Shown here in pieces: positions 1 through 64,000 of a stretch of DNA of 64,000 nt. The stretch comes from Henriciella sp. Lineage in GTDB: Bacteria; Pseudomonadota; Alphaproteobacteria; Caulobacterales; Hyphomonadaceae. A program made the translations under genes and the position numbers. The notes under the pieces are model-generated. The model searched no databases and was not told where the DNA came from. It worked only from the letters and a program-made list of their open reading frames with translations. The stretch lies in the NCBI GenBank assembly GCA_013213785.1, contig JABSPZ010000011.1, positions 62,001 through 126,000 on the forward strand, given 5' to 3'. The stretch's first letter is position 1; each line of letters starts with the position of its first letter.

Positions 1-198
1 ACACGCCGGGCAGGTCCAGCTTGCATATTCTACGATCGTGATCGGTGCATCAGCGTCCCCAAGCGCGATATCGGTCAATGCCAATCCGTTTGCCTCAGGC
101 GTCCCCTCCTGAGCGTTGCTTGTATCTGCAGCACCGCAGGCTGTTAGCGCGACAAAAGAGAAGGCGGCAACGGCTGCGCGGCGGGTGAGTTGGATCAT
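1..198 (-). CDS. DsbA-family thiol:disulfide oxidoreductase, lipoprotein (3' end outside window)
   Basis: Translating the complement from the ATG at 198 gives 66 codons before the window edge. The N-terminus is a lipoprotein signal (RRAAVAAFSFVALTAC, lipobox Cys at residue 21), then a short acidic linker, then the start of a thioredoxin fold (APITIVEYAS) ending in CPAC at residues 63-66, the expected CxxC redox motif. DsbA proteins oxidise cysteines of exported proteins; this one would be anchored to a membrane facing the periplasm. It lies 22 bp downstream of the DciA-family gene on the same strand, an order I recall as common in alphaproteobacteria (DUF721, dsbA-like, smc). Only the N-terminal third is visible, so the C-terminal fold is not confirmed. 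Confidence 0.8.
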   Translation of the reverse strand, partial: MIQLTRRAAVAAFSFVALTACGAADTSNAQEGTPEANGLALTDIALGDADAPITIVEYASWTCPAC

Positions 199-220
199 AG
201 GGGGACGACCTTTCAGAGGG

Positions 221-793
221 TTAGAAGGGGAGCGGAGGCGGCGATTCGCCTTCAGGTGTTTCAGGTTCAGCGGTTAACACGGCTTCGCCGAGCGCAACAA
301 TTGCTGCGCGCAACTTTTCGTCATCAATAGTTTTTGCGCTCGCGATGAGGGCGTCTTTTTGCTCTGGCGTCAGCGGGACTGGCTTGGAAATAGCTTGTTT
401 CGGTGCAGACCCAAGATGGCCCTGTAAAATCTTGATCGCGGTGATGTCGCCGCCTGCCGCCACAGAGACCCTCTGACGAATGATCTCACTTTGGTGTTGA
501 ACCAATCCGGCAGCGGCTGGAACCACCATAAGCGTGAGCCGTCGACCACCTTTTGCAGGTGTTAGCTTTTCCGGGCGGCATAAGCGCGCCAATTGCTCCC
601 CGACAATGTCTTTCCAGTTCACTTTCAGACGACTTAGCGTCGCAGCCTTCTGCGGGAGTTTTTTTCGGGCGAGGCGCATCGCCGCCATGCCGATCGTCTT
701 CGGGCCAGGGTGCACGGGCTTCGCCTTCGTATAACGAAGTTTGACGCGAGCGCGGGCTTCCTCCAGAGGATCGAGACTTGAACGTTTGACCAT
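221..793 (-). CDS. dciA: DciA-family (DUF721) protein
   Basis: A 190-residue basic protein read from the ATG at 793. The open frame runs further upstream, but that would overlap mutY, so MVKRSSLDPLEEARAR is the sensible start. The core WKDIVGEQLARLCRPEKLTP followed by a Gly/Arg-rich strand (GGRRLTLMVVPAAAGLVQHQ) is the DUF721 pattern. DUF721 proteins are now called DciA and are linked to loading of the replicative helicase DnaB in bacteria lacking DnaC. The C-terminal tail is helical and ends Pro-rich. The gene diverges from mutY with 19 bp between the two start codons and is followed by the DsbA-like gene on the same strand. The DnaB role is family knowledge; the family assignment comes from the core motif. 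Confidence 0.75.
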   Translation of the reverse strand: MVKRSSLDPLEEARARVKLRYTKAKPVHPGPKTIGMAAMRLARKKLPQKAATLSRLKVNWKDIVGEQLARLCRPEKLTPAKGGRRLTLMVVPAAAGLVQHQSEIIRQRVSVAAGGDITAIKILQGHLGSAPKQAISKPVPLTPEQKDALIASAKTIDDEKLRAAIVALGEAVLTAEPETPEGESPPPLPF

Positions 794-812
794 TCGCACC
801 ACTCTGCCCGGC

Positions 813-1850
813 ATGAACATGGATGAAAAGTTACACTTTGCAGACCTTTCTGACAGGTTGCTGGATTGGTACGCCGCGTCCGCGCGCGAACTGCCTTGGC
901 GTATTGGTCCAACTGACCGTGCCAAGGGCGTAAAACCGGATCCATATCGGGTTTGGCTCGCCGAGATCATGTTGCAGCAAACCACGGTGCCTCATGCGAC
1001 CCGGTACTATCTCGCTTTCACACAGCGCTGGCCGAGAATCGAAGACTTGGCAGCTGCGAAAGATGAGGACGTTATGGCGGCGTGGGCCGGGCTTGGCTAT
1101 TACGCCCGCGCCCGCAACCTACTTAAATGCGCTCGCGAAGTGGCGGTGCTCGGCGCCTGGCCGGATTCGGTCGAAGGGCTGCGCAAGCTTCCCGGTATAG
1201 GGCCTTACACCGCAGGCGCAGTTGCAGCACTCGCCTTCGGGCGTCAAGCGGCGGCCGTAGATGGGAATGTCGATCGGGTGTTTGCGCGGCTGATGGCTTT
1301 AAAGGGCGAGTGGAAGCTCGAGAAAGAGCGCCTAAAAGCGGAGGTCGAAGACCTGGTGCCAGCCGATCGCCCGGCTGAGTTCGCTGAAGCATTGATGGAT
1401 TTAGGGGCGACGGTTTGCACGCCGAAATCGCCAAATTGTTTGCTCTGTCCGCTAAGGTCCATGTGCGCAGCGCAAGCCGAGGGCCAGCCACAGCGATACC
1501 CAATCAAACCCAAGAAAACACCGAAACCAACGCGCCTCGGTCATGTCTATGTTTTGTTCGGTGAGGGCGGAAGTGTCATGACGGAGCGACGTCCGGACAA
1601 GGGCTTGCTTGGTGGTATGCTCGGCCTCCCAACGTCAGACTGGGCCGACGCATTGCCGGCCTCCCAATTCCCCTCTCAGGCGAATTGGGAGGCCGTGGGC
1701 GAAGTTCGGCACGTCTTTACGCACTTTGCCTTGACGCTCACCGTTTGGCGCGCGGACGCGGATCAATCGTATTCAGACCCGCAGCAAACGGCGGATGCCT
1801 TGCCGAGCGTTTTTGCAAAAGCACTGAAATTGGCGCTGCCAACACGATAA
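813..1850 (+). CDS. mutY: A/G-specific adenine glycosylase
   Basis: 345 residues from the ATG at 813 (MNMDEKLHF). Removes adenine mispaired with 8-oxoguanine or G in base excision repair. Visible signatures: WYAASARELPWR at the N-terminus, the LAEIMLQQTTV block, GLGYYARARNL, a helix-hairpin-helix LPGIGPYTAGAVAALAF followed by VDGNVDRV containing the catalytic Asp, and the four Cys of the [4Fe-4S] cluster in CTPKSPNCLLCPLRSMC. The C-terminal part resembles the NUDIX-like 8-oxoG recognition domain. Length is typical. The frame stays open upstream to 741, but that would run over the start of dciA. Confidence 0.95.
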   Translation: MNMDEKLHFADLSDRLLDWYAASARELPWRIGPTDRAKGVKPDPYRVWLAEIMLQQTTVPHATRYYLAFTQRWPRIEDLAAAKDEDVMAAWAGLGYYARARNLLKCAREVAVLGAWPDSVEGLRKLPGIGPYTAGAVAALAFGRQAAAVDGNVDRVFARLMALKGEWKLEKERLKAEVEDLVPADRPAEFAEALMDLGATVCTPKSPNCLLCPLRSMCAAQAEGQPQRYPIKPKKTPKPTRLGHVYVLFGEGGSVMTERRPDKGLLGGMLGLPTSDWADALPASQFPSQANWEAVGEVRHVFTHFALTLTVWRADADQSYSDPQQTADALPSVFAKALKLALPTR

Positions 1851-2113
1851 AACCTGCAAGTGGAATTGGCACGCGTTTGGGGTAATGCGTCTTGCAAGAG
1901 AATGTATTGCAGACCGCTTTGCGTATTGCAGTACCCGGGCTTTTCCCATGGCCCGCTGGGCATGAATCAACCCGGCAAGTGCAGTTAATTTTGCCCAAAA
2001 ACTCATAAAATACAGAGATTTCAAGCGTGGATGTAAAATTGCGTTGTTCAATTAGCTTTTGGCGAAATTTCGTTCGGCGAGAGCGCTAATTTTGAACCAA
2101 AAAGGGAATTCCC
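1851..2113 (+). promoter_or_regulatory. Leader of the curli-like operon with structured 5' region
   Basis: No gene is seen in these 263 bases. The nine-mer GTATTGCAG occurs twice at 1904-1912 and 1923-1931 (19-bp period), suggesting paired regulator half-sites. Near the 3' end GTTCAATTAGC (2046-2056) can pair with GCTAATTTTGAAC (2085-2097), with two extra bases bulged; the loop holds the perfect palindrome CGAAATTTCG (2063-2072). The ribosome-binding stretch is itself inside the palindrome GGGAATTCCC (2104-2113), which abuts the ATG at 2114. The arrangement could regulate translation of the first gene, but no known riboswitch class is recognised. Confidence 0.45.
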
Positions 2114-2554
2114 ATGAATACGATAAAATATCTCTCTGCCATGGCACTCGCGGCTGGTCTTATGGGATCGATCGCAGCTCACGCGGCGCCTCAAAACGGA
2201 AAGCAATTCAAGAATGCGATGCAAAATGCGTCTCAAGCACGCTTGAACCGCAATGGCAGCAACGTACTCCGTTTTGATGCAGATCAAGAAACAACGATGC
2301 GCAATGTCACTGTTGCGAATAGCGGGCTGCGCATGAACTCTGTCCATGTGGACGACTCACTCATCGCTGATCTCGATGTGGACCAAGACACGAAAATTCG
2401 TCGTTCAACGATCTCACATTCAAACGTGACTTTGAACTCGCTCGACATGACACGTGCCCGTTCGATCAAGAGCGACGTGGACCAAGATGCCACCGTTCGA
2501 AATCTGTCCGCCTATGGAGCGACGATCTCGGCAAATACGATTTCCATTCGATAG
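2114..2554 (+). CDS. Exported 33-residue-repeat protein, candidate fibre subunit
   Basis: 146 residues. A Sec signal peptide (MNTIKYLSAMALAAGLMGSI, probable cleavage near AHA at residue 24) is followed by an Asn/Gln-rich segment and three tandem repeats starting at residues 55, 88 and 121, exactly 33 apart, the last shortened. Each begins D-x-D-Q-(E/D)-x-x-hydrophobic-R and continues with alternating hydrophobic/polar residues ending N-(S/T)-hydrophobic, a beta-solenoid-like pattern. No cysteines are present in the mature part. The Asn/Gln/Ser content, the regular repeat, and its place upstream of a CsgC/CsgH-like and a CsgG-like gene suggest a surface amyloid or fibre subunit analogous to curlin or HfaA. 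It does not match the classical curlin repeat, so the function is inferred. Confidence 0.6.
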   Translation: MNTIKYLSAMALAAGLMGSIAAHAAPQNGKQFKNAMQNASQARLNRNGSNVLRFDADQETTMRNVTVANSGLRMNSVHVDDSLIADLDVDQDTKIRRSTISHSNVTLNSLDMTRARSIKSDVDQDATVRNLSAYGATISANTISIR

Positions 2555-2563
2555 GAGATTGTG

Positions 2564-2974
2564 ATGAAGCGCGCGAGACGGAGCCTCTCATATTTGGGAT
2601 ACGGAACGTGTATCTTGATCGTTATCACACTGTTGATGCCCTCTTATGTGCAGGCCCAGTCCGCGCGCTTCACCATCATTGACGCACGGGACGGGATGAC
2701 GCTTGAAGTCGTGGAAGCTTATGCCAATGCTATGGGCGCAAACGCCGAAACCGCTTTGGTTCGTAGCCGCATAAAAGTGCTAACCTCCTCGCGGCACGGA
2801 TTTGATGCTGGGGCCGTAGAGCTTCCAGATCATGTTCGCCAAGCCGATATCGACGTCACGGTGATGGTCCAACAGGAATCGGGTCCAACTGGATCAATTG
2901 ACGCCAACCATATTCATGCCGCGCGGAACCTACCGCAGCGCATAAAGCAATCCACTCACATTCAAGGACACTAA
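2564..2974 (+). CDS. Small exported CsgC/CsgH-like protein
   Basis: 136 residues from the ATG at 2564. A GTG at 2561 is also in frame, but GGAG at 2554-2557, overlapping the upstream stop, fits the ATG better. A hydrophobic signal segment (YGTCILIVITLLMPSYVQAQ) precedes a domain of about 100 residues. The stretch ETALVRSRIKVLTSSRHG...AGAVELP...IDVTVMVQQ resembles the beta-sandwich pattern of CsgC/CsgH proteins, periplasmic factors that keep curlin soluble. The match is at the level of pattern only. The gene follows the repeat protein by 9 bp and precedes the CsgG-like gene by 3 bp, so the three are almost certainly cotranscribed. A periplasmic chaperone for the repeat protein is my inference. 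Confidence 0.5.
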   Translation: MKRARRSLSYLGYGTCILIVITLLMPSYVQAQSARFTIIDARDGMTLEVVEAYANAMGANAETALVRSRIKVLTSSRHGFDAGAVELPDHVRQADIDVTVMVQQESGPTGSIDANHIHAARNLPQRIKQSTHIQGH

Positions 2975-2977
2975 GCC

Positions 2978-3832
2978 ATGCGCATATTCGCACTCTTTCT
3001 TCTTCTTTGTGCGCCGGCTTGCACCTCAGTTCAAAACGCGGCCGACGTGAAGCCCCCAATTGGGATGAAATACACCCATGCCGGATTTAGCGTCGATGAA
3101 GATGCTGCCCGGGCGCACCAAGCTTTCGAGATGAAGCTCGAAGAAGCCAAAGCGCTGATTTCGGAGGCGCGTCCCAAGACCGCTCCTTTGACGCTCGTTT
3201 ATGTGACCAACACGTTGAACCTGGTCGATACGCCAACTTCTTTCACACGTGATATGGGCGCGCCCGAGGCACCGACAGCGCGCATCGCGGCCACACAGCA
3301 GTATCGCGGAAGCTCGCTTCGCGTGATCGATCCGAACCACTTCTCTGCTGACATGGCGCTCGATTGCCAAAATGCCGACAATGGCGCGCGTGTCTTTCAG
3401 TTGCGCACTTATGTGAGCAATTATGACCCGGCTGTACGGCGTAACAATCGCGGTGTGTCGCCTTATGCTCAAGATAACGAGACGGGAATCGATCTGTCGC
3501 GGCAATCTGGTTCAACAACGGATGTCTTTACCATCGATACAGAGCTGACCGATTGCTATGGCAACGTGCTGCGCGCTTTATCGCCGGTGGTCGAAGTTAC
3601 GTCTGTTTCTCGCGGAAACTCGGTCTTCTTCTTTTCTGAGTTTTTCGGCTTGTACGCCAATCAGTCCAATTATGTCTCTACCAATCTAAACGGCGCCAAA
3701 AAGCGGGCGATTGAGTTGGTAATCGCCGAGATCGGACTTTTCATGGCAGGGGTGCCTGACCATGAGATCAATCGAATCTTTGCGCCCGTCATTACCGAGG
3801 CTGCGGCTGAACAGACTGTTGGGGCTTCGTAA
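2978..3832 (+). CDS. Divergent CsgG/HfaB-like lipoprotein, candidate outer-membrane secretion channel
   Basis: 284 residues, close to the length of CsgG. The N-terminus MRIFALFLLLCAPAC is a lipoprotein signal with the modified Cys at residue 15. A long helix-forming segment follows (DEDAARAHQAFEMKLEEAKALI). The second half runs RTYVSNYDPAVRR...IDTELTDCYGNVLRALSPVVEVTSVSRGNSVFFFSEFFGLYA and ends with a helix (KKRAIELVIAEIGLFMAG). That succession (a YxSN strand, strands ending xxTGxVL-like, an aromatic hairpin, a C-terminal helix) parallels the CsgG fold, whose nonamers secrete curlin. HfaB of Caulobacter is a CsgG relative that anchors holdfast. Sequence identity is low, so this is a hypothesis supported mainly by operon context. 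Confidence 0.5.
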   Translation: MRIFALFLLLCAPACTSVQNAADVKPPIGMKYTHAGFSVDEDAARAHQAFEMKLEEAKALISEARPKTAPLTLVYVTNTLNLVDTPTSFTRDMGAPEAPTARIAATQQYRGSSLRVIDPNHFSADMALDCQNADNGARVFQLRTYVSNYDPAVRRNNRGVSPYAQDNETGIDLSRQSGSTTDVFTIDTELTDCYGNVLRALSPVVEVTSVSRGNSVFFFSEFFGLYANQSNYVSTNLNGAKKRAIELVIAEIGLFMAGVPDHEINRIFAPVITEAAAEQTVGAS

Positions 3833-4191
3833 CAGCTTTCTGGTTCCGGATCCTGCGCTGAAAAACTCGACGAGCATCCAATGCACAGATTTTGCCCGAA
3901 CATGTTCGCGCATGCAGCAATTCTCATCATGACCGGAACAATTCCCGCTGACCAAGATTAGAGTTCGCGATCCACTCAAAAGAGTGATTGCGTCTCAGTC
4001 GTCCAGAAATGGACGGGCTATTCGGCGCACTGGATTGCGCTGATTACATAAAATCCAATCGTCGGTGTCAGGCGACATCGCCGATTTTCCTTTTCCTTAT
4101 CTGCGTTCGCGAAAAGACCGCCGCAAGAAACTGCGCGCGTTCTGGTTCGCCTCACTCACGCCTTTTGCCTGGGCGGAAGAAAGGATATGAA
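3833..4191. other. Intergenic region before the broken TonB receptor
   Basis: 359 bases without a convincing gene. It contains the perfect 12-bp palindrome CGAACATGTTCG (3897-3908) and two small stem-loops, CACTC/GAGTG (3973-3986) and CGTCC/GGACG (4000-4015), neither followed by a clear T run. AAAGGA just before 4192 is a good ribosome-binding site for the receptor gene. The receptor frame stays open back to 3988, but that stretch has no signal peptide and I do not treat it as coding. Confidence 0.4.
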
Positions 4192-6582
4192 ATGACTGCC
4201 TCCCTAAAAACTTATTGTGCCCTTGCACTAGTTCTTACTACCATCGCCGCGTATGCGCTCCCGGCACAGTCGCAATCGACTGAGACCACCTCCGAAGAAG
4301 ATGCCATAATGACCGCCGTGGTCGTTGAAGGGCGCCGCATCTCCCAAACCGATCTCGCTATTGGGCTTGATGAAGCGACGAATACAGTCGCTGTGACGCG
4401 CGAAGAGTTATTATCGGCCCCGTCGGGAATCTCCGGTCTCAAGATGTTGGAGACGTTGCCCGGCTTCAATGTCCAAACGGACGGCGCGCTAGGGCTCTAC
4501 GAGTTCGGGAACTCAGTGATGGTGCGCGCGTTCAATCTGCAGCAGATTGGGTTTGTTTTGGATGGGATTCCGATGGGCCGATCGGACGCTTTTGGGGGCA
4601 GTCCGATCTTCCGATATGTCGACAATGAAAATCTCGGATCAGTCGTCGCTTCGCCGGGGGCAGGGGATGTCTCTCTGCCTAGCTATGCTTCACTTGGCCC
4701 AATCGTTTCATACAACTCAATTGACCCAGCGACGGAGCTTGGCGGAATCATTGGGTACACCGTCGGCGATGACAATTTACAACGGACGTTTCTGAAGTTT
4801 GAAACCGGGAAGATTGGCGGCTTTTCAGCTTATATCAGTCGCTCGAAAACCGATGGCGACTTGTGGCGGGGGCCTGGCACAATTGATCGCGAGCATTTTG
4901 AGGCGAAGGCTCTTTATGAGTTCGATGGCGGGACCACTTTGACGGCCAAATATGTTTCGAACGACTTTTTTGACTTCGACTCGCCGTCCGGCTCTCGATC
5001 GACATTTGAAGCGAATGGGTCTGATTTTGGCTATGCCGAAACCCTTCCAGAGACAGGTTGTATCATTCCCGTTGAGGTCGACTTTAATCAAGATGGCGTA
5101 ATTGACGACTCGGATTTCCAGCCTCTTCAAACCGGCTCATGCACATCTTACTTCGCCGATCGTGTGAATATACGCCAGGACAGCCTCTATTCCTTGAGCT
5201 TGGAGTCTAACCTTGCAGAGAACTTTTTCGCGAAGGCCACGGCTTATTATGAAGACAAGGATGGGTTTGGTGTTTCTCCCGATAGCTACGGGAACACTTT
5301 GGGTCGGTTTTTAGATCAGGTTGAAGTGGGCGTGCCGGTGACGCACCCGCGCGGTGTTCAATACGGCTTATCAACCGTTGGCGGTGACCGAACGGGTCTG
5401 GTGCTGGATTTTGAATGGCAGATTGCCAATCACAGTCTCGAGTTTGGGGGGTGGGTTGAAGAAGATGTCTATGATCGCACGCAGCTACGCCTCAACAATA
5501 CGAATGGTAGTGCCGATGGCGAAGTTCTGTTCGATGAGGTCGCCTATTTTCGACGCGATTACACCGCAACGCGCGAAAGTACTCAGGTCTATCTCAAAGA
5601 CACGATCAGCTTGTTGGATGACCGTCTGCGCGTCGAGCTTGGGGCTAAGCTGCTCGACATTGATTATGAACTCGATGGATATCGCGACTTTAATGATTAT
5701 GCCATTCGCATTGGCGATCCAGGCGAGGGCGACACGTTGCCGGGCTTTGGGCCGCAAGTGATCACTGCCAGCTATTCAAGCGATCCATTGCCCATGGTCG
5801 GGGCCGTTTATGATCTCAATGAGACCGACCAGGTGTTTGCCTCTTACTCGCAAAACTTCGCACTACCACGAGGCGTAGATACGATTTTCGATGATGCGGT
5901 AGGTTTCCCCGCGCCGCAGCCGGATGCTTAGGAATCGACCAATTACGAGATTGGGTATCGCACAAGCCGACCTCAATTTAACGCAAGCGTAGCCGCCTTC
6001 TACACGGCCTTCGACAACCGTATTGTCTCGGGAAACGTGCTCAATCCGGCGACGCAGCAGCCGGAAAGTTTCTCCGTCAACGCGGGTGAGACAAGCGCCT
6101 TTGGTGTCGAGCTGTCTGGGGTCTATCAGCCAGACTTTTTCGACGACCGAGTCTACGCCAACTTCAATCTGACTTATAATCAGACCGAACTGAAAGATGG
6201 ATTCGGGACAAATCCAGCTGGCAGCCAGCTCGCGGACAGTCCGGAGTGGATCTTCACCGGTGGCGTGACCTATGAGCCAACCGAGTGGCTCGTTGCGAAC
6301 CTATCAACCAAGTATACGGGCGAGCGTTTTGCGGACTTCAAAGAAGCATCGGTTAGCCCCGGCAATGTCATGGAAAGCTATTTCCTATGGAGCGGTTATG
6401 TCGATATTGGCGGACCGAACAATTTTGGCCTTCCCGAGAATATCAGCTTGCGGTTCAACGTGGACAATATTTTCGATGAAGAGACTTTGGCCTTCACGTT
6501 TACGTCTTCAAGCGGCGGGAATGCTTTCTTCAGACCGCTCAATCCGAGAACATTCCAAGCAACCTTAACCGCCCGCTTCTAG
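4192..6582 (+). pseudogene. TonB-dependent receptor interrupted by one in-frame TAG
   Basis: The frame from ATG 4192 runs through a signal peptide (ALALVLTTIAAYALPAQS), a plug domain and most of a 22-stranded barrel, hits TAG at 5929-5931, then continues in the same frame with ESTNYEIGYRTSRPQF and an intact barrel end to a terminal Phe at 6582. The receptor pattern at this place is xxSTNYEIG, so the TAG replaces one codon of a conserved stretch; GAG, CAG or AAG to TAG would each explain it. Total length of about 796 codons is normal for the family. Residues 297-309 (DFNQDGVIDDSDF) form an EF-hand-like calcium loop. Substrate unknown. Either a recent pseudogene or a sequencing error; the flanking codons show no other decay. 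Confidence 0.85.
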
Positions 6583-6609
6583 ATATAGACTCATGGATAG
6601 AGTATAAAA

Positions 6610-6624
6610 GTTCTTGTTTTGTTC
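6610..6624 (+). promoter_or_regulatory. LexA (SOS) box GTTC-N7-GTTC
   Basis: The sequence GTTCTTGTTTTGTTC is a perfect direct-repeat SOS box of the alphaproteobacterial type (GTTC, seven bases, GTTC). It ends 25 bp before the ATG of the radical SAM gene at 6650 and overlaps an AT-rich stretch with a TATAAA at 6604-6609. This is the only site of its kind I noticed near a start codon in the window. Confidence 0.75.
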
Positions 6625-6649
6625 TAAAATGTGTGATCCATAGCGGACC

Positions 6650-7783
6650 ATGCGAACGGGACAAAAACTCTCTTCGAAAGGCCGGGTGGGCCGGGCCGCG
6701 GTGGTGGAGGTGCAGGAGCGCTTCCATCATCGCGGCCGCGGCGCGGTCTCGAACCAAACCGGACGATTTGAAGCCGAGACGCATGAGCCTTTGGATGATG
6801 GGTGGGGCACAATCGAGGAGGATGCACCGCGCCTCGAAACGACGCTGACCAAGGAAACGCCGCGGACGATCATCACCTTTAATAAGTCACCTGACATACA
6901 TTTTGATCGCTCCATCAATCCCTATCGCGGGTGCGAGCATGGCTGTGTGTATTGCTTCGCACGCCCAACGCACGCCTATCATGGTCTCTCCGCGGGATTG
7001 GATTTTGAGAGCAAGCTTTTCTACAAACCGGATGGTCCGGACTTGCTTTTGAAAGAGCTGTCTCGCCCGGGATATGTGCCGCGACCGATCGCGCTTGGTG
7101 TGAATACCGATGCCTATCAGCCGGTGGAGCGAGAGCAAAAGTTGACTCGTCGGTTCTTGCAGATCCTAAGCGACCACAATCATCCGGTCTCGCTGTTGAC
7201 CAAGTCAGCGCTCATCCAGCGTGATTTGGATTTGATCGCTCCAATGGCGGAGAAGCAGCTCTGCCGGGTTGGGGTCTCGATCACGACGCTCGACCCAAAA
7301 CTTGCGCGGGCGATGGAGCCGCGCGCTGCGGCGCCACATAAGCGGTACGAGACCGTGCGAGCGCTGAGCGATGCGGGTGTCCCAGTCACGGTCATGGCGG
7401 CGCCAATTATTCCGACTCTCAATGAGGCTGAGCTGGAGCGTCTCCTCGAAGCAGCAAAGAAGAATGGGGCGGTCGGGGCAGGCTATGTAATGCTGCGGTT
7501 ACCACATGAGCTGAAGGATCTTTTCCACGAATGGCTCACGCAGCATTATCCGGGTCGCGCCGCGCGCGTGATCAATTTGTTGCGCGAGATGCGCGGCGGC
7601 AAAGACTATGATGCAGAATGGTTCGCACGGGGGGCTGGCCGGGGGGCACATGCCAAACTCATTGCGAACAGGTTCGTCCGCACGGCGCGTCGACTGGGAC
7701 TCGCGCCCCAACGCACGCCGTTGCGGACGGACCTTTTTCAACCGCCTGTCTTGCGCGGCGATCAGTACCGAATGGACCTGTGA
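6650..7783 (+). CDS. PA0069-family radical SAM protein, predicted SOS-regulated
   Basis: 377 residues. The cluster motif CEHGCVYC (CxxxCxxC) follows NPYRGCEH, preceded by NKSPDIHFDRSINPYRGC, the hallmark of the PA0069/Rv2578c group related to spore photoproduct lyase-like radical SAM proteins. Downstream blocks GVNTDAYQPVER, SLLTKSALIQRDLDL, VGVSITTLD and APIIPTLNEAELERLL are typical. The reaction is not established. The N-terminal 60 residues are Arg/Gly-rich, and ATG 6650 lacks a clear Shine-Dalgarno, so translation may be leaderless or begin slightly downstream. The SOS box 25 bp upstream points to a DNA-damage role. It converges with the MFS gene, stop codons 2 bp apart. Confidence 0.85.
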   Translation: MRTGQKLSSKGRVGRAAVVEVQERFHHRGRGAVSNQTGRFEAETHEPLDDGWGTIEEDAPRLETTLTKETPRTIITFNKSPDIHFDRSINPYRGCEHGCVYCFARPTHAYHGLSAGLDFESKLFYKPDGPDLLLKELSRPGYVPRPIALGVNTDAYQPVEREQKLTRRFLQILSDHNHPVSLLTKSALIQRDLDLIAPMAEKQLCRVGVSITTLDPKLARAMEPRAAAPHKRYETVRALSDAGVPVTVMAAPIIPTLNEAELERLLEAAKKNGAVGAGYVMLRLPHELKDLFHEWLTQHYPGRAARVINLLREMRGGKDYDAEWFARGAGRGAHAKLIANRFVRTARRLGLAPQRTPLRTDLFQPPVLRGDQYRMDL

Positions 7784-7785
7784 TC

Positions 7786-9138
7786 TTAAGGGGCGGTCTG
7801 AGCGGCTAGCTTTTCAGCGTTCGCTTGCTGCTCTGCGCGGGTGAGTTTGTAATTACGCAAAATAAAGGCTGCCAGCGCATACGACACAACCGGCACGCCG
7901 ACAAAGACGAGCATTAAACCGCGTACCACTTCTGGGCTGTTCTCGCCCGATGGATCAAATCCGACAAAGGCGCCGAGCAGGATATAAGGTATGCCGATCG
8001 CGAAGCTCGCGCCGGTTTTGTAGGATCCTGACATCAGCGAGTAATACATGCCTGACCGGTTTTCGCCGGTCTTCGCTTGTTCGGCTTCGATAATATCGGC
8101 CACCATGGAGCGTGCGAGAATAAACGGCGTGCCGTATCCAAGCCCCGAAACGATCGCCGCGATGAGTAGCGGAATGACGCCGCCGCCGAGCGCGCTCATC
8201 GGGAGGTAGACCAGGTAGGTCGCGATCGACCAAATCGCCGTTCCCATAAACACCAAATGCTTTTCAGTAAGCTTGGACAGCCAAACCCAAACAGGCATTG
8301 CTGCAAACCCGGCGATGAAGAATACCATCAGGATAACCGGGGCGAGTGCCGTTACGCCAAACCCCCATTGTGCTGCGAAGAGGAATGTTCCGCCGGTTCC
8401 AGCGATGGCGATGCCGACCAAAACTTCCACCATCAAAATGCGGACCATGTTGGGATCTTTAAAAGCGACTTTGATCGCATCCCAGCTGAACTCCATCTTC
8501 GGGGCGTCTTCGGCGGGGGCAGGATCAGGGACGAAGGAGACGGCAAGTGTCACGGTCAGCGGGAGCACGATCATGAGAATAATCCCCATCACCATGACCT
8601 GACCGCGCCGATCAATCCCGTAATTGATTGCAAGCAGCGTCGGAATAATCAGCAAGGCAAGCAGGGTCACCGTCGAGATAATCTCGCGCCACATGAACAG
8701 TCTCGACCGCTCGTCATATACGGTCGTGATCATCGGGACCCAGGATTGATGGGGCGTCTGCAGCATGGTGAAGCCGAGCCAAAGGACGATCAACCAAACA
8801 ACCAAATAGAATGGCGAGACGGTCTCACCCATTGGCATGAACATAAAGAAGGCCCCGATCATAAGCACCGGAACACTCGCAATCAGCCAGTGCTTAATCC
8901 TGCCGCGCTTCGTCGGGCGTGTATCAACAAGCCATCCCATGACGGGATCGGTGCCGAGATCCCAGAATCGCAAAATCATGAAGACGAGGCCAACCATTGT
9001 CGTGCCAAGCCCCAATTGTTCGGCATACATAGGCGCAACAAAAACGGCCATCGGCAGACCGATCGCTGAAAGGGGCATTCCAACACTGGCAAAAGCAAGC
9101 ACCCGCGGAAGCGGAAGACGATCAGACGCAGAGCTCAT
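7786..9138 (-). CDS. GPH-family (MelB-like) sugar:cation symporter
   Basis: 450 residues with about 12 hydrophobic helices. The N-terminal block GLVFMILRFWDLGTDPVMGWLVDTRPTKRGRIKHWL is the signature of the glycoside-pentoside-hexuronide symporters (RxxDxxTDPxxG), in which the Asp residues bind the coupling cation. FTMLQTPHQSWVPMITTVYDERSRLFMWRE is the family's conserved loop after helix 4. The inner-membrane protein would import a glycoside with Na+ or H+; the substrate cannot be read from sequence. The upstream gap shared with ccrM holds two perfect palindromes that could be its operators. It stands alone, away from the galactose block at 21.7-29 kb. Confidence 0.85.
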   Translation of the reverse strand: MSSASDRLPLPRVLAFASVGMPLSAIGLPMAVFVAPMYAEQLGLGTTMVGLVFMILRFWDLGTDPVMGWLVDTRPTKRGRIKHWLIASVPVLMIGAFFMFMPMGETVSPFYLVVWLIVLWLGFTMLQTPHQSWVPMITTVYDERSRLFMWREIISTVTLLALLIIPTLLAINYGIDRRGQVMVMGIILMIVLPLTVTLAVSFVPDPAPAEDAPKMEFSWDAIKVAFKDPNMVRILMVEVLVGIAIAGTGGTFLFAAQWGFGVTALAPVILMVFFIAGFAAMPVWVWLSKLTEKHLVFMGTAIWSIATYLVYLPMSALGGGVIPLLIAAIVSGLGYGTPFILARSMVADIIEAEQAKTGENRSGMYYSLMSGSYKTGASFAIGIPYILLGAFVGFDPSGENSPEVVRGLMLVFVGVPVVSYALAAFILRNYKLTRAEQQANAEKLAAQTAP

Positions 9139-9195
9139 GGAACGAAGATGACGCGTGCGTCACGAAAGGCAAGCGAAATCGGACTGGCTTTGAAA

Positions 9196-9215
9196 TCCAC
9201 AGACTTGTCCACAGG
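9196..9215 (+). promoter_or_regulatory. TCCACAG direct repeat with DnaA-box-like nonamer
   Basis: TCCACAG occurs at 9196-9202 and 9208-9214, a 12-bp period. The second copy is part of TTGTCCACA (9205-9213), one mismatch from the DnaA box TTATCCACA. It lies about 140 bp upstream of ccrM, a cell-cycle-controlled gene in Caulobacter, so a DnaA input is plausible but unproved. Confidence 0.3.
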
Positions 9216-9229
9216 TTGAAATTCATGCA

Positions 9230-9245
9230 GTTTCGATATCGAAAC
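9230..9245. promoter_or_regulatory. 16-bp perfect palindrome, probable operator
   Basis: GTTTCGATATCGAAAC is perfectly self-complementary over 16 bp, in the 214-bp divergent gap between the sugar symporter (start 9138) and ccrM (start 9353). It probably binds a dimeric regulator. No regulator gene is adjacent. Confidence 0.55.
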
Positions 9246-9255
9246 AACTTAAACC

Positions 9256-10439
<1,184 letters not shown>

Positions 10440-10441
<2 letters not shown>

Positions 10442-10526
10442 GCGTTCCCGTAAAAAGAGAAATTTGGGTCTTTCCGTTTACCGATAAGAATGCTGCTATG
10501 AGGCGATCCAATAATTAGGAACGCCT
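10440..10526. repeat. 9-bp inverted repeat flanking the ccrM-pepF gap
   Basis: AGGCGTTCC (10440-10448, overlapping the ccrM stop) is the exact complement of GGAACGCCT (10518-10526, just before the peptidase start), separated by 69 bases. It could form a long-range stem occluding the ribosome-binding region of the peptidase gene. No T-rich tail is present. Confidence 0.3.
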
Positions 10527-10531
10527 CCCAG

Positions 10532-12505
10532 ATGAAACAGCAATTACTTTCTTGTGCCGCCTTAGCTCTCGCGTGGGCCGGGCCTGTTGCCCTTGCCGAT
10601 CCGATGCCGGGTCCAATGTGGGATCACCATGCCGACGCGGGCGCAGAAGCCGAACGCGAACCGGTCGAGTGGGATCTGACGCGGCTCTATGCCGATGTCG
10701 AAGCCTGGGATGCAGCGCGCCTCGATGTACTCGAGCGCCTCGGCCCAATTGGTGAAATGGCGGATACGTTTGAGCCGAGTGCGGCGGCGCTCGCGGATCT
10801 GTCTCAGCAAACCTCTGATATTGGCCGAGAAGCCCTTCGTGTGTCGTCGTACGCATTTATGGATTCAGACACAGATCTGCGGAACGGTGACAAGCTTGCG
10901 CGTCGTGGACAGGCGCAAGCCATGTTTGCTGCTTATGGCGAAGCGACGGCTTGGATCAGCCCAATGGTTCAGGCCGTTGGCGAAAAGCAAATCGAGACTT
11001 GGATTGCTGAAGAGCCACGCCTGGCAAAGCATGCCTTTGGGTTGCGCGAAACGCTGCGTTCGACGCCGCATACGCTGTCTCCAGAGGGAGAAAGTTTGAT
11101 GGCAGCGGCAAGCGTCGCCTTGGGCGGTGCTCAACGAATCTACACCCAGCTCAAGAATTCAGACATTCCGTGGCCGACCATTACGCTCAGCACAGGTGAA
11201 GAACTTCGCCTCGATGCAGCAGGTTACGTGAAAGGCCGCGCGGCGGAAAATCGCCAAGACCGGATCGATGTCTTCAATGCGTACTTTGAGACCTATCAGC
11301 AGTTTGAAAGCTCGCTAGGTGAAGCGCTTGGCAGCCACGTTCAGCGCCAAGTCTTTAACGCCTCGCAGCGCAATTACGCGTCAGCGCTGGAAGCCGCTTT
11401 GTCAGACGACAATATTCCGCGCGAGGTCTACGATACGCTCCTCAGCGAAGTCAATGCGGCTCTGCCGACACTGCATCGCTACTTCAAGCTTCGCGGCCGC
11501 ATTCTTGGGGTCGATGATTTCGCGTTCCACGACATCTATCCGAACCTCGTCGAGACGGATCAGGTATTCGATTTAAACAAATCTGCCCAAATCGCTGCGC
11601 TCGCCTCGGAGCCTTTTGGCGATGAATACGTGCAGAATCTCTGTCTCGCCACGAGCGGCGGATGGAGCCATGCCTATCCAAGCCAGGGCAAACGAAGCGG
11701 CGCTTATATGTCGGGCAGCGTCTATGATGTCGGACCCTATGTTTTGCTGAACCACCAGGACACTTATGACAGCGCCTCGACCTTTATCCATGAATGGGGC
11801 CACGCAATGCACACCATTCTGGCGAATGATGCGCAGCCATTTGAAACCGCTCGCTACTCCATCTTCATCGCCGAAACGGCCGCGATTACCAAAGAGGTAC
11901 TCGCTCAGGAGAAAATGCTCGATGCGGCCACGACGGATGAAGAGCGTCTTTTCTTCCTCGGCTACGCCCTTGAGCAAATGCGCGGCACTTATTTCCGCCA
12001 GACACAGTTCGCTGAGTTTGAGGCCGCCATCCACGACGCGGTTGAAAATGGGGAAAGTCTCACCGGCACTCGGATGACCGAGCTTTATACCGACATCTTC
12101 AATCGCTATTACGGCGTTGAAGAAGGCGTCACGGTTGTACCTGAAAGCTACAACCTCGAATGGGCCTATATCCCACACTTCTTCTACGACTTTTACGTCT
12201 ATCAGTATTCCACATCGCTCGCGGCAGCGGTCTACTATGCGGACAAAATTCGTGAAGGCGACGAGGAAACAACTCAGGCTTACCTCGAAATGCTTGAAGC
12301 AGGCGGGTCAGCGCATCCTTACGACCTGAAACTCGCCACCGGTCTTGATATGGCAAGCCCGGATCCTTATCGCGCGGTCGAAGCGCGGATGAACCGGATC
12401 ATGGACGAGATTGAAGAGATCCTCGACCGCCGCGATTCCGGTGAGGCTGCACCAACGCGTGCGACCGTGGCGCTCGGTAACCCATGCGGTGTAGGTGATA
12501 GCTAG
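10532..12505 (+). CDS. pepF: M3-family oligoendopeptidase F-like, exported
   Basis: 657 residues. A signal peptide (LSCAALALAWAGPVALA) is followed by the all-helical M3 peptidase fold. The zinc motif HEWGH is at residues 420-424 in FIHEWGHAMH, with the third ligand Glu in FIAETAA shortly after. The C-terminal EWAYIPHFFYDFYVYQYSTS supplies the aromatic/His residues of the oligopeptidase F active site. OligoF enzymes cut short peptides; most are cytosolic, so the clear signal peptide suggests peptide trimming in the periplasm. SD GGAACGCCTCCC is weak. The gene stands alone. Confidence 0.88.
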   Translation: MKQQLLSCAALALAWAGPVALADPMPGPMWDHHADAGAEAEREPVEWDLTRLYADVEAWDAARLDVLERLGPIGEMADTFEPSAAALADLSQQTSDIGREALRVSSYAFMDSDTDLRNGDKLARRGQAQAMFAAYGEATAWISPMVQAVGEKQIETWIAEEPRLAKHAFGLRETLRSTPHTLSPEGESLMAAASVALGGAQRIYTQLKNSDIPWPTITLSTGEELRLDAAGYVKGRAAENRQDRIDVFNAYFETYQQFESSLGEALGSHVQRQVFNASQRNYASALEAALSDDNIPREVYDTLLSEVNAALPTLHRYFKLRGRILGVDDFAFHDIYPNLVETDQVFDLNKSAQIAALASEPFGDEYVQNLCLATSGGWSHAYPSQGKRSGAYMSGSVYDVGPYVLLNHQDTYDSASTFIHEWGHAMHTILANDAQPFETARYSIFIAETAAITKEVLAQEKMLDAATTDEERLFFLGYALEQMRGTYFRQTQFAEFEAAIHDAVENGESLTGTRMTELYTDIFNRYYGVEEGVTVVPESYNLEWAYIPHFFYDFYVYQYSTSLAAAVYYADKIREGDEETTQAYLEMLEAGGSAHPYDLKLATGLDMASPDPYRAVEARMNRIMDEIEEILDRRDSGEAAPTRATVALGNPCGVGDS

Positions 12506-12514
12506 GCTGCCGGT

Positions 12515-12930
12515 CTAAAGGCAGCTGAGGGTGCCAGCATCAATATAGGCATTCGTTGGATTAGAGTTCGTGGGCAAGACAAGCTCACAGCTCTTTTCCA
12601 CGGATCGTCGTGCGATAATGGTATCGCCAGGGCTGGCATCGATTTGGAAGAATCCATCTGGCCCGGTCGTGCCGAGCGTTGATCCATTGAACTCTAGAAA
12701 TGCGTTTGGGATCGGGGTGCCTGTTTCATCAACCAGGCGGGCAAAGATGATCGAAACCGGGCGAACTTTGCGTGTAAGACTGATGACATTGCCCGGATAG
12801 GCAACAAGTCGGTCTGTATGTTGTTCATAGTCCAAATTGCCGGTGCGTTCGGGGTGGATTCCGACATCATGGATCGAGAATTCCTTGAGTGGGACAAAGG
12901 TGTGGCCGCCGATATGGCCACCGAGCGTGT
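12515..12930 (-). pseudogene. Remnant of a fimbrial usher, C-terminal end only
   Basis: Read on the complement, one frame gives LGGHIGGHTFVPLKEFSIHDVGIHPERTG then LDYEQHTDRLVAYPGNVISLTRKVRPVSIIFARLVDETGTPIPNA and ends TLSCL. Peptides of the type VFGRLVDExGxPIPNAxL...TGPDGFFQI...C.LxLP are the C-terminal domain of outer-membrane ushers of the chaperone-usher pilus pathway. Ushers are about 800 residues long; only the last 130 or so remain, there is no proper start, and the upstream sequence passes directly into a chaperone fragment in another frame. Confidence 0.65.
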
Positions 12931-12934
12931 GCGC

Positions 12935-13176
12935 CGGTCGACTTGTTCCGGGTCAGGGCTTTCAAAATAGGTCTCAGGGTAAATGCCGGGTTCGATTATG
13001 CGCGTGGCTGAAATTTGGAAATACTGAGTGCGCGAGCTTGTGTTCCTGACTTTAATATCCTCACGCGTAGGGTCGTTTCCATCGAACACAATAATGGCTG
13101 GGTCTACGCTGAGTTGCGCCGCGGCTTGGCTGCTTGCCAGAGCCATGAATACAAATCCGATTAGTGTTTTTGGCAT
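12935..13176 (-). pseudogene. Remnant of a pilus assembly chaperone, N-terminal end only
   Basis: From ATG 13176 the complement encodes a signal peptide (MPKTLIGFVFMALASSQAAA) and LSVDPAIIVFDGNDPTREDIKVRNTSSRTQYFQISA, the first strands of a periplasmic fimbrial chaperone. After about residue 80 (FESPDPEQV) the chaperone pattern stops and the frame runs on through usher DNA in the wrong register, ending at 12694. Full chaperones have about 230 residues. The junction with the usher fragment lies near 12935, so an internal deletion removed the rest of the chaperone and most of the usher. Confidence 0.65.
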
Positions 13177-13241
13177 CTAATTTCTCGCGCTATTCAGAGA
13201 AGTAGACGACATATCTTACATGTAAACAAACTTAGAGTATT

Positions 13242-13260
13242 TTTGATTTGTAAAATCAAA
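13242..13260. terminator. AT-rich 8-bp hairpin downstream of phaC
   Basis: TTTGATTT (13242-13249) pairs with AAATCAAA (13253-13260) across a 3-base loop, inside a very AT-rich 100-bp stretch between phaC and the chaperone remnant. Both neighbours are on the minus strand, so it could end phaC transcription, though the stem has little GC. Confidence 0.3.
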
Positions 13261-13323
13261 TATTAAATTTGTGTGCGGGTATTTTTATTTGAAGATTAAG
13301 TGTGCGCCCGGGAGTCCTGGCGA

Positions 13324-15267
13324 TTAGTCGCGAGGGCGCCAGCCTGCGGGGAGACGGAAGCTTGGTTTCTTCTTTTCCCGCGGGACGCCCGGGGTTGGCA
13401 CAGTGCCATCGGAATAGGGGCCAGCTGGTTTTGCGCCCGCGGCAATGTCCTTCAGCTTCAAGGCCGCGTATTGGCCAGGCGCATTGCCGAGGCCATGATC
13501 TTGAGGCGCGACGGCTTCGACTTTGTCTCCGGAGAGTGGGCGGAGCCATTCCCACCAGCTCGGCCACCAAGACCCTGGCAGCTCGTCGGCATCGGAAAGC
13601 CAGCGTCCGGGGTTTTCCGGCACTTCGTCATTGACCCAGTGCTGATACTTCTCCGTGCTCGGCGGATTGATCACGCCCGCAATATGACCAGAGCCGGCTA
13701 ACGTGAATCGAACGTCGCCGCCAAAATTCTGCGCGCCTTTATAGATCGAGTGCCAGGGACAGATATGATCTGATCGACTGGCTTGGACAAAGATGGGGAT
13801 CTTGATGTCGCCCATGTTTACGGGCTCGCCAAACACTTCAAACTTGCCGCGAGAGAGCTGGTTCTGATTATAGAACTTGGTCAGATAGGTCTTGTGCGTC
13901 GGGCCAGGAATGTTGGTCTGATCGGCGTTCCAATAGAGTAGATCAAAGGGGCGCGGCTGTTTGCCCATCATGTAATTGTCGACAACGTAGCGCCAGACAA
14001 GATCGGCAGGGCGGAGCCAGTTGAACGTCTCCCCCATCATTTCGCCCGGCATGATGCCGTCATGCTCATCGATGACTTTATCGACTTGCTGTAGGCCTTC
14101 GTCGCCAGTGAAGATTTTCAGCTCACCCGCGAGATCAAAATCAGACTGAGAGGCGAAATAGGTGGCAGACGCGATCCGTTTGTCGCCGGTCTTGCTCATG
14201 TGGGCGAGGGCTGAGCTCAAAAGCGTGCCGCCAATGCAATAGCCGACCGTATTGATCTTCTTTGACCCGGTCTCTTTTGTAACGGCATCCACAGCCGCCA
14301 AAATGCCCTGATCGACATAGTCGTCCCAGGTAAAGTCTTTGGTCTCATCATCGGCAGAGCGCCACGACACGACGAATGTATTCACCCGCTTCGACAGCAG
14401 CCAACGGATCATCGAGTTCTCAGGCTGCAGGTCGAGGATGTAGAACTTATTGATCCAGGGTGGGAAGATGAGCATGGGCCGGGCGCGCATCTTTTTGCGG
14501 CTCGGATTGTAATGGATGATCTCGATCAACTTGTTGCGGAAAACGACTTTACCCTTCGCCGTCGCAACGTTCTTGCCGATCTCATAGGCCTCTTCATCGG
14601 TTTGAGAGATCGCGAGCCGTCCGTCGCCGCGTTGTAGATCGTTACGTGCGTTGCGAAGCCCATCGAGGACGCTTTCGCCCTTGGACTCAATCATAGCCCG
14701 GATTGCGGCCGGGTTGGTCGCCAGCATATTGGTCGGCGCCATCGCGTCGACAAACTGGCTCATATAGAACCGTGCTTTGAGCTTTGTCTCATCATCGAGG
14801 TCGTCGGATACGGTATCGATCAGGCCTTGGAGCCATTCCGCGTTAAGCATCCAAGCGCGGCGCATGAAGCTGAAGGCTGGGTTGGCTTCCCATTCCGGGT
14901 CGGCAAATCGTCGATCCTTCGGCATCGGCGTGTTGCTGGCCATAGCCTGAAACAAATTCATCCAGCCTTGGAAGAGAGTCATCATGGCGTGCCCGGATTT
15001 TTCCGGGTTGCGAACGAGCGCTGCGCCGACCTGCATTTGGGCTTCGAGACCGCCAAACGGATCTGGCTGTCCTGGCGCCGCAGAGGCGCCATTTGCGCCG
15101 CCGAGCGTATCGACCAACATGCCTTGCGCTTCTTGAATGGCCTGCATGAGATTGGTCGCCATTGCCTGCAATGACTCAGAATCTACCTCTGGAAAGGCAT
15201 TTGGAAGCGTACTCGCCCCAAAATTATCAAAGTTTCTACCTTTGGTCATGAGACCGACTCTCGCCAT
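13324..15267 (-). CDS. phaC: Class I poly(3-hydroxyalkanoate) synthase
   Basis: 647 residues (ATG 15267; ATG 15249, MTKGRNFDN, is an equally good start). Polymerises 3-hydroxyacyl-CoA into storage polyester on granules. The lipase-box variant GYCIGG puts the catalytic Cys at residue 344; PPWINKFYILDLQPENS and the later SGHIAGVINPP carry other conserved class I residues, including the catalytic His in GSGHIAG. YWNADQTNIPGPTHKTYL is typical of class I enzymes. Slightly longer than the common 580-600 residues because of a Pro/Lys-rich tail (PREKKKPSFRLPAGWRPRD). No phaA, phaB or phaE is adjacent; absence of phaE agrees with class I. Confidence 0.95.
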   Translation of the reverse strand: MARVGLMTKGRNFDNFGASTLPNAFPEVDSESLQAMATNLMQAIQEAQGMLVDTLGGANGASAAPGQPDPFGGLEAQMQVGAALVRNPEKSGHAMMTLFQGWMNLFQAMASNTPMPKDRRFADPEWEANPAFSFMRRAWMLNAEWLQGLIDTVSDDLDDETKLKARFYMSQFVDAMAPTNMLATNPAAIRAMIESKGESVLDGLRNARNDLQRGDGRLAISQTDEEAYEIGKNVATAKGKVVFRNKLIEIIHYNPSRKKMRARPMLIFPPWINKFYILDLQPENSMIRWLLSKRVNTFVVSWRSADDETKDFTWDDYVDQGILAAVDAVTKETGSKKINTVGYCIGGTLLSSALAHMSKTGDKRIASATYFASQSDFDLAGELKIFTGDEGLQQVDKVIDEHDGIMPGEMMGETFNWLRPADLVWRYVVDNYMMGKQPRPFDLLYWNADQTNIPGPTHKTYLTKFYNQNQLSRGKFEVFGEPVNMGDIKIPIFVQASRSDHICPWHSIYKGAQNFGGDVRFTLAGSGHIAGVINPPSTEKYQHWVNDEVPENPGRWLSDADELPGSWWPSWWEWLRPLSGDKVEAVAPQDHGLGNAPGQYAALKLKDIAAGAKPAGPYSDGTVPTPGVPREKKKPSFRLPAGWRPRD

Positions 15268-15332
15268 TCTGTGCGAACCTATATAAGACTAAACAGCTTT
15301 GGGAATTATGAGTCCAGCGAGGGAAATTGTTT

Positions 15333-15737
15333 ATGCGCATAGGGATTTTCGTAACGTTTGCCTTTTTGGTGGGCTGCACAAGCTCCATCGAGAAGGTGCA
15401 ATCGCTGCGGTCGCAAGCTCCCGATTGGTATGAGGCGCGTAAAGTTGAGTTCCGTGGCGAGGGCTATCCCAGTCTCACCGACATCCCCGAACCTTCTCAA
15501 CGCAACGCCGCGAGAGTGAGTTTGCAGTTGTCAGAAGCGGAAACTCTAGCCGCGCTCGAAATGTTTTATTCCGACCCTCGCGCGGAACCGGCGACCGAAA
15601 CGCCTGAAGAGGTGCGAGCCTGGGCGCTGGAGGTAAAGCGAGCGGTGGAGGGGCAGCTTCCTGCCCCCGATTTTCTGACCGACGAAGAGGTCGAGGATAT
15701 CAAGGCACGCTTTAATGTGCCGCGCGCGCGCCTCTAA
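15333..15737 (+). CDS. Small lipoprotein of unknown function
   Basis: 134 residues from ATG 15333 (a TTG at 15327 is also in frame; GAGGG at 15319-15323 supports the ATG). MRIGIFVTFAFLVGC is a clear lipoprotein signal. The mature part is charged, with YPSLTDIPEPSQRNAARVSLQLSEAETLAALEMFYSDPRA and a helical tail, and has no catalytic motif that I recognise. The LTDIPEPSxR pattern recurs, as far as I recall, in small alphaproteobacterial lipoproteins. It lies 34 bp upstream of alaC on the same strand and may share its transcript. Confidence 0.7.
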   Translation: MRIGIFVTFAFLVGCTSSIEKVQSLRSQAPDWYEARKVEFRGEGYPSLTDIPEPSQRNAARVSLQLSEAETLAALEMFYSDPRAEPATETPEEVRAWALEVKRAVEGQLPAPDFLTDEEVEDIKARFNVPRARL

Positions 15738-15771
15738 TACTTGAAGATTTTAGTTTACGGAGATCCGCACC

Positions 15772-16989
15772 ATGAGCGGAGAGTTTCACAAAATTAGGCG
15801 CTTGCCGCCTTACGTGTTTGAACAGGTCAATCGTCGCAAGGCTGAGCTGCGAGCTCAGGGCGCCGATATTATCGATCTTGGGATGGGTAATCCCGATATG
15901 CCGGCGCCGCCGCATGTGATTGCGAAGCTGGCAGAGACAGCTGCGAAGCCCAATGTCCATGGCTATTCCGCTTCACGCGGTATTCCCGGCCTACGCCGAG
16001 CTTTGGTCGATTATTACGATCGCCGTTTCGGTGTGAAGCTGGATAAGAACCGTGAAGTCGTTGTGACGCTCGGGTCTAAAGAAGGCTTTGCCAACCTCGC
16101 CCAAGCGATCACTGCGCCAGGCGATGTCATTTTGGCGCCGGATCCGTCTTACCCGCTGCACCATTTCGGGTTCATCATGGCGGGTGCCTCGATCCGAGCG
16201 ATCCCGGCGCCGACACCAGAAGCTTACTTGTCGGGCATTAGCAAAGCGATCCGCTATTCCGTGCCGCCGCCGACCGCGATGGTGCTCTGCTATCCGTCAA
16301 ACCCGACAGCTGATGTTTGTGATCTTGAATTTTACAAAGACGCTGTGGCGCTCGCGAAAAAGCATGATCTCTATATCCTGTCAGACCTCGCTTATAATGA
16401 GATCTATTTCGAAGAGCCGACCCCCTCAATTTTGCAAGTGAATGGCGCGAAAGACATCGCGGTCGAAACCACGACCATGTCGAAAACCTATTCCATGGCG
16501 GGGTGGCGCATCGGGTTTGCGGCGGGCAATGAACGCCTGATTGGCGCGCTGGCGCGGGTTAAGTCTTATCTCGACTATGGTGCGTTTACGCCCATCCAAG
16601 TCGCCGCCTGCGCCGCGCTTGATGGTCCCCAGGACTGCGTTGACGAGTTCCGAGCGACTTACAAATCACGCCGGGATGTTCTGATCGAGAGCTTTGGCCG
16701 TGCGGGTTGGGACGTGCCGACCCCGGAAGCATCGATGTTCGCTTGGGCGAAAATTCCGCCTCAGTGCGGGGATATGCGAAGCTTGGAGTTCGCGCTCAAG
16801 CTCATGAATGAAGCTGAAGTTGCTGTCGCCCCTGGTGCCGGGTTTGGCGAGCATGGTGACCGACATGTGCGCATCGCGTTGGTAGAAAACGAGCAACGCA
16901 TCCGCCAAGCCGCGCGAAACATCAAACGGTTCCTTGCCAAAGTCGAAGAGGGGGGGCAAAGCGAGCCCCTGCAAAGGACAGGATCTTGA
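15772..16989 (+). CDS. alaC: Glutamate-pyruvate aminotransferase AlaC
   Basis: 405 residues. PLP-dependent class I/II aminotransferase interconverting alanine and 2-oxoglutarate with pyruvate and glutamate. The N-terminus (FHKIRRLPPYVFEQV...IIDLGMGNPDMPAPPHV) and HGYSASRGIPGLRRA closely follow E. coli AlaC. The Schiff-base lysine is K238 in TTMSKTYSMAGWRIGF. CYPSNPTADV carries the cofactor-contacting Asn. The stop overlaps the hom start (TTGA), so the two are translationally coupled; pairing alanine and threonine/methionine metabolism is common in alphaproteobacteria. Confidence 0.9.
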   Translation: MSGEFHKIRRLPPYVFEQVNRRKAELRAQGADIIDLGMGNPDMPAPPHVIAKLAETAAKPNVHGYSASRGIPGLRRALVDYYDRRFGVKLDKNREVVVTLGSKEGFANLAQAITAPGDVILAPDPSYPLHHFGFIMAGASIRAIPAPTPEAYLSGISKAIRYSVPPPTAMVLCYPSNPTADVCDLEFYKDAVALAKKHDLYILSDLAYNEIYFEEPTPSILQVNGAKDIAVETTTMSKTYSMAGWRIGFAAGNERLIGALARVKSYLDYGAFTPIQVAACAALDGPQDCVDEFRATYKSRRDVLIESFGRAGWDVPTPEASMFAWAKIPPQCGDMRSLEFALKLMNEAEVAVAPGAGFGEHGDRHVRIALVENEQRIRQAARNIKRFLAKVEEGGQSEPLQRTGS

Positions 16990-18269
16990 AAACAGTCAAA
17001 TTAGGAATTGCTGGGCTTGGCCATGTCGGCTGCGGCCTCATCGAATTGGTTGAACGCCAAGCAGATCTTCGCCTGCCAGGGAAGGTTGAGATTGTGGGCG
17101 TGTCCGCACGGAGCAAAAACCGCAACCGCCCCGTCGATATCTCTGCTTATCGCTGGTTCGATGACGCTGCGACCCTGGCGGAAGACCCTGAGGTCGATAT
17201 CTTTGTAGAGCTGGTCGGCGGTTCTGATGGGCCAGCTAAAATCGCGGTCGAAGCCGCGATCAACGCGGGTAAGCACGTCGTAACCGCCAACAAGGCTTTG
17301 ATCGCGATGCATGGGCAGTCGCTTGAAGCACTAGCGCAGGAAAAAGACGTCGATTTGATGTTTGAAGCAGCGGTGGCTGGCGGTGTTCCGATTGTGCGCG
17401 TACTGCGCGATTCTTTGACAGGTGTTGCGGTCCAGCGGGTCTCAGGGATTTTGAACGGGACTTGCAACTATCTCACGACACAGATGCTTGAGACCGGGTG
17501 TTCTTATGACGAAGTCCTCGAGGAGGCGCAGCGGCTTGGTTATGCGGAAGCTGACCCAACACTCGATGTTTCGGGGATGGACGCGGCGCATAAAGCGGCG
17601 ATCCTCGCATCGATTGCGTTCACGGCGGACCTCGATTTTTCGAAAGTCTCCGTCAAAGGCGTCGATACCGTTGAACTGATCGACTTAGTCTTAGCCGATC
17701 GTTTAGGGCTCAGAATCAAATTGATCACGGAAGGCTTGCTGACAGCAGACGGAGTCGTCTGCCGCGTCGCCCCTTTGGCGCTGCCAATTGATCACCCATT
17801 GGCGCGCGTTGATGGAGCATTGAATACAGTCCGTGTCGAAGGCGACCCCCTCAGCGCCGTAACGTTGACCGGACCCGGCGCAGGACCTGGGCCAACGGCA
17901 AGTGCGGTCATGGGCGACATATCAAAACTGTTCACACCGACCGCGCGAAGTCCATTTGGCCGGGCGCCCCATCATGGGACACGCAGCTTCGTAGAAGCCA
18001 AAACGGCGGAACGATCAGCGTTCTTTTTCCGGGTGAAACTAGCAGATCGTCCAGGCGCTTTGGCCAGTTTAACCGAGGCTCTGGCAGCTCATAACGTCTC
18101 TGTGGACAAATTATTGCAAGAGTCAGCTGATGACAGCGATGTCTCGCCCGTTGCCATCCTAACACACATGTGTTCTCGCGGAGATATAGAAGATGCGAGT
18201 GCACGAGTCTCAGGCCTAGAGGCGAGCGTCGGGGCACCGCAAGTCATTGCGATAGATGCCGTGACTTAA
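16986..18269 (+). CDS. hom: Homoserine dehydrogenase
   Basis: 427 residues starting at a TTG that overlaps the alaC stop by four bases. Reduces aspartate semialdehyde to homoserine for threonine and methionine. The N-terminal Rossmann motif is GIAGLGHVGCG; GGSDGPAKIAVEAAINAGKHVVTANKALIA binds NADP; the catalytic region is GVPIVRVLRDSLTGVAVQRVSGILNGTCNY and EADPTLDVSGMDAAHKAAIL. The C-terminal 80 residues (FFFRVKLADRPGALASLTEALAAHNVSV) form an ACT domain, suggesting feedback control by threonine. No AdoMet riboswitch precedes the pair. Confidence 0.95.
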   Translation: MKTVKLGIAGLGHVGCGLIELVERQADLRLPGKVEIVGVSARSKNRNRPVDISAYRWFDDAATLAEDPEVDIFVELVGGSDGPAKIAVEAAINAGKHVVTANKALIAMHGQSLEALAQEKDVDLMFEAAVAGGVPIVRVLRDSLTGVAVQRVSGILNGTCNYLTTQMLETGCSYDEVLEEAQRLGYAEADPTLDVSGMDAAHKAAILASIAFTADLDFSKVSVKGVDTVELIDLVLADRLGLRIKLITEGLLTADGVVCRVAPLALPIDHPLARVDGALNTVRVEGDPLSAVTLTGPGAGPGPTASAVMGDISKLFTPTARSPFGRAPHHGTRSFVEAKTAERSAFFFRVKLADRPGALASLTEALAAHNVSVDKLLQESADDSDVSPVAILTHMCSRGDIEDASARVSGLEASVGAPQVIAIDAVT

Positions 18270-18310
18270 CGTAACAAACCGGGTCAGGAGTGACTTTGGG
18301 GGAGAAAAAA

Positions 18311-19264
18311 ATGAGCGAGAGCATTCTTATTCCGCATCTGGCAGATGCGATGGTGCGCGTAACTGAAAAGGCGGCGATCGCTGCCGAAGCCCTAGCTGGG
18401 CGCGGCGATGAGAAAGCGGCTGATGCCGCTGCCGTAGATGCGATGCGGACAGCCTTTAATGCGGTGGACTTTCAAGGCCGCGTTGTGATCGGTGAAGGCG
18501 AACGAGACGAAGCGCCAATGCTCTATATCGGCGAAGAAGTTGGCACCGGAAACGGCCCTGCCATCGATATCGCGCTCGATCCATTGGAAGGCACAACGCT
18601 CACGGCGAAAGCCATGTCGAATGCGCTCGCGGTTCTCGCCATCGCACCACGCGGCGGATTGCTCTTCGCGCCAGATACTTACATGGACAAGATCGCGATC
18701 GGGCCTGGTTATGCAGACGGGCTCATCGATCTTGATGCGACCCCTGCAGAGAACATTGCTGCCATGGCGAAAGAGAAGGGCGTTGCTGTCTCTGAGATGA
18801 CGGCCTGCGTCTTGGATCGCCCACGCCACGCTGAAATTATTGATAGCCTGAGAGGCGCAGGCGCCCGTGTGCACCTGATCTCAGATGGCGATGTTGCTGG
18901 CGTGATCAATACAACGAACCCAACCACGGGGATTGATCTCTATGTTGGTTCTGGCGGCGCTCCGGAAGGTGTGCTCGCGGCTGCGGCGCTGAAATGTGTT
19001 GGTGGTCAAATGCAAGGTCGTTTGGTGTTCCGCAATGATGACGAACGCCGCCGCGCCGACCGAACGGGCATCACGGATTATGACAAGAAGTACGATCTGC
19101 ACGAACTCGCTTCGGGCGAAACCGTCTTCTGTGCGACTGGCGTTACCAAAGGCGGACTGGTGGATGGCGTCGTACGGCACAATGGTCATATCCAAACGGA
19201 TACGCTCGTGATGAGCAGCGCCGATGGCATGGTCCGTAAGATCAAAAGTTGGCACCGCGCCTAG
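18311..19264 (+). CDS. glpX: Class II fructose-1,6-bisphosphatase GlpX
   Basis: 317 residues from ATG 18311 (MSESILIP), preceded by GGGGGAG. Dephosphorylates fructose-1,6-bisphosphate in gluconeogenesis. GEGERDEAPMLYIGEEVG and the metal-binding DPLEGTT (in IDIALDPLEGTTLTAKAM) define class II. It follows hom by 41 bp; its stop TAG overlaps the GTG of the next lipoprotein gene. Although named for the E. coli glp regulon, here it is 10 kb from glpD/glpK and has no GlpR-like operator. Confidence 0.93.
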   Translation: MSESILIPHLADAMVRVTEKAAIAAEALAGRGDEKAADAAAVDAMRTAFNAVDFQGRVVIGEGERDEAPMLYIGEEVGTGNGPAIDIALDPLEGTTLTAKAMSNALAVLAIAPRGGLLFAPDTYMDKIAIGPGYADGLIDLDATPAENIAAMAKEKGVAVSEMTACVLDRPRHAEIIDSLRGAGARVHLISDGDVAGVINTTNPTTGIDLYVGSGGAPEGVLAAAALKCVGGQMQGRLVFRNDDERRRADRTGITDYDKKYDLHELASGETVFCATGVTKGGLVDGVVRHNGHIQTDTLVMSSADGMVRKIKSWHRA

Positions 19265-19833
19265 TGAAACGCTTTGCGCTCGGGCTCGTGGCTCTCGCAG
19301 CCGCGTGCACGAGCAGTGAGTATTCGCAGGATATCACAGACACCTTTGTTGAAGGCGACCGGCTCTATGTGTCGGGAACGCTCAATGCGCTCACATATGA
19401 TGAGATTGCACAGCAAATTTTAGCCAATCCGGGACTGACCACGGTCGTGCTCGAAGACATTGATGGTTCGATTGATGACGATGTTAATCTGGAAACGGGC
19501 CTGCTTATCCATGAAGCGGGCTTAGACACCTATGTGCCCGCAGACGGACAGATCGAATCCGGCGCCGTAGATCTGTTTTGCGCCGGGAAAAACAGAATTG
19601 CTGAAAGCGGCGCAAAAATTGGTGTGCATTCTTGGGCCGCGGAAGATGGCCTCGAGGGCGGGGATCTGCCTCAAGATGATCCTGAAGATCAGCCCTACAT
19701 TTCCTATTTTGAACAGGTTACGTGCCCGGTCTCTTTCTATTGGTACACGCTAGAGGCCGCGCCCGCTGGCGACATGCACTATATGAGCGAAGATGAATTA
19801 CTCGCTCATTCAGTTGCGACGGAAATCCGCTAG
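19264..19833 (+). CDS. COG3904-like lipoprotein with degenerate ClpP/SDH-type fold
   Basis: 189 residues from a GTG at 19264 sharing one base with the glpX stop. MKRFALGLVALAAAC is a lipoprotein signal. The body GDRLYVSGTLNALTYDEIAQQILANPGLTTVVLEDIDGSIDD...LLIHEAGLDTYVP...DLFCAGKNRIAESGAKIGVHSW follows the COG3904 pattern (predicted periplasmic proteins related to ClpP/SppA-type serine peptidases). The normal GGS(V/I) oxyanion turn is replaced by DGSI and the nucleophile region CASACA by ESGAVDL, so activity is doubtful. Function unknown. Confidence 0.65.
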   Translation: MKRFALGLVALAAACTSSEYSQDITDTFVEGDRLYVSGTLNALTYDEIAQQILANPGLTTVVLEDIDGSIDDDVNLETGLLIHEAGLDTYVPADGQIESGAVDLFCAGKNRIAESGAKIGVHSWAAEDGLEGGDLPQDDPEDQPYISYFEQVTCPVSFYWYTLEAAPAGDMHYMSEDELLAHSVATEIR

Positions 19834-19866
19834 CTGGTCGATCGCCGTTCCTGATCTTCGCGAGTC

Positions 19867-21654
19867 ATGATTGAAGCGCGTATGACAAATTCCGGATTTG
19901 GCTCAGAGAACTCATTTGGCGGTCGCTATTGGACGCTGCGCGGTGCGGACGAGGGTGCCGTGCGGGCGCTCACGCCGCATCTTGATGGCAATGATTTGCT
20001 TGCGCGTCTGCTCGCGCCGCGTGGCTTGGTGTCCGATCAGGTCGAGACCTTTCTGAACCCGACTCTGCGCGCCTTGTTTCCAGACCCGTCGAGCTTTCAG
20101 GACATGATGAAAGCGGCGAACCTAACGCTCGATGCGATTGTCGCCGGCAAGTCAGTTACCGTCTTTGCGGATTATGATGTTGATGGCGGCACCAGTTCGG
20201 CAATCTTGGCGCGTTACTTTCGCGCTTGGGGGCGTGAGATTGGTCTTTATGTGCCGGACCGCCTCACCGAAGGATACGGGCCAAGTCCGGAAGCGTTTCG
20301 TCACCTCAAAGGACAAGGCGCGGACCTTGTCATCACCGTAGATTGCGGTGCGGCCGCAACGGACGCGCTTGCTGAAGCGGTGAAGATCGACCTGCCGGTC
20401 ATTGTCATCGACCATCACTTAATGGGGAAAGAGCCGCCGGAATGTGCTGCCTTGGTCAATCCAAATCGCGCTGATGATAAGAGTGAGCAAGGCCACCTGG
20501 CGGCAGCGGGTGTCGTTTACGTTTTCGCTGCTGCTTTAAACAAATTGGCCCGCGAGCGCGGGATCGCGCCAGAGGGTGGGTTGCCAGATATCTTACACTG
20601 GCTCGACCTTTGCGCGCTCGGCACACTTTGCGATATGTCGCCTTTGCGCGGTGCCAATCGGGCCTTTGTGAAGCAAGGTCTAAAGATCCTCGAGCGCGGC
20701 CAAAATCCAGGTTTGCGTGCGCTCGCTGATATCGCTGGGATCGGGAAAATCGAAAGTGTTTATCACGCGACGTTTGTGCTCGGGCCGCGTCTGAATGCTG
20801 GCGGGAGGGTCGGTGACCCCTGGCTCGCCGCAAAGCTGCTTGCAACTGATGACCGGGCTGAGGCGATTGCGCTGGCGGAACGCCTACATACGCATAATGA
20901 TGAGCGCAAAGCCGTTGAGAGCGCCATCCTCGAGCACGCAACAATTGAGGCGCAGAAGCAGATCGAAGCGAACCCAGATGTTGGTATTTTGATCGCAGCA
21001 GGCGAGGGGTGGCATCCGGGCGTAATCGGGATCGTCGCCGGGCGCCTCAAGGATCGCTTCCACCTGCCCAGTATCGTTATCGGTTGGGGGCAGGGCTTAG
21101 GGCCGGTTGCAAAGGGGTCGGCGCGTTCCGTGCACGGCGTAAACATTGGCGATGCAATCTCGGCTGCCGCGAAAGCCGGTGTCGTGATCTCCGGCGGCGG
21201 GCACGCGATGGCGGGGGGGCTAAGCCTTGAGCCTGAACAGCTGCCTGCGCTTCAAAGCTGGATGCAAGAGCATATGGCGGAGTTCAAAACGGAGCGGGCC
21301 GCCGCAAAAGAGTTGGTCGTCGATGCCGTCTTGTCATTGAATCAGGTCACGACCGATACGTTCGATACAATTCAGACGATCGGCCCGTTTGGGCAAGGGG
21401 CGCCGGAACCAATTTTCGGTCTCGCTGATGTTGAGATTACTCACACAAGGCCAATCGGAGATAACCACTTGAAGCTGACGGTCGAGAATGCTGGCGGACG
21501 GATCGATGCTTTGGTTTGGCGCTGTATGGGGACGCCGCTTGGTGATGCACTTTTGCAGCGCGGCCGCGTCCATCTTGCAGGTCGATTGAAAGACAATGAA
21601 TGGAACGGGCGCCGCACGGCACAATTTGAGGTGATCGACGCTGCGGCGGCCTAA
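19867..21654 (+). CDS. recJ: Single-stranded-DNA-specific exonuclease RecJ
   Basis: 595 residues (ATG 19867; an ATG at 19882, MTNSGFGS, is also possible). 5'-3' exonuclease on ssDNA in RecF recombination and mismatch repair. DHH-family metal motifs are in order: TVFADYDVDGGTSSA, ITVDCGAA, VIVIDHHLMG (DHH), DLCALGTLCD; then GPRLNAGGRVGDP and the DHHA1 motif SGGGHAMAGGLSL. The C-terminal OB-like domain ends LKDNEWNGRRTAQFEVID, typical of RecJ. In alphaproteobacteria recJ often follows glpX/hom as here. Converges with galK, 10 bp apart. Confidence 0.94.
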   Translation: MIEARMTNSGFGSENSFGGRYWTLRGADEGAVRALTPHLDGNDLLARLLAPRGLVSDQVETFLNPTLRALFPDPSSFQDMMKAANLTLDAIVAGKSVTVFADYDVDGGTSSAILARYFRAWGREIGLYVPDRLTEGYGPSPEAFRHLKGQGADLVITVDCGAAATDALAEAVKIDLPVIVIDHHLMGKEPPECAALVNPNRADDKSEQGHLAAAGVVYVFAAALNKLARERGIAPEGGLPDILHWLDLCALGTLCDMSPLRGANRAFVKQGLKILERGQNPGLRALADIAGIGKIESVYHATFVLGPRLNAGGRVGDPWLAAKLLATDDRAEAIALAERLHTHNDERKAVESAILEHATIEAQKQIEANPDVGILIAAGEGWHPGVIGIVAGRLKDRFHLPSIVIGWGQGLGPVAKGSARSVHGVNIGDAISAAAKAGVVISGGGHAMAGGLSLEPEQLPALQSWMQEHMAEFKTERAAAKELVVDAVLSLNQVTTDTFDTIQTIGPFGQGAPEPIFGLADVEITHTRPIGDNHLKLTVENAGGRIDALVWRCMGTPLGDALLQRGRVHLAGRLKDNEWNGRRTAQFEVIDAAAA

Positions 21655-21664
21655 TGCAGAGACG

Positions 21665-22729
21665 CTAAACCCGCCAAGCGTTTTCGTGTCGATCCAGAAG
21701 TTCTTCGACCCAGTTTTCGAGCTTCGGTTTTTCGACGAGTGCGACGATGCAGCCGCCAAAGCCGCCGCCGGTTAGCCTGGCGCCTTTTGCGCCAATATTG
21801 AGGGCGTCGTTCACCAGATCGTCAATCACCGGCGTCGAAGCTTCGAAGTCTTGTGAGTAAGATCGATGGCTTTCGTTCATCAGGGCGGCAAACGTGTTGA
21901 GGTCGCCCGTTTTCATGGCGTCGCTCGCTTGAACCGCGCGTTTATGCTCGGTCATGACATGACGTGCCCGCTTGCGAAGCGGATCGGGCATTTCAGACAA
22001 GGCTTTCATTTGCGCCTGACCGAGACGGCAAAGCTGATCCGTTTTCAGATGCTCGGCGGCGGCTTGGCATTCCTCAAATCGAGCTTTGTAGCGCCCGTCG
22101 GCAAGCTCTCGTCTGACGCCTGAGTGGATCACTGCGATGCCCCAATCTTCTGGAATGTCGATCACATCATAACTCAGGTCGCTCGTATCGAGCGCGAGGG
22201 CTTCTCCGTGATCGGCGAGACCCACGGCCATTTGATCCATGATTCCACAAGGCATCCCGATATAGTCATTTTCGACCGCGCGCGCGTGTTTGGCAATGTC
22301 GACGGCTGTGGTGGCAACTTGCCCAACAATCGATGCGGCGCGCAGAATTGCGGTAATCAAAGCTGCGGACGATGAGACGCCTGCACCGTCCGGTATGTCG
22401 CTCTCAATGTGGAGTTTGACGCCGCCGGTCAGCCATCCGAGTTCGGAAGCTTTCCAGAGTGCGCCCATCGCATAATCGGTCCAATCATCGCGTTTCGCGT
22501 CTCCAAGGGGGCGCTCGATCAGATCATCGAAACGGGTCGATTTTATCGTGATGGTGGGGGCATCCTGGCGCGCGAGGGCCACTTGAATGCGTCGTTGCAG
22601 TGCCGCTGGAAGAACGGCGCCGCCATTATAATCGGTGTGTTCGCCAATCAGATTGACGCGTCCCGGTGCGGAGGCCGCAATTGTTGGCGGGCTTCCGAAT
22701 GTGTTGGTGAAACCATCGATCGGGTTCAT
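21665..22729 (-). CDS. galK: Galactokinase
   Basis: 354 residues. Phosphorylates galactose at C1 (Leloir pathway). The GHMP-kinase signatures are present: APGRVNLIGEHTDYNGGAVLP near the N-terminus, IESDIPDGAGVSSSAAL (P-loop-like motif 2), and GARLTGGGFGGCIVALV near the C-terminus. Its ATG overlaps the galT stop (ATGA at 22726-22729), so it is translationally coupled to galT. The pair would be controlled from the galT upstream region, where two GlpR-like operators lie. Confidence 0.95.
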   Translation of the reverse strand: MNPIDGFTNTFGSPPTIAASAPGRVNLIGEHTDYNGGAVLPAALQRRIQVALARQDAPTITIKSTRFDDLIERPLGDAKRDDWTDYAMGALWKASELGWLTGGVKLHIESDIPDGAGVSSSAALITAILRAASIVGQVATTAVDIAKHARAVENDYIGMPCGIMDQMAVGLADHGEALALDTSDLSYDVIDIPEDWGIAVIHSGVRRELADGRYKARFEECQAAAEHLKTDQLCRLGQAQMKALSEMPDPLRKRARHVMTEHKRAVQASDAMKTGDLNTFAALMNESHRSYSQDFEASTPVIDDLVNDALNIGAKGARLTGGGFGGCIVALVEKPKLENWVEELLDRHENAWRV

Positions 22730-23808
22730 AGGGCACCTCTTAGGCGGTCGGCGGCATGGCGGGGCATGACATCAACAGTGAAGACGGCTGTCGCTTGTTC
22801 GACAGATGCCAGATACTTCACGCGGTCAGGTGCCCGCAGCAGTGGATAAAACTGAGCTGAAAATTGGAACTTTCCGTCTCGCCCATGAGGCGCAGCGTGG
22901 AGGCTGAGCATGCACGGCGTTTCGCGTCCGAAGAACGCATCATATCGACGGACCGTATCTCCGAGCAGGTGCGCAAATCCGTCAGCTTGAGCCTCATCAA
23001 ATGCCCAAGGGCCGGATACAGGCTCTAAAGCGGAGATCCAAACTTCGTAAGGGAAGCGGGCGTAGCGGGGCGCATAGGATACCAAGCCGCCCGCCTCGCC
23101 AATTCGGTAAGTCGAGCCCCAGGATTTTACATCCTCGGCGAGATCATATCCCGCTTCAAACGCATCAAGCGCTGTCTGCTGCGGCGTTGGAATAATTGGA
23201 AATCCGTAAATCTGCCCATGCGGGTGGTGCAAGGTTACGCCGACTTCGTCACCGCGATTCTCAAATGGCAAAACGAACGCGCAGCCTTGATCAAACATCG
23301 ATTGATAGCGATCGACCCAAGCTTCAACCAAAAGGCGGCGCCGGTCTTGTGAAAGCGTGCCGAGTGAACCTTGCGCATCTGCCGAGTAGACAATGACTTC
23401 GCACGCTCCCTTTGCAGCGTGCATTTTGAGGCCGGTCGTTTCTGGTTCCTGAGCGTCGGCAGAGAGGCTCGGAAATCGGTTTGCAAAAACGGCGAGCTCA
23501 TAGTCTTCGAATGGGATTTCGGTGAGAGGTTTGCCGTTTTGGCTTGGCGCGAGCGGGTTGGCGGCAGCACTTGGTTTAAAAGTTCGGTTCTGGCGCCCCG
23601 CAGCATAAATTGACCAATCACCGCGCAGGGGGTGGTAGCGCAGTTCTGACCCGGTGACGGCTTGTAGATCTTCACCCTCAACTCGTGGAAGATCATGCGG
23701 TTGGTAACCGTAGAGGAAGAGGTCGCGGCCATCCGACTTTGTATGATGACGGCGATAGGCATCACGACCAGCGATTTGGCGAGAAAGCGTTTTGATCGGG
23801 TCACTCAT
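22726..23808 (-). CDS. galT: Galactose-1-phosphate uridylyltransferase
   Basis: 360 residues from ATG 23808 (MSDPIKTLS). Exchanges UMP between UDP-glucose and galactose-1-phosphate. The active-site stretch LHHPHGQIYGFP contains HPH with the uridylylated His; CEVIVYSADAQGSLG, FENRGDEVGVTLHHP and GRDGKFQFSAQFYPLLR are family blocks. First gene of a galT-galK operon on the minus strand; the divergent partner is the GH36 alpha-galactosidase. No galE is in the window. Confidence 0.93.
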   Translation of the reverse strand: MSDPIKTLSRQIAGRDAYRRHHTKSDGRDLFLYGYQPHDLPRVEGEDLQAVTGSELRYHPLRGDWSIYAAGRQNRTFKPSAAANPLAPSQNGKPLTEIPFEDYELAVFANRFPSLSADAQEPETTGLKMHAAKGACEVIVYSADAQGSLGTLSQDRRRLLVEAWVDRYQSMFDQGCAFVLPFENRGDEVGVTLHHPHGQIYGFPIIPTPQQTALDAFEAGYDLAEDVKSWGSTYRIGEAGGLVSYAPRYARFPYEVWISALEPVSGPWAFDEAQADGFAHLLGDTVRRYDAFFGRETPCMLSLHAAPHGRDGKFQFSAQFYPLLRAPDRVKYLASVEQATAVFTVDVMPRHAADRLRGAL

Positions 23809-24126
23809 CCGCTGCATCCATTCCATCTCGGGCCGTCAGTGCAAACCCAACTTAGCATAAAAGTTCGTATTCGATCATTATAAAAATATCTATGCATGAA
23901 AATCAGAATTCTTCCGAAATCCACATTACACACCCGATTTATATGTGTTTATTACAAGGTGAGAGACGTTTGGGAACGGCAACTCCTGATATTGCGGAGC
24001 ATGGGCATCATAGAAATGGGGCCCGTATATTTTCGAATTCGATGATAAATTACTCTATTTCCAACATTGGTGTTTTCTGCAAAATGGAGACACATCAAGC
24101 GCGTTCCAATTCGAGGTGAGCAATCT
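23809..24126. promoter_or_regulatory. Divergent galT / alpha-galactosidase control region
   Basis: 318 bases without a gene, AT-rich in the middle. Two sites share the core of the glp operators described at 31.1 kb: GTTCG-TATT-CGATC (23863-23876) and TTTCG-AATT-CGATG (24031-24044). They sit about 55 bp from the galT start and 83 bp from the alpha-galactosidase start, suitable for repression of either gene by the DeoR/GlpR-type protein encoded at 26340. The short AGGTGAGCAATCT before 24127 serves as ribosome-binding site. Confidence 0.45.
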
Positions 24127-26268
24127 ATGGCAGAGCAAAACGGTTATGTGACCCTTACCGCGGGCAATACCAGCCTGGTTTTGGATTGTGCGATCGGCGA
24201 ACGCCCGAGCATTCTCTATTGGGGGTCACGCCTCGCGAAATCGGCTCCGGAATTGATCAAAGCGATGACCACCCGGCAGCATGCGCCGGGCGGTGCCGAT
24301 GCCGAAGTTGGCAGCTCGCTCTTGAATGAAACGGGATCGGGCATCGCGGGTTTGTCAGGCTTCTCAGCGCATCGCAATGGAACGGCCTGGGCGAGCTTGT
24401 TTAGAGTCACGAAAGTGCTGCGCCCCGAACCTCACCGGGTGGAAGTTGTTTGCGAGGATGAAGTAACGAAAGTCCGCGCGACCCATTTCATTGGCTTCGA
24501 CCCGGACAGCAACTTGTTGACCTGCCAGACGCAGATCGAAAATTTGGGCGACACTGACTTAGCGATCGATTGGTGTGCGTCCGCGAGCCTGCCTTTAGAC
24601 CCGCGAGCGACCCGGTTGTTTGGATTTACGGGGCGTTGGTCTGGCGAGTTTCACCTCGAAGAAGTCGCGCCATTCTTAGGAAGCTATGTTCGTGAGAACA
24701 AAAACGGACGGACCAGCCATGACAATTTCCCTGGCCTGGTGGTTGGAACTGAGGAGACGCATGAACAAGCCGGCCCTTGCTTTGCGTTCCATCTCGGTTG
24801 GAGCGGCAATAATAGAGTGCGGGTGGATCGCCTCAGTGACGGCCGATCTTTCGTGCAAATGGGGGAGTACTTTTTCCCAGGAGAGATGTCGCTTGCCCCT
24901 GGCGAAACTTATAGAACACCTCGCCTCTATGCGGGCTTCACCAGTCGCGGCTTCAGCGCTTTGTCGCGCAAGTTTCATCACCACCTGAAGCACACTGTCA
25001 TGGATGGGCGCATCGACCGTAAGGAACGCCCCATTCATTATAATACGTGGGAAGCGGTTTATTTTGATCATGATCACGACACGCTTTTCAAGCTCGCGGA
25101 GAAAGCAGCGGCCGTGGGGGCTGAGCGCTATATCCTAGATGATGGCTGGTTCGGATCACGGCGAAATGACAAAGCGGGTCTCGGCGATTGGTGGCCATCG
25201 GAAGATGTCTATCCAGATGGACTCGGGCCGCTTGTTGATCATGTCACGGGATTGGGGATGGAGTTTGGCCTGTGGTTCGAACCTGAAATGGTCAACCCGG
25301 ACAGCGAACTGTTCCGCACGCGTCCTGATTGGATCTTGCATGCCGAGGGCGTTGAGCAGGTTCCGTTCCGTAGCCAGTTCGTTTTGGATCTGACGCGGCC
25401 GGAAGTCAGCGATTATCTCTTCGATCACATGCACAAATTGCTCAGCGCGCATGATATCAGCTACGTAAAATGGGATATGAATCGCGACGTCCATCACCCG
25501 GGCAGTCGCGGCCGACCTGCTATCAATCAGCAGACGCGTGCGCTCTATGCTTTGATTGAACGCCTCCGTGAGGCGCACCCGAACCTTGAGATCGAAAGCT
25601 GCTCATCCGGCGGTGCACGTGCTGACTATGGAATCCTTCGCCGGACGGATCGCATTTGGACATCAGACAGCAATGATGCGCTCGACCGGCAGCGTATTCA
25701 ACGCGGCGCCTCTCACTTCTTCCCACTCGAGATTATGGGTGCACATGTCGGGCCGGAGACGTGTCATATCACTGGGCGTCGTCTGACCATGGCGCTTCGG
25801 GTCGCCACCGCTTTGTTTGGTCATATGGGAATGGAGCTAAACCTGCTTGAAGAAAGCGCGGAGAATTTGGAGATCTTGAAAGCAGGGATCGCGCTCCATA
25901 AAGCGCACCGACACTTGCTCCACCATGGCGAGTTCCATCGTCTAGATACTCCAGAGCATGTGAACGCCGTCGGTGTTGTTGCGCAGGATCAATCCGAGGC
26001 GCTGTTCTCTTGGTGTAATTTGACTGGCCATCGCCAAACCATTCCAGGGCGCATTTATGTGCCAGGCCTCGATGCGAGTAAGACGTACAAGACCAAAATC
26101 ATTTGGCCGAATCCGGTGCGGTCAATCTCTCGACCCTCCGTTCTAGAGGCGACAGAATTAGGGGGTGACGGCGTGGACTTGCCTGGAGAGGCGCTCATGC
26201 ATGTTGGGCTTCAAGTTCCGCTTCTGCACCCAGAGACCTGTTTAATTTACCATTTTCAGGCAATATGA
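24127..26268 (+). CDS. GH36 alpha-galactosidase
   Basis: 713 residues from ATG 24127 (MAEQNGYVT). Releases galactose from melibiose, raffinose-type sugars or galactomannan side chains. The N-terminal beta-sandwich is followed by the TIM barrel of GH36: YILDDGWFGSRRNDKAGLGDWW, GLWFEPEMVNPDSEL, and YVKWDMNRDVH with nucleophile Asp450; IESCSSGGARADYGIL and WTSDSND with acid/base Asp514. No signal peptide, so it acts on imported oligosaccharides in the cytoplasm. Divergent from galTK and followed by the DeoR-type regulator, completing a galactoside utilisation block. Confidence 0.93.
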   Translation: MAEQNGYVTLTAGNTSLVLDCAIGERPSILYWGSRLAKSAPELIKAMTTRQHAPGGADAEVGSSLLNETGSGIAGLSGFSAHRNGTAWASLFRVTKVLRPEPHRVEVVCEDEVTKVRATHFIGFDPDSNLLTCQTQIENLGDTDLAIDWCASASLPLDPRATRLFGFTGRWSGEFHLEEVAPFLGSYVRENKNGRTSHDNFPGLVVGTEETHEQAGPCFAFHLGWSGNNRVRVDRLSDGRSFVQMGEYFFPGEMSLAPGETYRTPRLYAGFTSRGFSALSRKFHHHLKHTVMDGRIDRKERPIHYNTWEAVYFDHDHDTLFKLAEKAAAVGAERYILDDGWFGSRRNDKAGLGDWWPSEDVYPDGLGPLVDHVTGLGMEFGLWFEPEMVNPDSELFRTRPDWILHAEGVEQVPFRSQFVLDLTRPEVSDYLFDHMHKLLSAHDISYVKWDMNRDVHHPGSRGRPAINQQTRALYALIERLREAHPNLEIESCSSGGARADYGILRRTDRIWTSDSNDALDRQRIQRGASHFFPLEIMGAHVGPETCHITGRRLTMALRVATALFGHMGMELNLLEESAENLEILKAGIALHKAHRHLLHHGEFHRLDTPEHVNAVGVVAQDQSEALFSWCNLTGHRQTIPGRIYVPGLDASKTYKTKIIWPNPVRSISRPSVLEATELGGDGVDLPGEALMHVGLQVPLLHPETCLIYHFQAI

Positions 26269-26339
26269 ACCGATAGCTTGGGTTTGACATGGCGCTTGCA
26301 TGAGCCGGAAACACCCGCAAGGCATGAAAGGTGACCGAT

Positions 26340-27125
26340 ATGAGTGATGCAGACGTCTCCAATTTGCCAGGACGGCAAAAGCAGATTCTGGAGCTGATCC
26401 GGTCTCAAGGCTATGTCGCCACAGAACAGTTGGTTCGCCAGTTTGGCGTAACGCCGCAAACCATTCGACGCGACATCAACACACTTTGTGAGTTGGAGTT
26501 GATTGAGCGCTTCCATGGCGGCGCGGGTCGGATCGGGAACGCCTATAACCAGCCTTACCAAGACCGTTTGCAAGAAGGCATGGAGGGTAAACGCAAGATT
26601 GCGCGTATGGTTGCCAATCGCATCCCGGAAGGTGCATCGCTGTTCTTGAACATCGGGACGACGACCGAGGCGCTCGCCACTGAACTGGTTGGCCGAAACG
26701 ACCTTCGTATCGTCACCAACAATATCAACATCGCGAACATGATGCGTGAGACAGATGGCTCTGATGTGATGATTGCGGGCGGATTTGTTCGTCAGTCAGA
26801 TGGCGGGATTGTCGGCGAGGCGACGACCGAGTTTTTGAAACAGTTCCGTCTGGATATCGGCGTCATCGGGATCAGTGGGATTGATGAAGACGGATCGCTC
26901 TTGGACTTTGACTATCAAGAGATCCGGTCAGCCCAAGCGATCATCCAAAACTCGCGAACCGTTTTCCTGGTTGCCGATAATGCCAAGTTCGGACGCCGGG
27001 CGATGATCCGCCTCGGGCACTATGATGATGTCGATCATCTGTTCACGGATAAAGCGCCGCCCGAAGCCTTTATGGAGGCTATTCGGGCGACCGATATGGA
27101 ACTGCACGTCGCGGGCGACGACTAG
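26340..27125 (+). CDS. DeoR/GlpR-family transcriptional repressor
   Basis: 261 residues from ATG 26340 (an in-frame GTG lies at 26331). The N-terminal helix-turn-helix is LIRSQGYVATEQLVRQFGVTPQTIRRDINTLCE; the C-terminal domain contains SLFLNIGTTTEALATEL and VTNNINIA, the phosphate-sugar sensing motifs of the family, plus LVADNAKFGRRAMIRL. GlpR of E. coli belongs here and responds to glycerol-3-phosphate. The gene lies between the galactose block and glpD/glpK, and operator-like sites similar to the E. coli GlpR consensus occur in both promoter gaps. GlpR identity is likely, but a galactose/tagatose effector cannot be excluded. Confidence 0.85.
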   Translation: MSDADVSNLPGRQKQILELIRSQGYVATEQLVRQFGVTPQTIRRDINTLCELELIERFHGGAGRIGNAYNQPYQDRLQEGMEGKRKIARMVANRIPEGASLFLNIGTTTEALATELVGRNDLRIVTNNINIANMMRETDGSDVMIAGGFVRQSDGGIVGEATTEFLKQFRLDIGVIGISGIDEDGSLLDFDYQEIRSAQAIIQNSRTVFLVADNAKFGRRAMIRLGHYDDVDHLFTDKAPPEAFMEAIRATDMELHVAGDD

Positions 27126-27133
27126 CTAAATAA

Positions 27134-28693
27134 TTAGGCTGCAGGCGCAGGGCTGGAATTGCCGATGGTCAATTCAGCTTTGCGGCCAAACACGATCAAG
27201 TTCGACAGAAGCGCCGTGCCAATGCTGGCGACGAGCGTGACGAACATGTAGTGGATGTAGTGGACGCTCGCGAGCGTTGCCCCCAACCCTTCGTCTGGAG
27301 AAATGCCGAACAGGCCATACAGCTTGAAGCTGAACACAGCGTAGACGAGCACACCCGTCACGACGCCGATAATCGCCGCCCAAGCGCTGACATTGCGGAA
27401 GGCAAGTCCGACGATAAAGGCCGACAAGATCGGCATTGAGAGCAGACCATAAAGCTGCTGCACCGTGTTGATGATGCTTTCTTGTGAAGCGAAGACTGGC
27501 ACGAGCGCGATCGCCAAAACGGTCATCGCGATTGAAACATACATGCTGAGCTTCGGAACATCTCGGGCTTCATCAATGTAAGATTCATGGAAGTCGCAAA
27601 CGTAGAGCGCAGCGGAGGCGTTCAGGATGGAGTTGAATGTTGTCAGCACGGCTGCTGCGATGGCGGCCGCGAATGCGCCGGACAGGATTGGTGGCAAGAT
27701 ATCGCCGACAATCATACCGTAGGCAGCGTCACCCACATCGCCGTAAAGCTTGTAAGCCACAACGCCGGGCACAACCGCAATGATCGGCACGATCAGCAGA
27801 CGAATGCCGGCCGCAGCGAGGATGCCTTTGCGGGCCTCTTCAACGCTGGGCGAAGCCATCGCGCGCTGTGTGATGGTTTGATTGGTGCTCCAATAGAAGA
27901 TCTGGATGAAGATCATGCCGGTGAGGAGCGTGTGCCATGGGATAGGTGTTTCGCTTCCATCTTCTAGCGTGCTCCCTTGGAGCATATTCAGCCGTTCCGC
28001 TGGTACATCAGAGAAGTCCCAATTGATGGCATTGAGGGCAAGAATAACAACCAGCACAGCGAGCGACAGGATGAGCACACCGCTATAAGTATCCGACACC
28101 GCAACGGCCCTGAGGCCGCCCAGGATCGCATAGAGCGCACCGACAATGGCGAACGTCACAGCCATAACAAAGATTGTGGAGTCGACCTCAATCGGGCTGC
28201 CAACAAACAGACGCTCACCGAACACACCAGAAAAATCTGCGCCAGTGGTCGACTTCAAAAAGAGCGAGCCGCCATACAAGATTGCTGGCAGGAAAATGAA
28301 CAGATTGCCGAGCAGGAACAGAACCGAGATGACGGCGCGGATGTGCTTATTATCGTACTTGCGCTGAAGCAGTTCCGTCGTGGTCGTGCATTTATTGCGA
28401 TAATAAATTGGGATGAAGACGAAGGCGAGGATCAGCAAGCCGACCACAGCGGCAAGTTCCCACCAGGCGAGGAGCAGCATCTGATTGCCGTTCATTCCAA
28501 CCAGCTGATCGGTGGAGAGATTGGTCAGCGTGATGGACCCGGCCACGAAGTACCAGCTGAGCCCCCCATTCGCAAGGAAGTAGTCCTTGTCGGATCGGCG
28601 ATCACCGGAGGGGGCATTGCGACAGCTGAGATAGGTCAAAAACCCAATCACAGCGGTGATAAAGAAGAATATTCCAACCTGCAGCATGTCCAT
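27134..28693 (-). CDS. Sodium:solute (sugar) symporter, SSS family
   Basis: 519 residues with about 14 transmembrane helices. Inner-membrane Na+-coupled sugar uptake resembling the SglT (Na+/galactose) branch: GDRRSDKDYFLANGGLSWYFVAGSITLTNLSTDQLVGMNGNQ at the N-terminus, CTTTTELLQRKYD, and GLRAVAVSDTYSGVLIL. FYWSTNQTITQRAMASPSVEEARKGILAA is the conserved segment around helix 7. A galactose or galactoside substrate is suggested by galTK and alpha-galactosidase nearby. Converges with the regulator gene (8 bp) and follows sapC by 56 bp. Confidence 0.88.
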   Translation of the reverse strand: MDMLQVGIFFFITAVIGFLTYLSCRNAPSGDRRSDKDYFLANGGLSWYFVAGSITLTNLSTDQLVGMNGNQMLLLAWWELAAVVGLLILAFVFIPIYYRNKCTTTTELLQRKYDNKHIRAVISVLFLLGNLFIFLPAILYGGSLFLKSTTGADFSGVFGERLFVGSPIEVDSTIFVMAVTFAIVGALYAILGGLRAVAVSDTYSGVLILSLAVLVVILALNAINWDFSDVPAERLNMLQGSTLEDGSETPIPWHTLLTGMIFIQIFYWSTNQTITQRAMASPSVEEARKGILAAAGIRLLIVPIIAVVPGVVAYKLYGDVGDAAYGMIVGDILPPILSGAFAAAIAAAVLTTFNSILNASAALYVCDFHESYIDEARDVPKLSMYVSIAMTVLAIALVPVFASQESIINTVQQLYGLLSMPILSAFIVGLAFRNVSAWAAIIGVVTGVLVYAVFSFKLYGLFGISPDEGLGATLASVHYIHYMFVTLVASIGTALLSNLIVFGRKAELTIGNSSPAPAA

Positions 28694-28749
28694 GCGTTTG
28701 TTTCCTCACCTAATTCTTATGCGCGATTTTTCGCTTTTTTGTTTGGGTC

Positions 28750-29514
28750 TTAGCTCTGATGTGTGTCGCGTGCGATTTCGAGATTGATGCGTTGTATCGA
28801 CGCGTCGGGATAGCGTGTATTGTGGATGCGGATCAGCGTGTTGAGCTGGAACATCGAAAACAGAATGGCGTAGATTGGCCCCAAGAACCCGGTATCTCGC
28901 AACGCACCCAGTTCTTCATTGGAGAGTGATTTTAGCCGATCTTCATTGATTGTGCTCAGGCCGCCGATGCGGTCTGTATGATCTTCAGATCTCTGCACGC
29001 CGATCACGATTTCTGAGATCAGGCCGAGCGACGAAATTTTCTCGAGGAACTGGCGCGTGATGACCTTATTTTCCGCATTCGCAAGCAGCTGGTTCTTAAG
29101 CTGACTTACCCAAAGCCCAGGTTGGCCCGCGTCATCGAACAAAGGCTCACCGTCGGTATCGGTGAACACTGAGGCAGTTTCATCAAAGGCGAGTTGTGGT
29201 CCTGGGGTCTCGTCATTTCCGGGGACGAGTGCAAACGGGTAAGCTTGCATTTCAGCAGGCTGGAAACCGGCACCCCATTGGCCTTCGCCATAAAATACAT
29301 TTTGGCGAGGAATAAAGCTCGTCAAAGCAGATAGCGCGTAATTGCCGCTGCCTTGTGCGCGGGTAATCAATACTGGGAAGTCGATGATCGCGCGACTAAC
29401 CTCACTGATATTGAGGGGTAACAAGTGCCGGTCTGCCGCAAACGAAAGCTGGCGATCAGGGATGATGCGAATGCCTTTGTGCAGATCACTGTTCAAGACG
29501 GTCAGGTTTGTCAT
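28750..29514 (-). CDS. SapC-family protein
   Basis: 254 residues, no signal peptide. NSDLHKGIRIIPDRQLSFAADRHLLPLNISEVSRAIIDFPVLIT followed by PFALVPGNDETPGPQLAFDETASVFTDTDGEPLFDDAGQP is the SapC-family pattern. SapC proteins were named from the Campylobacter S-layer locus but are widespread in sugar-degrading alpha- and gammaproteobacteria next to TonB receptors, tryptophan-halogenase-like and 2OG oxygenase genes; their biochemical role is unknown. Here it sits between glpD and the sugar symporter on the same strand, perhaps in one operon. Confidence 0.82.
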   Translation of the reverse strand: MTNLTVLNSDLHKGIRIIPDRQLSFAADRHLLPLNISEVSRAIIDFPVLITRAQGSGNYALSALTSFIPRQNVFYGEGQWGAGFQPAEMQAYPFALVPGNDETPGPQLAFDETASVFTDTDGEPLFDDAGQPGLWVSQLKNQLLANAENKVITRQFLEKISSLGLISEIVIGVQRSEDHTDRIGGLSTINEDRLKSLSNEELGALRDTGFLGPIYAILFSMFQLNTLIRIHNTRYPDASIQRINLEIARDTHQS

Positions 29515-29612
29515 AGCGCGATAGGGTCTCGACTTAGGCGGCTTGTAGCCAGTGATTGATGAAATTGCGATGCGGCGGCAAATCCTGAGACGGTTGTCGG
29601 ATCAGGGTTTGG

Positions 29613-31103
29613 TTACGCGACAAGCCGGTTCTCCAATCGAACTCGCAGCGCTTGAAGCTCCGATGGCGTGAGGTGAAGGCCAAGTTTGGTCCTGCGCCAC
29701 ACGATATCCTCCGGTGTTTGAGCAAATTCATGCTCGATCAAATAGTCGACCTCCTTTTGATACAGCCCAGCCCCGTAATGATGGCCGAGATCGGCAATTG
29801 AATTTGCGCCGTCGAGCAGGGAATGGATGCATGTTCCATAGGTCCGAGCGAGGCGATGATGCGTGGCAGAGTCGAGCCAGGCATAAGACTTGGCGCTCAG
29901 CGCTTCGAAGGTTTCGAAATCTGCGTTGAGAATATCTCCGCCGGGTAGGCTTCGCTTTGCTGTCCAGGGATTTTGCGCCTGCGGAAACAAGTCGCCGAAC
30001 TGTTTCAAAACATCTTCAGCCAGTTTGCGATAGGTCGTGATTTTGCCGCCGATAACGGACAGGAACGGCGCATTGCCTTTGTCCAGAAACTTCAGAACGT
30101 AATCGCGTGTGACGGACGAGGCGTCTTCTGCCTGATCATCGAAAAGCGGGCGTACGCCTGAATAGGTTGAGACAACATCATCCGGCGTAATTTGCTGTTC
30201 GAAATACTCGTTTGAGACATCACACAAGTATTGGATCTCTTCTGGAGAGGCGGTGACCGCATCGAGGTCGCCTTCAAACTGTAAGTCCGTTGTTCCGATC
30301 AGCGTGAAGCGGCTGCCTTCATAAGGGATCGCAAAAATAATGCGCCCATCGCCGGCCTGGAAGAAGAAGCACCGCGCATCATCGAACATCTTGGGGACGA
30401 TGATGTGGCTGCCTTTGACGAGCCTTACTGTTGGCGCGTTCGTGCGTGTGCCTGTTTGGCTGGCAATTCGGTCAACCCACGGGCCGGCTGCATTCACAAC
30501 CGCGCGCGCTTGAACATCCATACTGGTCGCGCCATCAATTTTGAGCTTCGCGTTCCAGGTGTCTCCGGTTTGATTCAGGCTCACGCATTCGGTGCGAGTC
30601 ATGATCGTCGCACCGCGTTTGGCGGCATCGACCGCATTGAGAACGACCAGGCGTGCATCCTCGACCCAGCAATCAGAATACTCAAAGCCTTTGGTGAACA
30701 TCGCTTTCAAAGGAGCGAAGACGTCGCTGTTCTTCCGCGTTAGAGTCTTCGTGGCTGGCAGCATTTTTCGACCACCAAGGTGATCATAAAGGAACAAGCC
30801 AAGCCGGATGAGCCATGCGGGGCGCATCTCTTTATGATGAGGAAGCACAAAGCGAAGCGGCCAGACAATATGTGGAGCCGCCTGCAAGAGGACCTCACGC
30901 TCCATCAGTGCTTTCCGGACCAATGCGAAATCATAATGCTCCAAATAGCGAAGTCCGCCATGGATCAGCTTGGTGCTCGCGGATGAGGTGTGTGACGCGA
31001 GATCGTCTTTTTCGCACAGCAAGACTTTCAGCCCGCGACCAGCTGCGTCGCGAGCTATGCCTGCGCCGTTAATTCCACCGCCAATGATCAGCAGATCATG
31101 CAC
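29613..31103 (-). CDS. glpD: Aerobic glycerol-3-phosphate dehydrogenase
   Basis: 496 residues. FAD-linked oxidation of glycerol-3-phosphate to dihydroxyacetone phosphate at the inner membrane. DLLIIGGGINGAGIARDAAGRGLKVLLCEKDDLASHTSSASTKLIHGGLRYLEHYDF contains the FAD dinucleotide fold (GGGxxGxG) and the family's TSxxSTKLIHGGLRYLE block. The C-terminal GADLGHHYGAGLY-like segment (IADLGHHYGAGLYQKEVDYLIEHE) is the helical domain of GlpD. Divergent from glpK across a 222-bp gap containing three GlpR-type operators, as in classical glp regulons. Confidence 0.95.
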   Translation of the reverse strand: MHDLLIIGGGINGAGIARDAAGRGLKVLLCEKDDLASHTSSASTKLIHGGLRYLEHYDFALVRKALMEREVLLQAAPHIVWPLRFVLPHHKEMRPAWLIRLGLFLYDHLGGRKMLPATKTLTRKNSDVFAPLKAMFTKGFEYSDCWVEDARLVVLNAVDAAKRGATIMTRTECVSLNQTGDTWNAKLKIDGATSMDVQARAVVNAAGPWVDRIASQTGTRTNAPTVRLVKGSHIIVPKMFDDARCFFFQAGDGRIIFAIPYEGSRFTLIGTTDLQFEGDLDAVTASPEEIQYLCDVSNEYFEQQITPDDVVSTYSGVRPLFDDQAEDASSVTRDYVLKFLDKGNAPFLSVIGGKITTYRKLAEDVLKQFGDLFPQAQNPWTAKRSLPGGDILNADFETFEALSAKSYAWLDSATHHRLARTYGTCIHSLLDGANSIADLGHHYGAGLYQKEVDYLIEHEFAQTPEDIVWRRTKLGLHLTPSELQALRVRLENRLVA

Positions 31104-31147
31104 GTGCTGAGCCTCTCTTTCTGAATTCGGGTATAAACCGACTTTTT

Positions 31148-31257
31148 ATGTTCGTAAACGATAAAAAATAGGTCGTAATCGAAAATAATTGGTCGTTGTA
31201 AATCGGCAATACCTCTTGTTGCACCGCAATATCAGCAACATGTTCGAAAGCGAACAT
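31148..31257. promoter_or_regulatory. Three GlpR-type operators between glpD and glpK
   Basis: Three sites share TCG-N4-CGA: ATGTTCG-TAAA-CGATAAA (31148-31165), GTCG-TAAT-CGAA (31172-31183) and the perfect 7-4-7 inverted repeat ATGTTCG-AAAG-CGAACAT (31240-31257). The last matches the E. coli GlpR consensus ATGTTCG-N4-CGAACAT at every arm position. The first two cores are 21 bp apart, two helical turns, allowing cooperative binding. They cover both the glpD and glpK promoters. Confidence 0.75.
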
Positions 31258-31325
31258 TGCGCGCGGCGTTTTCCTGTGCTGGATAGCGATTGAGCTGAAA
31301 AAGCGTGGAATTTGAGGAGTTAGCC

Positions 31326-32819
31326 GTGTCAGACCAAGATTTTATTCTCGTGATTGACGAGGGAACGACCTCAACGCGCGCTATCGTTTTCGACCGGGCG
31401 CTAAAGCCGGTCGCACAGGCCCAAGAAGAAGTCGAGCTGTCATATCCGTCAGACGGCTGGGTTGAGCAGAACGGCAATGAAATTTGGGCGAAGACGCTCA
31501 AGGTTTGTCGGCTAGCAATCGCCGACGCGGGCGGCGCGGACCGGATTGCAGGGATTGGAATCACGAACCAGCGCGAAACAACGCTTGTCTGGGATCGCGA
31601 GACTGGCGCCCCAATTGCGCCCGCAATCATCTGGCAAGACCGGCGGACCGCGAGTGTTTGCGATGTTCTGAAAGAAAAAGGCTTAGAAGATCAAGTTCAG
31701 GCCGAGACCGGATTGCTGATCGACCCATACTTTTCAGGAACCAAAATCTCGTGGTTGCTCAACAATGTTGAGGGCGCGCGTGCCGACGCCGCGGCGGGGA
31801 AGCTCGCCTTTGGGACGGTTGATACCTTCTTGATCTGGCAGCTAACGAAGGGGAGGGCGCACGCAACGGATGTGACCAATGCGTCGCGGACTCTAATATA
31901 CCCGCTCAGCTTAGACCCTGGTGCGAACTGGTCTCAGACTATGGCGGACATGTTGGATGTTCCGATGAATTTGCTTCCAGACGTAAAGCCAAGCGGCGCG
32001 ATGTTTGGCGAAGCCGATCCTGAGTGGTTTGGTCGCCCGATCCCGATTCTCTCCGCAATTGGAGATCAGCAAGCCGCCTTGGTCGGACAGGCTTGTTTGG
32101 CGCCGGGCACGGCAAAGATCACCTACGGCACGGGGGCCTTCTTGGTCGCGAACACAGGGCATGAGGCGCCAAAGTCGGCGAATCGTCTGCTGGGAACGCT
32201 CGGCTACGCAATAGAAGGCGCGGGCGAGGCTTACGCGATCGAAGGCGCAATCTTCAATGCGGGGACTGTTGTGCAGTGGCTACGCGATGATCTGGGCTTG
32301 ATTTCAGATGCGGCTGAAAGCCAGGGCAGGGCGGCAAAGCTAAGCGACAATGCGGGGGTCTATTTGGTGCCCGCCTTTACCGGGCTTGGGGCGCCGCATT
32401 GGGATGCAAACGCGCGCGGCACGATTACCGGCCTGACGCGCGCCGCAGGCGCAGATCACATCGTTCGCGCCGGTCTTGAGGCGGCGGCATACCAGACAAA
32501 TGACTTGCTCGAGGCTTTTGCGGCGGACGGCGCCGATGTAGACCTGCTGCGCGTGGATGGCGGGATGGCAGCGAACGACTGGTTGATGCAGTTCATTGCA
32601 GACATTTGTGACCGCCCCGTCGAACGTCCTGACTTCATGGAGATGACTGCTCTTGGTGCGGCTGCGCTCGCGGGTATGCAGCTCGGCTGGATCGAGGCCG
32701 ATGACTGGGCAAACCGAAAAGCCCCAGGTGCGCGCTTTGAGCCGAATATGGAGCCTGCGACACGGGATACGTTGCTTGCGGGTTGGCGCAAGGCGCTGGG
32801 CCAAACTCTGTCCGAGTAG
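31326..32819 (+). CDS. glpK: Glycerol kinase
   Basis: 497 residues from a GTG at 31326; GAGGAG at 31312-31317 is correctly spaced for it, so I prefer it to the upstream GTG at 31305. Phosphorylates glycerol to glycerol-3-phosphate. FGGY-kinase motifs: ILVIDEGTTSTRAIVFD at the N-terminus, GITNQRETTLVWDRETG, WLLNNVEGARADAAAGKLAFGTVDTFLIWQLT, and GDQQAALVGQACLAPGTAKITYGTGAFLVANTG. FTGLGAPHWDANARG and RVDGGMAANDWLMQF are also typical. Length is standard. No glpF facilitator is in the window. Transcription probably stops at the hairpin 32849-32876, which is also the left island boundary. Confidence 0.96.
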   Translation: MSDQDFILVIDEGTTSTRAIVFDRALKPVAQAQEEVELSYPSDGWVEQNGNEIWAKTLKVCRLAIADAGGADRIAGIGITNQRETTLVWDRETGAPIAPAIIWQDRRTASVCDVLKEKGLEDQVQAETGLLIDPYFSGTKISWLLNNVEGARADAAAGKLAFGTVDTFLIWQLTKGRAHATDVTNASRTLIYPLSLDPGANWSQTMADMLDVPMNLLPDVKPSGAMFGEADPEWFGRPIPILSAIGDQQAALVGQACLAPGTAKITYGTGAFLVANTGHEAPKSANRLLGTLGYAIEGAGEAYAIEGAIFNAGTVVQWLRDDLGLISDAAESQGRAAKLSDNAGVYLVPAFTGLGAPHWDANARGTITGLTRAAGADHIVRAGLEAAAYQTNDLLEAFAADGADVDLLRVDGGMAANDWLMQFIADICDRPVERPDFMEMTALGAAALAGMQLGWIEADDWANRKAPGARFEPNMEPATRDTLLAGWRKALGQTLSE

Positions 32820-32848
32820 GGCGCTTCTTTTGACATTTTGGAAAGCGC

Positions 32849-32862
32849 TGGCTCCGCGAGTA
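32849..32862 (+). repeat. Left attachment repeat (partial tRNA-Asn 3' end)
   Basis: TGGCTCCGCGAGTA, identical to 43004-43017. The next bases keep a weak resemblance to the tRNA T-arm before diverging, so the core may have been somewhat longer. Confidence 0.75.
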
Positions 32863-32881
32863 CGAATATGGAGCCATTTTT
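32849..32881 (+). terminator. Probable glpK terminator
   Basis: TGGCTCC (32849-32855) pairs with GGAGCCA (32870-32876), followed by TTTTT. The 14-base loop is long for an intrinsic terminator but position 30 bp after the glpK stop and the T run fit. The left arm is part of the tRNA-derived attachment repeat, so it may have been created by integration. Confidence 0.4.
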
Positions 32882-32959
32882 ACGGTGTTCCATCGCGTTC
32901 CAATTTTCACGAAATTACTAAATAATACAAATATTAATATTGATTATTTGACGGTTTCT

Positions 32960-33008
32960 GTTTCACTGCGTTTCACGCTATCAAATGTTTTTTGTGGGAA
33001 CAAATGTT
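32960..33008 (+). repeat. Short direct repeats upstream of the integrase
   Basis: GTTTCACTGC/GTTTCACGCT lie in tandem at 32960-32969 and 32970-32979, and CAAATGTT recurs at 32982-32989 and 33001-33008. Placed between the att repeat and the integrase in AT-rich DNA, they are candidates for integrase arm-binding sites. Confidence 0.3.
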
Positions 33009-33066
33009 GCGAGTTCGGGTTAGAGTCCCGGGGTGTTTGGCTTAAAAAGTACGGGTGAAAACGAAC

Positions 33067-34341
33067 ATGCCCAAAGTAGCAAAACAGTTGTCCGCTAGAG
33101 CGGTTGCGGCGCTAAAACACAATGGTGTCGGTCGCTCAACGAAGCACAGTGTTGGAGGCGTTCCGGGATTGATGTTGATCACTTTCGACACGGGGGGGCG
33201 GTCATGGCTTTATCGAGGAACGTTCAAAAAGCGACGTCGGGATTTTAGTTTGGGAACCACATTGGATCTGTCTTTAGCTGAAGCTCGGGAGAAGGCGCTT
33301 GAATACCGTAAGCTACTGCGGTCTGGTATCGACCCCAAGGCCCGCGAAGAGCACGCTGTGACTAAGAGTATTTCTTTCGCGCAGGCCGTGAAACGGTTTT
33401 GCGAAACAGAGCTTCTTTGGGTGAAAGAAAAAGAACGGAAAGCTTGGATCAGCACTATGAATACCTATGCGATCCCCGTGCTTGGAAAGCGAGACGTGGA
33501 TGACATTTCAACGACTGATGTCGCTCGTATTCTAAAACCGATTTGGTCTGAGAAGAGAGAGATCGCAAAAAAGGTCCGAACTCGTTTGGATAAGATTTTT
33601 GTTTGGCTCAAAGCAACAGGTTACCGTACGACCCTCAGTCCAGCAAAGTGGGAAGATCTCAAACCAATTCTTGATCCGTTGGGCAGAGCGAAAGCGGTCG
33701 TGCATCAACCCGCTATTCCTTTTACCCAAATTCCGGATTGGTTCGCCATTGTTCAAGCGAAGCGTTCGATTTCAGCACGGGCTCTAGAGTTCTTGTGTTT
33801 GACTGCAGTGCGATCTGGTGATGTTCGTTTTCTACCCTGGAGTGAGATTGACTTCGAAAGAAGGGTTTGGACGATTCCTCCAAATCGCGAGGGAACGAAA
33901 CTCAAAGATCGCGATCACAAAGTACCCCTCACGGACCGGATGCTCAGCATTCTCGAACAGATGTTGGAAATTCAATCTTGCGAGTATGTCTTTCCAGGGC
34001 CGCATGAGAACGCAATGAGCGATAACACCGTCTCGAAGCTCATGCGAGATATACATAAAGCCGAATTGAGTGCGGGGAGGCCCGGGTTCGTTGACCAGCA
34101 GTCGGGACGACGAGCTGTTCCGCATGGACTGCGATCGAGCTTTCGGGACTGGGTTGCAGAATGCACAGAATACCCAGGCGAATTGGCTGAAATAGCAATA
34201 GCGCACAAGCATGGTTCAAATACGGAGCTCGCGTATCGCCGCTTAGCTCAGGTAGAGAAACGTCGACCTCTGATGGTCGAATGGGGAGACTACTTGAACT
34301 CTGCCAAGCCACTTCAATCCCCAAACAAGCGGTCACATTAA
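33067..34341 (+). CDS. int: Tyrosine integrase, P4-like (DUF4102 N-terminus)
   Basis: 424 residues from ATG 33067 (in-frame GTG at 33055 possible). The N-terminal arm-binding domain is GVPGLMLITFDTGGRSWLYRGTFKKRRRDFSLGTTLDLSLAEAREKALEYRKLLRSGIDP, the pattern of P4-type integrases that target tRNA genes. The catalytic domain has Arg in LTAVRSGDVRFLPWSEID, His-x-x-Arg in VPHGLRSSFRDWV, a second His in IAHKHGSN and the nucleophile Tyr in AYRR. All active-site residues are present. It is oriented inward from the left att repeat; the tRNA is at the opposite end. Confidence 0.9.
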   Translation: MPKVAKQLSARAVAALKHNGVGRSTKHSVGGVPGLMLITFDTGGRSWLYRGTFKKRRRDFSLGTTLDLSLAEAREKALEYRKLLRSGIDPKAREEHAVTKSISFAQAVKRFCETELLWVKEKERKAWISTMNTYAIPVLGKRDVDDISTTDVARILKPIWSEKREIAKKVRTRLDKIFVWLKATGYRTTLSPAKWEDLKPILDPLGRAKAVVHQPAIPFTQIPDWFAIVQAKRSISARALEFLCLTAVRSGDVRFLPWSEIDFERRVWTIPPNREGTKLKDRDHKVPLTDRMLSILEQMLEIQSCEYVFPGPHENAMSDNTVSKLMRDIHKAELSAGRPGFVDQQSGRRAVPHGLRSSFRDWVAECTEYPGELAEIAIAHKHGSNTELAYRRLAQVEKRRPLMVEWGDYLNSAKPLQSPNKRSH

Positions 34342-34348
34342 ACTGTCT

Positions 34349-35746
34349 CTATTCCGCTTCTTCCTCAAAAGGTGACATTAAATGCCAGCGGGTTGTTGTT
34401 TGGAACGCATGCCCCAAGCAACACAGTGTTGATTCGCTCCCCGCTGCGCCGAGAAGTTGCACGCTTAGCGGCAATCCTTCCTTCGTCTTGCCGCAAGGAA
34501 ACGTAAGGGCCGGGGTGCCTGCAAAATTCGCTGGCACCGTAAATTGGGTTAGGGCATTGGAAAGAGATGGAGACAGCTCGCGGACACCTGAGTACTGACT
34601 TGCGGCAATCTTAAATGGGGCGCCGCCAGCCGGGCATGCAATCGCGTCCACGGTAGAGAGAACTTGCTTGAATTGATGAGTGAATTTCTCTCGTTTCTTC
34701 TGAGCTTTTAGTAATCCTTTTTTCGAAGCACCGACGTCCAAGAACTGTCCAAAATAGTCACCAAAAGTGTGTCGATAATAAAAATAAGCGAGTTGGTGTT
34801 CTTTCCAAGCTTCATGCGAAGCGATTGCAAACCAAGGTTCAATCAACTCGAGGTAACCGGGCGGCATTTTGATCGGAGTGACGATTGCTCCTAGATCCGC
34901 CATAACGTCAATCGCGAGTTCTATGGCCTGGATCAAATCAATCGAGGCGCACGAGTCGATATAGTCGGCATCGTAGCCAATCCTCAATCCTGCCACACTG
35001 CATTCAAGCGTTTCAGCGACATTGGTCGGTGGCGTCTTTAGGCTGGTCTCGTCCAAAGGGTCGTGCCCGGAAAGGGCATCCAACATAATTGCAACATCCC
35101 TCACTGAACGTGCCATTGGCCCTATATGATCGAGACTGGGAGCAAGGCCGAGGAGTCCGTGCCTACTAATGCGTCCATAGGTGGGTTTTAAACCGGTGAT
35201 CCCGTTTGCCATGCAAGGAAACCTAATGGATCCGCCTGTATCGGTGCCCGTTGCGCCGAAACATAAGCCTGCTGCCACAGCAACGCCACTACCGCTGGAG
35301 GACGCGCCTGGCCAGTATGTGTTGTTCCAAGGGTTTTGCGGAACCGAAAATTCCCTGTGATACCCGGACATCGCGCCTTCTGTGAGATTTAGTTTTCCTA
35401 GAATTATTGCGCCTGCTGATTTCAGACGCTGGATCGCGGTTCCGTCTTCAGCGGGTAAGAAATCTTTGAGATGTTTCATCCCTCCTGTGGTCGCAATTCC
35501 TCGGGTGTAGTGCAGATCTTTTACAGCCAAAGGGATGCCATGTAAGGGACCGACGTTACGACCCGAAGATATAGCTACATCAGCCTGATCAGCGGCGTTG
35601 AGAGCGCCGTCTTTGTCGATGTATGCGTACGCGTTTAGTGTCGGGTTGAGCTGTTCAATGCGAGCCAAAATTGACCGCGTGACTGAAATGGAGCTTTCCT
35701 CGCCGGAACGGATTGCGCTTGCGGTACTATAAATCGAATCGATCAT
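34349..35746 (-). CDS. Amidase-signature family enzyme
   Basis: 465 residues from ATG 35746 (MIDSIYSTASAIRSGEES). Amidase signature hydrolases use a Ser-cisSer-Lys triad: Lys in GIPLAVKDLHYTRG, cis-Ser in the Gly/Ser loop PGASSSGSGVAVAAGL, nucleophile Ser in GTDTGGSIRFP. Related enzymes cut aryl or aliphatic amides, or act in GatA. Substrate unknown; the neighbouring hydrolase and SRPBCC protein suggest a small catabolic pathway for an amide- or ester-containing compound. The gene is oriented against the integrase, 7 bp apart at their 3' ends. The frame stays open upstream into the hydrolase gene. Confidence 0.85.
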   Translation of the reverse strand: MIDSIYSTASAIRSGEESSISVTRSILARIEQLNPTLNAYAYIDKDGALNAADQADVAISSGRNVGPLHGIPLAVKDLHYTRGIATTGGMKHLKDFLPAEDGTAIQRLKSAGAIILGKLNLTEGAMSGYHREFSVPQNPWNNTYWPGASSSGSGVAVAAGLCFGATGTDTGGSIRFPCMANGITGLKPTYGRISRHGLLGLAPSLDHIGPMARSVRDVAIMLDALSGHDPLDETSLKTPPTNVAETLECSVAGLRIGYDADYIDSCASIDLIQAIELAIDVMADLGAIVTPIKMPPGYLELIEPWFAIASHEAWKEHQLAYFYYRHTFGDYFGQFLDVGASKKGLLKAQKKREKFTHQFKQVLSTVDAIACPAGGAPFKIAASQYSGVRELSPSLSNALTQFTVPANFAGTPALTFPCGKTKEGLPLSVQLLGAAGSESTLCCLGHAFQTTTRWHLMSPFEEEAE

Positions 35747-35804
35747 CGATATGCAATGTCCCGTCTGGGGTTCGTGTATCGACCCTTGCGAATGATTGCC
35801 GCGA

Positions 35805-36683
35805 TCAAGTCGATGAAGTAGCGATCGACTTGAGATAGTCTTGGCACTTTTGAGCGACGAGTTCGGGATGAGAGGCGAACGGCCAGTGACCCACCCCTTC
35901 GAGGATTTCGAGCCTCGCAGTTCGAACGGTCGCATGAAGTTCCAAAGCCACCGAAACTGGAATCCGTGTGTCTTCGTCACCGTGAAGAATGAGCAAAGGT
36001 TGTTCGATGTGTTTGGCTTTTGAGGTTGATGGTTTCCAATTGCGGCCTTCGCCGAGCCAGGTCTCGATCATTCCGGGAGCATAGAGGCTTTTGTGGAAAG
36101 AGGTCACCAATTCGTCTGGCATTTTGCCGCCAAATGCATCATCCAAGCTTGCGCGAAATGCTCCCTCACCGAACGCTCGCACTAATTTTATCAGCGGTCG
36201 ACCGATCACAGATTTAAACAGCAATTTGTCCAGCGTACCGTTTGGCCAAGTAAATGAAGGGCCTGACCCGCCAAGCGAAATCAATGCCGTCACACGGTTC
36301 GGGTGAGCCACTGCCGCGTCCATCGCAATGTGCATTCCAAATGACCAACCCGCCAATACGGCTTGATCGACTGACAAAGCGTCAAGAAAGGAAATCAGTT
36401 CAGGAACGTTGTCTTCGACAGATCGAACATGCTTAGGCGACGGAGCGCGCGAACCCCCATAGCCAATTCGATCATAAGCGATACACCGATACTGCGCAGA
36501 CAACAGTTCTAGTAGTGGCAGGAAGTCAGTCGCCTGGCCGGGTAGTCCGTGTACGAAGACAAGCGGCGGACCAGAGCCGATATCAATGTAGTTAAAGATT
36601 TCTCCGCTCGGTGTGCGTAGTTGCTCCAATTCGATATGGTCGTCAAATTGGGATCTTGAGGGGAATCGCGCGACATCCAACAT
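35805..36683 (-). CDS. Alpha/beta hydrolase
   Basis: 292 residues from ATG 36683 (MLDVARFPSR), 4 bp after the SRPBCC gene stop. Typical fold: oxyanion HGLPGQATDF, nucleophile elbow GWSFGMH, acid Asp in HGDEDTRIP, catalytic His in GVGHWPF. It resembles the haloperoxidase/esterase branch, but the substrate cannot be deduced. Second gene of a minus-strand group SRPBCC - hydrolase - amidase, opposite a TetR regulator. Confidence 0.85.
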   Translation of the reverse strand: MLDVARFPSRSQFDDHIELEQLRTPSGEIFNYIDIGSGPPLVFVHGLPGQATDFLPLLELLSAQYRCIAYDRIGYGGSRAPSPKHVRSVEDNVPELISFLDALSVDQAVLAGWSFGMHIAMDAAVAHPNRVTALISLGGSGPSFTWPNGTLDKLLFKSVIGRPLIKLVRAFGEGAFRASLDDAFGGKMPDELVTSFHKSLYAPGMIETWLGEGRNWKPSTSKAKHIEQPLLILHGDEDTRIPVSVALELHATVRTARLEILEGVGHWPFASHPELVAQKCQDYLKSIATSST

Positions 36684-36687
36684 TGGG

Positions 36688-37161
36688 CTACGACACACCA
36701 AATTGCTTCTTCAAACGCTGATGGCGTCGTCGAAATACCCATGAAAAGGTGGCTCTCAGAAACCCACCCATGAACCCAATCCGAGGTATGAAGGCGCAAG
36801 TGTCAGTCACTTCAACGCCGCCCTCTCGTTCAATAAGAGTTCTCTTATGAGACCAAAATTTCATGTTGAGATTGGAAGAGCGCTCGTCAAAATAGTTCGG
36901 GATATCTTTGCCTACGAATGCGAACTTATGCCGATCGATTGGAATAATACCGAATAGAGTTACGCCGGCTGTGAAGTAACTTTTTCCATCTGCCGGAATG
37001 TCGGCCAATTGCGCGTACGTTTTTGGGTAACTCATTTTTATCAATGGGCCCAATTCATTGTTCACGCCGTCCCAGTTTCCGATTGTACGCCAAACGTCTT
37101 CGCGTGTGACATCCGGAATGAAAGAGGTGTATTCAAAACTGAGGGCTGCTGTCTGCGCCAT
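36688..37161 (-). CDS. SRPBCC-fold (polyketide cyclase/START-like) protein
   Basis: 157 residues from ATG 37161 (MAQTAALSFEYTSF). SFEYTSFIPDVTREDVWRTIGNWDGVNNELGPLIKMSYP matches the start of a START/SRPBCC ligand-binding domain (first strand, two helices, W-x(n)-W segment); the rest is alternating strands, ending with a hydrophobic/basic helix (GFLRATFSWVFRRRHQRLKKQFG). Such proteins bind or modify hydrophobic ligands. First gene of the cassette and the target of the divergent TetR regulator. Confidence 0.65.
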   Translation of the reverse strand: MAQTAALSFEYTSFIPDVTREDVWRTIGNWDGVNNELGPLIKMSYPKTYAQLADIPADGKSYFTAGVTLFGIIPIDRHKFAFVGKDIPNYFDERSSNLNMKFWSHKRTLIEREGGVEVTDTCAFIPRIGFMGGFLRATFSWVFRRRHQRLKKQFGVS

Positions 37162-37228
37162 TGGTTCTCTGTAAGCTCCTTTTTCAAACAACCACTCCTC
37201 TTGCGTCCGGAGTGTGTGTCTATATATT

Positions 37229-37252
37229 GAATAAATACTCAGATATTTCTAC
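37229..37252. promoter_or_regulatory. Imperfect inverted repeat, candidate TetR operator
   Basis: GAATAAATA (37229-37237) and TATTTCTAC (37244-37252) pair at 7 of 9 positions around a 6-bp spacer. It lies 11 bp before the TetR ATG and 67 bp before the divergent SRPBCC gene start, the usual place for an autoregulatory operator. Confidence 0.4.
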
Positions 37253-37263
37253 TCGGGTTTCTC

Positions 37264-37890
37264 ATGACCAATGCGACCACTAAGAAACGGCCCAGAAAGC
37301 CCGTCAGGACAGCGAAGCAACGTCGTTCGAAGGAAACTGTCGAGGTTATTCTGGAATCAGCGACTCGGATTTTGTCTGACCATGGTTGGGCAGCGCTCAA
37401 CACAAATGCAATCGCGAAACGTGCGGGGGTGTCTGTTGGATCCGTCTACGAATATTTCCCAAACAAACACGCCATCATCGATATCATTCTCGATCGGCAC
37501 CTTGCTCAAGGCGAAGCGCTGATCAATCACGGCGCCAGTGTCATTTCCGACAACCCAAGTGCGGAGGCTGTTGTTCAGATTCTGGTTGCGGGTTTCGTCG
37601 GTATCCATAGCGACGACCCAAAGCTTCATCGCGCCCTGTCATCCGACGTGCCACTAAATGGAGCGCAGCAAAACAGAGTAGATGCCGTTCGCGCAAAAAT
37701 AATTAATCTAACAAGCGCTGCGCTATCTACTCATGTTAAAGACCCAAAGACTAAGGCGACTTTGCTTGTTGATGCCGCCGATGCCCTAACCCATAGATGG
37801 CTCGTAGATGAGGTCGGCGTCCCAGTATCTGCCGAAGTCCTATCGAATGAGTTAGAGAATATGCTCCGCCTCTACGTTCTGACAGCATAA
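37264..37890 (+). CDS. TetR/AcrR-family regulator
   Basis: 208 residues. A basic N-terminal tail (KKRPRKPVRTAKQRRSKETV) leads into the TetR helix-turn-helix ILESATRILSDHGWAALNTNAIAKRAGVSVGSVYEYFPNKHAIIDIIL. The C-terminal ligand domain is unspecific. Divergent from the SRPBCC/hydrolase/amidase cassette with 102 bp between, so it most likely represses it in the absence of substrate. Confidence 0.88.
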   Translation: MTNATTKKRPRKPVRTAKQRRSKETVEVILESATRILSDHGWAALNTNAIAKRAGVSVGSVYEYFPNKHAIIDIILDRHLAQGEALINHGASVISDNPSAEAVVQILVAGFVGIHSDDPKLHRALSSDVPLNGAQQNRVDAVRAKIINLTSAALSTHVKDPKTKATLLVDAADALTHRWLVDEVGVPVSAEVLSNELENMLRLYVLTA

Positions 37891-37922
37891 CGTGCGCACC
37901 AGTCTTCGTTAGCTGCATCTTA

Positions 37923-38132
37923 ATGGTGAAAGGTCCAAGATATGTTGTTCAAAAAAAACTTGCTGGATCAGACATGGCGGGATCAACTCGAAATAAGATA
38001 CTGGTCACTCCGTTGGCGTATTCACCGGCTCGAAAGTCCATCCCCGTAAAATCGGCTATGCAAGAGGATCTTCAGCGCGTCTTGCGCGAAGCGATTCCGA
38101 CTCGACTTGAGGCATTGCTTCAACTGACCTGA
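37923..38132 (+). pseudogene. Short open frame truncated at the IS boundary
   Basis: 69 codons from ATG 37923 with no recognisable domain; the C-terminal part (MQEDLQRVLREAIPTRLEALLQL) could be a helix. The stop TGA at 38130-38132 is inside the left inverted repeat of the IS, so any original gene was cut by the insertion. It may not be coding at all. Confidence 0.25.
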
Positions 38133-38150
38133 GACCCTTTGGTCCCTCAC

Positions 38151-39050
38151 TCATAATGAGAGTCTGACGTTTCCATAGTTCATAGTTTGAGGCTTGGCGA
38201 GCGCGTCGGGAGCGGTGCTCCCATCAAGCTCGAGCGACCGGCGCGCTGCGGGCGTGAGCCCGCCCAGCGATGAGTGTGGCCGGATATGATTGTAGTCGTG
38301 GCGCCAGCGCCCGAGGATCGATCGGGCATGGGCCAGACTATCAAACACTTCTTCGTTGAGGCACTCGTCGCGAAGCTTGCCATTGAAGCTCTCGACGAAG
38401 CCGTTCTGCATCGGTTTGCCGGGGGCGATATAGTGCCAGGCAACACCGCGCTCATTCTGCCATTCCAGGATCGCTCGACTGGTCAGTTCGCTGCCATTGT
38501 CACTGACAATGGTCTCTGGCTTTCCATAGAGCCGGATCAGACGATCCAGCTCGCGAGCGACGCGCTGTCCCGAGATCGATGTGTCCGCGACAAGCGCCAT
38601 GCACTCGCGTGTGAAGTCATCGATCACCGCCAGGATGCGGAAGCGTCTGGCCGCCCCGAATGTATCGGCCACAAAGTCGAGGCTCCAGCGCACGCATGGA
38701 CCATCCGGGATCGGCATTGGCGTCCTGGTGCCCGTGGCGCGCTTGCGGCCTCGCCTTCGCTTCACGGCAAGGCCTTCTTCCCGGTAGAGCCGTCTCAGCT
38801 TCTTCTGGTTCATGATGATACCTTCGCGCGCCAGCATCAGCTCGATCCGGCGATAGCCAAACCGACGCCGCTGTGAGGCGATCTCCCGCATGCGTTCGCG
38901 GATGTGTGGATTGTCCGGCTCACGCTCCCGGCGAACCGTCTTTGGATCGACGCTGACCAGCTTGCACGCGCGGCGCTGCGAAATGTCATATTTCGACATC
39001 GCCTTGAGCGCCGCTTCCCGTTTCAGCCGGGGCGTCGTCAGCTCTTTCCC
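38151..39050 (-). CDS. IS3-family transposase, orfB (DDE integrase part)
   Basis: The frame continues from the slippery site in orfA; the first internal ATG is at 38999 ([15 protein letters not shown]). HTH_21-like region [16 protein letters not shown], then the rve catalytic core: first Asp in [13 protein letters not shown], second Asp in [11 protein letters not shown], Glu in [16 protein letters not shown], followed by [19 protein letters not shown]. All three acidic residues are intact, so the element may be active. Produced as an OrfAB fusion by -1 frameshifting. Confidence 0.9.
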
Positions 39051-39301
39051 AGCAAGTCTTTCAGGATCGAGTTGTCGAGCATGCTGTCGGCCAGCAGCTT
39101 CTTCAGTCTCGCATTTTCCGTTTCCAGGGTCTTCAGTCGCCGGGCGTCGGACACATCCATCCCGCCAAACTTCGCCTTCCACTTGTAGAAGGTCGCTGAG
39201 CTCATCCCATGACGGCGGCACACCTCCGATGTGGACATGCCGCGTTCCTGTTCTGCCAGGATCGAAATGATCTGTTCTTCGCTAAATCTGCTCTTTCGCA
39301 T
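39038..39301 (-). CDS. IS3-family transposase, orfA
   Basis: 87 residues: helix-turn-helix ([41 protein letters not shown]) plus a leucine-zipper-like helix ([30 protein letters not shown]). It binds the terminal repeats and mediates dimerisation. Its last codons overlap the start of the orfB frame. Confidence 0.9.
39044..39050 (-). other. Programmed -1 frameshift heptamer GGGAAAG
   Basis: On the minus strand the orfA frame reads ctG GGA AAG agc TGA. G GGA AAG is an X-XXY-YYZ slippery heptamer just before the orfA stop, and a -1 slip enters the orfB frame (GGG AAA GAG CTG). This is the standard way IS3 elements make OrfAB. Confidence 0.7.
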
Positions 39302-39358
39302 TTGGGTCTCCGTTGTCAGAGACTCTCAATTCAAATGCGGGACCAATCGGGTCTCAGG

Positions 39359-40213
39359 TCATTGATACTTTTTGTTGCCATGCAGCTGAGACATGGAAAA
39401 CGCGGTTTGCATCATGAACATCTCCGCCGAATCAATATCGTCAGGCGTGAGTTTATGCTCCCTCACGTCTCCGATCAGAAGTTGAGCTTCCTTGATTACG
39501 ATCTCCTCGGCAGGCGCTTGCCAGTTATCAAGGGGGAAATTGTTATTGGGTTCTTTCAACCTCGAAAGGGCAATGGCATAGCTGGCCAATTGCCCACGTG
39601 CGTCATTGGTTCCATCGTGGTGAACTTTCCAGTCGATGATTTCGATCTGGCCATCCTCAAAATATGCGATCAAGTCAGGATAAGCTGTGCCTTTGAGATC
39701 GCCCAGGATGTCGAAATGTAAGGGCGGTTGCGCGACATAGGTCTCGGCCTCCATCAGTCGCTCCAGAAGAGTGTTGGAGCCATAAAAGTTCAACAGAGCT
39801 TCTTCGATGTCTGTCCATGCCCGATGGAAGTCTGTCGGGTAAAGATCGGGCCCATAAACATCTTCATAGAATAAGGCGAACGCGTCACCATGATGCGATT
39901 TAACCAAAGCAAGGTCTTCTTCTGCGTGCTGTTTTGCGAACTTTCTTTGGCGATCGAAGAGAGCTTTTGCACGGGATATCGCATTTTCCAGAGGGATTAG
40001 CTCTCCCATCTGCATCTCAGGTACAATCAGGTTTGAGATGACAGTATCAACAATTTGTCCGCGCCAGGCCGAGATAGAAGTAAGGTTTTTCAATCGCCGC
40101 GCGCGCAAGCGTTTTTCACCGCTTATACGGCCTCGTCCAGCCATCACGTGCGCGAAAAACCACTTACGTTCGCATTGGCGGAACAGCCGCGCAGATGAAT
40201 ACGACCATCTCAC
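39359..40213 (-). CDS. PD-(D/E)XK nuclease, RecB/Cas4-like, possibly truncated by the IS
   Basis: 284 residues. SYSSARLFRQCERKWFF at the N-terminus is the S-x-S-x(4)-C-x-R-K-aromatic motif of RecB/Cas4/AddB-type nucleases. The catalytic core is Asp180 (YPDLIAYF), Asp194-Trp-Lys196 (EIIDWKV) and the Q-x(3)-Y motif GQLASY (Gln208, Tyr212). The usual His motif of Cas4/RecB is replaced by GQIVDTVI. Iron-sulfur members have three Cys near the C-terminus; none follows Tyr212, and the stop codon is supplied by the IS inverted repeat, so the end may be missing. Its start overlaps the XRE gene stop by 4 bp. Confidence 0.7.
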   Translation of the reverse strand: MRWSYSSARLFRQCERKWFFAHVMAGRGRISGEKRLRARRLKNLTSISAWRGQIVDTVISNLIVPEMQMGELIPLENAISRAKALFDRQRKFAKQHAEEDLALVKSHHGDAFALFYEDVYGPDLYPTDFHRAWTDIEEALLNFYGSNTLLERLMEAETYVAQPPLHFDILGDLKGTAYPDLIAYFEDGQIEIIDWKVHHDGTNDARGQLASYAIALSRLKEPNNNFPLDNWQAPAEEIVIKEAQLLIGDVREHKLTPDDIDSAEMFMMQTAFSMSQLHGNKKYQ

Positions 40214-40563
40214 AGTTCGCTACCGTTCCGCTTTCTTATTAAGGCCAGAAAGTCGGCAAGTGCCTCTTCTTCTTCTTCGGAGGTTTCCCCTAAGCGTGCC
40301 GCGAGACGGCTGCTGCTGGGTTGGTTTTGAGATTTGCCTGGGATGGGGTAACCAGCCAACTCCATGAGCTGTTCGTATGGCAGGCCGTATTTTAGAGCGA
40401 GCGAATGCAATACCTTTGGTGAAGGTGTTTTGATCTTTCCATTTTCTAACTGGCTTAAGTAGGCATTGGAAACGCCGGTTTGTGCCTCCACCGCTCTCAA
40501 GCTAAGTTTCAACTCTTTGCGGGTGCGTGAGAGGTAGGGACCAAGGGCGTTACTAGAATCTGA
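40210..40563 (-). CDS. XRE-family regulator
   Basis: 117 residues from ATG 40563 (MSDSSNALGPYLSR); the frame continues upstream only through the operator repeats. A single HTH_3 domain: LSRTRKELKLSLRAVEAQTGVSNAYLSQLENGKIKTPSPKVLHSLALKYGLPYEQLMELAGY. An acidic tail (GETSEEEEEALADFLALIRKR) follows. Translationally coupled to the nuclease gene. It probably represses its own operon through the 18-bp tandem repeats at 40569-40604. The organisation resembles the control unit of phage-defence or toxin-type modules. Confidence 0.85.
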   Translation of the reverse strand, partial: SDSSNALGPYLSRTRKELKLSLRAVEAQTGVSNAYLSQLENGKIKTPSPKVLHSLALKYGLPYEQLMELAGYPIPGKSQNQPSSSRLAARLGETSEEEEEALADFLALIRKRNGSEL

Positions 40564-40568
40564 CATGC

Positions 40569-40604
40569 TGCTAAGTATGTCAAGCATGCTAAGTTTGTCA
40601 AGCA
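40569..40604 (-). promoter_or_regulatory. Two tandem 18-bp operator repeats over the XRE promoter
   Basis: On the plus strand TGCTAAGTATGTCAAGCA (40569-40586) is followed without gap by TGCTAAGTTTGTCAAGCA (40587-40604), 17 of 18 identical. On the minus strand each copy contains TTGACA, a consensus -35 element, with TGCT/AGCA half-sites at its ends. The array lies immediately upstream of the XRE start codon. Confidence 0.65.
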
Positions 40605-40887
40605 AGGTGCATATGTTCTAACGAACTCTATGGGTTTGGCTTCAAAGATTATACATAGCGACGCCCATCTCTACAGAATGGTGCTTACGCATGAAGAACC
40701 AACCGAGTGCATATCTACTAAGTTAAGCTCCGCGAACTATTTTGGTGGTAATTCGAGCTGGAAGACTCAGATGAAACTCACTTGAGAGACTGATCGGTCG
40801 GTCGATTGTCTAATCACAAGTTCCGAGATCGCATTCTCGCAACACTTGCTTCCGGTTCGTGTCCTCCGATCGTGTCTCTTGGATATT
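40605..40887. other. Gap between XRE operator and desaturase
   Basis: I see no gene here. The only notable item is GCTCCGCGA at 40727-40735, a 9-bp match to the tRNA-Asn attachment repeat, which may be chance. Confidence 0.35.
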
Positions 40888-41811
40888 CTATTCTGCGGGA
40901 AGGAGCGTATTTGCGGGGCTATCTTTCCGCACAGCTCGTCTTAGCACGTCTCCATAACCATACGAGATACAATCGAAGCCATCATAAAATCCACGCTTTG
41001 AAAGAATTCCGTGTAGCCGCTTGAGATTGTAAGGCGGTATGCTCGCGAGATAATGATGCTCCAGGTGGTAGTTCACATTGTTTGGCGCGATGAGGATTTT
41101 TTGCCACCATGGAGCGATCGTCGTGCCTGTGTTTAAGCGGGGATCGGAGCTCGATCGATCTTTAGCGGTTCCGTGCTCTCCAATTTGACGGAGCCGAACG
41201 ACGGCGGGGTACACGAATATCTCTGCAGCCCACCACATAAGATACGCCCACGGAGCACCCGCACCTGTTAGCGCTGCGAGCATCAGAATGTGAAATGCAA
41301 CCGAGCCCTTGTTCCGTTTCAGGCTGAGGTTTTGTAGTTTTCGTTTGGTGTCTCTAAATCCCGTTTGACCGGTTAGGTCTCGCATAAACTTACGTTTGAG
41401 GCTCTCAGAGCTCACGGGATAGTTTTTTACGAAAATCAGATCGGGATCTTTTTCGGTACCTGCATGCTTATGATGCTCTAAGTGATACGCGCGGTAACCT
41501 GCGAGCGACGAATTAATCGGAACCGCGGCGAGCCATTGCCCAGCAAATTCGTTTACAGCTTTGTTTTTGAAGAACGCACTGTGCGCGCAATCGTGATTGA
41601 TAATGCCCAGCCCAAGCTGGCGCCCGCCTAGGATCACGATGCCTAAAATGATCGTAAAGGGATTGGTCCAAGCAATTGCGATTGCGAATGCCGCTACAAT
41701 TAAGCCCCACGTCCATAGTAGCGTGACCGCAGCCTTAAAATCTGACTTTCTTCGAAGGCTGCTGAGCTCGTCTTTGGAAAGAGCATCGGACAGTTTAAGT
41801 GGGGGCGACAT
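40888..41811 (-). CDS. Membrane fatty acid desaturase
   Basis: 307 residues from ATG 41811 (MSPPLKLSDAL). Di-iron desaturase with the three histidine boxes HDCAH, HLEHHKH and HLEHH (in NNVNYHLEHHYLASIPPYNL). Hydrophobic helices flank the first box and lie between the second and third. It would introduce a double bond into membrane acyl chains or act on a related lipid. The usual third box is HxxHH, present here. Adjacent and divergent from the PaaX-like regulator, 51 bp apart. Confidence 0.87.
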   Translation of the reverse strand: MSPPLKLSDALSKDELSSLRRKSDFKAAVTLLWTWGLIVAAFAIAIAWTNPFTIILGIVILGGRQLGLGIINHDCAHSAFFKNKAVNEFAGQWLAAVPINSSLAGYRAYHLEHHKHAGTEKDPDLIFVKNYPVSSESLKRKFMRDLTGQTGFRDTKRKLQNLSLKRNKGSVAFHILMLAALTGAGAPWAYLMWWAAEIFVYPAVVRLRQIGEHGTAKDRSSSDPRLNTGTTIAPWWQKILIAPNNVNYHLEHHYLASIPPYNLKRLHGILSKRGFYDGFDCISYGYGDVLRRAVRKDSPANTLLPAE

Positions 41812-41839
41812 GGTCAGCTCCAATTGAACAAACGGAAAA

Positions 41840-41854
41840 AATATGTTACATATT
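41840..41854. promoter_or_regulatory. 15-bp palindrome between desaturase and PaaX-like gene
   Basis: AATATGT-T-ACATATT is a perfect 7-1-7 inverted repeat in the 51-bp divergent gap, 8 bp before the regulator ATG. It is the likely operator for coordinated control of both genes. Confidence 0.6.
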
Positions 41855-41862
41855 ATGAAACA

Positions 41863-42708
41863 ATGAGTCAAAACATGTATCAATTCGAGCTTCTTAAAGT
41901 GTCCGATGTCTCCGCGCGCGGGCTCATTCTATCCTTGCTCAGCGCGATCGGGGCGCGGCCACAATCTGTTAAAGACCTCGTCCGCGCAGGAGCGCTTTTC
42001 GACATAGAGTCAACTGCGATGCGTGTTGCTATAAACCGGCTGCAGAAGGACGAGTTGCTCATAAGCATTTCACGCGGTGTTTATGGCCCTGGACCAGCTG
42101 CAATGACCTTAATGACCCATCTGAAGTCGTGGCGTGAGGCGCCGTCACGAAAAACAGCATGGAACGGGGATTGGCTACTAGCGCTCACAGCTCACCTCGG
42201 AAGAAGAAACCGCAAGCAAGTTAGATCGCGAGAACGCGCTCTACGACTAAACGGTTATGCGCCTACTGATAACGGGTTCTGGGTGCGCCCCGCGAATCTA
42301 AACCGACGGCTGAATGTACACCGAGAGGACATGATCTCACTTGGGGCAGATGCCGAAATGATCTTTACCCATGTTGTAGACTTCGCACCAATGAACGCAG
42401 AGGCGTGGAAAAATCTATGGTCTGAGAGAGATTTGAACGCGGCTTACAAAGAAGGTATTCTGGCGATCGGTGAGAGCCAGAAGAGTCTGGCTTCCAAAAG
42501 CGCCGCTGATGCGGCAGTTGAAACGCTGCTTGTCGGGCAGTCTGTAATCAAACTGATCAACTTTGATCCATTACTCCCCGCAGAGTTTTGTGATGTGGGG
42601 CTCTTCAAAGCGCTCATTGAGAGCATGAAAGAGTATAATGAAGTCGGCATCAAAGCGTGGCGCTCTTTTCAATTGAATGGAGAGAGCGAAGCAGTTGAGG
42701 CGAATTGA
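41863..42708 (+). CDS. PaaX-like transcriptional regulator
   Basis: 281 residues from ATG 41863 (MSQNMYQFELLKV). The N-terminal winged helix (ARGLILSLLSAIGARPQSVKDLVRAGALFDIESTAMRVAINRLQKDELL) matches the PaaX family, where the corresponding segment reads RVALxRLxxxGxL. The middle WNGDWLLALTAHLGRRNRKQVRSRERALRLNGYAPTDNGFWVRPANL corresponds to the PaaX central domain. PaaX represses phenylacetate catabolism with phenylacetyl-CoA as effector; here the partner is a desaturase, so an acyl-CoA signal is conceivable. Assignment by pattern. Confidence 0.65.
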   Translation: MSQNMYQFELLKVSDVSARGLILSLLSAIGARPQSVKDLVRAGALFDIESTAMRVAINRLQKDELLISISRGVYGPGPAAMTLMTHLKSWREAPSRKTAWNGDWLLALTAHLGRRNRKQVRSRERALRLNGYAPTDNGFWVRPANLNRRLNVHREDMISLGADAEMIFTHVVDFAPMNAEAWKNLWSERDLNAAYKEGILAIGESQKSLASKSAADAAVETLLVGQSVIKLINFDPLLPAEFCDVGLFKALIESMKEYNEVGIKAWRSFQLNGESEAVEAN

Positions 42709-43003
42709 TCGCTTTGATCGATTTAGCGCGACGGTGCTGTGGCTTTTGCTAGTCGTGCATTTCGATCGTCTAGGAGAATTGGAGAGGGAGTGTTGAACAG
42801 CAAACGAAATGTGGAGCATGCTGGCCTCTGTCCGAGTTCCACAGTCTTTGAGATTCGAAATTTCAGCTTTTTCGCTACTCGAAATGTGTTCCACAAAGCA
42901 GCTTAATGTGGCGCTGTATCGAAAGTTTTTTGTTGGCAGGGAAGTGGGGTCTAGATTTTTCCACCCAAAAAACCCAACTAATACAGTCAGTTATTTGGGA
43001 AAA
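42709..43003. other. Non-coding right end of the island
   Basis: 295 bases, AT-rich, with no open frame that I can support and no clear repeats. It runs up to the right attachment repeat in the tRNA-Asn gene. Confidence 0.4.
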
Positions 43004-43017
43004 TGGCTCCGCGAGTA
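43004..43017 (+). repeat. Right attachment repeat (3' end of tRNA-Asn)
   Basis: TGGCTCCGCGAGTA, identical to 32849-32862; the complement is the last 14 nt of tRNA-Asn including CCA. Confidence 0.75.
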
Positions 43018-43079
43018 GGACTCGAACCTACGACCGGGCGATTAACAGTCGCCTGCTCTACCAACTGAGCTATCGCGGA
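43004..43079 (-). tRNA. tRNA-Asn (GTT)
   Basis: 76 nt on the complement. Acceptor TCCGCGA pairs with TCGCGGA; D-stem GCTC/GAGC; anticodon loop CTGTTAA gives GTT (Asn); T-arm GTAGG-TTCGAGT-CCTAC; discriminator G and encoded CCA. Its 3' 14 bp is the island attachment core, and the gene remains intact. Confidence 0.97.
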
Positions 43080-43141
43080 ACAGCGAAGCGCTTCTCTAGC
43101 AAACCCGGTTTCTCTGTCAAACCTTGAAACTCACCCAGCTG

Positions 43142-43173
43142 AAAAAAATTGGCGGAACATAAAATGTTCCGCC
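43142..43173 (-). terminator. Intrinsic terminator downstream of tRNA-Cys
   Basis: GGCGGAACA (43151-43159) and TGTTCCGCC (43165-43173) form a perfect 9-bp stem with a 5-base loop; on the minus strand it is followed by AATTTTTTT (43150-43142). This is a strong rho-independent terminator for the tRNA-Cys transcript, and it separates that gene from tRNA-Asn. Confidence 0.85.
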
Positions 43174-43324
43174 GAGGCATTGGGTGATGGTGGGTGTCTC
43201 CAATAGAAGACGTTAACTTTCTCGTGCAGAATGGTTAACAAGCCTTAAACGAAGTCGAAAAGATTTAAGCGATCCCGCCAATATCTTCAGAAAACTTCGA
43301 GATTTGGTGTGAGTTCGGTAAGGT

Positions 43325-43398
43325 TGGAGGCTCCGGCCGGAATCGAACCGGCGTACACGGATTTGCAATCCGCTGCGTCACCACTCCGCCACAGAGCC
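43325..43398 (-). tRNA. tRNA-Cys (GCA)
   Basis: 74 nt on the complement. Acceptor GGCTCTG pairs with CGGAGCC (one G-T pair); anticodon loop TTGCAAA gives GCA (Cys); T-arm GCCGG-TTCGATT-CCGGC; discriminator T and encoded CCA. Confidence 0.97.
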
Positions 43399-43630
43399 AT
43401 CCTGTTGCGTTCTTAAGCATTGTAATCAGGTCGAATTTTCTGTGATCTACTTTCGAGTGGTGATCCGAACGCATCTCACTGTCAGCACCTGATATGTCGA
43501 AGAAGCGTGTATCTATCCGCATCTAGGCGCGGTTGCAATCTCCTTCTGGCAGGGAGTAGGAATTGAATTAATGGATCGCTGAGAAAACGCCTAAACCTAA
43601 GGGATTGGTCTGCCATACTGATGGAGATGT

Positions 43631-44566
43631 CTAAGGTTTGTTTGCTTTCAGCACCCAAGCGGCATCGCGGCCACTTAGGGGTAGGGCCTGGACGTCTTTA
43701 TGTCCGCTAGCAGCGATCGTTGAGACGATGGCGTTGGCTTCCGCTTCATCAATGGCGGCGGACAGCATTCCGCGCATACGTCCCGCATAAGCGTCGATCT
43801 CGTGGGCCATTTGATCCAGCCATGTTGTGATGTCCGTCGGCAAGTAAGCGCGCCGGCGATCGAACAGTTGCCGCGCTCCTGCATGCAGTCGCCCAGCGAT
43901 CCCGCCTTCTTTGATAATGGAGGCAAGAACCGATTGCGCCTTTGAAAATGACGCGCCTGCTTCGACAACGCGCTGCTTCAGGTCTGGAGCAGGGGCGGCG
44001 TCAAATTCGAATGCGGCAGCGAAAAGCTCCCGGACTGACGAGAAATAGCCGCTCGAAGAAATGAGCTCAGCTTTGGCGAGATGACCCTGGCATTCCTCGG
44101 CGATCGCGCCGCCTTTTAAGTGAACGATTGCCGTGAACTGACCGCCGGGCGCGAGAATTCTCGAAATTTCGGCGGCCGCTTTCTCTCTATCTGAATACTC
44201 AAAGCCGAACTGGCTGATCACCTGTGAGACAGATCCATCAGCTAAGGGGATCGAATCGGCCGCTGCGATGATGCCGGTTAAGCCTGGAACTTTTGTCTGC
44301 GCCGCCAAGATTGCTTCCGACGAAATATCGAGGCCGATGAGAAGGTTCGAATCGGTGGTGGTCGCGTGTTTGATTGCGGATCCGGCCCCGCAGGCCAGAT
44401 CGAGCACGAGACCAGTCGGCGCTTCAGGAAAGACAGCAGTCCAAAACGCGCTGAGTTCGTCGTGGTTTTCGATACCGGTGCCGGCTAAGACTTCGCCGGT
44501 TTGTCCAGCTTCACGGCCACTCCAATAGTTCGCCCAATCGGCTTGGCTTCGATCAATTTCGGACAT
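43631..44566 (-). CDS. Class I SAM-dependent methyltransferase
   Basis: 311 residues from ATG 44566 (MSEIDRSQADW). Motif I is LVLDLACGAGSAIKHA, then LIGLDISSEAI (motif II with the acidic ribose ligand), IPLADGSVSQVISQFGFEY and SRILAPGGQFTAIVH, typical of UbiE/type 11 methyltransferases. The C-terminal helical half has no clear relative. Substrate unknown. Divergent from the TPR/2OG oxygenase gene. Confidence 0.8.
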   Translation of the reverse strand: MSEIDRSQADWANYWSGREAGQTGEVLAGTGIENHDELSAFWTAVFPEAPTGLVLDLACGAGSAIKHATTTDSNLLIGLDISSEAILAAQTKVPGLTGIIAAADSIPLADGSVSQVISQFGFEYSDREKAAAEISRILAPGGQFTAIVHLKGGAIAEECQGHLAKAELISSSGYFSSVRELFAAAFEFDAAPAPDLKQRVVEAGASFSKAQSVLASIIKEGGIAGRLHAGARQLFDRRRAYLPTDITTWLDQMAHEIDAYAGRMRGMLSAAIDEAEANAIVSTIAASGHKDVQALPLSGRDAAWVLKANKP

Positions 44567-44644
44567 GCGTCTACGATCTTTAGTCACTTGTGGAGCTGTA
44601 TAGTCGGTTTACGGTGCAGTATCTCAATATCCTGGAAGTCACAA

Positions 44645-46303
44645 ATGTCTCCTGCAGAAGCGTATCGAGTTGGCACCCAAGCTTTCAGTGCCGGTCAGTT
44701 TGATGTTGCGCTTCGTCATTTGCGGTCCATCCAGCAGCCACAAGCTTTGCATATAGCAGCCGTAAGCGCGCAAAAGCTCAATCAATTAGATGTTGCAGAA
44801 GACTTGTTTCGTAAGGCGCTTAAGTTGGGCCCGAGTGACCCAAACATATTGAACAATTACGGGCATTTTGCGCTTTCAAATGGCAACTATACCCAAGCGC
44901 TCGGACTGTTCGAGAACGCACTGAAGAGGGCGCCAAACCTTCCTGCGGCGCTGATCGGTGTCGCGAAAGTGTATGTGGCTCAAAAGCAGTGGGAAAATGC
45001 TGTCATCGCATCGCGCAGTGTTCTGGCAGTCTCAAACAAAAGTATTGCGGGACGTTACGGACTCGCCACAGCACTCTTGGAAAAAGGAGCCGTTGAGGAG
45101 GCCGAGACCCTCTTTCAATCGCTCCTCAACGAGAATGCCTCGCCTGAGCTTCTTTTCATGCTTGGACGAACGCATCTCGAGCAAAACAAGGTCGACTCCG
45201 CTGAGCAGTTATTCGCGGCCTCTTATCGCCAAGCGCCTTCGGATTATGCACTGCGCAATCTTGCCAATCTGTATTGGATGCAAGGTGCGGCGGAGCAATT
45301 CACAGCGCTGACGGATCATGTGCCCGAGGGACTAAGGCAGGCCGCGATACGTTTGGTTATAGAAAGCGGAGATCTTGAGCGCGCCGAGGCGATTTGGCGT
45401 GAGGCTTATTCAAATGGCGGGGCAGACAAAGCTGCGTGGCTTCTGAAAGCGTCGATCGCGAGAGAGGCCCAAAATGCGGGCGCGCTTACTGAGGCAACCG
45501 ATAAGGCGCTGCAACTCGATCCAAACGATCTCGTTGCGCTGGATCTGCGGGTGGTCGCAGACTTGATGCAAGGCGAGCCGGATCGGGCACTGACGCGCCT
45601 AAAACCACTCCGCCAGGCGCAGCCACATGCCCAGCATTGGTTGGCTCACGAGTTTGTCGCCATGAGAATGCTCGGGCGGAGCTCTGAGTTGCTCAATATG
45701 GATAAGTATGTCCGCACCTATGACCTGACGCCGCCGGACGGTTTCGACACGATAGAGGCCTTCAATGCGAGCTTCGTCGAAACCTTGCAGCAATTGCACT
45801 GTTTCTCCGCGCGGCCCCTCAATCAATCACTGCGCGGGCAGGGGACGCAGACGACTCGAAGCCTGACCAGTTATGATCATCCGATTATCCGAGCTTATAT
45901 TGAGGCGCTGGATAAGCCCATTCAGCAATATCTCGCTGAGATTGGTCAGGATCAGGCGCATCCGACAAGTGCGCGAAACCAAGGAGACTATCGTTTTGCG
46001 GGGATGTGGTCTGTACACCTCCGCGGACAGGGGTTTCACGAGCGCCATGTTCATCCCGAAGGCTGGATAAGTTCGGCCTATTATGTCGCTGTTCCGCCAG
46101 GGACCGATCAGTCTCCCGATCAAGCGGGCTGGATCGGATTTGGGGCGCCGCCTTACCATGTTCCCTCAGAGGGATCAGAGCTGAAATGGATCGCTCCAAA
46201 AGCGGGTAGAGTTGTTCTGTTTCCGTCCTTCATGTGGCACGGCACAAAACCCATCAAAGACGACGCTGAGCGGATCACCGCGCCCTTTGATTTGATTCCC
46301 TAG
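44645..46303 (+). CDS. TPR protein with C-terminal 2OG-Fe(II) oxygenase domain
   Basis: 552 residues from ATG 44645 (MSPAEAYRVGTQAF). The first 350 residues are tetratricopeptide repeats (for example NILNNYGHFALSNGNYTQALGLFENALKRAPN). The last 200 form a TIGR02466-type putative 2OG-Fe(II) oxygenase: FHERHVHPEGWISSAYYVAVP gives the His ligands and GRVVLFPSFMWHGTKPI the distal His, followed by the 2-oxoglutarate-binding Arg in ERITAPFDL. Such proteins recur beside TonB receptors and SapC-like genes in marine bacteria. It faces the large receptor gene, with a terminator between. Confidence 0.82.
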   Translation: MSPAEAYRVGTQAFSAGQFDVALRHLRSIQQPQALHIAAVSAQKLNQLDVAEDLFRKALKLGPSDPNILNNYGHFALSNGNYTQALGLFENALKRAPNLPAALIGVAKVYVAQKQWENAVIASRSVLAVSNKSIAGRYGLATALLEKGAVEEAETLFQSLLNENASPELLFMLGRTHLEQNKVDSAEQLFAASYRQAPSDYALRNLANLYWMQGAAEQFTALTDHVPEGLRQAAIRLVIESGDLERAEAIWREAYSNGGADKAAWLLKASIAREAQNAGALTEATDKALQLDPNDLVALDLRVVADLMQGEPDRALTRLKPLRQAQPHAQHWLAHEFVAMRMLGRSSELLNMDKYVRTYDLTPPDGFDTIEAFNASFVETLQQLHCFSARPLNQSLRGQGTQTTRSLTSYDHPIIRAYIEALDKPIQQYLAEIGQDQAHPTSARNQGDYRFAGMWSVHLRGQGFHERHVHPEGWISSAYYVAVPPGTDQSPDQAGWIGFGAPPYHVPSEGSELKWIAPKAGRVVLFPSFMWHGTKPIKDDAERITAPFDLIP

Positions 46304-46354
46304 GTGCATCTAAAGCGCTCACATAGGTGAGCCGCGAAAGTTTCATTCAGACAA

Positions 46355-46385
46355 AAAGAAACAGGCCCTCGAGTGAGGGCCTGTT
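46355..46385 (-). terminator. Intrinsic terminator of the TonB receptor gene
   Basis: AACAGGCCCTC (46360-46370) pairs perfectly over 11 bp with GAGGGCCTGTT (46375-46385), loop GAGT. On the minus strand it is followed by TCTTTTTG. It lies 26 bp past the receptor stop. Confidence 0.85.
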
Positions 46386-46410
46386 CCAATGTTCAGACTA
46401 AGTCTGGTGA

Positions 46411-49320
46411 CTAGAAGCGTGCAGTCGCGCGTACGAAGAGCGTACGACCGAACACGTCATAAGTCGCAGGGAATGTGTTCGCCTGCTCTTGGTTGTCACC
46501 GAGGATTGGTGGCTCTGTGTCCAGAACGTTATCGATACCGCCTGTGAGGGTCAGGTTTTCGTTAATGTCCCAAGAACCAGAGATGTCGAAGTAGCTTTCA
46601 GCGTCCAGCTTGGTAACAGCTGGTGTGAAGCTCAAGCCTTCATCATCGTCAGTTGAGCCAATGTAGCGCCACAGCAGCTGAGCTGTGTATGGGCCGTTTG
46701 CCCATTTCGCAGCGAAGCGGTGCTTGTACTCTGGCTGTGGATCGTCACAGTCAACACCGAACGCGCCAGCACACTCAAGTGGGTCACCGCCTTCAAATGG
46801 AAGCAGTGTGTTCTCTTCAGTGATGGTACCGACATAGTCGAGACCGAAGAGACCCCAAGAACCAGCGTCATACTCGTAGTCTGCCAGGATATCCCAACCG
46901 TTGAGCGTCAGAGACGCAACGTTCTGAGACGTCACAGAGACCTGAGTGATGAGGCCGTCGCCGCCACGTGTGATCGCGTTACAGAATGGAGAACCAGCTC
47001 CACCGAGGTCTGCATCGCCATAGCAGGTTGTGATGACGTTGTTCGCGCCGCCACCGAAGGCAGAGATAACGTCTTCGATTTCAATGTCGAAGTAGTCGAC
47101 AGAGAAGGTCAGACCTGGAACGAAGTTTGGAGATGCAACGAAGCCGACTGTGAGTGTCTCAGCTTCTTCTGCCTCGAGGTTCGGGTTACCACCAGAGATC
47201 TGGCGAACCTGACCGGATGGCAGATCGATGTTTGCAGAACCAACGTTCGCAGATGGAACACCTGTTGCGACACAAAGTGCTGTCAGTGTTGCGTCTTGTG
47301 GCGCACCAGCAGACGAACATGGGTCAGACGCACCTGGGAAGCCTTCACCTTGTGGCGAGAAGAGTTCCGAGATTGATGGTGCGCGAACAGCTGTGTTGAA
47401 TGATGCACGGAAGCGCAGTTGCTCATCCGGAGCCCACTCACCAGCGATTTTGTACGCTTCGACACGGCCAGCAGTGCTGTAGTCTTCTGTACGGTAAGCC
47501 AGTTCAAGAGCAAGGATGTCTGCGAATGCAACGTCTTTCAGGATCGGCAAGTATGCCTCACCGTATAGGCCGTACACGTCGAAGCCACCAGTTACTGGAG
47601 GTGCGCCGTTAAAGCCTGAGATTGTTCCTGCAGCAACAGCCTGTGATGGAGCAAAGTCGAAGAACTCTTCGCGGTACTCACCACCGAATGCGAGGCCGAT
47701 TGGGCCGCCTGGCAGTTCGAAGTAACCTGAAGTGTCACCAGACAGGTTGGCTGCGAAATTGGTCATTTCATAGTCGATGTCGATCACAGCAAGTGTACGG
47801 ATAAAGTCTGCAGCTTCTGGCGTGATGTTGCCTTGGCCGTAGATGTTGATCGGCACACAAGCACCGGTCAAAGCGCCGCTTGAGCTTGGGTTAGCGCAGC
47901 TTGGGTTTCCGTTGGCGTCGACGTCTACGTTTCCGTCACCATCAGCGTCTGCAAGCAGAAGCGCTTGGAAGAAGCGATCTTTGTCGATGTTACCAGACTG
48001 GTTCTCTTTACCGTTTGTACGGCCTTCAGTGAACGACATGTCCAGTGACCAAGTGTCGGTGATGTCCCAACGCAGGCCAGTTTCGACTTGGAATGAAGTG
48101 AACGCATTGTCAGCAATACGTGGACCAACTTCTTCCAGACGACGACGGATACCGAACGCACCAGCGGTGAATTCGTCATCGATGCCATCGCCATCAGTGT
48201 CTACGCCTGAACCCAGATCGTTTGAGATCTGCTGTTGAGCAGAAGGAGCGATGAATGGGTTGCCGTCCAAAGACACCTGGATTGTGCCACCGCGTGGCTC
48301 AAAGATTGGTGTTGGAGCAAGCTGTTGTGGAACATTGTTGTCAGCCATGAACGCAGATGCGTACACTTCGATCTCATCATTGATCTCGTAGCTGGCTTTA
48401 CCGTTGATTTGGAAACGTTCCTGCGGCAGCTGAATGTAGTTTTCAGGTGCGTAGTTGTAGAAGTCGTTATTGTCGCCAGAAGAAACAAACTCACGGATTG
48501 TGCCATCTGGATTAAAGATACCAGCGCTTCCGAAAACGCCAGAAATACGACCTTCTGGAACACCAGAAGAACCACCGTCGAAGAGGCCGCCGGCGCGGTC
48601 ATCGAACTGGGCGAAGAATGAGAAGTCACGGTCGCCTTGGAAAAGCTCTTCACGCTTCGTGTAGCCGAGGCTTACAACTGCGTTACCGCGGCCTTCAGCG
48701 AAGTTACCGCCGATTGTCGCGTTTGCAGACCAGACTTGTGCGTCCCAGTTATCGACAGCAGCTTCGTAGCCAGCAGAGAATTCTGCGCCTTCGAAGTCGT
48801 CTTTGAGAATGAAGTTAACAACACCTGCAACAGCGTCAGAACCGTAAACCGCTGAAGCACCACCGGTTACGACTTCAACGCGCTCGATGAGAGCAGCTGG
48901 AATGTTGTTGATGTCGACTGTACCGCCACCAGTAGATGGAACGACGCGCTTACCGTCGACGAGAACCAGAGTACGGTTTGAACCGAGACCACGAAGGTCA
49001 ACAGTCGCGATACCGCCACCTGGGTTGTTTGATGTACGGTCGAGACCAGGCACCGTTTGTGGAAGCGTGTTAAGCAATCCTTCGGTGTTTACTGTACCCG
49101 TCAGGTCGAACTGCTCAGAACCGACAGTTGCAACAGGGCTGTTAGATACAAAGTCTTGGCGTGCGATACGCGAACCGGTCACCGTAATGGTAGACTGACG
49201 CGCCTCGTCTTCTTCTGCAGCTGCGTCTTGCGCAACGGCATATCCTGACATTGCGACCGTCGCACCGGCCATGACAGACGTCGCGAACAAACGCGACTTC
49301 CAATTAGATTTGTTAAACAC
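46411..49320 (-). CDS. TonB-dependent receptor, large (969 aa)
   Basis: 969 residues from a GTG at 49320, placed 6 bp after GGAGG. The signal peptide ends near SGYAVA-QDA. A TonB box-like STITVTGSRI leads into the plug (VSNSPVATVGSEQFDLTGTVNTEGLLNTLPQ, DLRGLGSNRTLVLVDGKRVVP, GGASAVYGSDAVAGVVNF), then a barrel ending in VFGRTLFVRATARF with terminal Phe. The large size and plug match receptors for carbohydrates or other large ligands in Caulobacter-like bacteria. Two calcium-loop segments (near residues 370-382 and 458-475) lie in extracellular loops. Codon use is strongly biased, suggesting high expression. Confidence 0.93.
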   Translation of the reverse strand: MFNKSNWKSRLFATSVMAGATVAMSGYAVAQDAAAEEDEARQSTITVTGSRIARQDFVSNSPVATVGSEQFDLTGTVNTEGLLNTLPQTVPGLDRTSNNPGGGIATVDLRGLGSNRTLVLVDGKRVVPSTGGGTVDINNIPAALIERVEVVTGGASAVYGSDAVAGVVNFILKDDFEGAEFSAGYEAAVDNWDAQVWSANATIGGNFAEGRGNAVVSLGYTKREELFQGDRDFSFFAQFDDRAGGLFDGGSSGVPEGRISGVFGSAGIFNPDGTIREFVSSGDNNDFYNYAPENYIQLPQERFQINGKASYEINDEIEVYASAFMADNNVPQQLAPTPIFEPRGGTIQVSLDGNPFIAPSAQQQISNDLGSGVDTDGDGIDDEFTAGAFGIRRRLEEVGPRIADNAFTSFQVETGLRWDITDTWSLDMSFTEGRTNGKENQSGNIDKDRFFQALLLADADGDGNVDVDANGNPSCANPSSSGALTGACVPINIYGQGNITPEAADFIRTLAVIDIDYEMTNFAANLSGDTSGYFELPGGPIGLAFGGEYREEFFDFAPSQAVAAGTISGFNGAPPVTGGFDVYGLYGEAYLPILKDVAFADILALELAYRTEDYSTAGRVEAYKIAGEWAPDEQLRFRASFNTAVRAPSISELFSPQGEGFPGASDPCSSAGAPQDATLTALCVATGVPSANVGSANIDLPSGQVRQISGGNPNLEAEEAETLTVGFVASPNFVPGLTFSVDYFDIEIEDVISAFGGGANNVITTCYGDADLGGAGSPFCNAITRGGDGLITQVSVTSQNVASLTLNGWDILADYEYDAGSWGLFGLDYVGTITEENTLLPFEGGDPLECAGAFGVDCDDPQPEYKHRFAAKWANGPYTAQLLWRYIGSTDDDEGLSFTPAVTKLDAESYFDISGSWDINENLTLTGGIDNVLDTEPPILGDNQEQANTFPATYDVFGRTLFVRATARF

Positions 49321-49667
49321 AATCTTCCTCCAAACAAAGAAAAACGCTCCCACTCACTCTCTGAGAGACGTGGGGAGTACAAATACTTTGTCATATGAGG
49401 GGTCAACCGTGTGGCCCTTCAAAACTGTTTTTGGTTGGGCGCTGTGATAAAAAGATCATATTTACAACTAAATCCTCCCGGGTTTGATCGCGCGCTGCGG
49501 TATTTTTGCCCCAGAAACTCGCCTTACAGTCTCCATTTCTACTCTCTTTAGGTCGAGACACAGGGAAAATTTACTAGGCTCAAGCGCATGGGTTGTCTGG
49601 ATCGCATGGCTTGATTGGGGTAGCGTCGTGCGCGTGTAGAGTTTTCACCGAATGAGGAATGTGGGTC
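49321..49667. promoter_or_regulatory. Receptor promoter region and gap before the exported protein
   Basis: 347 bases between divergent genes. On the minus strand TTGACC (49401-49406) and TATTTG (49380-49385) could be the -35 and -10 of the receptor promoter, though the 15-bp spacing is short. CTCTCTGAGAG (49357-49367) is a small hairpin in the leader. No other gene is supported. Confidence 0.35.
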
Positions 49668-50201
49668 ATGGTCTTAAAGTCGTGCATCGTTTCAGGGATG
49701 GCGTTGGGCGTCATGTCTGCCGTCAGTGCCTTTGCAGCTGAAGCACCAGAAGATGTGGTTGCGCGCTGTGCCTTAAAAGTCGACTTGAGTGACCGGGTCG
49801 CCTGCCTGGAAGGCGCAATTTTAGGGGCCCCCGCAGTTGCGGCGGAAGAACCGCAAGCGGTCGTCGCGGTCGTCGCGCCGAAGCCGGAAGCCGTTGAAGA
49901 CACTTCACTCGGTGCTGAGCAAGTCGCCTCGCGTAAGCCGAACAAAGACCGGGGTAGCTCCGAAAATGAGCGGAGCACATTCACGGTCGCGAGCTCGCGG
50001 ACCGTTCCGTACAAAAAATTGGAAGTGACGCTCGAGAATGGTCAGGTATGGGTTCAGAGCAATGGCGACAGTCGTGACATCTACGTTCCCAAACGGTTCC
50101 GTGACTCGCTGACGGTTGAAATCTACCGCGCGTCGCTCGGCGGTTACCGAATGCATCTTAAAGAAATCAAGAAAACGATTCGCGTACGCCGCCTGAAATA
50201 G
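49668..50201 (+). CDS. Exported protein of unknown function
   Basis: 177 residues from ATG 49668. Signal peptide SCIVSGMALGVMSAVSAFA; then a short helix with two Cys (RCALKVDLSDRVACLEGAI), an Ala/Glu/Pro-rich linker, and a C-terminal beta domain KLEVTLENGQVWVQSNGDSRDIYV...LTVEIYRASLGGYRMHLKEIKKTIRVRRLK. The LENGQVWxQ...GGYxM...KxIxVRR pattern appears, as I recall, in conserved exported proteins of Caulobacterales. Function unknown. Ends 28 bp before a hairpin and 135 bp before the Pcm-like gene. Confidence 0.7.
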   Translation: MVLKSCIVSGMALGVMSAVSAFAAEAPEDVVARCALKVDLSDRVACLEGAILGAPAVAAEEPQAVVAVVAPKPEAVEDTSLGAEQVASRKPNKDRGSSENERSTFTVASSRTVPYKKLEVTLENGQVWVQSNGDSRDIYVPKRFRDSLTVEIYRASLGGYRMHLKEIKKTIRVRRLK

Positions 50202-50228
50202 GCTTCCTTGCCCTACGCCGAGTTTGAT

Positions 50229-50250
50229 GCGCTTTGCATGATCAAAGCGC
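50229..50250 (+). terminator. Hairpin after the exported-protein gene
   Basis: GCGCTTTG and CAAAGCGC form a perfect 8-bp stem with loop CATGAT, followed by CCTTTCT. A plausible weak terminator. Confidence 0.45.
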
Positions 50251-50336
50251 CCTTTCTGCAACTTCGCCATATTGCGACCGGGGCGGGGTGTGCTATTGGC
50301 GCGGTTCACGTCAGCTTCTATTTTAGGGACTACCTT

Positions 50337-50990
50337 ATGGATTTCGCAAAGCTCCGCCGGATCATGGTCGACTCGCAGGTTCGAGTGAATGATGTCACGT
50401 CGACTGAAGTGGTGAGCGCGTTTTCAACGATTCCGCGCGAAGTCTTCGTTCCCAAATCTATGCGAGCGAGCGCTTATGCCGAGCTTGAAATCGAGACCGC
50501 AGACGCCCGCGCCATGTGGCTGCCGCGCGACTTGGGAAAGATGCTCGTAGCGTTTGAAGCACAGCCCAGCGATGTGAGCCTCGTGATCGGAGCAGGGGCC
50601 GGGTACAGCGCCGCTCTACTCGGGCATATGACGGATGCTGTCATTGCACTGGAGAATGACGAGGCGCTTGTTGATTCCATGGTTGAGCGTTTTGCCGAAA
50701 TTGGCATGGACGAGGCTGTCGGTGTTCACGGCGACCTTGCAAAAGGCCTTCCCGATCAAGGACCGTTCGATGTGATTTTGGTCGCCGGAATGGTCGACGA
50801 AGTCCCGCAAGCCTGGCTGGACCAACTATCGGATGGCGGTCGTCTCGGCGTCGTTGTCTCAACTGGTCGCGGTATAGGTGCTGCCCGCATGTACAAGCGC
50901 GCGGGCGATACGTTTGCATATCGTGAAGCGTTTGAGTGCTGCCCGCCGATTTTGCCTGGTTTTGAGAAAAAGACCGAGTTCGTCTTTTAG
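50337..50990 (+). CDS. Protein-L-isoaspartate O-methyltransferase-like (Pcm family)
   Basis: 217 residues from ATG 50337 (MDFAKLRRIMVDSQVRVNDVTS). PREVFVPKSMRASAYAELEIE resembles PCMT substrate-site sequences, and VIGAGAGYSAALLGHM plus VIALENDEALVDS form the AdoMet-binding motifs. The standard PCMT segment that binds isoaspartate (T/S-I-S-Q-P) is replaced by ADARAMWLPRDLGKM, so it may methylate something else. This short paralogue often precedes tolC in alphaproteobacteria; here no tolC follows. Confidence 0.75.
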   Translation: MDFAKLRRIMVDSQVRVNDVTSTEVVSAFSTIPREVFVPKSMRASAYAELEIETADARAMWLPRDLGKMLVAFEAQPSDVSLVIGAGAGYSAALLGHMTDAVIALENDEALVDSMVERFAEIGMDEAVGVHGDLAKGLPDQGPFDVILVAGMVDEVPQAWLDQLSDGGRLGVVVSTGRGIGAARMYKRAGDTFAYREAFECCPPILPGFEKKTEFVF

Positions 50991-51012
50991 TTCATTACCA
51001 CGCGCTTTTCGT

Positions 51013-51525
51013 TCAAGGGCTGATCTTGAGGCAGGTCCCAGCTGAGGCATGCGATAAAGCGTGCAGCATATCCTCAAGTGAAACAGCGACACAGCCCTCG
51101 GTTGGGCGCCCATCATCATGCGCCAGATGAAAGAAGATCGCGCTGCCTAAGCCTGCAATGATCGGCGCATCATTATGAGCGAGCTCTACGATCACATCAT
51201 AAGCATGGTCTTCCCGCCAAAGTTTCTCATGACTGTCCGAAAAGGGAAGTGTGACTGGGCGGTTATAGAGCGGGTGTCCCGATGCGTCGCACCAGCCATC
51301 TGATTCTTTCAGAGGAATCACGGGTAAAGCGGTCTCCGGTCGGTTAATGCGATCCGCTCGGTAAAAGACGCGTTTGAGGCGCCATTTTCCAAGTGGACTA
51401 GCGCCATCACCCTCGCGTTTTTCTGGCGCCGCGATCACTCCGCTGCGCCCGATCGCGCAAGTGGTTTTTAAGTCTCCGGCTTGAAACGAGCCATTTGAAG
51501 ACGCCATTAACGATAAATCAGTCAC
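51013..51525 (-). CDS. L,D-transpeptidase (YkuD domain), no signal peptide
   Basis: 170 residues from a GTG at 51525 (frame open to 51549). The YkuD catalytic signature is GSAIFFHLAHDDGRPTEGCVAVS, with His and the nucleophilic Cys of HxnTxGCxxV. Upstream blocks REGDGASPLGKWRLKRVFYRADR and DVIVELAHNDAPI are conserved in the short alphaproteobacterial form. The family crosslinks peptidoglycan through 3-3 bonds, but no export signal is visible. Divergent from cenR, a regulator of cell-envelope genes. Confidence 0.8.
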   Translation of the reverse strand: MTDLSLMASSNGSFQAGDLKTTCAIGRSGVIAAPEKREGDGASPLGKWRLKRVFYRADRINRPETALPVIPLKESDGWCDASGHPLYNRPVTLPFSDSHEKLWREDHAYDVIVELAHNDAPIIAGLGSAIFFHLAHDDGRPTEGCVAVSLEDMLHALSHASAGTCLKISP

Positions 51526-51622
51526 GCACTGCTCTCCTTTTTGTGACATCAGCTGAAGAAGCGTGTAATGAAGTGTTTGAAATCACTCTCTATCTGCTGC
51601 CCACTAGACAAGGGAGAAAGTC

Positions 51623-52309
51623 ATGGCGGTGACCAAAACCATCCTGCTCGTGGACGATGATAATGAGCTACGCGAGGCCCTCGCGGAACAATTTGATCTT
51701 TATGAAGGCTTCACAGTGCTGCAAGCCGAAAATGCAACGACCGGCGTAAAGATGGCCGAGGCGGAGCGGACCGATCTCATCCTGTTGGATGTGGATATGC
51801 CTGATATGGACGGTCGCGAAGCCTGTAAATTGATGCGCACCAGAGGGGTTCGTGCGCCGATTATTATGCTGACCGGTCAAGACAGCGATGCGGATACGAT
51901 CTTAGGCCTCGACAGCGGCGCCAATGATTATGTCACCAAGCCGTTTAAGTTCTCAGTCTTGCTCGCCCGGGTTCGCGCCCATTTGCGCAGCTTTGAGCAG
52001 AGCGAAGACGCGACGTTTGACGTCGGACCGTATGAGTTCCGTCCGAGTATGAAACTCTTGGTCAAAGAAGATGATCGCAAAATCCGTCTCACCGAGAAAG
52101 AGACGAACATCCTCAAATACCTATACCGAGCTGGCGGGAAACCAGTCGCTCGGGAAGAGCTTCTCTCGGAAGTTTGGGGCTACAATGCTGCTGTGACGAC
52201 ACATACGCTCGAAACGCACATTTATCGCTTGCGCCAGAAGATCGAGCCTGATCCGGCGAATGCACGTCTTCTGCTCACTGAGGCAGGTGGCTACCGTCTG
52301 TCACCATAA
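51623..52309 (+). CDS. cenR: OmpR-type response regulator CenR
   Basis: 228 residues, SD GGGAGAAAG. Receiver domain: acidic pair in LLVDDDNEL, phosphoacceptor Asp in LILLDVDMPDMDG, Lys in VTKPFKF. C-terminal winged helix: IRLTEKETNILKYLYRAGGKPVAREELLSEVWGYNAAVTTHTLETHIYRLRQKIEPD. The near-invariant AGGYRLSP end and the DIGLGANDYVTKPFK-type block agree with CenR, the essential envelope regulator of Caulobacter (partner kinase CenK). The kinase is not in the window. Symbol from recognition of sequence pattern. Confidence 0.85.
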   Translation: MAVTKTILLVDDDNELREALAEQFDLYEGFTVLQAENATTGVKMAEAERTDLILLDVDMPDMDGREACKLMRTRGVRAPIIMLTGQDSDADTILGLDSGANDYVTKPFKFSVLLARVRAHLRSFEQSEDATFDVGPYEFRPSMKLLVKEDDRKIRLTEKETNILKYLYRAGGKPVAREELLSEVWGYNAAVTTHTLETHIYRLRQKIEPDPANARLLLTEAGGYRLSP

Positions 52310-52435
52310 TCCTATTAAATAACTGGGCGCGTCAGCGATTGGCATCTTAAGTCAAAACTCTGGCGCGGTCGGGCAAGAGCTCTGGGCGCGGGCTTCTTAT
52401 TCATTTGTGCACAGCAGATGAAAAAGGAGCCTCCC

Positions 52436-53281
52436 ATGAACTTCCTGCGGAAAAAGAAAGACCTGACGCTTATTCTCGGTGGAACCGGAAAGACCGGTCG
52501 CCGCGTTGCGGACCGACTCAAAGCAAACGGTAAAGCCGTCCGAATCGGGTCGCGATCCGCAACCCCCAGCTTCGATTGGGACCAGGAGAAAACCTGGGAT
52601 ACTAGTCTAAAGGGCGTGACGGCGGTTTACATCACGTACGCCCCTGATCTTGCGATCCCGGGCGCAAAAGACGCAATCCAAGCCTTCGTCCAAAAAGCAA
52701 AGCGGCACGGCGTGAAGCGCTTGGTGTTGCTGTCTGGCCGGGGTGAAGAAGAAGCACAAGCCTGCGAGCGAATTGTTCAAGACTCTGGTCTCGATTGGAC
52801 GATTGTTCGCGCCAGTTGGTTCAACCAAAATTTCTCCGAAGGCGCATTCATAGACATGGTTCTGAACGGCGCGATTACGCTACCGGCGGGGGACCAGGTC
52901 GAGCCATTTGTCGATGTTGATGACATTGCTGACGTCGTTGCGGCTGCTCTGATGCAAGATCATCATAACGGCGAGATCTACGAGGTAACTGGCCCGCGAT
53001 TGATGTCGATGGCGGATGTTGCGGCCGATCTCTCGAAGGCGACGGGCCGCACGATAACCTATGTGAACGTTCCACACGATGCCTTCGTCGCTGAGATCGA
53101 AAACTCAGGTGCGCCCAAAGAGGTGACCTGGATGCTCGATTATCTCTTCGCAACGGTGCTGGATGGTCGAAACGCACACCTCACGGATGGTGTGGCGCGT
53201 GCGCTTGGACGCCCACCAAAGGACTTCGCCGCGTATGCACGTGATGTCGCCAGGACCGGTCTTTGGAAGACCGCTGCTTAG
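52436..53281 (+). CDS. NmrA/atypical SDR NAD(P)-binding protein
   Basis: 281 residues from ATG 52436 (SD AAGGAG). Rossmann motif LILGGTGKTGRRVADRL, typical of NmrA-like atypical short-chain dehydrogenases that bind NAD(P) as redox sensors or reductases; FVDVDDIADVVAAALMQDHHNGEIYEVTGP is the matching C-terminal block. No classical YxxxK catalytic pair. It precedes the DUF1772 gene by 70 bp containing a strong hairpin, followed by an AraC-type regulator. Confidence 0.8.
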   Translation: MNFLRKKKDLTLILGGTGKTGRRVADRLKANGKAVRIGSRSATPSFDWDQEKTWDTSLKGVTAVYITYAPDLAIPGAKDAIQAFVQKAKRHGVKRLVLLSGRGEEEAQACERIVQDSGLDWTIVRASWFNQNFSEGAFIDMVLNGAITLPAGDQVEPFVDVDDIADVVAAALMQDHHNGEIYEVTGPRLMSMADVAADLSKATGRTITYVNVPHDAFVAEIENSGAPKEVTWMLDYLFATVLDGRNAHLTDGVARALGRPPKDFAAYARDVARTGLWKTAA

Positions 53282-53296
53282 CCTGGCCCTCAATCT

Positions 53297-53320
53297 GACC
53301 CGGGCGAGCCTGCCCGGGTC
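53297..53320 (+). terminator. 9-bp GC-rich hairpin between NmrA-like and DUF1772 genes
   Basis: GACCCGGGC (53297-53305) and GCCCGGGTC (53312-53320) pair perfectly around GAGCCT. No T run follows, so it may be an attenuator or an RNA-stabilising end rather than a full terminator. Confidence 0.45.
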
Positions 53321-53351
53321 ATCAAACTCTTCAAACTAAGGAGACCGGGAT

Positions 53352-53849
53352 ATGCTCCAAGATTGGCCTATTTATCTCAGCCTATTTCTCGCCGTTTGGA
53401 GCGCCGTCATTGGCGGCGTGTTCTCTGCCTTCTCGGAATTCATCATGTCCGCGCTGATGCGTACGAATCCGGAAGGCGGCATCGAGGCGATGCAACAGAT
53501 CAATCATACCGTGATTAAAACCCAGTTTGTGGTCGGCATTCTCGCGATCGCAGGGGTTTCGATTGCTTTCGCAGTGTATGGAAACTCTACCTTCTCAGGC
53601 GGCGCTCGGCGTGCCGTCATCCTGGCGCCAATGATCTATATCCCATCGGTGTTTCTGATGACGATCTCTGGCAACGTACCGATGAACAACAAGCTTAAAA
53701 GCTTCGCGTACACCTCCAGCGAAGCCAAATCGTACTGGCCCGTTTACGGTCGTGTATGGACGCGCCTGAACCATGTGAGGACGCTGGGAAGCGTTGCGAC
53801 CTCGGTGATCTATTTGGTCGTGGCGGTGCAATTGATCTCTCAGGTGTGA
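53352..53849 (+). CDS. DUF1772 (anthrone oxygenase-like) membrane protein
   Basis: 165 residues with four hydrophobic helices (YLSLFLAVWSAVIGGVFSAFSEFIM, FVVGILAIAGVSIAFAVY, AVILAPMIYIPSVFLMTI, SVATSVIYLVVAVQLI). The VPMNNKL...WPVYGRVWTRLNHVRTL block is the DUF1772 signature (VPLNxxL...WxxYxxxWTxxNHVR), found in cofactor-free anthrone oxygenases. Function here unknown. Good SD AAGGAG. Likely in one unit with the NmrA-like gene. Confidence 0.78.
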   Translation: MLQDWPIYLSLFLAVWSAVIGGVFSAFSEFIMSALMRTNPEGGIEAMQQINHTVIKTQFVVGILAIAGVSIAFAVYGNSTFSGGARRAVILAPMIYIPSVFLMTISGNVPMNNKLKSFAYTSSEAKSYWPVYGRVWTRLNHVRTLGSVATSVIYLVVAVQLISQV

Positions 53850-53902
53850 GCTCAACTTGCGCTGAGACTTCAAATCTTCGCCCCTTCGGCTACATAGGCC
53901 GA

Positions 53903-54910
53903 ATGGGCGAAATTACGTCTCTCTATGTTTACAAAGTCATCGCGCAGGCGAGTGACGGGGTCGAAACGCGTGACTTGATCGAGGGATTGGGCCTAGCGCC
54001 AATTGGTCCCGTCGATGCCGCTCGCATGGTCTCCTCGGCCGCGTACTATCAGTTTTTTGCCGACCTTGAAGCACGAGACCCTGACGGGTTGCGCCTGCCT
54101 TTGAAGATCGGCGCCGCGATGAAGAGTGACGAGTATGGAGCCTTCGGACTTGCTTGGAAGTCGGCTCCAGATTTACGGGGATCTTACATCCGGTCGCAGC
54201 GATATGGCCGCGTACTTGGATCGGCGGAATCCTATTCGATCGAACCCTCTGAGGATGGGGTCTTTTATGCGCTCGAGAAAGCCGGTGATGGCAGCCGAGG
54301 TATGCTATTGTCGAACGAAGCGAGTATGTCAGCGGTCGCTCAGATTAGCGCAGAGGTGAGCAGCCAGCGCTTCGTGCCGGAGGCTGTGTTCTTCAAGCAT
54401 GCTGCGCGAGGCGACGAGGCTGTCTATTCAGAGCATTTCTCGTGCCCCGTTTACTTCAACTCGGACCGCGATGCGCTGCTGGTCGATGAAGCAGCGTTAG
54501 CCGTCCCTAACAAGCTCGGTGACGAGACCATTGCGAGTTTCTTTGATCGACATTTAGAACAAGAGTTGGCGTCGTTGCCTGATCAAATTGGGCTAGAGCA
54601 GCGAGTCAGAAAAGCGGTCGTAAAGCTGTTGAGCGAAGGCGTGCCGACGCTGTCAGAAATTTCCAACGAACTAGGCATGAGTGCCCGTACTCTTCAGCGC
54701 CGTTTGTCGGAAAATGGCCGGTCTTTCCAAGGCTTGGTGGATCTGGCCCGCCAAGAACTCGCCCAGCAATTGTTGCGAGAGACGGATTATAGCCTCGCAG
54801 AGGTCGCGTTTCTCACTGGGTTCTCAGAGCAAAGCGGGTTTACCCGCGCGTTCAAGAGGTGGTCTGGGCAGACACCGCGTTCCTATCGATTAGGATCGCC
54901 ATTGCGTTGA
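53903..54910 (+). CDS. AraC-family regulator with arabinose-binding-like N-terminus
   Basis: 335 residues from ATG 53903. The N-terminal PF12625-type domain (LKIGAAMKSDEYGAFGLAWKSAPDLRGSYIRSQRYGRV) is followed by HTH_18: EISNELGMSARTLQRRLSENGRSFQGLVDLARQELAQQLLRETDYSLAEVAFLTGFSEQSGFTRAFKRWSGQTPRSYR. Such regulators often activate hydrocarbon or aromatic degradation genes; here the likely targets are the NmrA/DUF1772 genes upstream and the small membrane protein downstream. Confidence 0.85.
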   Translation: MGEITSLYVYKVIAQASDGVETRDLIEGLGLAPIGPVDAARMVSSAAYYQFFADLEARDPDGLRLPLKIGAAMKSDEYGAFGLAWKSAPDLRGSYIRSQRYGRVLGSAESYSIEPSEDGVFYALEKAGDGSRGMLLSNEASMSAVAQISAEVSSQRFVPEAVFFKHAARGDEAVYSEHFSCPVYFNSDRDALLVDEAALAVPNKLGDETIASFFDRHLEQELASLPDQIGLEQRVRKAVVKLLSEGVPTLSEISNELGMSARTLQRRLSENGRSFQGLVDLARQELAQQLLRETDYSLAEVAFLTGFSEQSGFTRAFKRWSGQTPRSYRLGSPLR

Positions 54911-54926
54911 ACGAAATGGAATCGCC

Positions 54927-55103
54927 ATGAAGTCTCATATTATGATCGCGCTTGGATTGCTCATGGGAGTTGTCTTTTCGTACCGATTGGCGAATGCTCT
55001 CTTGGTCCCCGGATTTGGATGGCTAGAGCTTTATCTCTTCGGTGGCATCGTCATCGCTGCGGCTCTCACATTTGGCGGGCTCAGAGAACGGAAAAGATCG
55101 TAA
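54927..55103 (+). CDS. Small two-helix membrane protein, 58 aa
   Basis: ATG 54927 to TAA 55103. MIALGLLMGVVFSYRLANALLVPGFGWLELYLFGGIVIAAALTF contains two hydrophobic helices joined by a short Gly/Pro loop, followed by a basic tail (GLRERKRS), a plausible inner-membrane hairpin. It follows the AraC gene by 16 bp. No SD stands out. No known family recognised. Confidence 0.45.
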   Translation: MKSHIMIALGLLMGVVFSYRLANALLVPGFGWLELYLFGGIVIAAALTFGGLRERKRS

Positions 55104-55194
55104 GACTAAATCCATGCCTGAAATCCTCTGACCATTGAGTCATCTCGACTCTGGGGTAAACCTATCTCCAAAGAGAACGAGGGAGAGTGCGGTT

Positions 55195-55455
55195 GTGTCC
55201 GATAAGAAAGTAGACGCAAAAGGCTATTGGGCGGCGACGATCCGTTTGACGCTTAGCCTGCTCGCGATTTGGTTTGTTGTGTCTTATGGCGCTGGCATCC
55301 TGTTTCGCGACTTTTTGGATCAGTTCTCGATTGGCGGTGCAACGCTGGGCTTTTGGTTCGCCCAACAAGGATCGATCTATGTTTTTGTCGGTTTAATCTT
55401 CTACTATTGCTGGGCGATGGCGAGGCTCGAACGCAAGTTCGGCGTGGAGGGTTAG
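55195..55455 (+). CDS. DUF4212 sodium/substrate symporter small subunit
   Basis: 86 residues from a GTG at 55195, preceded by GGGAGAG. Two hydrophobic helices (LTLSLLAIWFVVSYGAGILF and GSIYVFVGLIFYYCWAMARLERKFG). DUF4212 proteins regularly precede VC_2705-type SSS symporters as a small subunit, as here with 4 bp spacing. The function is likely stabilisation or gating of the transporter. Confidence 0.88.
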   Translation: MSDKKVDAKGYWAATIRLTLSLLAIWFVVSYGAGILFRDFLDQFSIGGATLGFWFAQQGSIYVFVGLIFYYCWAMARLERKFGVEG

Positions 55456-55459
55456 GTCA

Positions 55460-57238
55460 ATGGATTGGACTCTCTTTTTCGTCATCACGACATTTGCGCT
55501 TTATGTCGGCATCGCGATTTGGGCGCGGGCTGGCTCGACAGATGATTTCTATGTCGCGGGTCATGACGTTCACCCGACTGTCAACGGAATGGCGACGGCC
55601 GCAGACTGGATGTCAGCTGCGTCATTCCTGTCCATGGCTGGCTTGATTGCATTCCTTGGGTATGGTGGCTCTGTCTACCTGATGGGGTGGACAGGTGGTT
55701 ACGTGCTCTTGGCCGTTCTGTTGGCGCCATTCCTGCGCGAGTTTGGTAAGTTCACCGTTCCAGACTTTGTCGGCGATCGATACTATTCAGATGTCGCACG
55801 GATCATCGCGGTGATCTGCGCGCTGTTTGTCTCTTTCACTTACATTGCGGGGCAAATGAAAGGGGTGGGGGTCGCGTTTTCGGGCTTCCTCGGTGTTGAT
55901 TTCAATATCGGCATCGGGATCGGTATGGTGATCGTGTTCTTCTACGCTGTGCTCGGCGGAATGAAGGGCGTGACCTATACGCAGGTCGCTCAGTACTGCG
56001 TTTTGATATTCGCTTATACGGTCCCAGCGATCTTTATGTCGCTGATCATCACGGGCAATCCGATCCCGCAGCTCGGCTTTATCGGCAACACAGCGGGCGA
56101 AGACATTTCAATGCTGCAGAAGCTGAACAGCGTTGTCACGAATCTCGGGTTTCAAGAGTACACGCAGACCGACAAATCCATGTTTGATGTGTTCGCGATC
56201 ACCGGCGCTTTGATGTTTGGGACCGCAGGTTTGCCGCACGTGATCATTCGCTTCTTCACCGTTCCGAGTGCAAAGGCGGCGAGGCTGTCAGCTGGATGGG
56301 CTTTGGTGTTCATTGCCGCGCTCTATACAACAGCGCCCGCAGTGGGCGCGTTCGCCCGGATTAACTTCATCGATACGGTCAATGAGAGCACCTATATCGC
56401 AGACGATGCAGATTATGAGGCGGAGGCCGCCGCGATTGCAGCTGCTGGCGGGACACCGGTTCCAACCTGGTACAAGACCTGGGAGAAAACCGGCCTGCTC
56501 GAATACGAAGACAAGAATGGCGATGGCATCATGCAGTATCGAGGGCCGAATGCGCCCGATGGTCTCGAGAATGAGGTCAATCCAAATCAGGACATATTCG
56601 TCCTTGCGAACCCACAAATCGCGCAACTGCCCGCTTGGGTAATTGGCCTTGTGGTTGCGGGAGGCTTAGCGGCGGCGCTGTCGACGGCAGCGGGACTTTT
56701 GATGGTGATATCGTCAGCTGTGAGCCACGATATTTGTCGGCGAACCTTGTTCAAAGATATGGATGACAAAACTGAGCTTCGTGTGGCCAGAGGCGCTGCC
56801 GCTGGGGCCGTGGTTGCGGCCGGCTTGCTCGGGATTTTCTCCGCGCAACTCGGATTCGTCGCACAGGTTGTGGCGTTTGCCTTTGGCCTGGCGTCTGCGT
56901 CCTTGTTCCCGGTGATCTTCCTGGGCATCTTTTGGAAGCGGATGAACAAAGAAGGGGCGATCGTGACCATGTTGTTCGGTCTGATTTCGACCTTTGCTTA
57001 CATCGTCTACTTCAAGTTTGGAGCTGGGACAGCCGATCAGTACTTGTTTGGTGTCTCTCCGGAAGGGATCGGTTTTGTCTTCATGTGGGTCTCGGGCGCG
57101 CTCGGGATCGGTACCGCATTGGCAACTGCACCTCCGCCACAAGACATCCAAAACTTGGTCGAAGATATTCGGGTTCCTGGGACACGACAGGCACACGGTA
57201 TGGCGGATGAAGGGATGGCCCCGACAACATCGAGCTAG
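55460..57238 (+). CDS. SSS-family sodium:solute symporter, VC_2705-type large subunit
   Basis: 592 residues, about 13 transmembrane helices. The SSS block STDDFYVAGHDVHPTVNGMATAADWMSAASFLSMAGLI and LMFGTAGLPHVIIRFFTVPSAKAAR are close to acetate/monocarboxylate permeases (ActP/DhlC branch). An extracellular insert (residues 305-375) contains the EF-hand-like EDKNGDGIMQYRG. Partner of the DUF4212 subunit upstream. The natural substrate is probably a small carboxylate. Confidence 0.9.
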   Translation: MDWTLFFVITTFALYVGIAIWARAGSTDDFYVAGHDVHPTVNGMATAADWMSAASFLSMAGLIAFLGYGGSVYLMGWTGGYVLLAVLLAPFLREFGKFTVPDFVGDRYYSDVARIIAVICALFVSFTYIAGQMKGVGVAFSGFLGVDFNIGIGIGMVIVFFYAVLGGMKGVTYTQVAQYCVLIFAYTVPAIFMSLIITGNPIPQLGFIGNTAGEDISMLQKLNSVVTNLGFQEYTQTDKSMFDVFAITGALMFGTAGLPHVIIRFFTVPSAKAARLSAGWALVFIAALYTTAPAVGAFARINFIDTVNESTYIADDADYEAEAAAIAAAGGTPVPTWYKTWEKTGLLEYEDKNGDGIMQYRGPNAPDGLENEVNPNQDIFVLANPQIAQLPAWVIGLVVAGGLAAALSTAAGLLMVISSAVSHDICRRTLFKDMDDKTELRVARGAAAGAVVAAGLLGIFSAQLGFVAQVVAFAFGLASASLFPVIFLGIFWKRMNKEGAIVTMLFGLISTFAYIVYFKFGAGTADQYLFGVSPEGIGFVFMWVSGALGIGTALATAPPPQDIQNLVEDIRVPGTRQAHGMADEGMAPTTSS

Positions 57239-57253
57239 AGCGGTGATGAAGCC

Positions 57254-57784
57254 TTACTCAGCAGCCTGATATCGAACGCCGAAACGGTCTATCCGGCTGA
57301 CAGGCTCGACACCGGTCAGATCGATTACATAGAGCCGGTCGTACTCCGTACTCTCATCGATGGGTGTGCCAGGGGCACCGCCAAGCGCAGCGGCAAGCGG
57401 AGGCGTTGTGTTGGAGTGGCCAACCACCAAGATGACGCCCCGTTTTGCCTTAAGAACCTCTGCGAACGCCTCCAGGTCAGATGCATCATACAATTGAACC
57501 TCAAGCCTCGTTCGTTCCGCCATTGGGGCTGCGGTTTGAAGGGTCCGTTTGTAATCCGTCGAGTAGATTTCCGTCAGTCCTTTATCGGAGAGGAGATCAG
57601 CCAGCGTGTTTGCCCTGGTTTTACCTTCATCGGTCAGGGCGGGGTTATCGCCAGTTTGCTTCTCTGCATGCCGGACCAAATAGATTTCGTGTTCAGCAGC
57701 AATTGCCGTTTCAGGCGCAGCCTCGTGATTCAACTGAGCGCAAGCACCCAGTGCGAGTGCCAAAAGTACTGAGATCATTTTCAT
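57254..57784 (-). CDS. Histidine phosphatase-family lipoprotein
   Basis: 176 residues from ATG 57784. MKMISVLLALALGAC is a lipoprotein signal. The catalytic RHG-type motif is YLVRHAEKQ with the phosphoryl His, plus ILVVGHSNTTP carrying the second His; TDEGKTRANTLADLL is a family block. A periplasmic phosphohydrolase; substrate unknown. Converges with the symporter gene. Confidence 0.85.
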   Translation of the reverse strand: MKMISVLLALALGACAQLNHEAAPETAIAAEHEIYLVRHAEKQTGDNPALTDEGKTRANTLADLLSDKGLTEIYSTDYKRTLQTAAPMAERTRLEVQLYDASDLEAFAEVLKAKRGVILVVGHSNTTPPLAAALGGAPGTPIDESTEYDRLYVIDLTGVEPVSRIDRFGVRYQAAE

Positions 57785-57939
57785 CGGACTGTCCTCTCCT
57801 TCGCCAATAGCAGCCTTGGCGTTGGCAGAGTGGACCACGAAGTCCAAACATTCGCTAGACCTGTTTTTAAAGGCGATTTGTGCCGAGCGTGTGTTTGATG
57901 CGGTAGTGCAGGTCGGCGCAAAGGGTAGGGCTCTTACAA

Positions 57940-59091
57940 ATGAACATGATCCTATCGGTTGCGATTGCCATAACGCTTTTCACGTCTTTAATCCTCGTGG
58001 TTCGATTTCGGGGTTTGAAGCTTAAGGGCAGTGACCCTTTACCGCTGACCGCGTTCATGGCGATCTTGTTTACGTCCGGCTTGGATGTCGGCTTGATTAT
58101 GTTCCCACTTACCGAGTTCCCGGTTTATGAAAGCGAAGCGGCCTACGGTGTTACCAATGCACTGGCGATTGAGTTTGGGTTTTGGGGGTTCTTGGTTTGG
58201 GGGTTTTACTTTCTCACGACCTTCTATTTTTGCGTGGTTGAGCCGAAACTGAAACTGTTCGAGATTGGTTGGGTTAAGCTCGTCAACAGCGCAGTCATTA
58301 TCGCCACTTGTGCTTTCACGGGCTTTTTATTCCTCAGCTATTTGCCCAGTTACATCGAGGGGATTAGCGATCCGCTTCGGTACGGCTTGGTCGCAGCGGT
58401 CGTGCTCGGCGCTGTGCTATCGAGCACGGATATTCGCTATGTGAAATGGCTCGGTCTCGGGTCCAGCGTTTTATTCTTTGGTTTGATTGCGCTGCTCTGG
58501 ATTGCGAGCGGCGCTGGTCTCACAGGCCTTGCGCAAAGTGCGTCGAACATTGGCGGGTATTTCGCCAATCTTCCAAAGTTCACAAGTCCGCTCACCGATT
58601 ATCACGCATTCTATCTCTTCTGGTGGTTTGCTTGGAGCATCATGATTGGTCAGTTCGTAGCGCGGTTCGTTGGCGGGCTTCGGACGTATCAGCTTATGAT
58701 TGCGTTGCTCGTCCTGCCATCGATACCTATCGCGCTCTGGTTTTCGGTTCTGTTTATCTATCACACCCAAGCCATCGAGTTGGTGCAGTCGCTACAGCTT
58801 TGCATGGTGGTCGTTGGCGTCATTTTTGTCGTGAATTCACTCGACTCTTTGACGCGGCTATATTCCGAAAATCTGGGTCTAACGGTGAAGCGATTAGGTG
58901 GCCTTAAGTATGTCGCGGCGCATTGGGCCCTGCTGTTCTGTCTGATTCTACTCTACCAATTTACGCCTCTGAAAATCGAATGGATTGGATTGATTGTGAT
59001 CGGCATCTATTGCGCGATCTATGGTCTGACCTTTATCAGGCGCGACGCTCTTATTCGCGCATCAGATCCAAAGACGGTAGAACATGACTAA
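57940..59091 (+). CDS. BCCT-like membrane transporter, shortened
   Basis: 383 residues with about 10 hydrophobic helices, well below the 500 to 650 usual for betaine/choline/carnitine transporters. [49 protein letters not shown] matches the BCCT core (WWxxWxPFVGxFIARISxGRTxREF). The stop overlaps the next gene start by 8 bp. Coupling to choline dehydrogenase suggests choline uptake, but the missing helices raise doubt about transport activity. Confidence 0.65.
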
Positions 59092-60769
59092 GACTTTCGA
59101 CTACATCATCGTCGGCGCAGGCTCAGCGGGGTGCGTGCTTGCCAATCGACTGACCGAAGATGGCAAACACTCTGTTCTACTGCTTGAGGCCGGTGGCAGC
59201 GATCGAAACATCCTCATCGCAATGCCAACAGCGCTGTCTTATCCGATGGCGTCCAAGGCGTATAATTGGGGCTACGATTCTGACCCTGAGCCATATGTCG
59301 ACAATCGCCAGATCACGTGTCCGCGCGGCAAAGGGCTTGGCGGGACCTCTTCCATCAACGGTATGGTCTATGTGCGCGGGCATTCCTGCGACTTTAAAGA
59401 ATGGGAATCGCTTGGCGCAAAGGGCTGGGGCTACGCGGATTGTCTTCCTTACTTCAAGCGCGCTGAAACGTGGCAAAACGGCGAGGACACTTATCGCGGC
59501 GGTGATGGTCCTCTCGGCGTGTCCGGCGGGAACAATATGGCCAACAATCCGCTCTATGAAGCCTTTATCGATGCGGGCGTGGAAGCCGGATATCCCAGAA
59601 CTGAAGACTATAATGGCGAGTGTGGTGAGGGCTTCGGCGCCATGCACATGACGGTCGCAAGAGGCGTGCGGTCGTCTACATCGCGGGCTTACCTTCGCCC
59701 CGTATCCAACCGGCCCAACTTGACGGTGATGAAGAAAGTTTTGGTCGATCAACTGATCCTTGATGGAAAAACTGTCTCCGGCGTGAAGGTGACCCAGAAC
59801 AGGAAACCGATCGAACTAAAGGCCACAAAAGAGGTGATTTTGTCTGCTGGCTCAATCGCGTCGCCGATGATCTTGCAGCGCTCCGGTATCGGCCCAAGCG
59901 AGCTCTTGTCTCGGCTTGGGATTGCGCAGAAACATGATCTGCCCGGAGTTGGGCAAAATCTACAAGACCATCTGGAAGTCTACTTTCAATTCCATTGCAA
60001 ACAGCCGGTCAGCTTGAACAACAAGCTCGACCTCTTCAGCAAGTTTTTTATTGGGGCACGTTGGTTCTTCTTCAAGTCGGGCCTTGGCGCGACCAATCAC
60101 TTTGAGTCGTGTGCGTTCATCCGCTCTCGCGCGGGCCTAAAATCTCCTGATATCCAATATCATTTCCTGCCTGCGGCGATGCGATACGATGGAACACCAT
60201 CTATCAAGGGGCATGGGTTTCAGGTCCATGTCGGGCCAAACAAGCCAAAGAGCCGTGGCCGCGTTGAGATCACGTCGTCGGACCCAAATGCGCACCCGAG
60301 CATTCTGTTCAACTACTTGCAGCACGAGGATGATGTTGCAGCTTGGCGGCAATGCATTCGACTGACGCGAGAGATCATTGCGCAGCCCGCCATGGATGCG
60401 TTTCGGGGGGATGAGCTGCAACCCGGATTGGATGTGTCTTCGGACGAGGAAATCGACACCTGGGTACGCGAGAATATTGAAAGCGCCTATCACCCCTGTG
60501 GAACGGCCCGTATGGGCGAAGGGGACGACCCAAACATCGTGGTCGACACAGCGTGCCGCGTGCGCGGACTTACAGGGCTTCGTGTTGTGGACGCTTCGGT
60601 GTTTCCAACCGTACCATACGGCAATATCAATGCGCCAACGATTATGGTCGCAGAAAAAACTGCAGACGCGATCCTCGGGAAGCCACCACTTGCCCCGATC
60701 GAGGCGCCGTCTTGGATCGACCCTAACTGGGAAACTCAGCAACGAAACGGCACGCCATTACGCGCTTGA
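59084..60769 (+). CDS. betA: Choline dehydrogenase (GMC oxidoreductase)
   Basis: 561 residues. FAD-dependent oxidation of choline to betaine aldehyde at the inner membrane. [22 protein letters not shown] is the dinucleotide fold; [20 protein letters not shown] and [16 protein letters not shown] are the two GMC signatures; [10 protein letters not shown] carries the active-site His. Length and motifs fit BetA. Overlaps the BCCT-like gene start. betB and betI are not in the window. Confidence 0.88.
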
Positions 60770-60789
60770 TAGCCTACTTAACGATCACT

Positions 60790-61878
60790 CTAAACGGCGG
60801 CTTCTTCCAATCTCTTGGCGCGTAAGTCGGTAAGCTGGGCTGAGAGCGAATGCTCGAAATAACGGTCACAACCGAGGCACATATTCGCGATGTCTTGGCC
60901 GAGGCCGTCTTTGGCTTTGGATTCTTCCTGAAACCGCTCGCGAGACCAACCTTCGGGCTCCCCCATTCGCTCAGGATCACCTTCGTTCAAAGCCCTGATC
61001 GCGGGCAGCGATGCGATGCTGGTGAGGATGTTTTCCAACGGCTCCTCGGTGAGGTTACCCAAGGGGGCTTTGGTTTTGAGGCAGCATGGATAGATCGACC
61101 CATCCGGTTCGATTGCCACTTCCGACCCGGCTTTGCCGATGTGCAGGAAGTTTTTCGCGCCTGACCAGCGAGCGCAAAAATTCACATCATACCCGGCTTT
61201 GCTGAGCCCGTTCGAAAGTGCCCGCCCTCTTGGCCAAAGCTCACCAATCCACAAGTCTTCTTGGGCGCCAAAGAAGAGGAAGGTTGGGCCTTCGAGTTTT
61301 CGACCTGCAGCGACATCTGGTTCTTTCAAACGTTTGTCTTTTGCGCCGCCAAGAGACACTTCGCGAACACCTCGGCTCGTCATCAGCTCTCTAATGCGGT
61401 CCATGAACGCGAACTTTTTATCGCCCTGCATGCCGACATGGTAGTCATCGATTGAGGCAATCGCGATGCTCTCGACGCCGCGGGCAAGGCATTCGTCGAG
61501 AATTTCAGGGGTTAGGATATCGCCGGTCGTTTGAATGGAGATTTTAGGGGCCTTTGAGCCATATTTTTTCTTAAGCGCATCCAAGACGGGATAGAACAGT
61601 TCTTCGCGCACCCCATCGATCAGCAATTCACCGCCAGCGAGTACGAGCAGCGTTCGATCTCGCACGCCGTGCTCATCGACCCAGCTCAAATCGTCAGGCA
61701 AATTATCGATCACTTTTTGGAACGCCGCTTGGCCTTCACCGACGACCTCTGTCAGGGCGTCGCGCACGTAAGGGCGAAAGCGATCATCATAGCAATGCTT
61801 ACATTTCCTGTGACATGCCCAGGTCAAAACCCAATAAATCGCTTGCAATTGAATCGTCCTTACACAGCCTCGCCTCAT
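60790..61878 (-). CDS. Radical SAM protein with SPASM-like C-terminus
   Basis: 362 residues from ATG 61878. The cluster motif is CHRKCKHCYD (CxxxCxxC), preceded by QLQAIYWVLTWA. VLAGGELLIDGVREELFYPVLDALKK corresponds to the radical SAM GGEPLL motif. The C-terminal region holds further Cys: IYPCCLKTKAPLGNL and CLGCDRYFE, resembling SPASM auxiliary cluster sites. No precursor peptide gene was found upstream. The reaction is unknown. Converges with betA and diverges from ggt. Confidence 0.8.
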   Translation of the reverse strand: MRRGCVRTIQLQAIYWVLTWACHRKCKHCYDDRFRPYVRDALTEVVGEGQAAFQKVIDNLPDDLSWVDEHGVRDRTLLVLAGGELLIDGVREELFYPVLDALKKKYGSKAPKISIQTTGDILTPEILDECLARGVESIAIASIDDYHVGMQGDKKFAFMDRIRELMTSRGVREVSLGGAKDKRLKEPDVAAGRKLEGPTFLFFGAQEDLWIGELWPRGRALSNGLSKAGYDVNFCARWSGAKNFLHIGKAGSEVAIEPDGSIYPCCLKTKAPLGNLTEEPLENILTSIASLPAIRALNEGDPERMGEPEGWSRERFQEESKAKDGLGQDIANMCLGCDRYFEHSLSAQLTDLRAKRLEEAAV

Positions 61879-62066
61879 CGCTAGACAAGGGAGGCGGGGC
61901 TTGTCGATGGTTTTCCTATCGTCTCGCGCCTTTGTGAACGCTCAAGCCTGACCAATCGGCGGAGCAAAGCGAAGAGTATTTCACACGAACTTGCTCGCGC
62001 GCATGTACAGGTCGGTCACAATCGTTGAAAAGAGACTCTCCAAAGCTCAATTCGGAGGACACTTTC

Positions 62067-63809
62067 ATGCGGCGCTCCCTTTCTTGTATCGCGACAATTT
62101 TTGCTCTGGTCTCAGTTCCAGCAACAGTGAATGCACAGGATGCGAGCGGCGGACAGGCCGTTATGAGCTTTGATACAAGACATCATGATGTGATCGCTGA
62201 GTCGGGCATGGTCTCCGCTCAGGATGGTATCGCTGCAGAGGTAGGCCGGGATATCTTGGCGCAAGGCGGAAACGCAATTGATGCGGCCGTTGCAACCGGG
62301 TTCGCGCTCGCTGTGACACACCCGCAGGCCGGGAATTTGGGTGGAGGGGGATTTATGCTCGTCCATTTGGCTGAAGATGAAAGCGTCATCGCAATCGATT
62401 TTCGCGAAACTGCACCGGCTGAGGCCACCCGAGATATGTACCTGGATGAGCAGGGGAATGTAGATAACAAGCTCGCCCAATACTCACGTCTATCTGCGGG
62501 GGTGCCGGGCACGGTGATGGGATTGCTTGATGCCCTTGAGCAATATGGAACCATGAGCCGTAGCGAGGTTTTGCAACCCGCCATCCGTTTGGCCGCGGAA
62601 GGATTTCCGGTCAGCTATGCGCTCGCGAACAGCCTGGAATCGAACCGTGAAACTTTCTTGGCGGATGAGAGCTCAGTCACTTATTTTCTGGGTCGACAAG
62701 CGGGAGACCTTCTCATTCAATCAGATTTGGCCGCAAGTCTCATGCGGATCGAAGAAGGTGGCGTAGACGGTTTTTATGCCGGGCAAACCGCGGACTTGAT
62801 CATTGCGGAGATGCAGCAAGGTGTTGGCGTCATGACACTGGAGGATCTCGCAAACTATAAGACGGTCATGCGATCCCCGGTGAAGGGGCAGTTTCGCGGA
62901 CACGACATTTACGCGATGAGCCCGCCTTCGGCTGGCGGTGTTCATATCATTCAGATGCTCAATATTTTGGGCGGATATGATCTCGACGCGGATGGACACA
63001 ATAGCGCAGCTTATTTGCACAAATTGATCGAAGCGATGCGCCGCGCCTATGCGGATCGATCCAAATATTTGGGCGACCCAGATTTCGTCGATGTTCCTGT
63101 CGGAGCGATCACGTCCATGGAATACGCAGACAGACTAAGAGACACGATTTCTCTCGATGCGGCGACTCGATCTACGGAAGTGTTGCCTGGCGCGCAACTG
63201 GCCGCGGAAAGCCCAGATACCACGCACTATTCAGTGATTGATCGAGACGGAAACGCTGTCGCGGTCACCTACACATTGAACTTCTCTTTCGGCAGCGGCT
63301 ACTCGGTCGATGGCGCAGGGTTTCTCTTGAACAATGAAATGGATGACTTCTCCGCAAAGCCAGGCGCACCGAATGGGTATGGCTTGATTGGTGGGACGGC
63401 GAACGAAATCGCGCCGCTCAAACGACCGCTCTCATCTATGACGCCTTTGATCGTGAAGAAGGATGGGGAGATCGTACTGGTGACCGGAAGTCCGGGCGGG
63501 TCGACGATTATCACCTCGGTTATGCAGGTCGTCTTGAACGTGGTTGAGTGGGAGATGAACCTCGCAGAAGCGACCCACGTGCCTCGACTTCACCACCAAT
63601 GGCTGCCTGATCTGGTGTTCCCGGAGCCTGGCATCAGCATCGATACCTTGAATCTGCTCGAAGAGTGGGGACACATTTTTCCACGCGACGGCGATGGGAA
63701 GATTAGCCGCACCGTCATCGGACGCGTGAATTCGGTCGGGACGCGCGCGGGTAAAATCGTCGGCGCTGCCGATCCACGCGGTCCCGATTCATTGGCGGCC
63801 GGGCATTAG
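62067..63809 (+). CDS. ggt: Gamma-glutamyltransferase
   Basis: 580 residues from ATG 62067 (SD GGAGGAC). Signal peptide SLSCIATIFALVSVPATVNA, so periplasmic. NAIDAAVATGFALAVTHPQAGNLGGGGFMLVH is the family block; the autoprocessing Thr is in PDTTHYSVIDRDGNAVAVTYT, which begins the small subunit; GSPGGSTIITSVMQVVLN closes the active site. Cleaves glutathione and gamma-glutamyl amides. Length is standard. Confidence 0.95.
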   Translation: MRRSLSCIATIFALVSVPATVNAQDASGGQAVMSFDTRHHDVIAESGMVSAQDGIAAEVGRDILAQGGNAIDAAVATGFALAVTHPQAGNLGGGGFMLVHLAEDESVIAIDFRETAPAEATRDMYLDEQGNVDNKLAQYSRLSAGVPGTVMGLLDALEQYGTMSRSEVLQPAIRLAAEGFPVSYALANSLESNRETFLADESSVTYFLGRQAGDLLIQSDLAASLMRIEEGGVDGFYAGQTADLIIAEMQQGVGVMTLEDLANYKTVMRSPVKGQFRGHDIYAMSPPSAGGVHIIQMLNILGGYDLDADGHNSAAYLHKLIEAMRRAYADRSKYLGDPDFVDVPVGAITSMEYADRLRDTISLDAATRSTEVLPGAQLAAESPDTTHYSVIDRDGNAVAVTYTLNFSFGSGYSVDGAGFLLNNEMDDFSAKPGAPNGYGLIGGTANEIAPLKRPLSSMTPLIVKKDGEIVLVTGSPGGSTIITSVMQVVLNVVEWEMNLAEATHVPRLHHQWLPDLVFPEPGISIDTLNLLEEWGHIFPRDGDGKISRTVIGRVNSVGTRAGKIVGAADPRGPDSLAAGH

Positions 63810-63812
63810 CCT

Positions 63813-64000
63813 CTAAGAAATGAGCTCTTTCGCTGCGCGCGTTTCGATGCCGAGCGCATCGCCGACGGCGGCGTAGGTAAGGTGCCCTTCGCAGACGTTC
63901 AGTCCGTTCAAGAGATGCGGGTCTTGGGCCAGGGCCTCTTTCCAGCCCAGTCGAGCAATCCGTTTGGCATGGACGAGTGTCGCCGCGTTCAACGCATAGG
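63813..64000 (-). CDS. ald: Alanine dehydrogenase, C-terminal end (5' end outside window)
   Basis: The complement from the window edge reads YALNAATLVHAKRIARLGWKEALAQDPHLLNGLNVCEGHLTY and ends KELIS, TAG at 63813-63815. The pattern NxATLxxAxxIAxxGWxxALxxDPxLxxGLNVxxGxLTYxxVxxAL is the C-terminus of NAD-dependent alanine dehydrogenase. Only 62 codons are visible. Confidence 0.8.
   Translation of the reverse strand, partial: YALNAATLVHAKRIARLGWKEALAQDPHLLNGLNVCEGHLTYAAVGDALGIETRAAKELIS

Follow-up and report, generated by a model that had tools for sequence, protein, structure and literature searches.

Two described systems lie closest to the locus analyzed here, the curli system and the Hfa holdfast anchor. 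The CsgG/HfaB pore is a nine-fold channel, and the fold shared by CsgC and CsgH is all-beta. In the available part of Dueholm et al. 2012 (PMC3521004), the curlin repeat is given as X6QXGX2NX10, alphaproteobacterial curli systems are described as often carrying csgH, about half of the genera that have such systems lack csgE and csgF, and the curli subunits show great drift. The same excerpt describes many alphaproteobacterial systems in which only the curlin subunits are recognizable, so that export must fall to other proteins (PMC3521004), and this leaves room for systems like the one reported here. CsgC and CsgH are distinguished by their cysteines, a CxC motif in CsgC and a distant pair in CsgH, according to the accessible portion of PMC4838910.

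We analyzed a 64,000-nucleotide stretch of a Henriciella sp. genome (the window) and found near its start three adjacent genes, A, B and C, which together form a real but very rare orphan operon with a curli-like plan. Literature searches, which as text searches are blind to sequence, gave background on curli and Hfa and no account of this operon among the papers listed.

A real but very rare three-gene operon

The operon occupies positions 2114-3832 on the forward strand, with 9 bases between A and B and 3 bases between B and C (Table 1); a GTG at 2561 is also a possible start for gene B. Signal peptides are apparent by eye in proteins A and B, and C has the features of a lipoprotein described below. 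The ORFs thus confirm what an earlier sequence-only reading of this DNA had described, three exported proteins packed with 9- and 3-bp gaps. Two other genomes have the three genes in this order as well, and across the three homologous operons pN was 0.16-0.37 compared to a pS of 0.68-0.83, with synonymous sites near saturation. Because the order recurs and pN lies well below pS, we consider A, B and C to be real genes, and the substitution pattern indicates that their copies are diverged and under purifying selection.

Table 1. Features of the A-B-C operon and of the PilZ-domain ORFs that follow gene C at two homologous loci
Feature	Position	Strand	Description
Gene A	2114..2554	+	146 aa, exported repeat protein, candidate surface subunit
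Repeat 1 of gene A	2261..2359	+	residues 50-82, period 33
Repeat 2 of gene A	2360..2458	+	residues 83-115, period 33
Repeat 3 of gene A	2459..2551	+	residues 116-146, two residues short
Gene B	2564..2974	+	136 aa, exported, candidate periplasmic partner / minor subunit
Gene C	2978..3832	+	284-aa lipoprotein, possible remote CsgG/HfaB relative
PilZ-domain ORF after gene C	L002:1702-2073		PF07238 over cut-off
PilZ-domain ORF after gene C	L003:2349-2699		PF07238 over cut-off

One promoter-like and five terminator-like sites were counted, both numbers lying within the spread of shuffled sequences, and no Rfam matches were found at 1500-4500. The stretches that precede the operon in the window and at the homologous locus L007 contained neither a CtrA-like site (TTAA-N7-TTAA, which we take as the motif, with at most one mismatch) nor a 9-mer common to the two stretches.

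Among 105 genomes of the family, C was present in three. Strong matches to A and to B fell in the same three genomes, with seven further genomes for A only at E 0.02-0.098 and 13 further genomes for B only at E 0.012-0.098. The order A-B-C was kept in all carriers, the contig of one of them (G024) beginning inside gene A, and protein identity to the window copies was 46-66%. A lack of clustering of the three genes in related genomes had been named beforehand as an outcome that would refute the earlier reading, and the check did not refute it: A, B and C stood together in all 3 of the 105 family genomes with strong matches.

Wider searches found no carrier beyond these three. An order-level draw of 299 genomes yielded C from its own genome only, with neither G016 nor G024, the other two carriers, which the draw apparently did not include. 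Ten weak matches (E 3e-4 to 0.098) accompanied the own genome in a class-level draw of 385 genomes, stops interrupting 5 of the 11 rows, and a phylum-level draw of 349 genomes gave the own genome and one weak match that was taken as chance. Two of these weak matches were inspected and set aside as chance, L113, which is crossed by a stop, and L034, which has an open frame and resembles a membrane protein by eye. A two-peptide-pattern scan for C across genome_contigs (84,980 species) retrieved two Henriciella MAGs, apparently the same-genus genomes G016 and G024; a single-protein scan of genome_contigs found none. Diverged copies escape scans of both kinds. C was not found in plasmids using tblastn or in viral contigs using peptide-pattern scans (0 of 17 and 0 of 120 pattern stretches).

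The genes flanking the operon vary. In the window, a mutY-type gene (HhH-GPD and NUDIX) lies upstream and a TonB-receptor gene downstream, and at L007 the upstream side has a pair of genes that look stomatin-like by eye; the upstream side of L006 is out of view because this locus begins inside gene A. Downstream neighbors differ among the three genomes. The TonB-dependent receptor gene directly downstream in the window (4192-6582, forward strand) has an in-frame TAG at 5929-5931, and since the pieces on either side both match PF00593 in consecutive regions of the profile, the gene appears to be either recently inactivated or affected by a base-calling error.

Possible remote similarity of protein C to CsgG and HfaB

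Protein C has a lipobox-type cysteine, Cys15, in all three homologues (by eye). Neither PF03783 nor NF037935 matched any of the three at a maximum E-value of 10, although the HMMER filters discard most matches above about 0.1 in such scans. Searches of Pfam and NCBIfam with C, alone or as an alignment, gave nothing beyond chance, and sequence searches of the PDB in the same two forms gave nothing better than E 0.62. PDB chains matched at E 0.62 and 0.88 in the library searches were taken as chance. An AlphaFold model of C (pLDDT 33.4) was too poor for judging the fold.

Profile-profile alignments were made with hhalign. For the main test, the query was a three-row alignment of the C homologues and the target a 45-sequence CsgG/HfaB-type profile, which combined the hfaB of the window genome with 44 further loci, out of 49 fetched, that cleared the E 1e-4 threshold. 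Aligned end to end, C scored 25.3, higher than any of 150 column shuffles, which reached 11.4 at most, and than any of 100 block shuffles, which reached 21.6. These counts are not clean probabilities because alignment mode and profile were picked after trying others, the controls having been run with the 45-sequence profile only and this profile having been chosen after narrower ones. The reversed C alignment scored 3.2. Run singly end to end, the C proteins of L002 and L003 scored 30.9 and 20.2, and the window's own C was marginal at 7.9 compared to 7.6 for the best of 117 null proteins, which were other proteins of the same genome, 230-345 aa long and fitted with the same first 20 residues, only 6 of them lipoprotein-like.

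Other configurations did not bear out this signal uniformly. By contrast with the end-to-end result, the local score of C against the 45-sequence profile (21.5) was equalled or beaten by all 150 column shuffles and by 99 of 100 block shuffles, and the reversed alignment scored 25.4; the best local alignment placed C 160-266 onto positions 198-290 of the 355 in the profile, that is, its last part. End to end, narrow profiles of 13 HfaB-type and of 3 CsgG sequences both failed, with scores of 1.5 and 3.8, and the combined 16-sequence profile gave 21.1. In an earlier local test using the 16-sequence profile, two C homologues scored 27.8 and 26.3, more than each of 36 unrelated proteins and than 100 of 100 and 99 of 100 shuffles, respectively, and the window's own C (15.8) fell inside the null. 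HfaB and CsgG found each other in the same pipeline with Prob 99, so any kinship of C to CsgG must be far more distant.

These results are suggestive, but not proof, that C is a relative of CsgG/HfaB, and membership of the operon in the curli/CsgG-type systems is not established. Of the CsgG-like lipoprotein proposed from the sequence alone, the lipoprotein stands, with its Cys15 lipobox in 3/3 homologues; the CsgG likeness is suggested by the end-to-end score and finds no echo in local alignment, narrow profiles or the Pfam, NCBIfam and PDB searches. Our leading but tentative reading is that A-B-C is devoted to exporting a single repetitive surface protein across the outer membrane or anchoring it there, and that C may be a strongly diverged CsgG/HfaB-family pore.

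A different architecture, only slightly less likely, is that the lipoprotein C resembles the CsgG superfamily in its core and has no membrane hairpins, or has an unrelated fold, and that it anchors A and B as a static outer-membrane complex, a coat or adhesin, A being exported otherwise. This would be in keeping with the absence of CsgG from all library searches with C and with the failure of the narrower profiles to align. Charged and polar residues are abundant in the middle of C, at the place expected for the first membrane hairpin of CsgG (by eye), and two non-lipid cysteines, C130 and C193, are kept in 3/3 homologues and would fit a rigid periplasmic domain. The end-to-end profile signal argues against such a static complex, as does the tight linkage of the three genes, with no exporter gene recognized by eye among the neighbors.

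Repeats in protein A and a small candidate partner, protein B

After the signal peptide of protein A, approximately residues 1-24 (by eye), comes the N-terminal segment QFKN.MQNASQARLNRNGSN, in which a single position varies across the three homologues. A period of 33 residues ranked top among 42 periods tested in each homologue (z 6.1, 7.3 and 5.4; 300 shuffles each), so that the 33-residue-repeat protein noticed by the sequence-only reading holds with z 5.4-7.3. All nine repeats of the three homologues have Q at position 9, N at position 26 and acidic residues at positions 6, 8 and 10, and eight of the nine have S at position 21. At the DNA level, no tandem repeat was detected at 2000-4000. 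The curlin profile PF07012 matched neither A nor its two homologues and, although Q and N are present, the nine repeats do not have the Q-x-G-x2-N spacing of the curlin repeat. Matches of A or its homologues to PF20232, PF22804 and PF23433 were taken as chance, and so was a FosA library match in the scan of window proteins (15.2 bits compared to a cut-off of 250).

Protein B lacks any cysteine past the signal peptide in all three homologues, and sequence searches of Pfam, NCBIfam and the PDB gave no family match. Its AlphaFold model is weak (pLDDT 51.5) and arranged as strand-helix-strands; the best Foldseek match of this model to PDB folds had an E-value of 1.9. Judged by the two-cysteine criterion, with 0 Cys in the mature part in 3/3 homologues, B was rejected as CsgC/CsgH. 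The CsgC/CsgH-like beta protein of the earlier reading is thus not supported, since B has neither a mature cysteine nor a family match and a helix separates the strands in its weak model.

It is improbable that A-B-C is an alphaproteobacterial curli operon of known type (csgA/B, csgH and csgG) that has merely drifted. The presence of csgH, the frequent loss of csgE and csgF and the drift of subunits in alphaproteobacterial curli, as given in the available part of PMC3521004, lend this some appeal, but in the three carrier genomes neither PF07012 (curlin) nor PF10614 (CsgF) gave a match with an E-value of 0.1 or below. Moreover, the repeats have a period of 33 with a DxDQD-type acidic core, and B is devoid of the cysteines of CsgC and CsgH described in the accessible portion of PMC4838910.

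Possible role and relation to Hfa and curli

The window genome carries a canonical hfaA-hfaB-hfaD set on another contig (C3), with NF037934, NF037935 and NF037936 all over cut-off, and the sole PF03783 match in this genome is its hfaB. Proteins matching PF03783 occur in 67 of the 105 family genomes, including G016 but not G024 (84% complete). None of the three window proteins matched the HfaA, HfaB or HfaD models. Because a canonical hfaABD lies elsewhere in the genome, the operon is probably not its holdfast anchor and looks like an addition. The earlier statement that no CsgA/B repeats, CsgE/F or HfaD are recognizable holds for A-B-C itself with Pfam and NCBIfam; in the genome, HfaD is present on another contig. 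The holdfast-anchor-like role suggested in the same reading was rejected in view of the hfaABD genes over cut-offs on C3. Henriciella is a relative of holdfast-forming bacteria, and similar gene types (an exported repeat protein and a lipoprotein) in a Henriciella-like host could point to A-B-C as the organism's holdfast anchor in a variant Hfa form, but this is highly improbable given the canonical hfaABD on another contig, the lack of any match of A-B-C to those models and the operon not being found in 102 of 105 family genomes, against a PF03783 protein in 67 of 105.

Elsewhere among alphaproteobacteria, CsgG/HfaB-type genes at L044, L050 and L054 adjoin exported proteins (by eye). Repeats beside these genes are curlin-like at L044 and TAVGNS-like at L050 (by eye), and PF03783 is matched five times in G357, the genome of L054.

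Directly 3' of C, a PilZ-domain ORF follows in two of the three genomes, after 2 bases in G024 and 14 bases in G016. These ORFs scored 23.3 and 29.1 bits, respectively, with PF07238, for which the Pfam cut-off is 22.5, and both carry RxxxR and DxSxxG, which we take to be the c-di-GMP-binding motif; PF07238 PilZ-domain proteins are c-di-GMP receptors. No PilZ ORF lies beside the window copy of C; the three PilZ matches of the window genome are on C3 and, at a distance of about 92 kb, on C7. c-di-GMP is an attachment signal, and the position of the PilZ gene after C in 2/3 genomes suggests that c-di-GMP governs the unit there.

Gene order, co-occurrence, selection, repeats and lipobox are what the data show for A-B-C; beyond them, the export or anchoring unit that we tentatively favor might work as follows. 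C would be a lipoprotein pore in the outer membrane through which A, presumably unfolded, leaves the periplasm and reaches the surface, and C may recognize A by its conserved N-terminal stretch. Outside the cell, A may adopt a repetitive beta structure, its Q and N residues stacked and one face acidic, and form a filament or coat. B could be a small helper, periplasmic or secreted, that prevents A from folding or caps it, and in the two genomes with a PilZ gene, the PilZ protein might place the unit under c-di-GMP control.

More doubtful still, although possible, is that A-B-C stands next to curli and Hfa as a third branch of CsgG-type secretion of surface proteins. Such a branch would consist of three orphan families in a few Henriciella-type genomes and export an acid-faced beta protein of 33-residue repeats, perhaps responsive to salt or calcium; it would have a c-di-GMP receptor gene in some strains and, in the window genome, exist alongside an ordinary holdfast anchor. 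Should C be a CsgG-type pore, the nucleation-precipitation pathway would withstand much greater change than its profiles capture. Recognition by the CsgG pore could then be studied in a very small system, a three-gene version with a 146-residue substrate. If C is not of CsgG type, the operon still defines three co-travelling orphan families, with a hint of c-di-GMP control.

Compared with known systems, A-B-C resembles curli in that A has repeats with invariant Q and N and is accompanied by a small exported protein and a lipoprotein. It differs from curli in its 33-residue repeat with an acidic DxDQD-type core, in the lack of a curlin or CsgG profile match and in the absence of cysteines from mature B. 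PilZ-domain proteins (PF07238) are adjacent downstream of C in two of the three genomes and not in the window genome. Unlike the Hfa genes, A-B-C match no HfaA, HfaB or HfaD model, and the lipoprotein gene is last in A-B-C, whereas it is in the middle of hfaABD. Like hfaABD, the locus is a short operon whose exported products include one lipoprotein, and C may share the CsgG/HfaB core.
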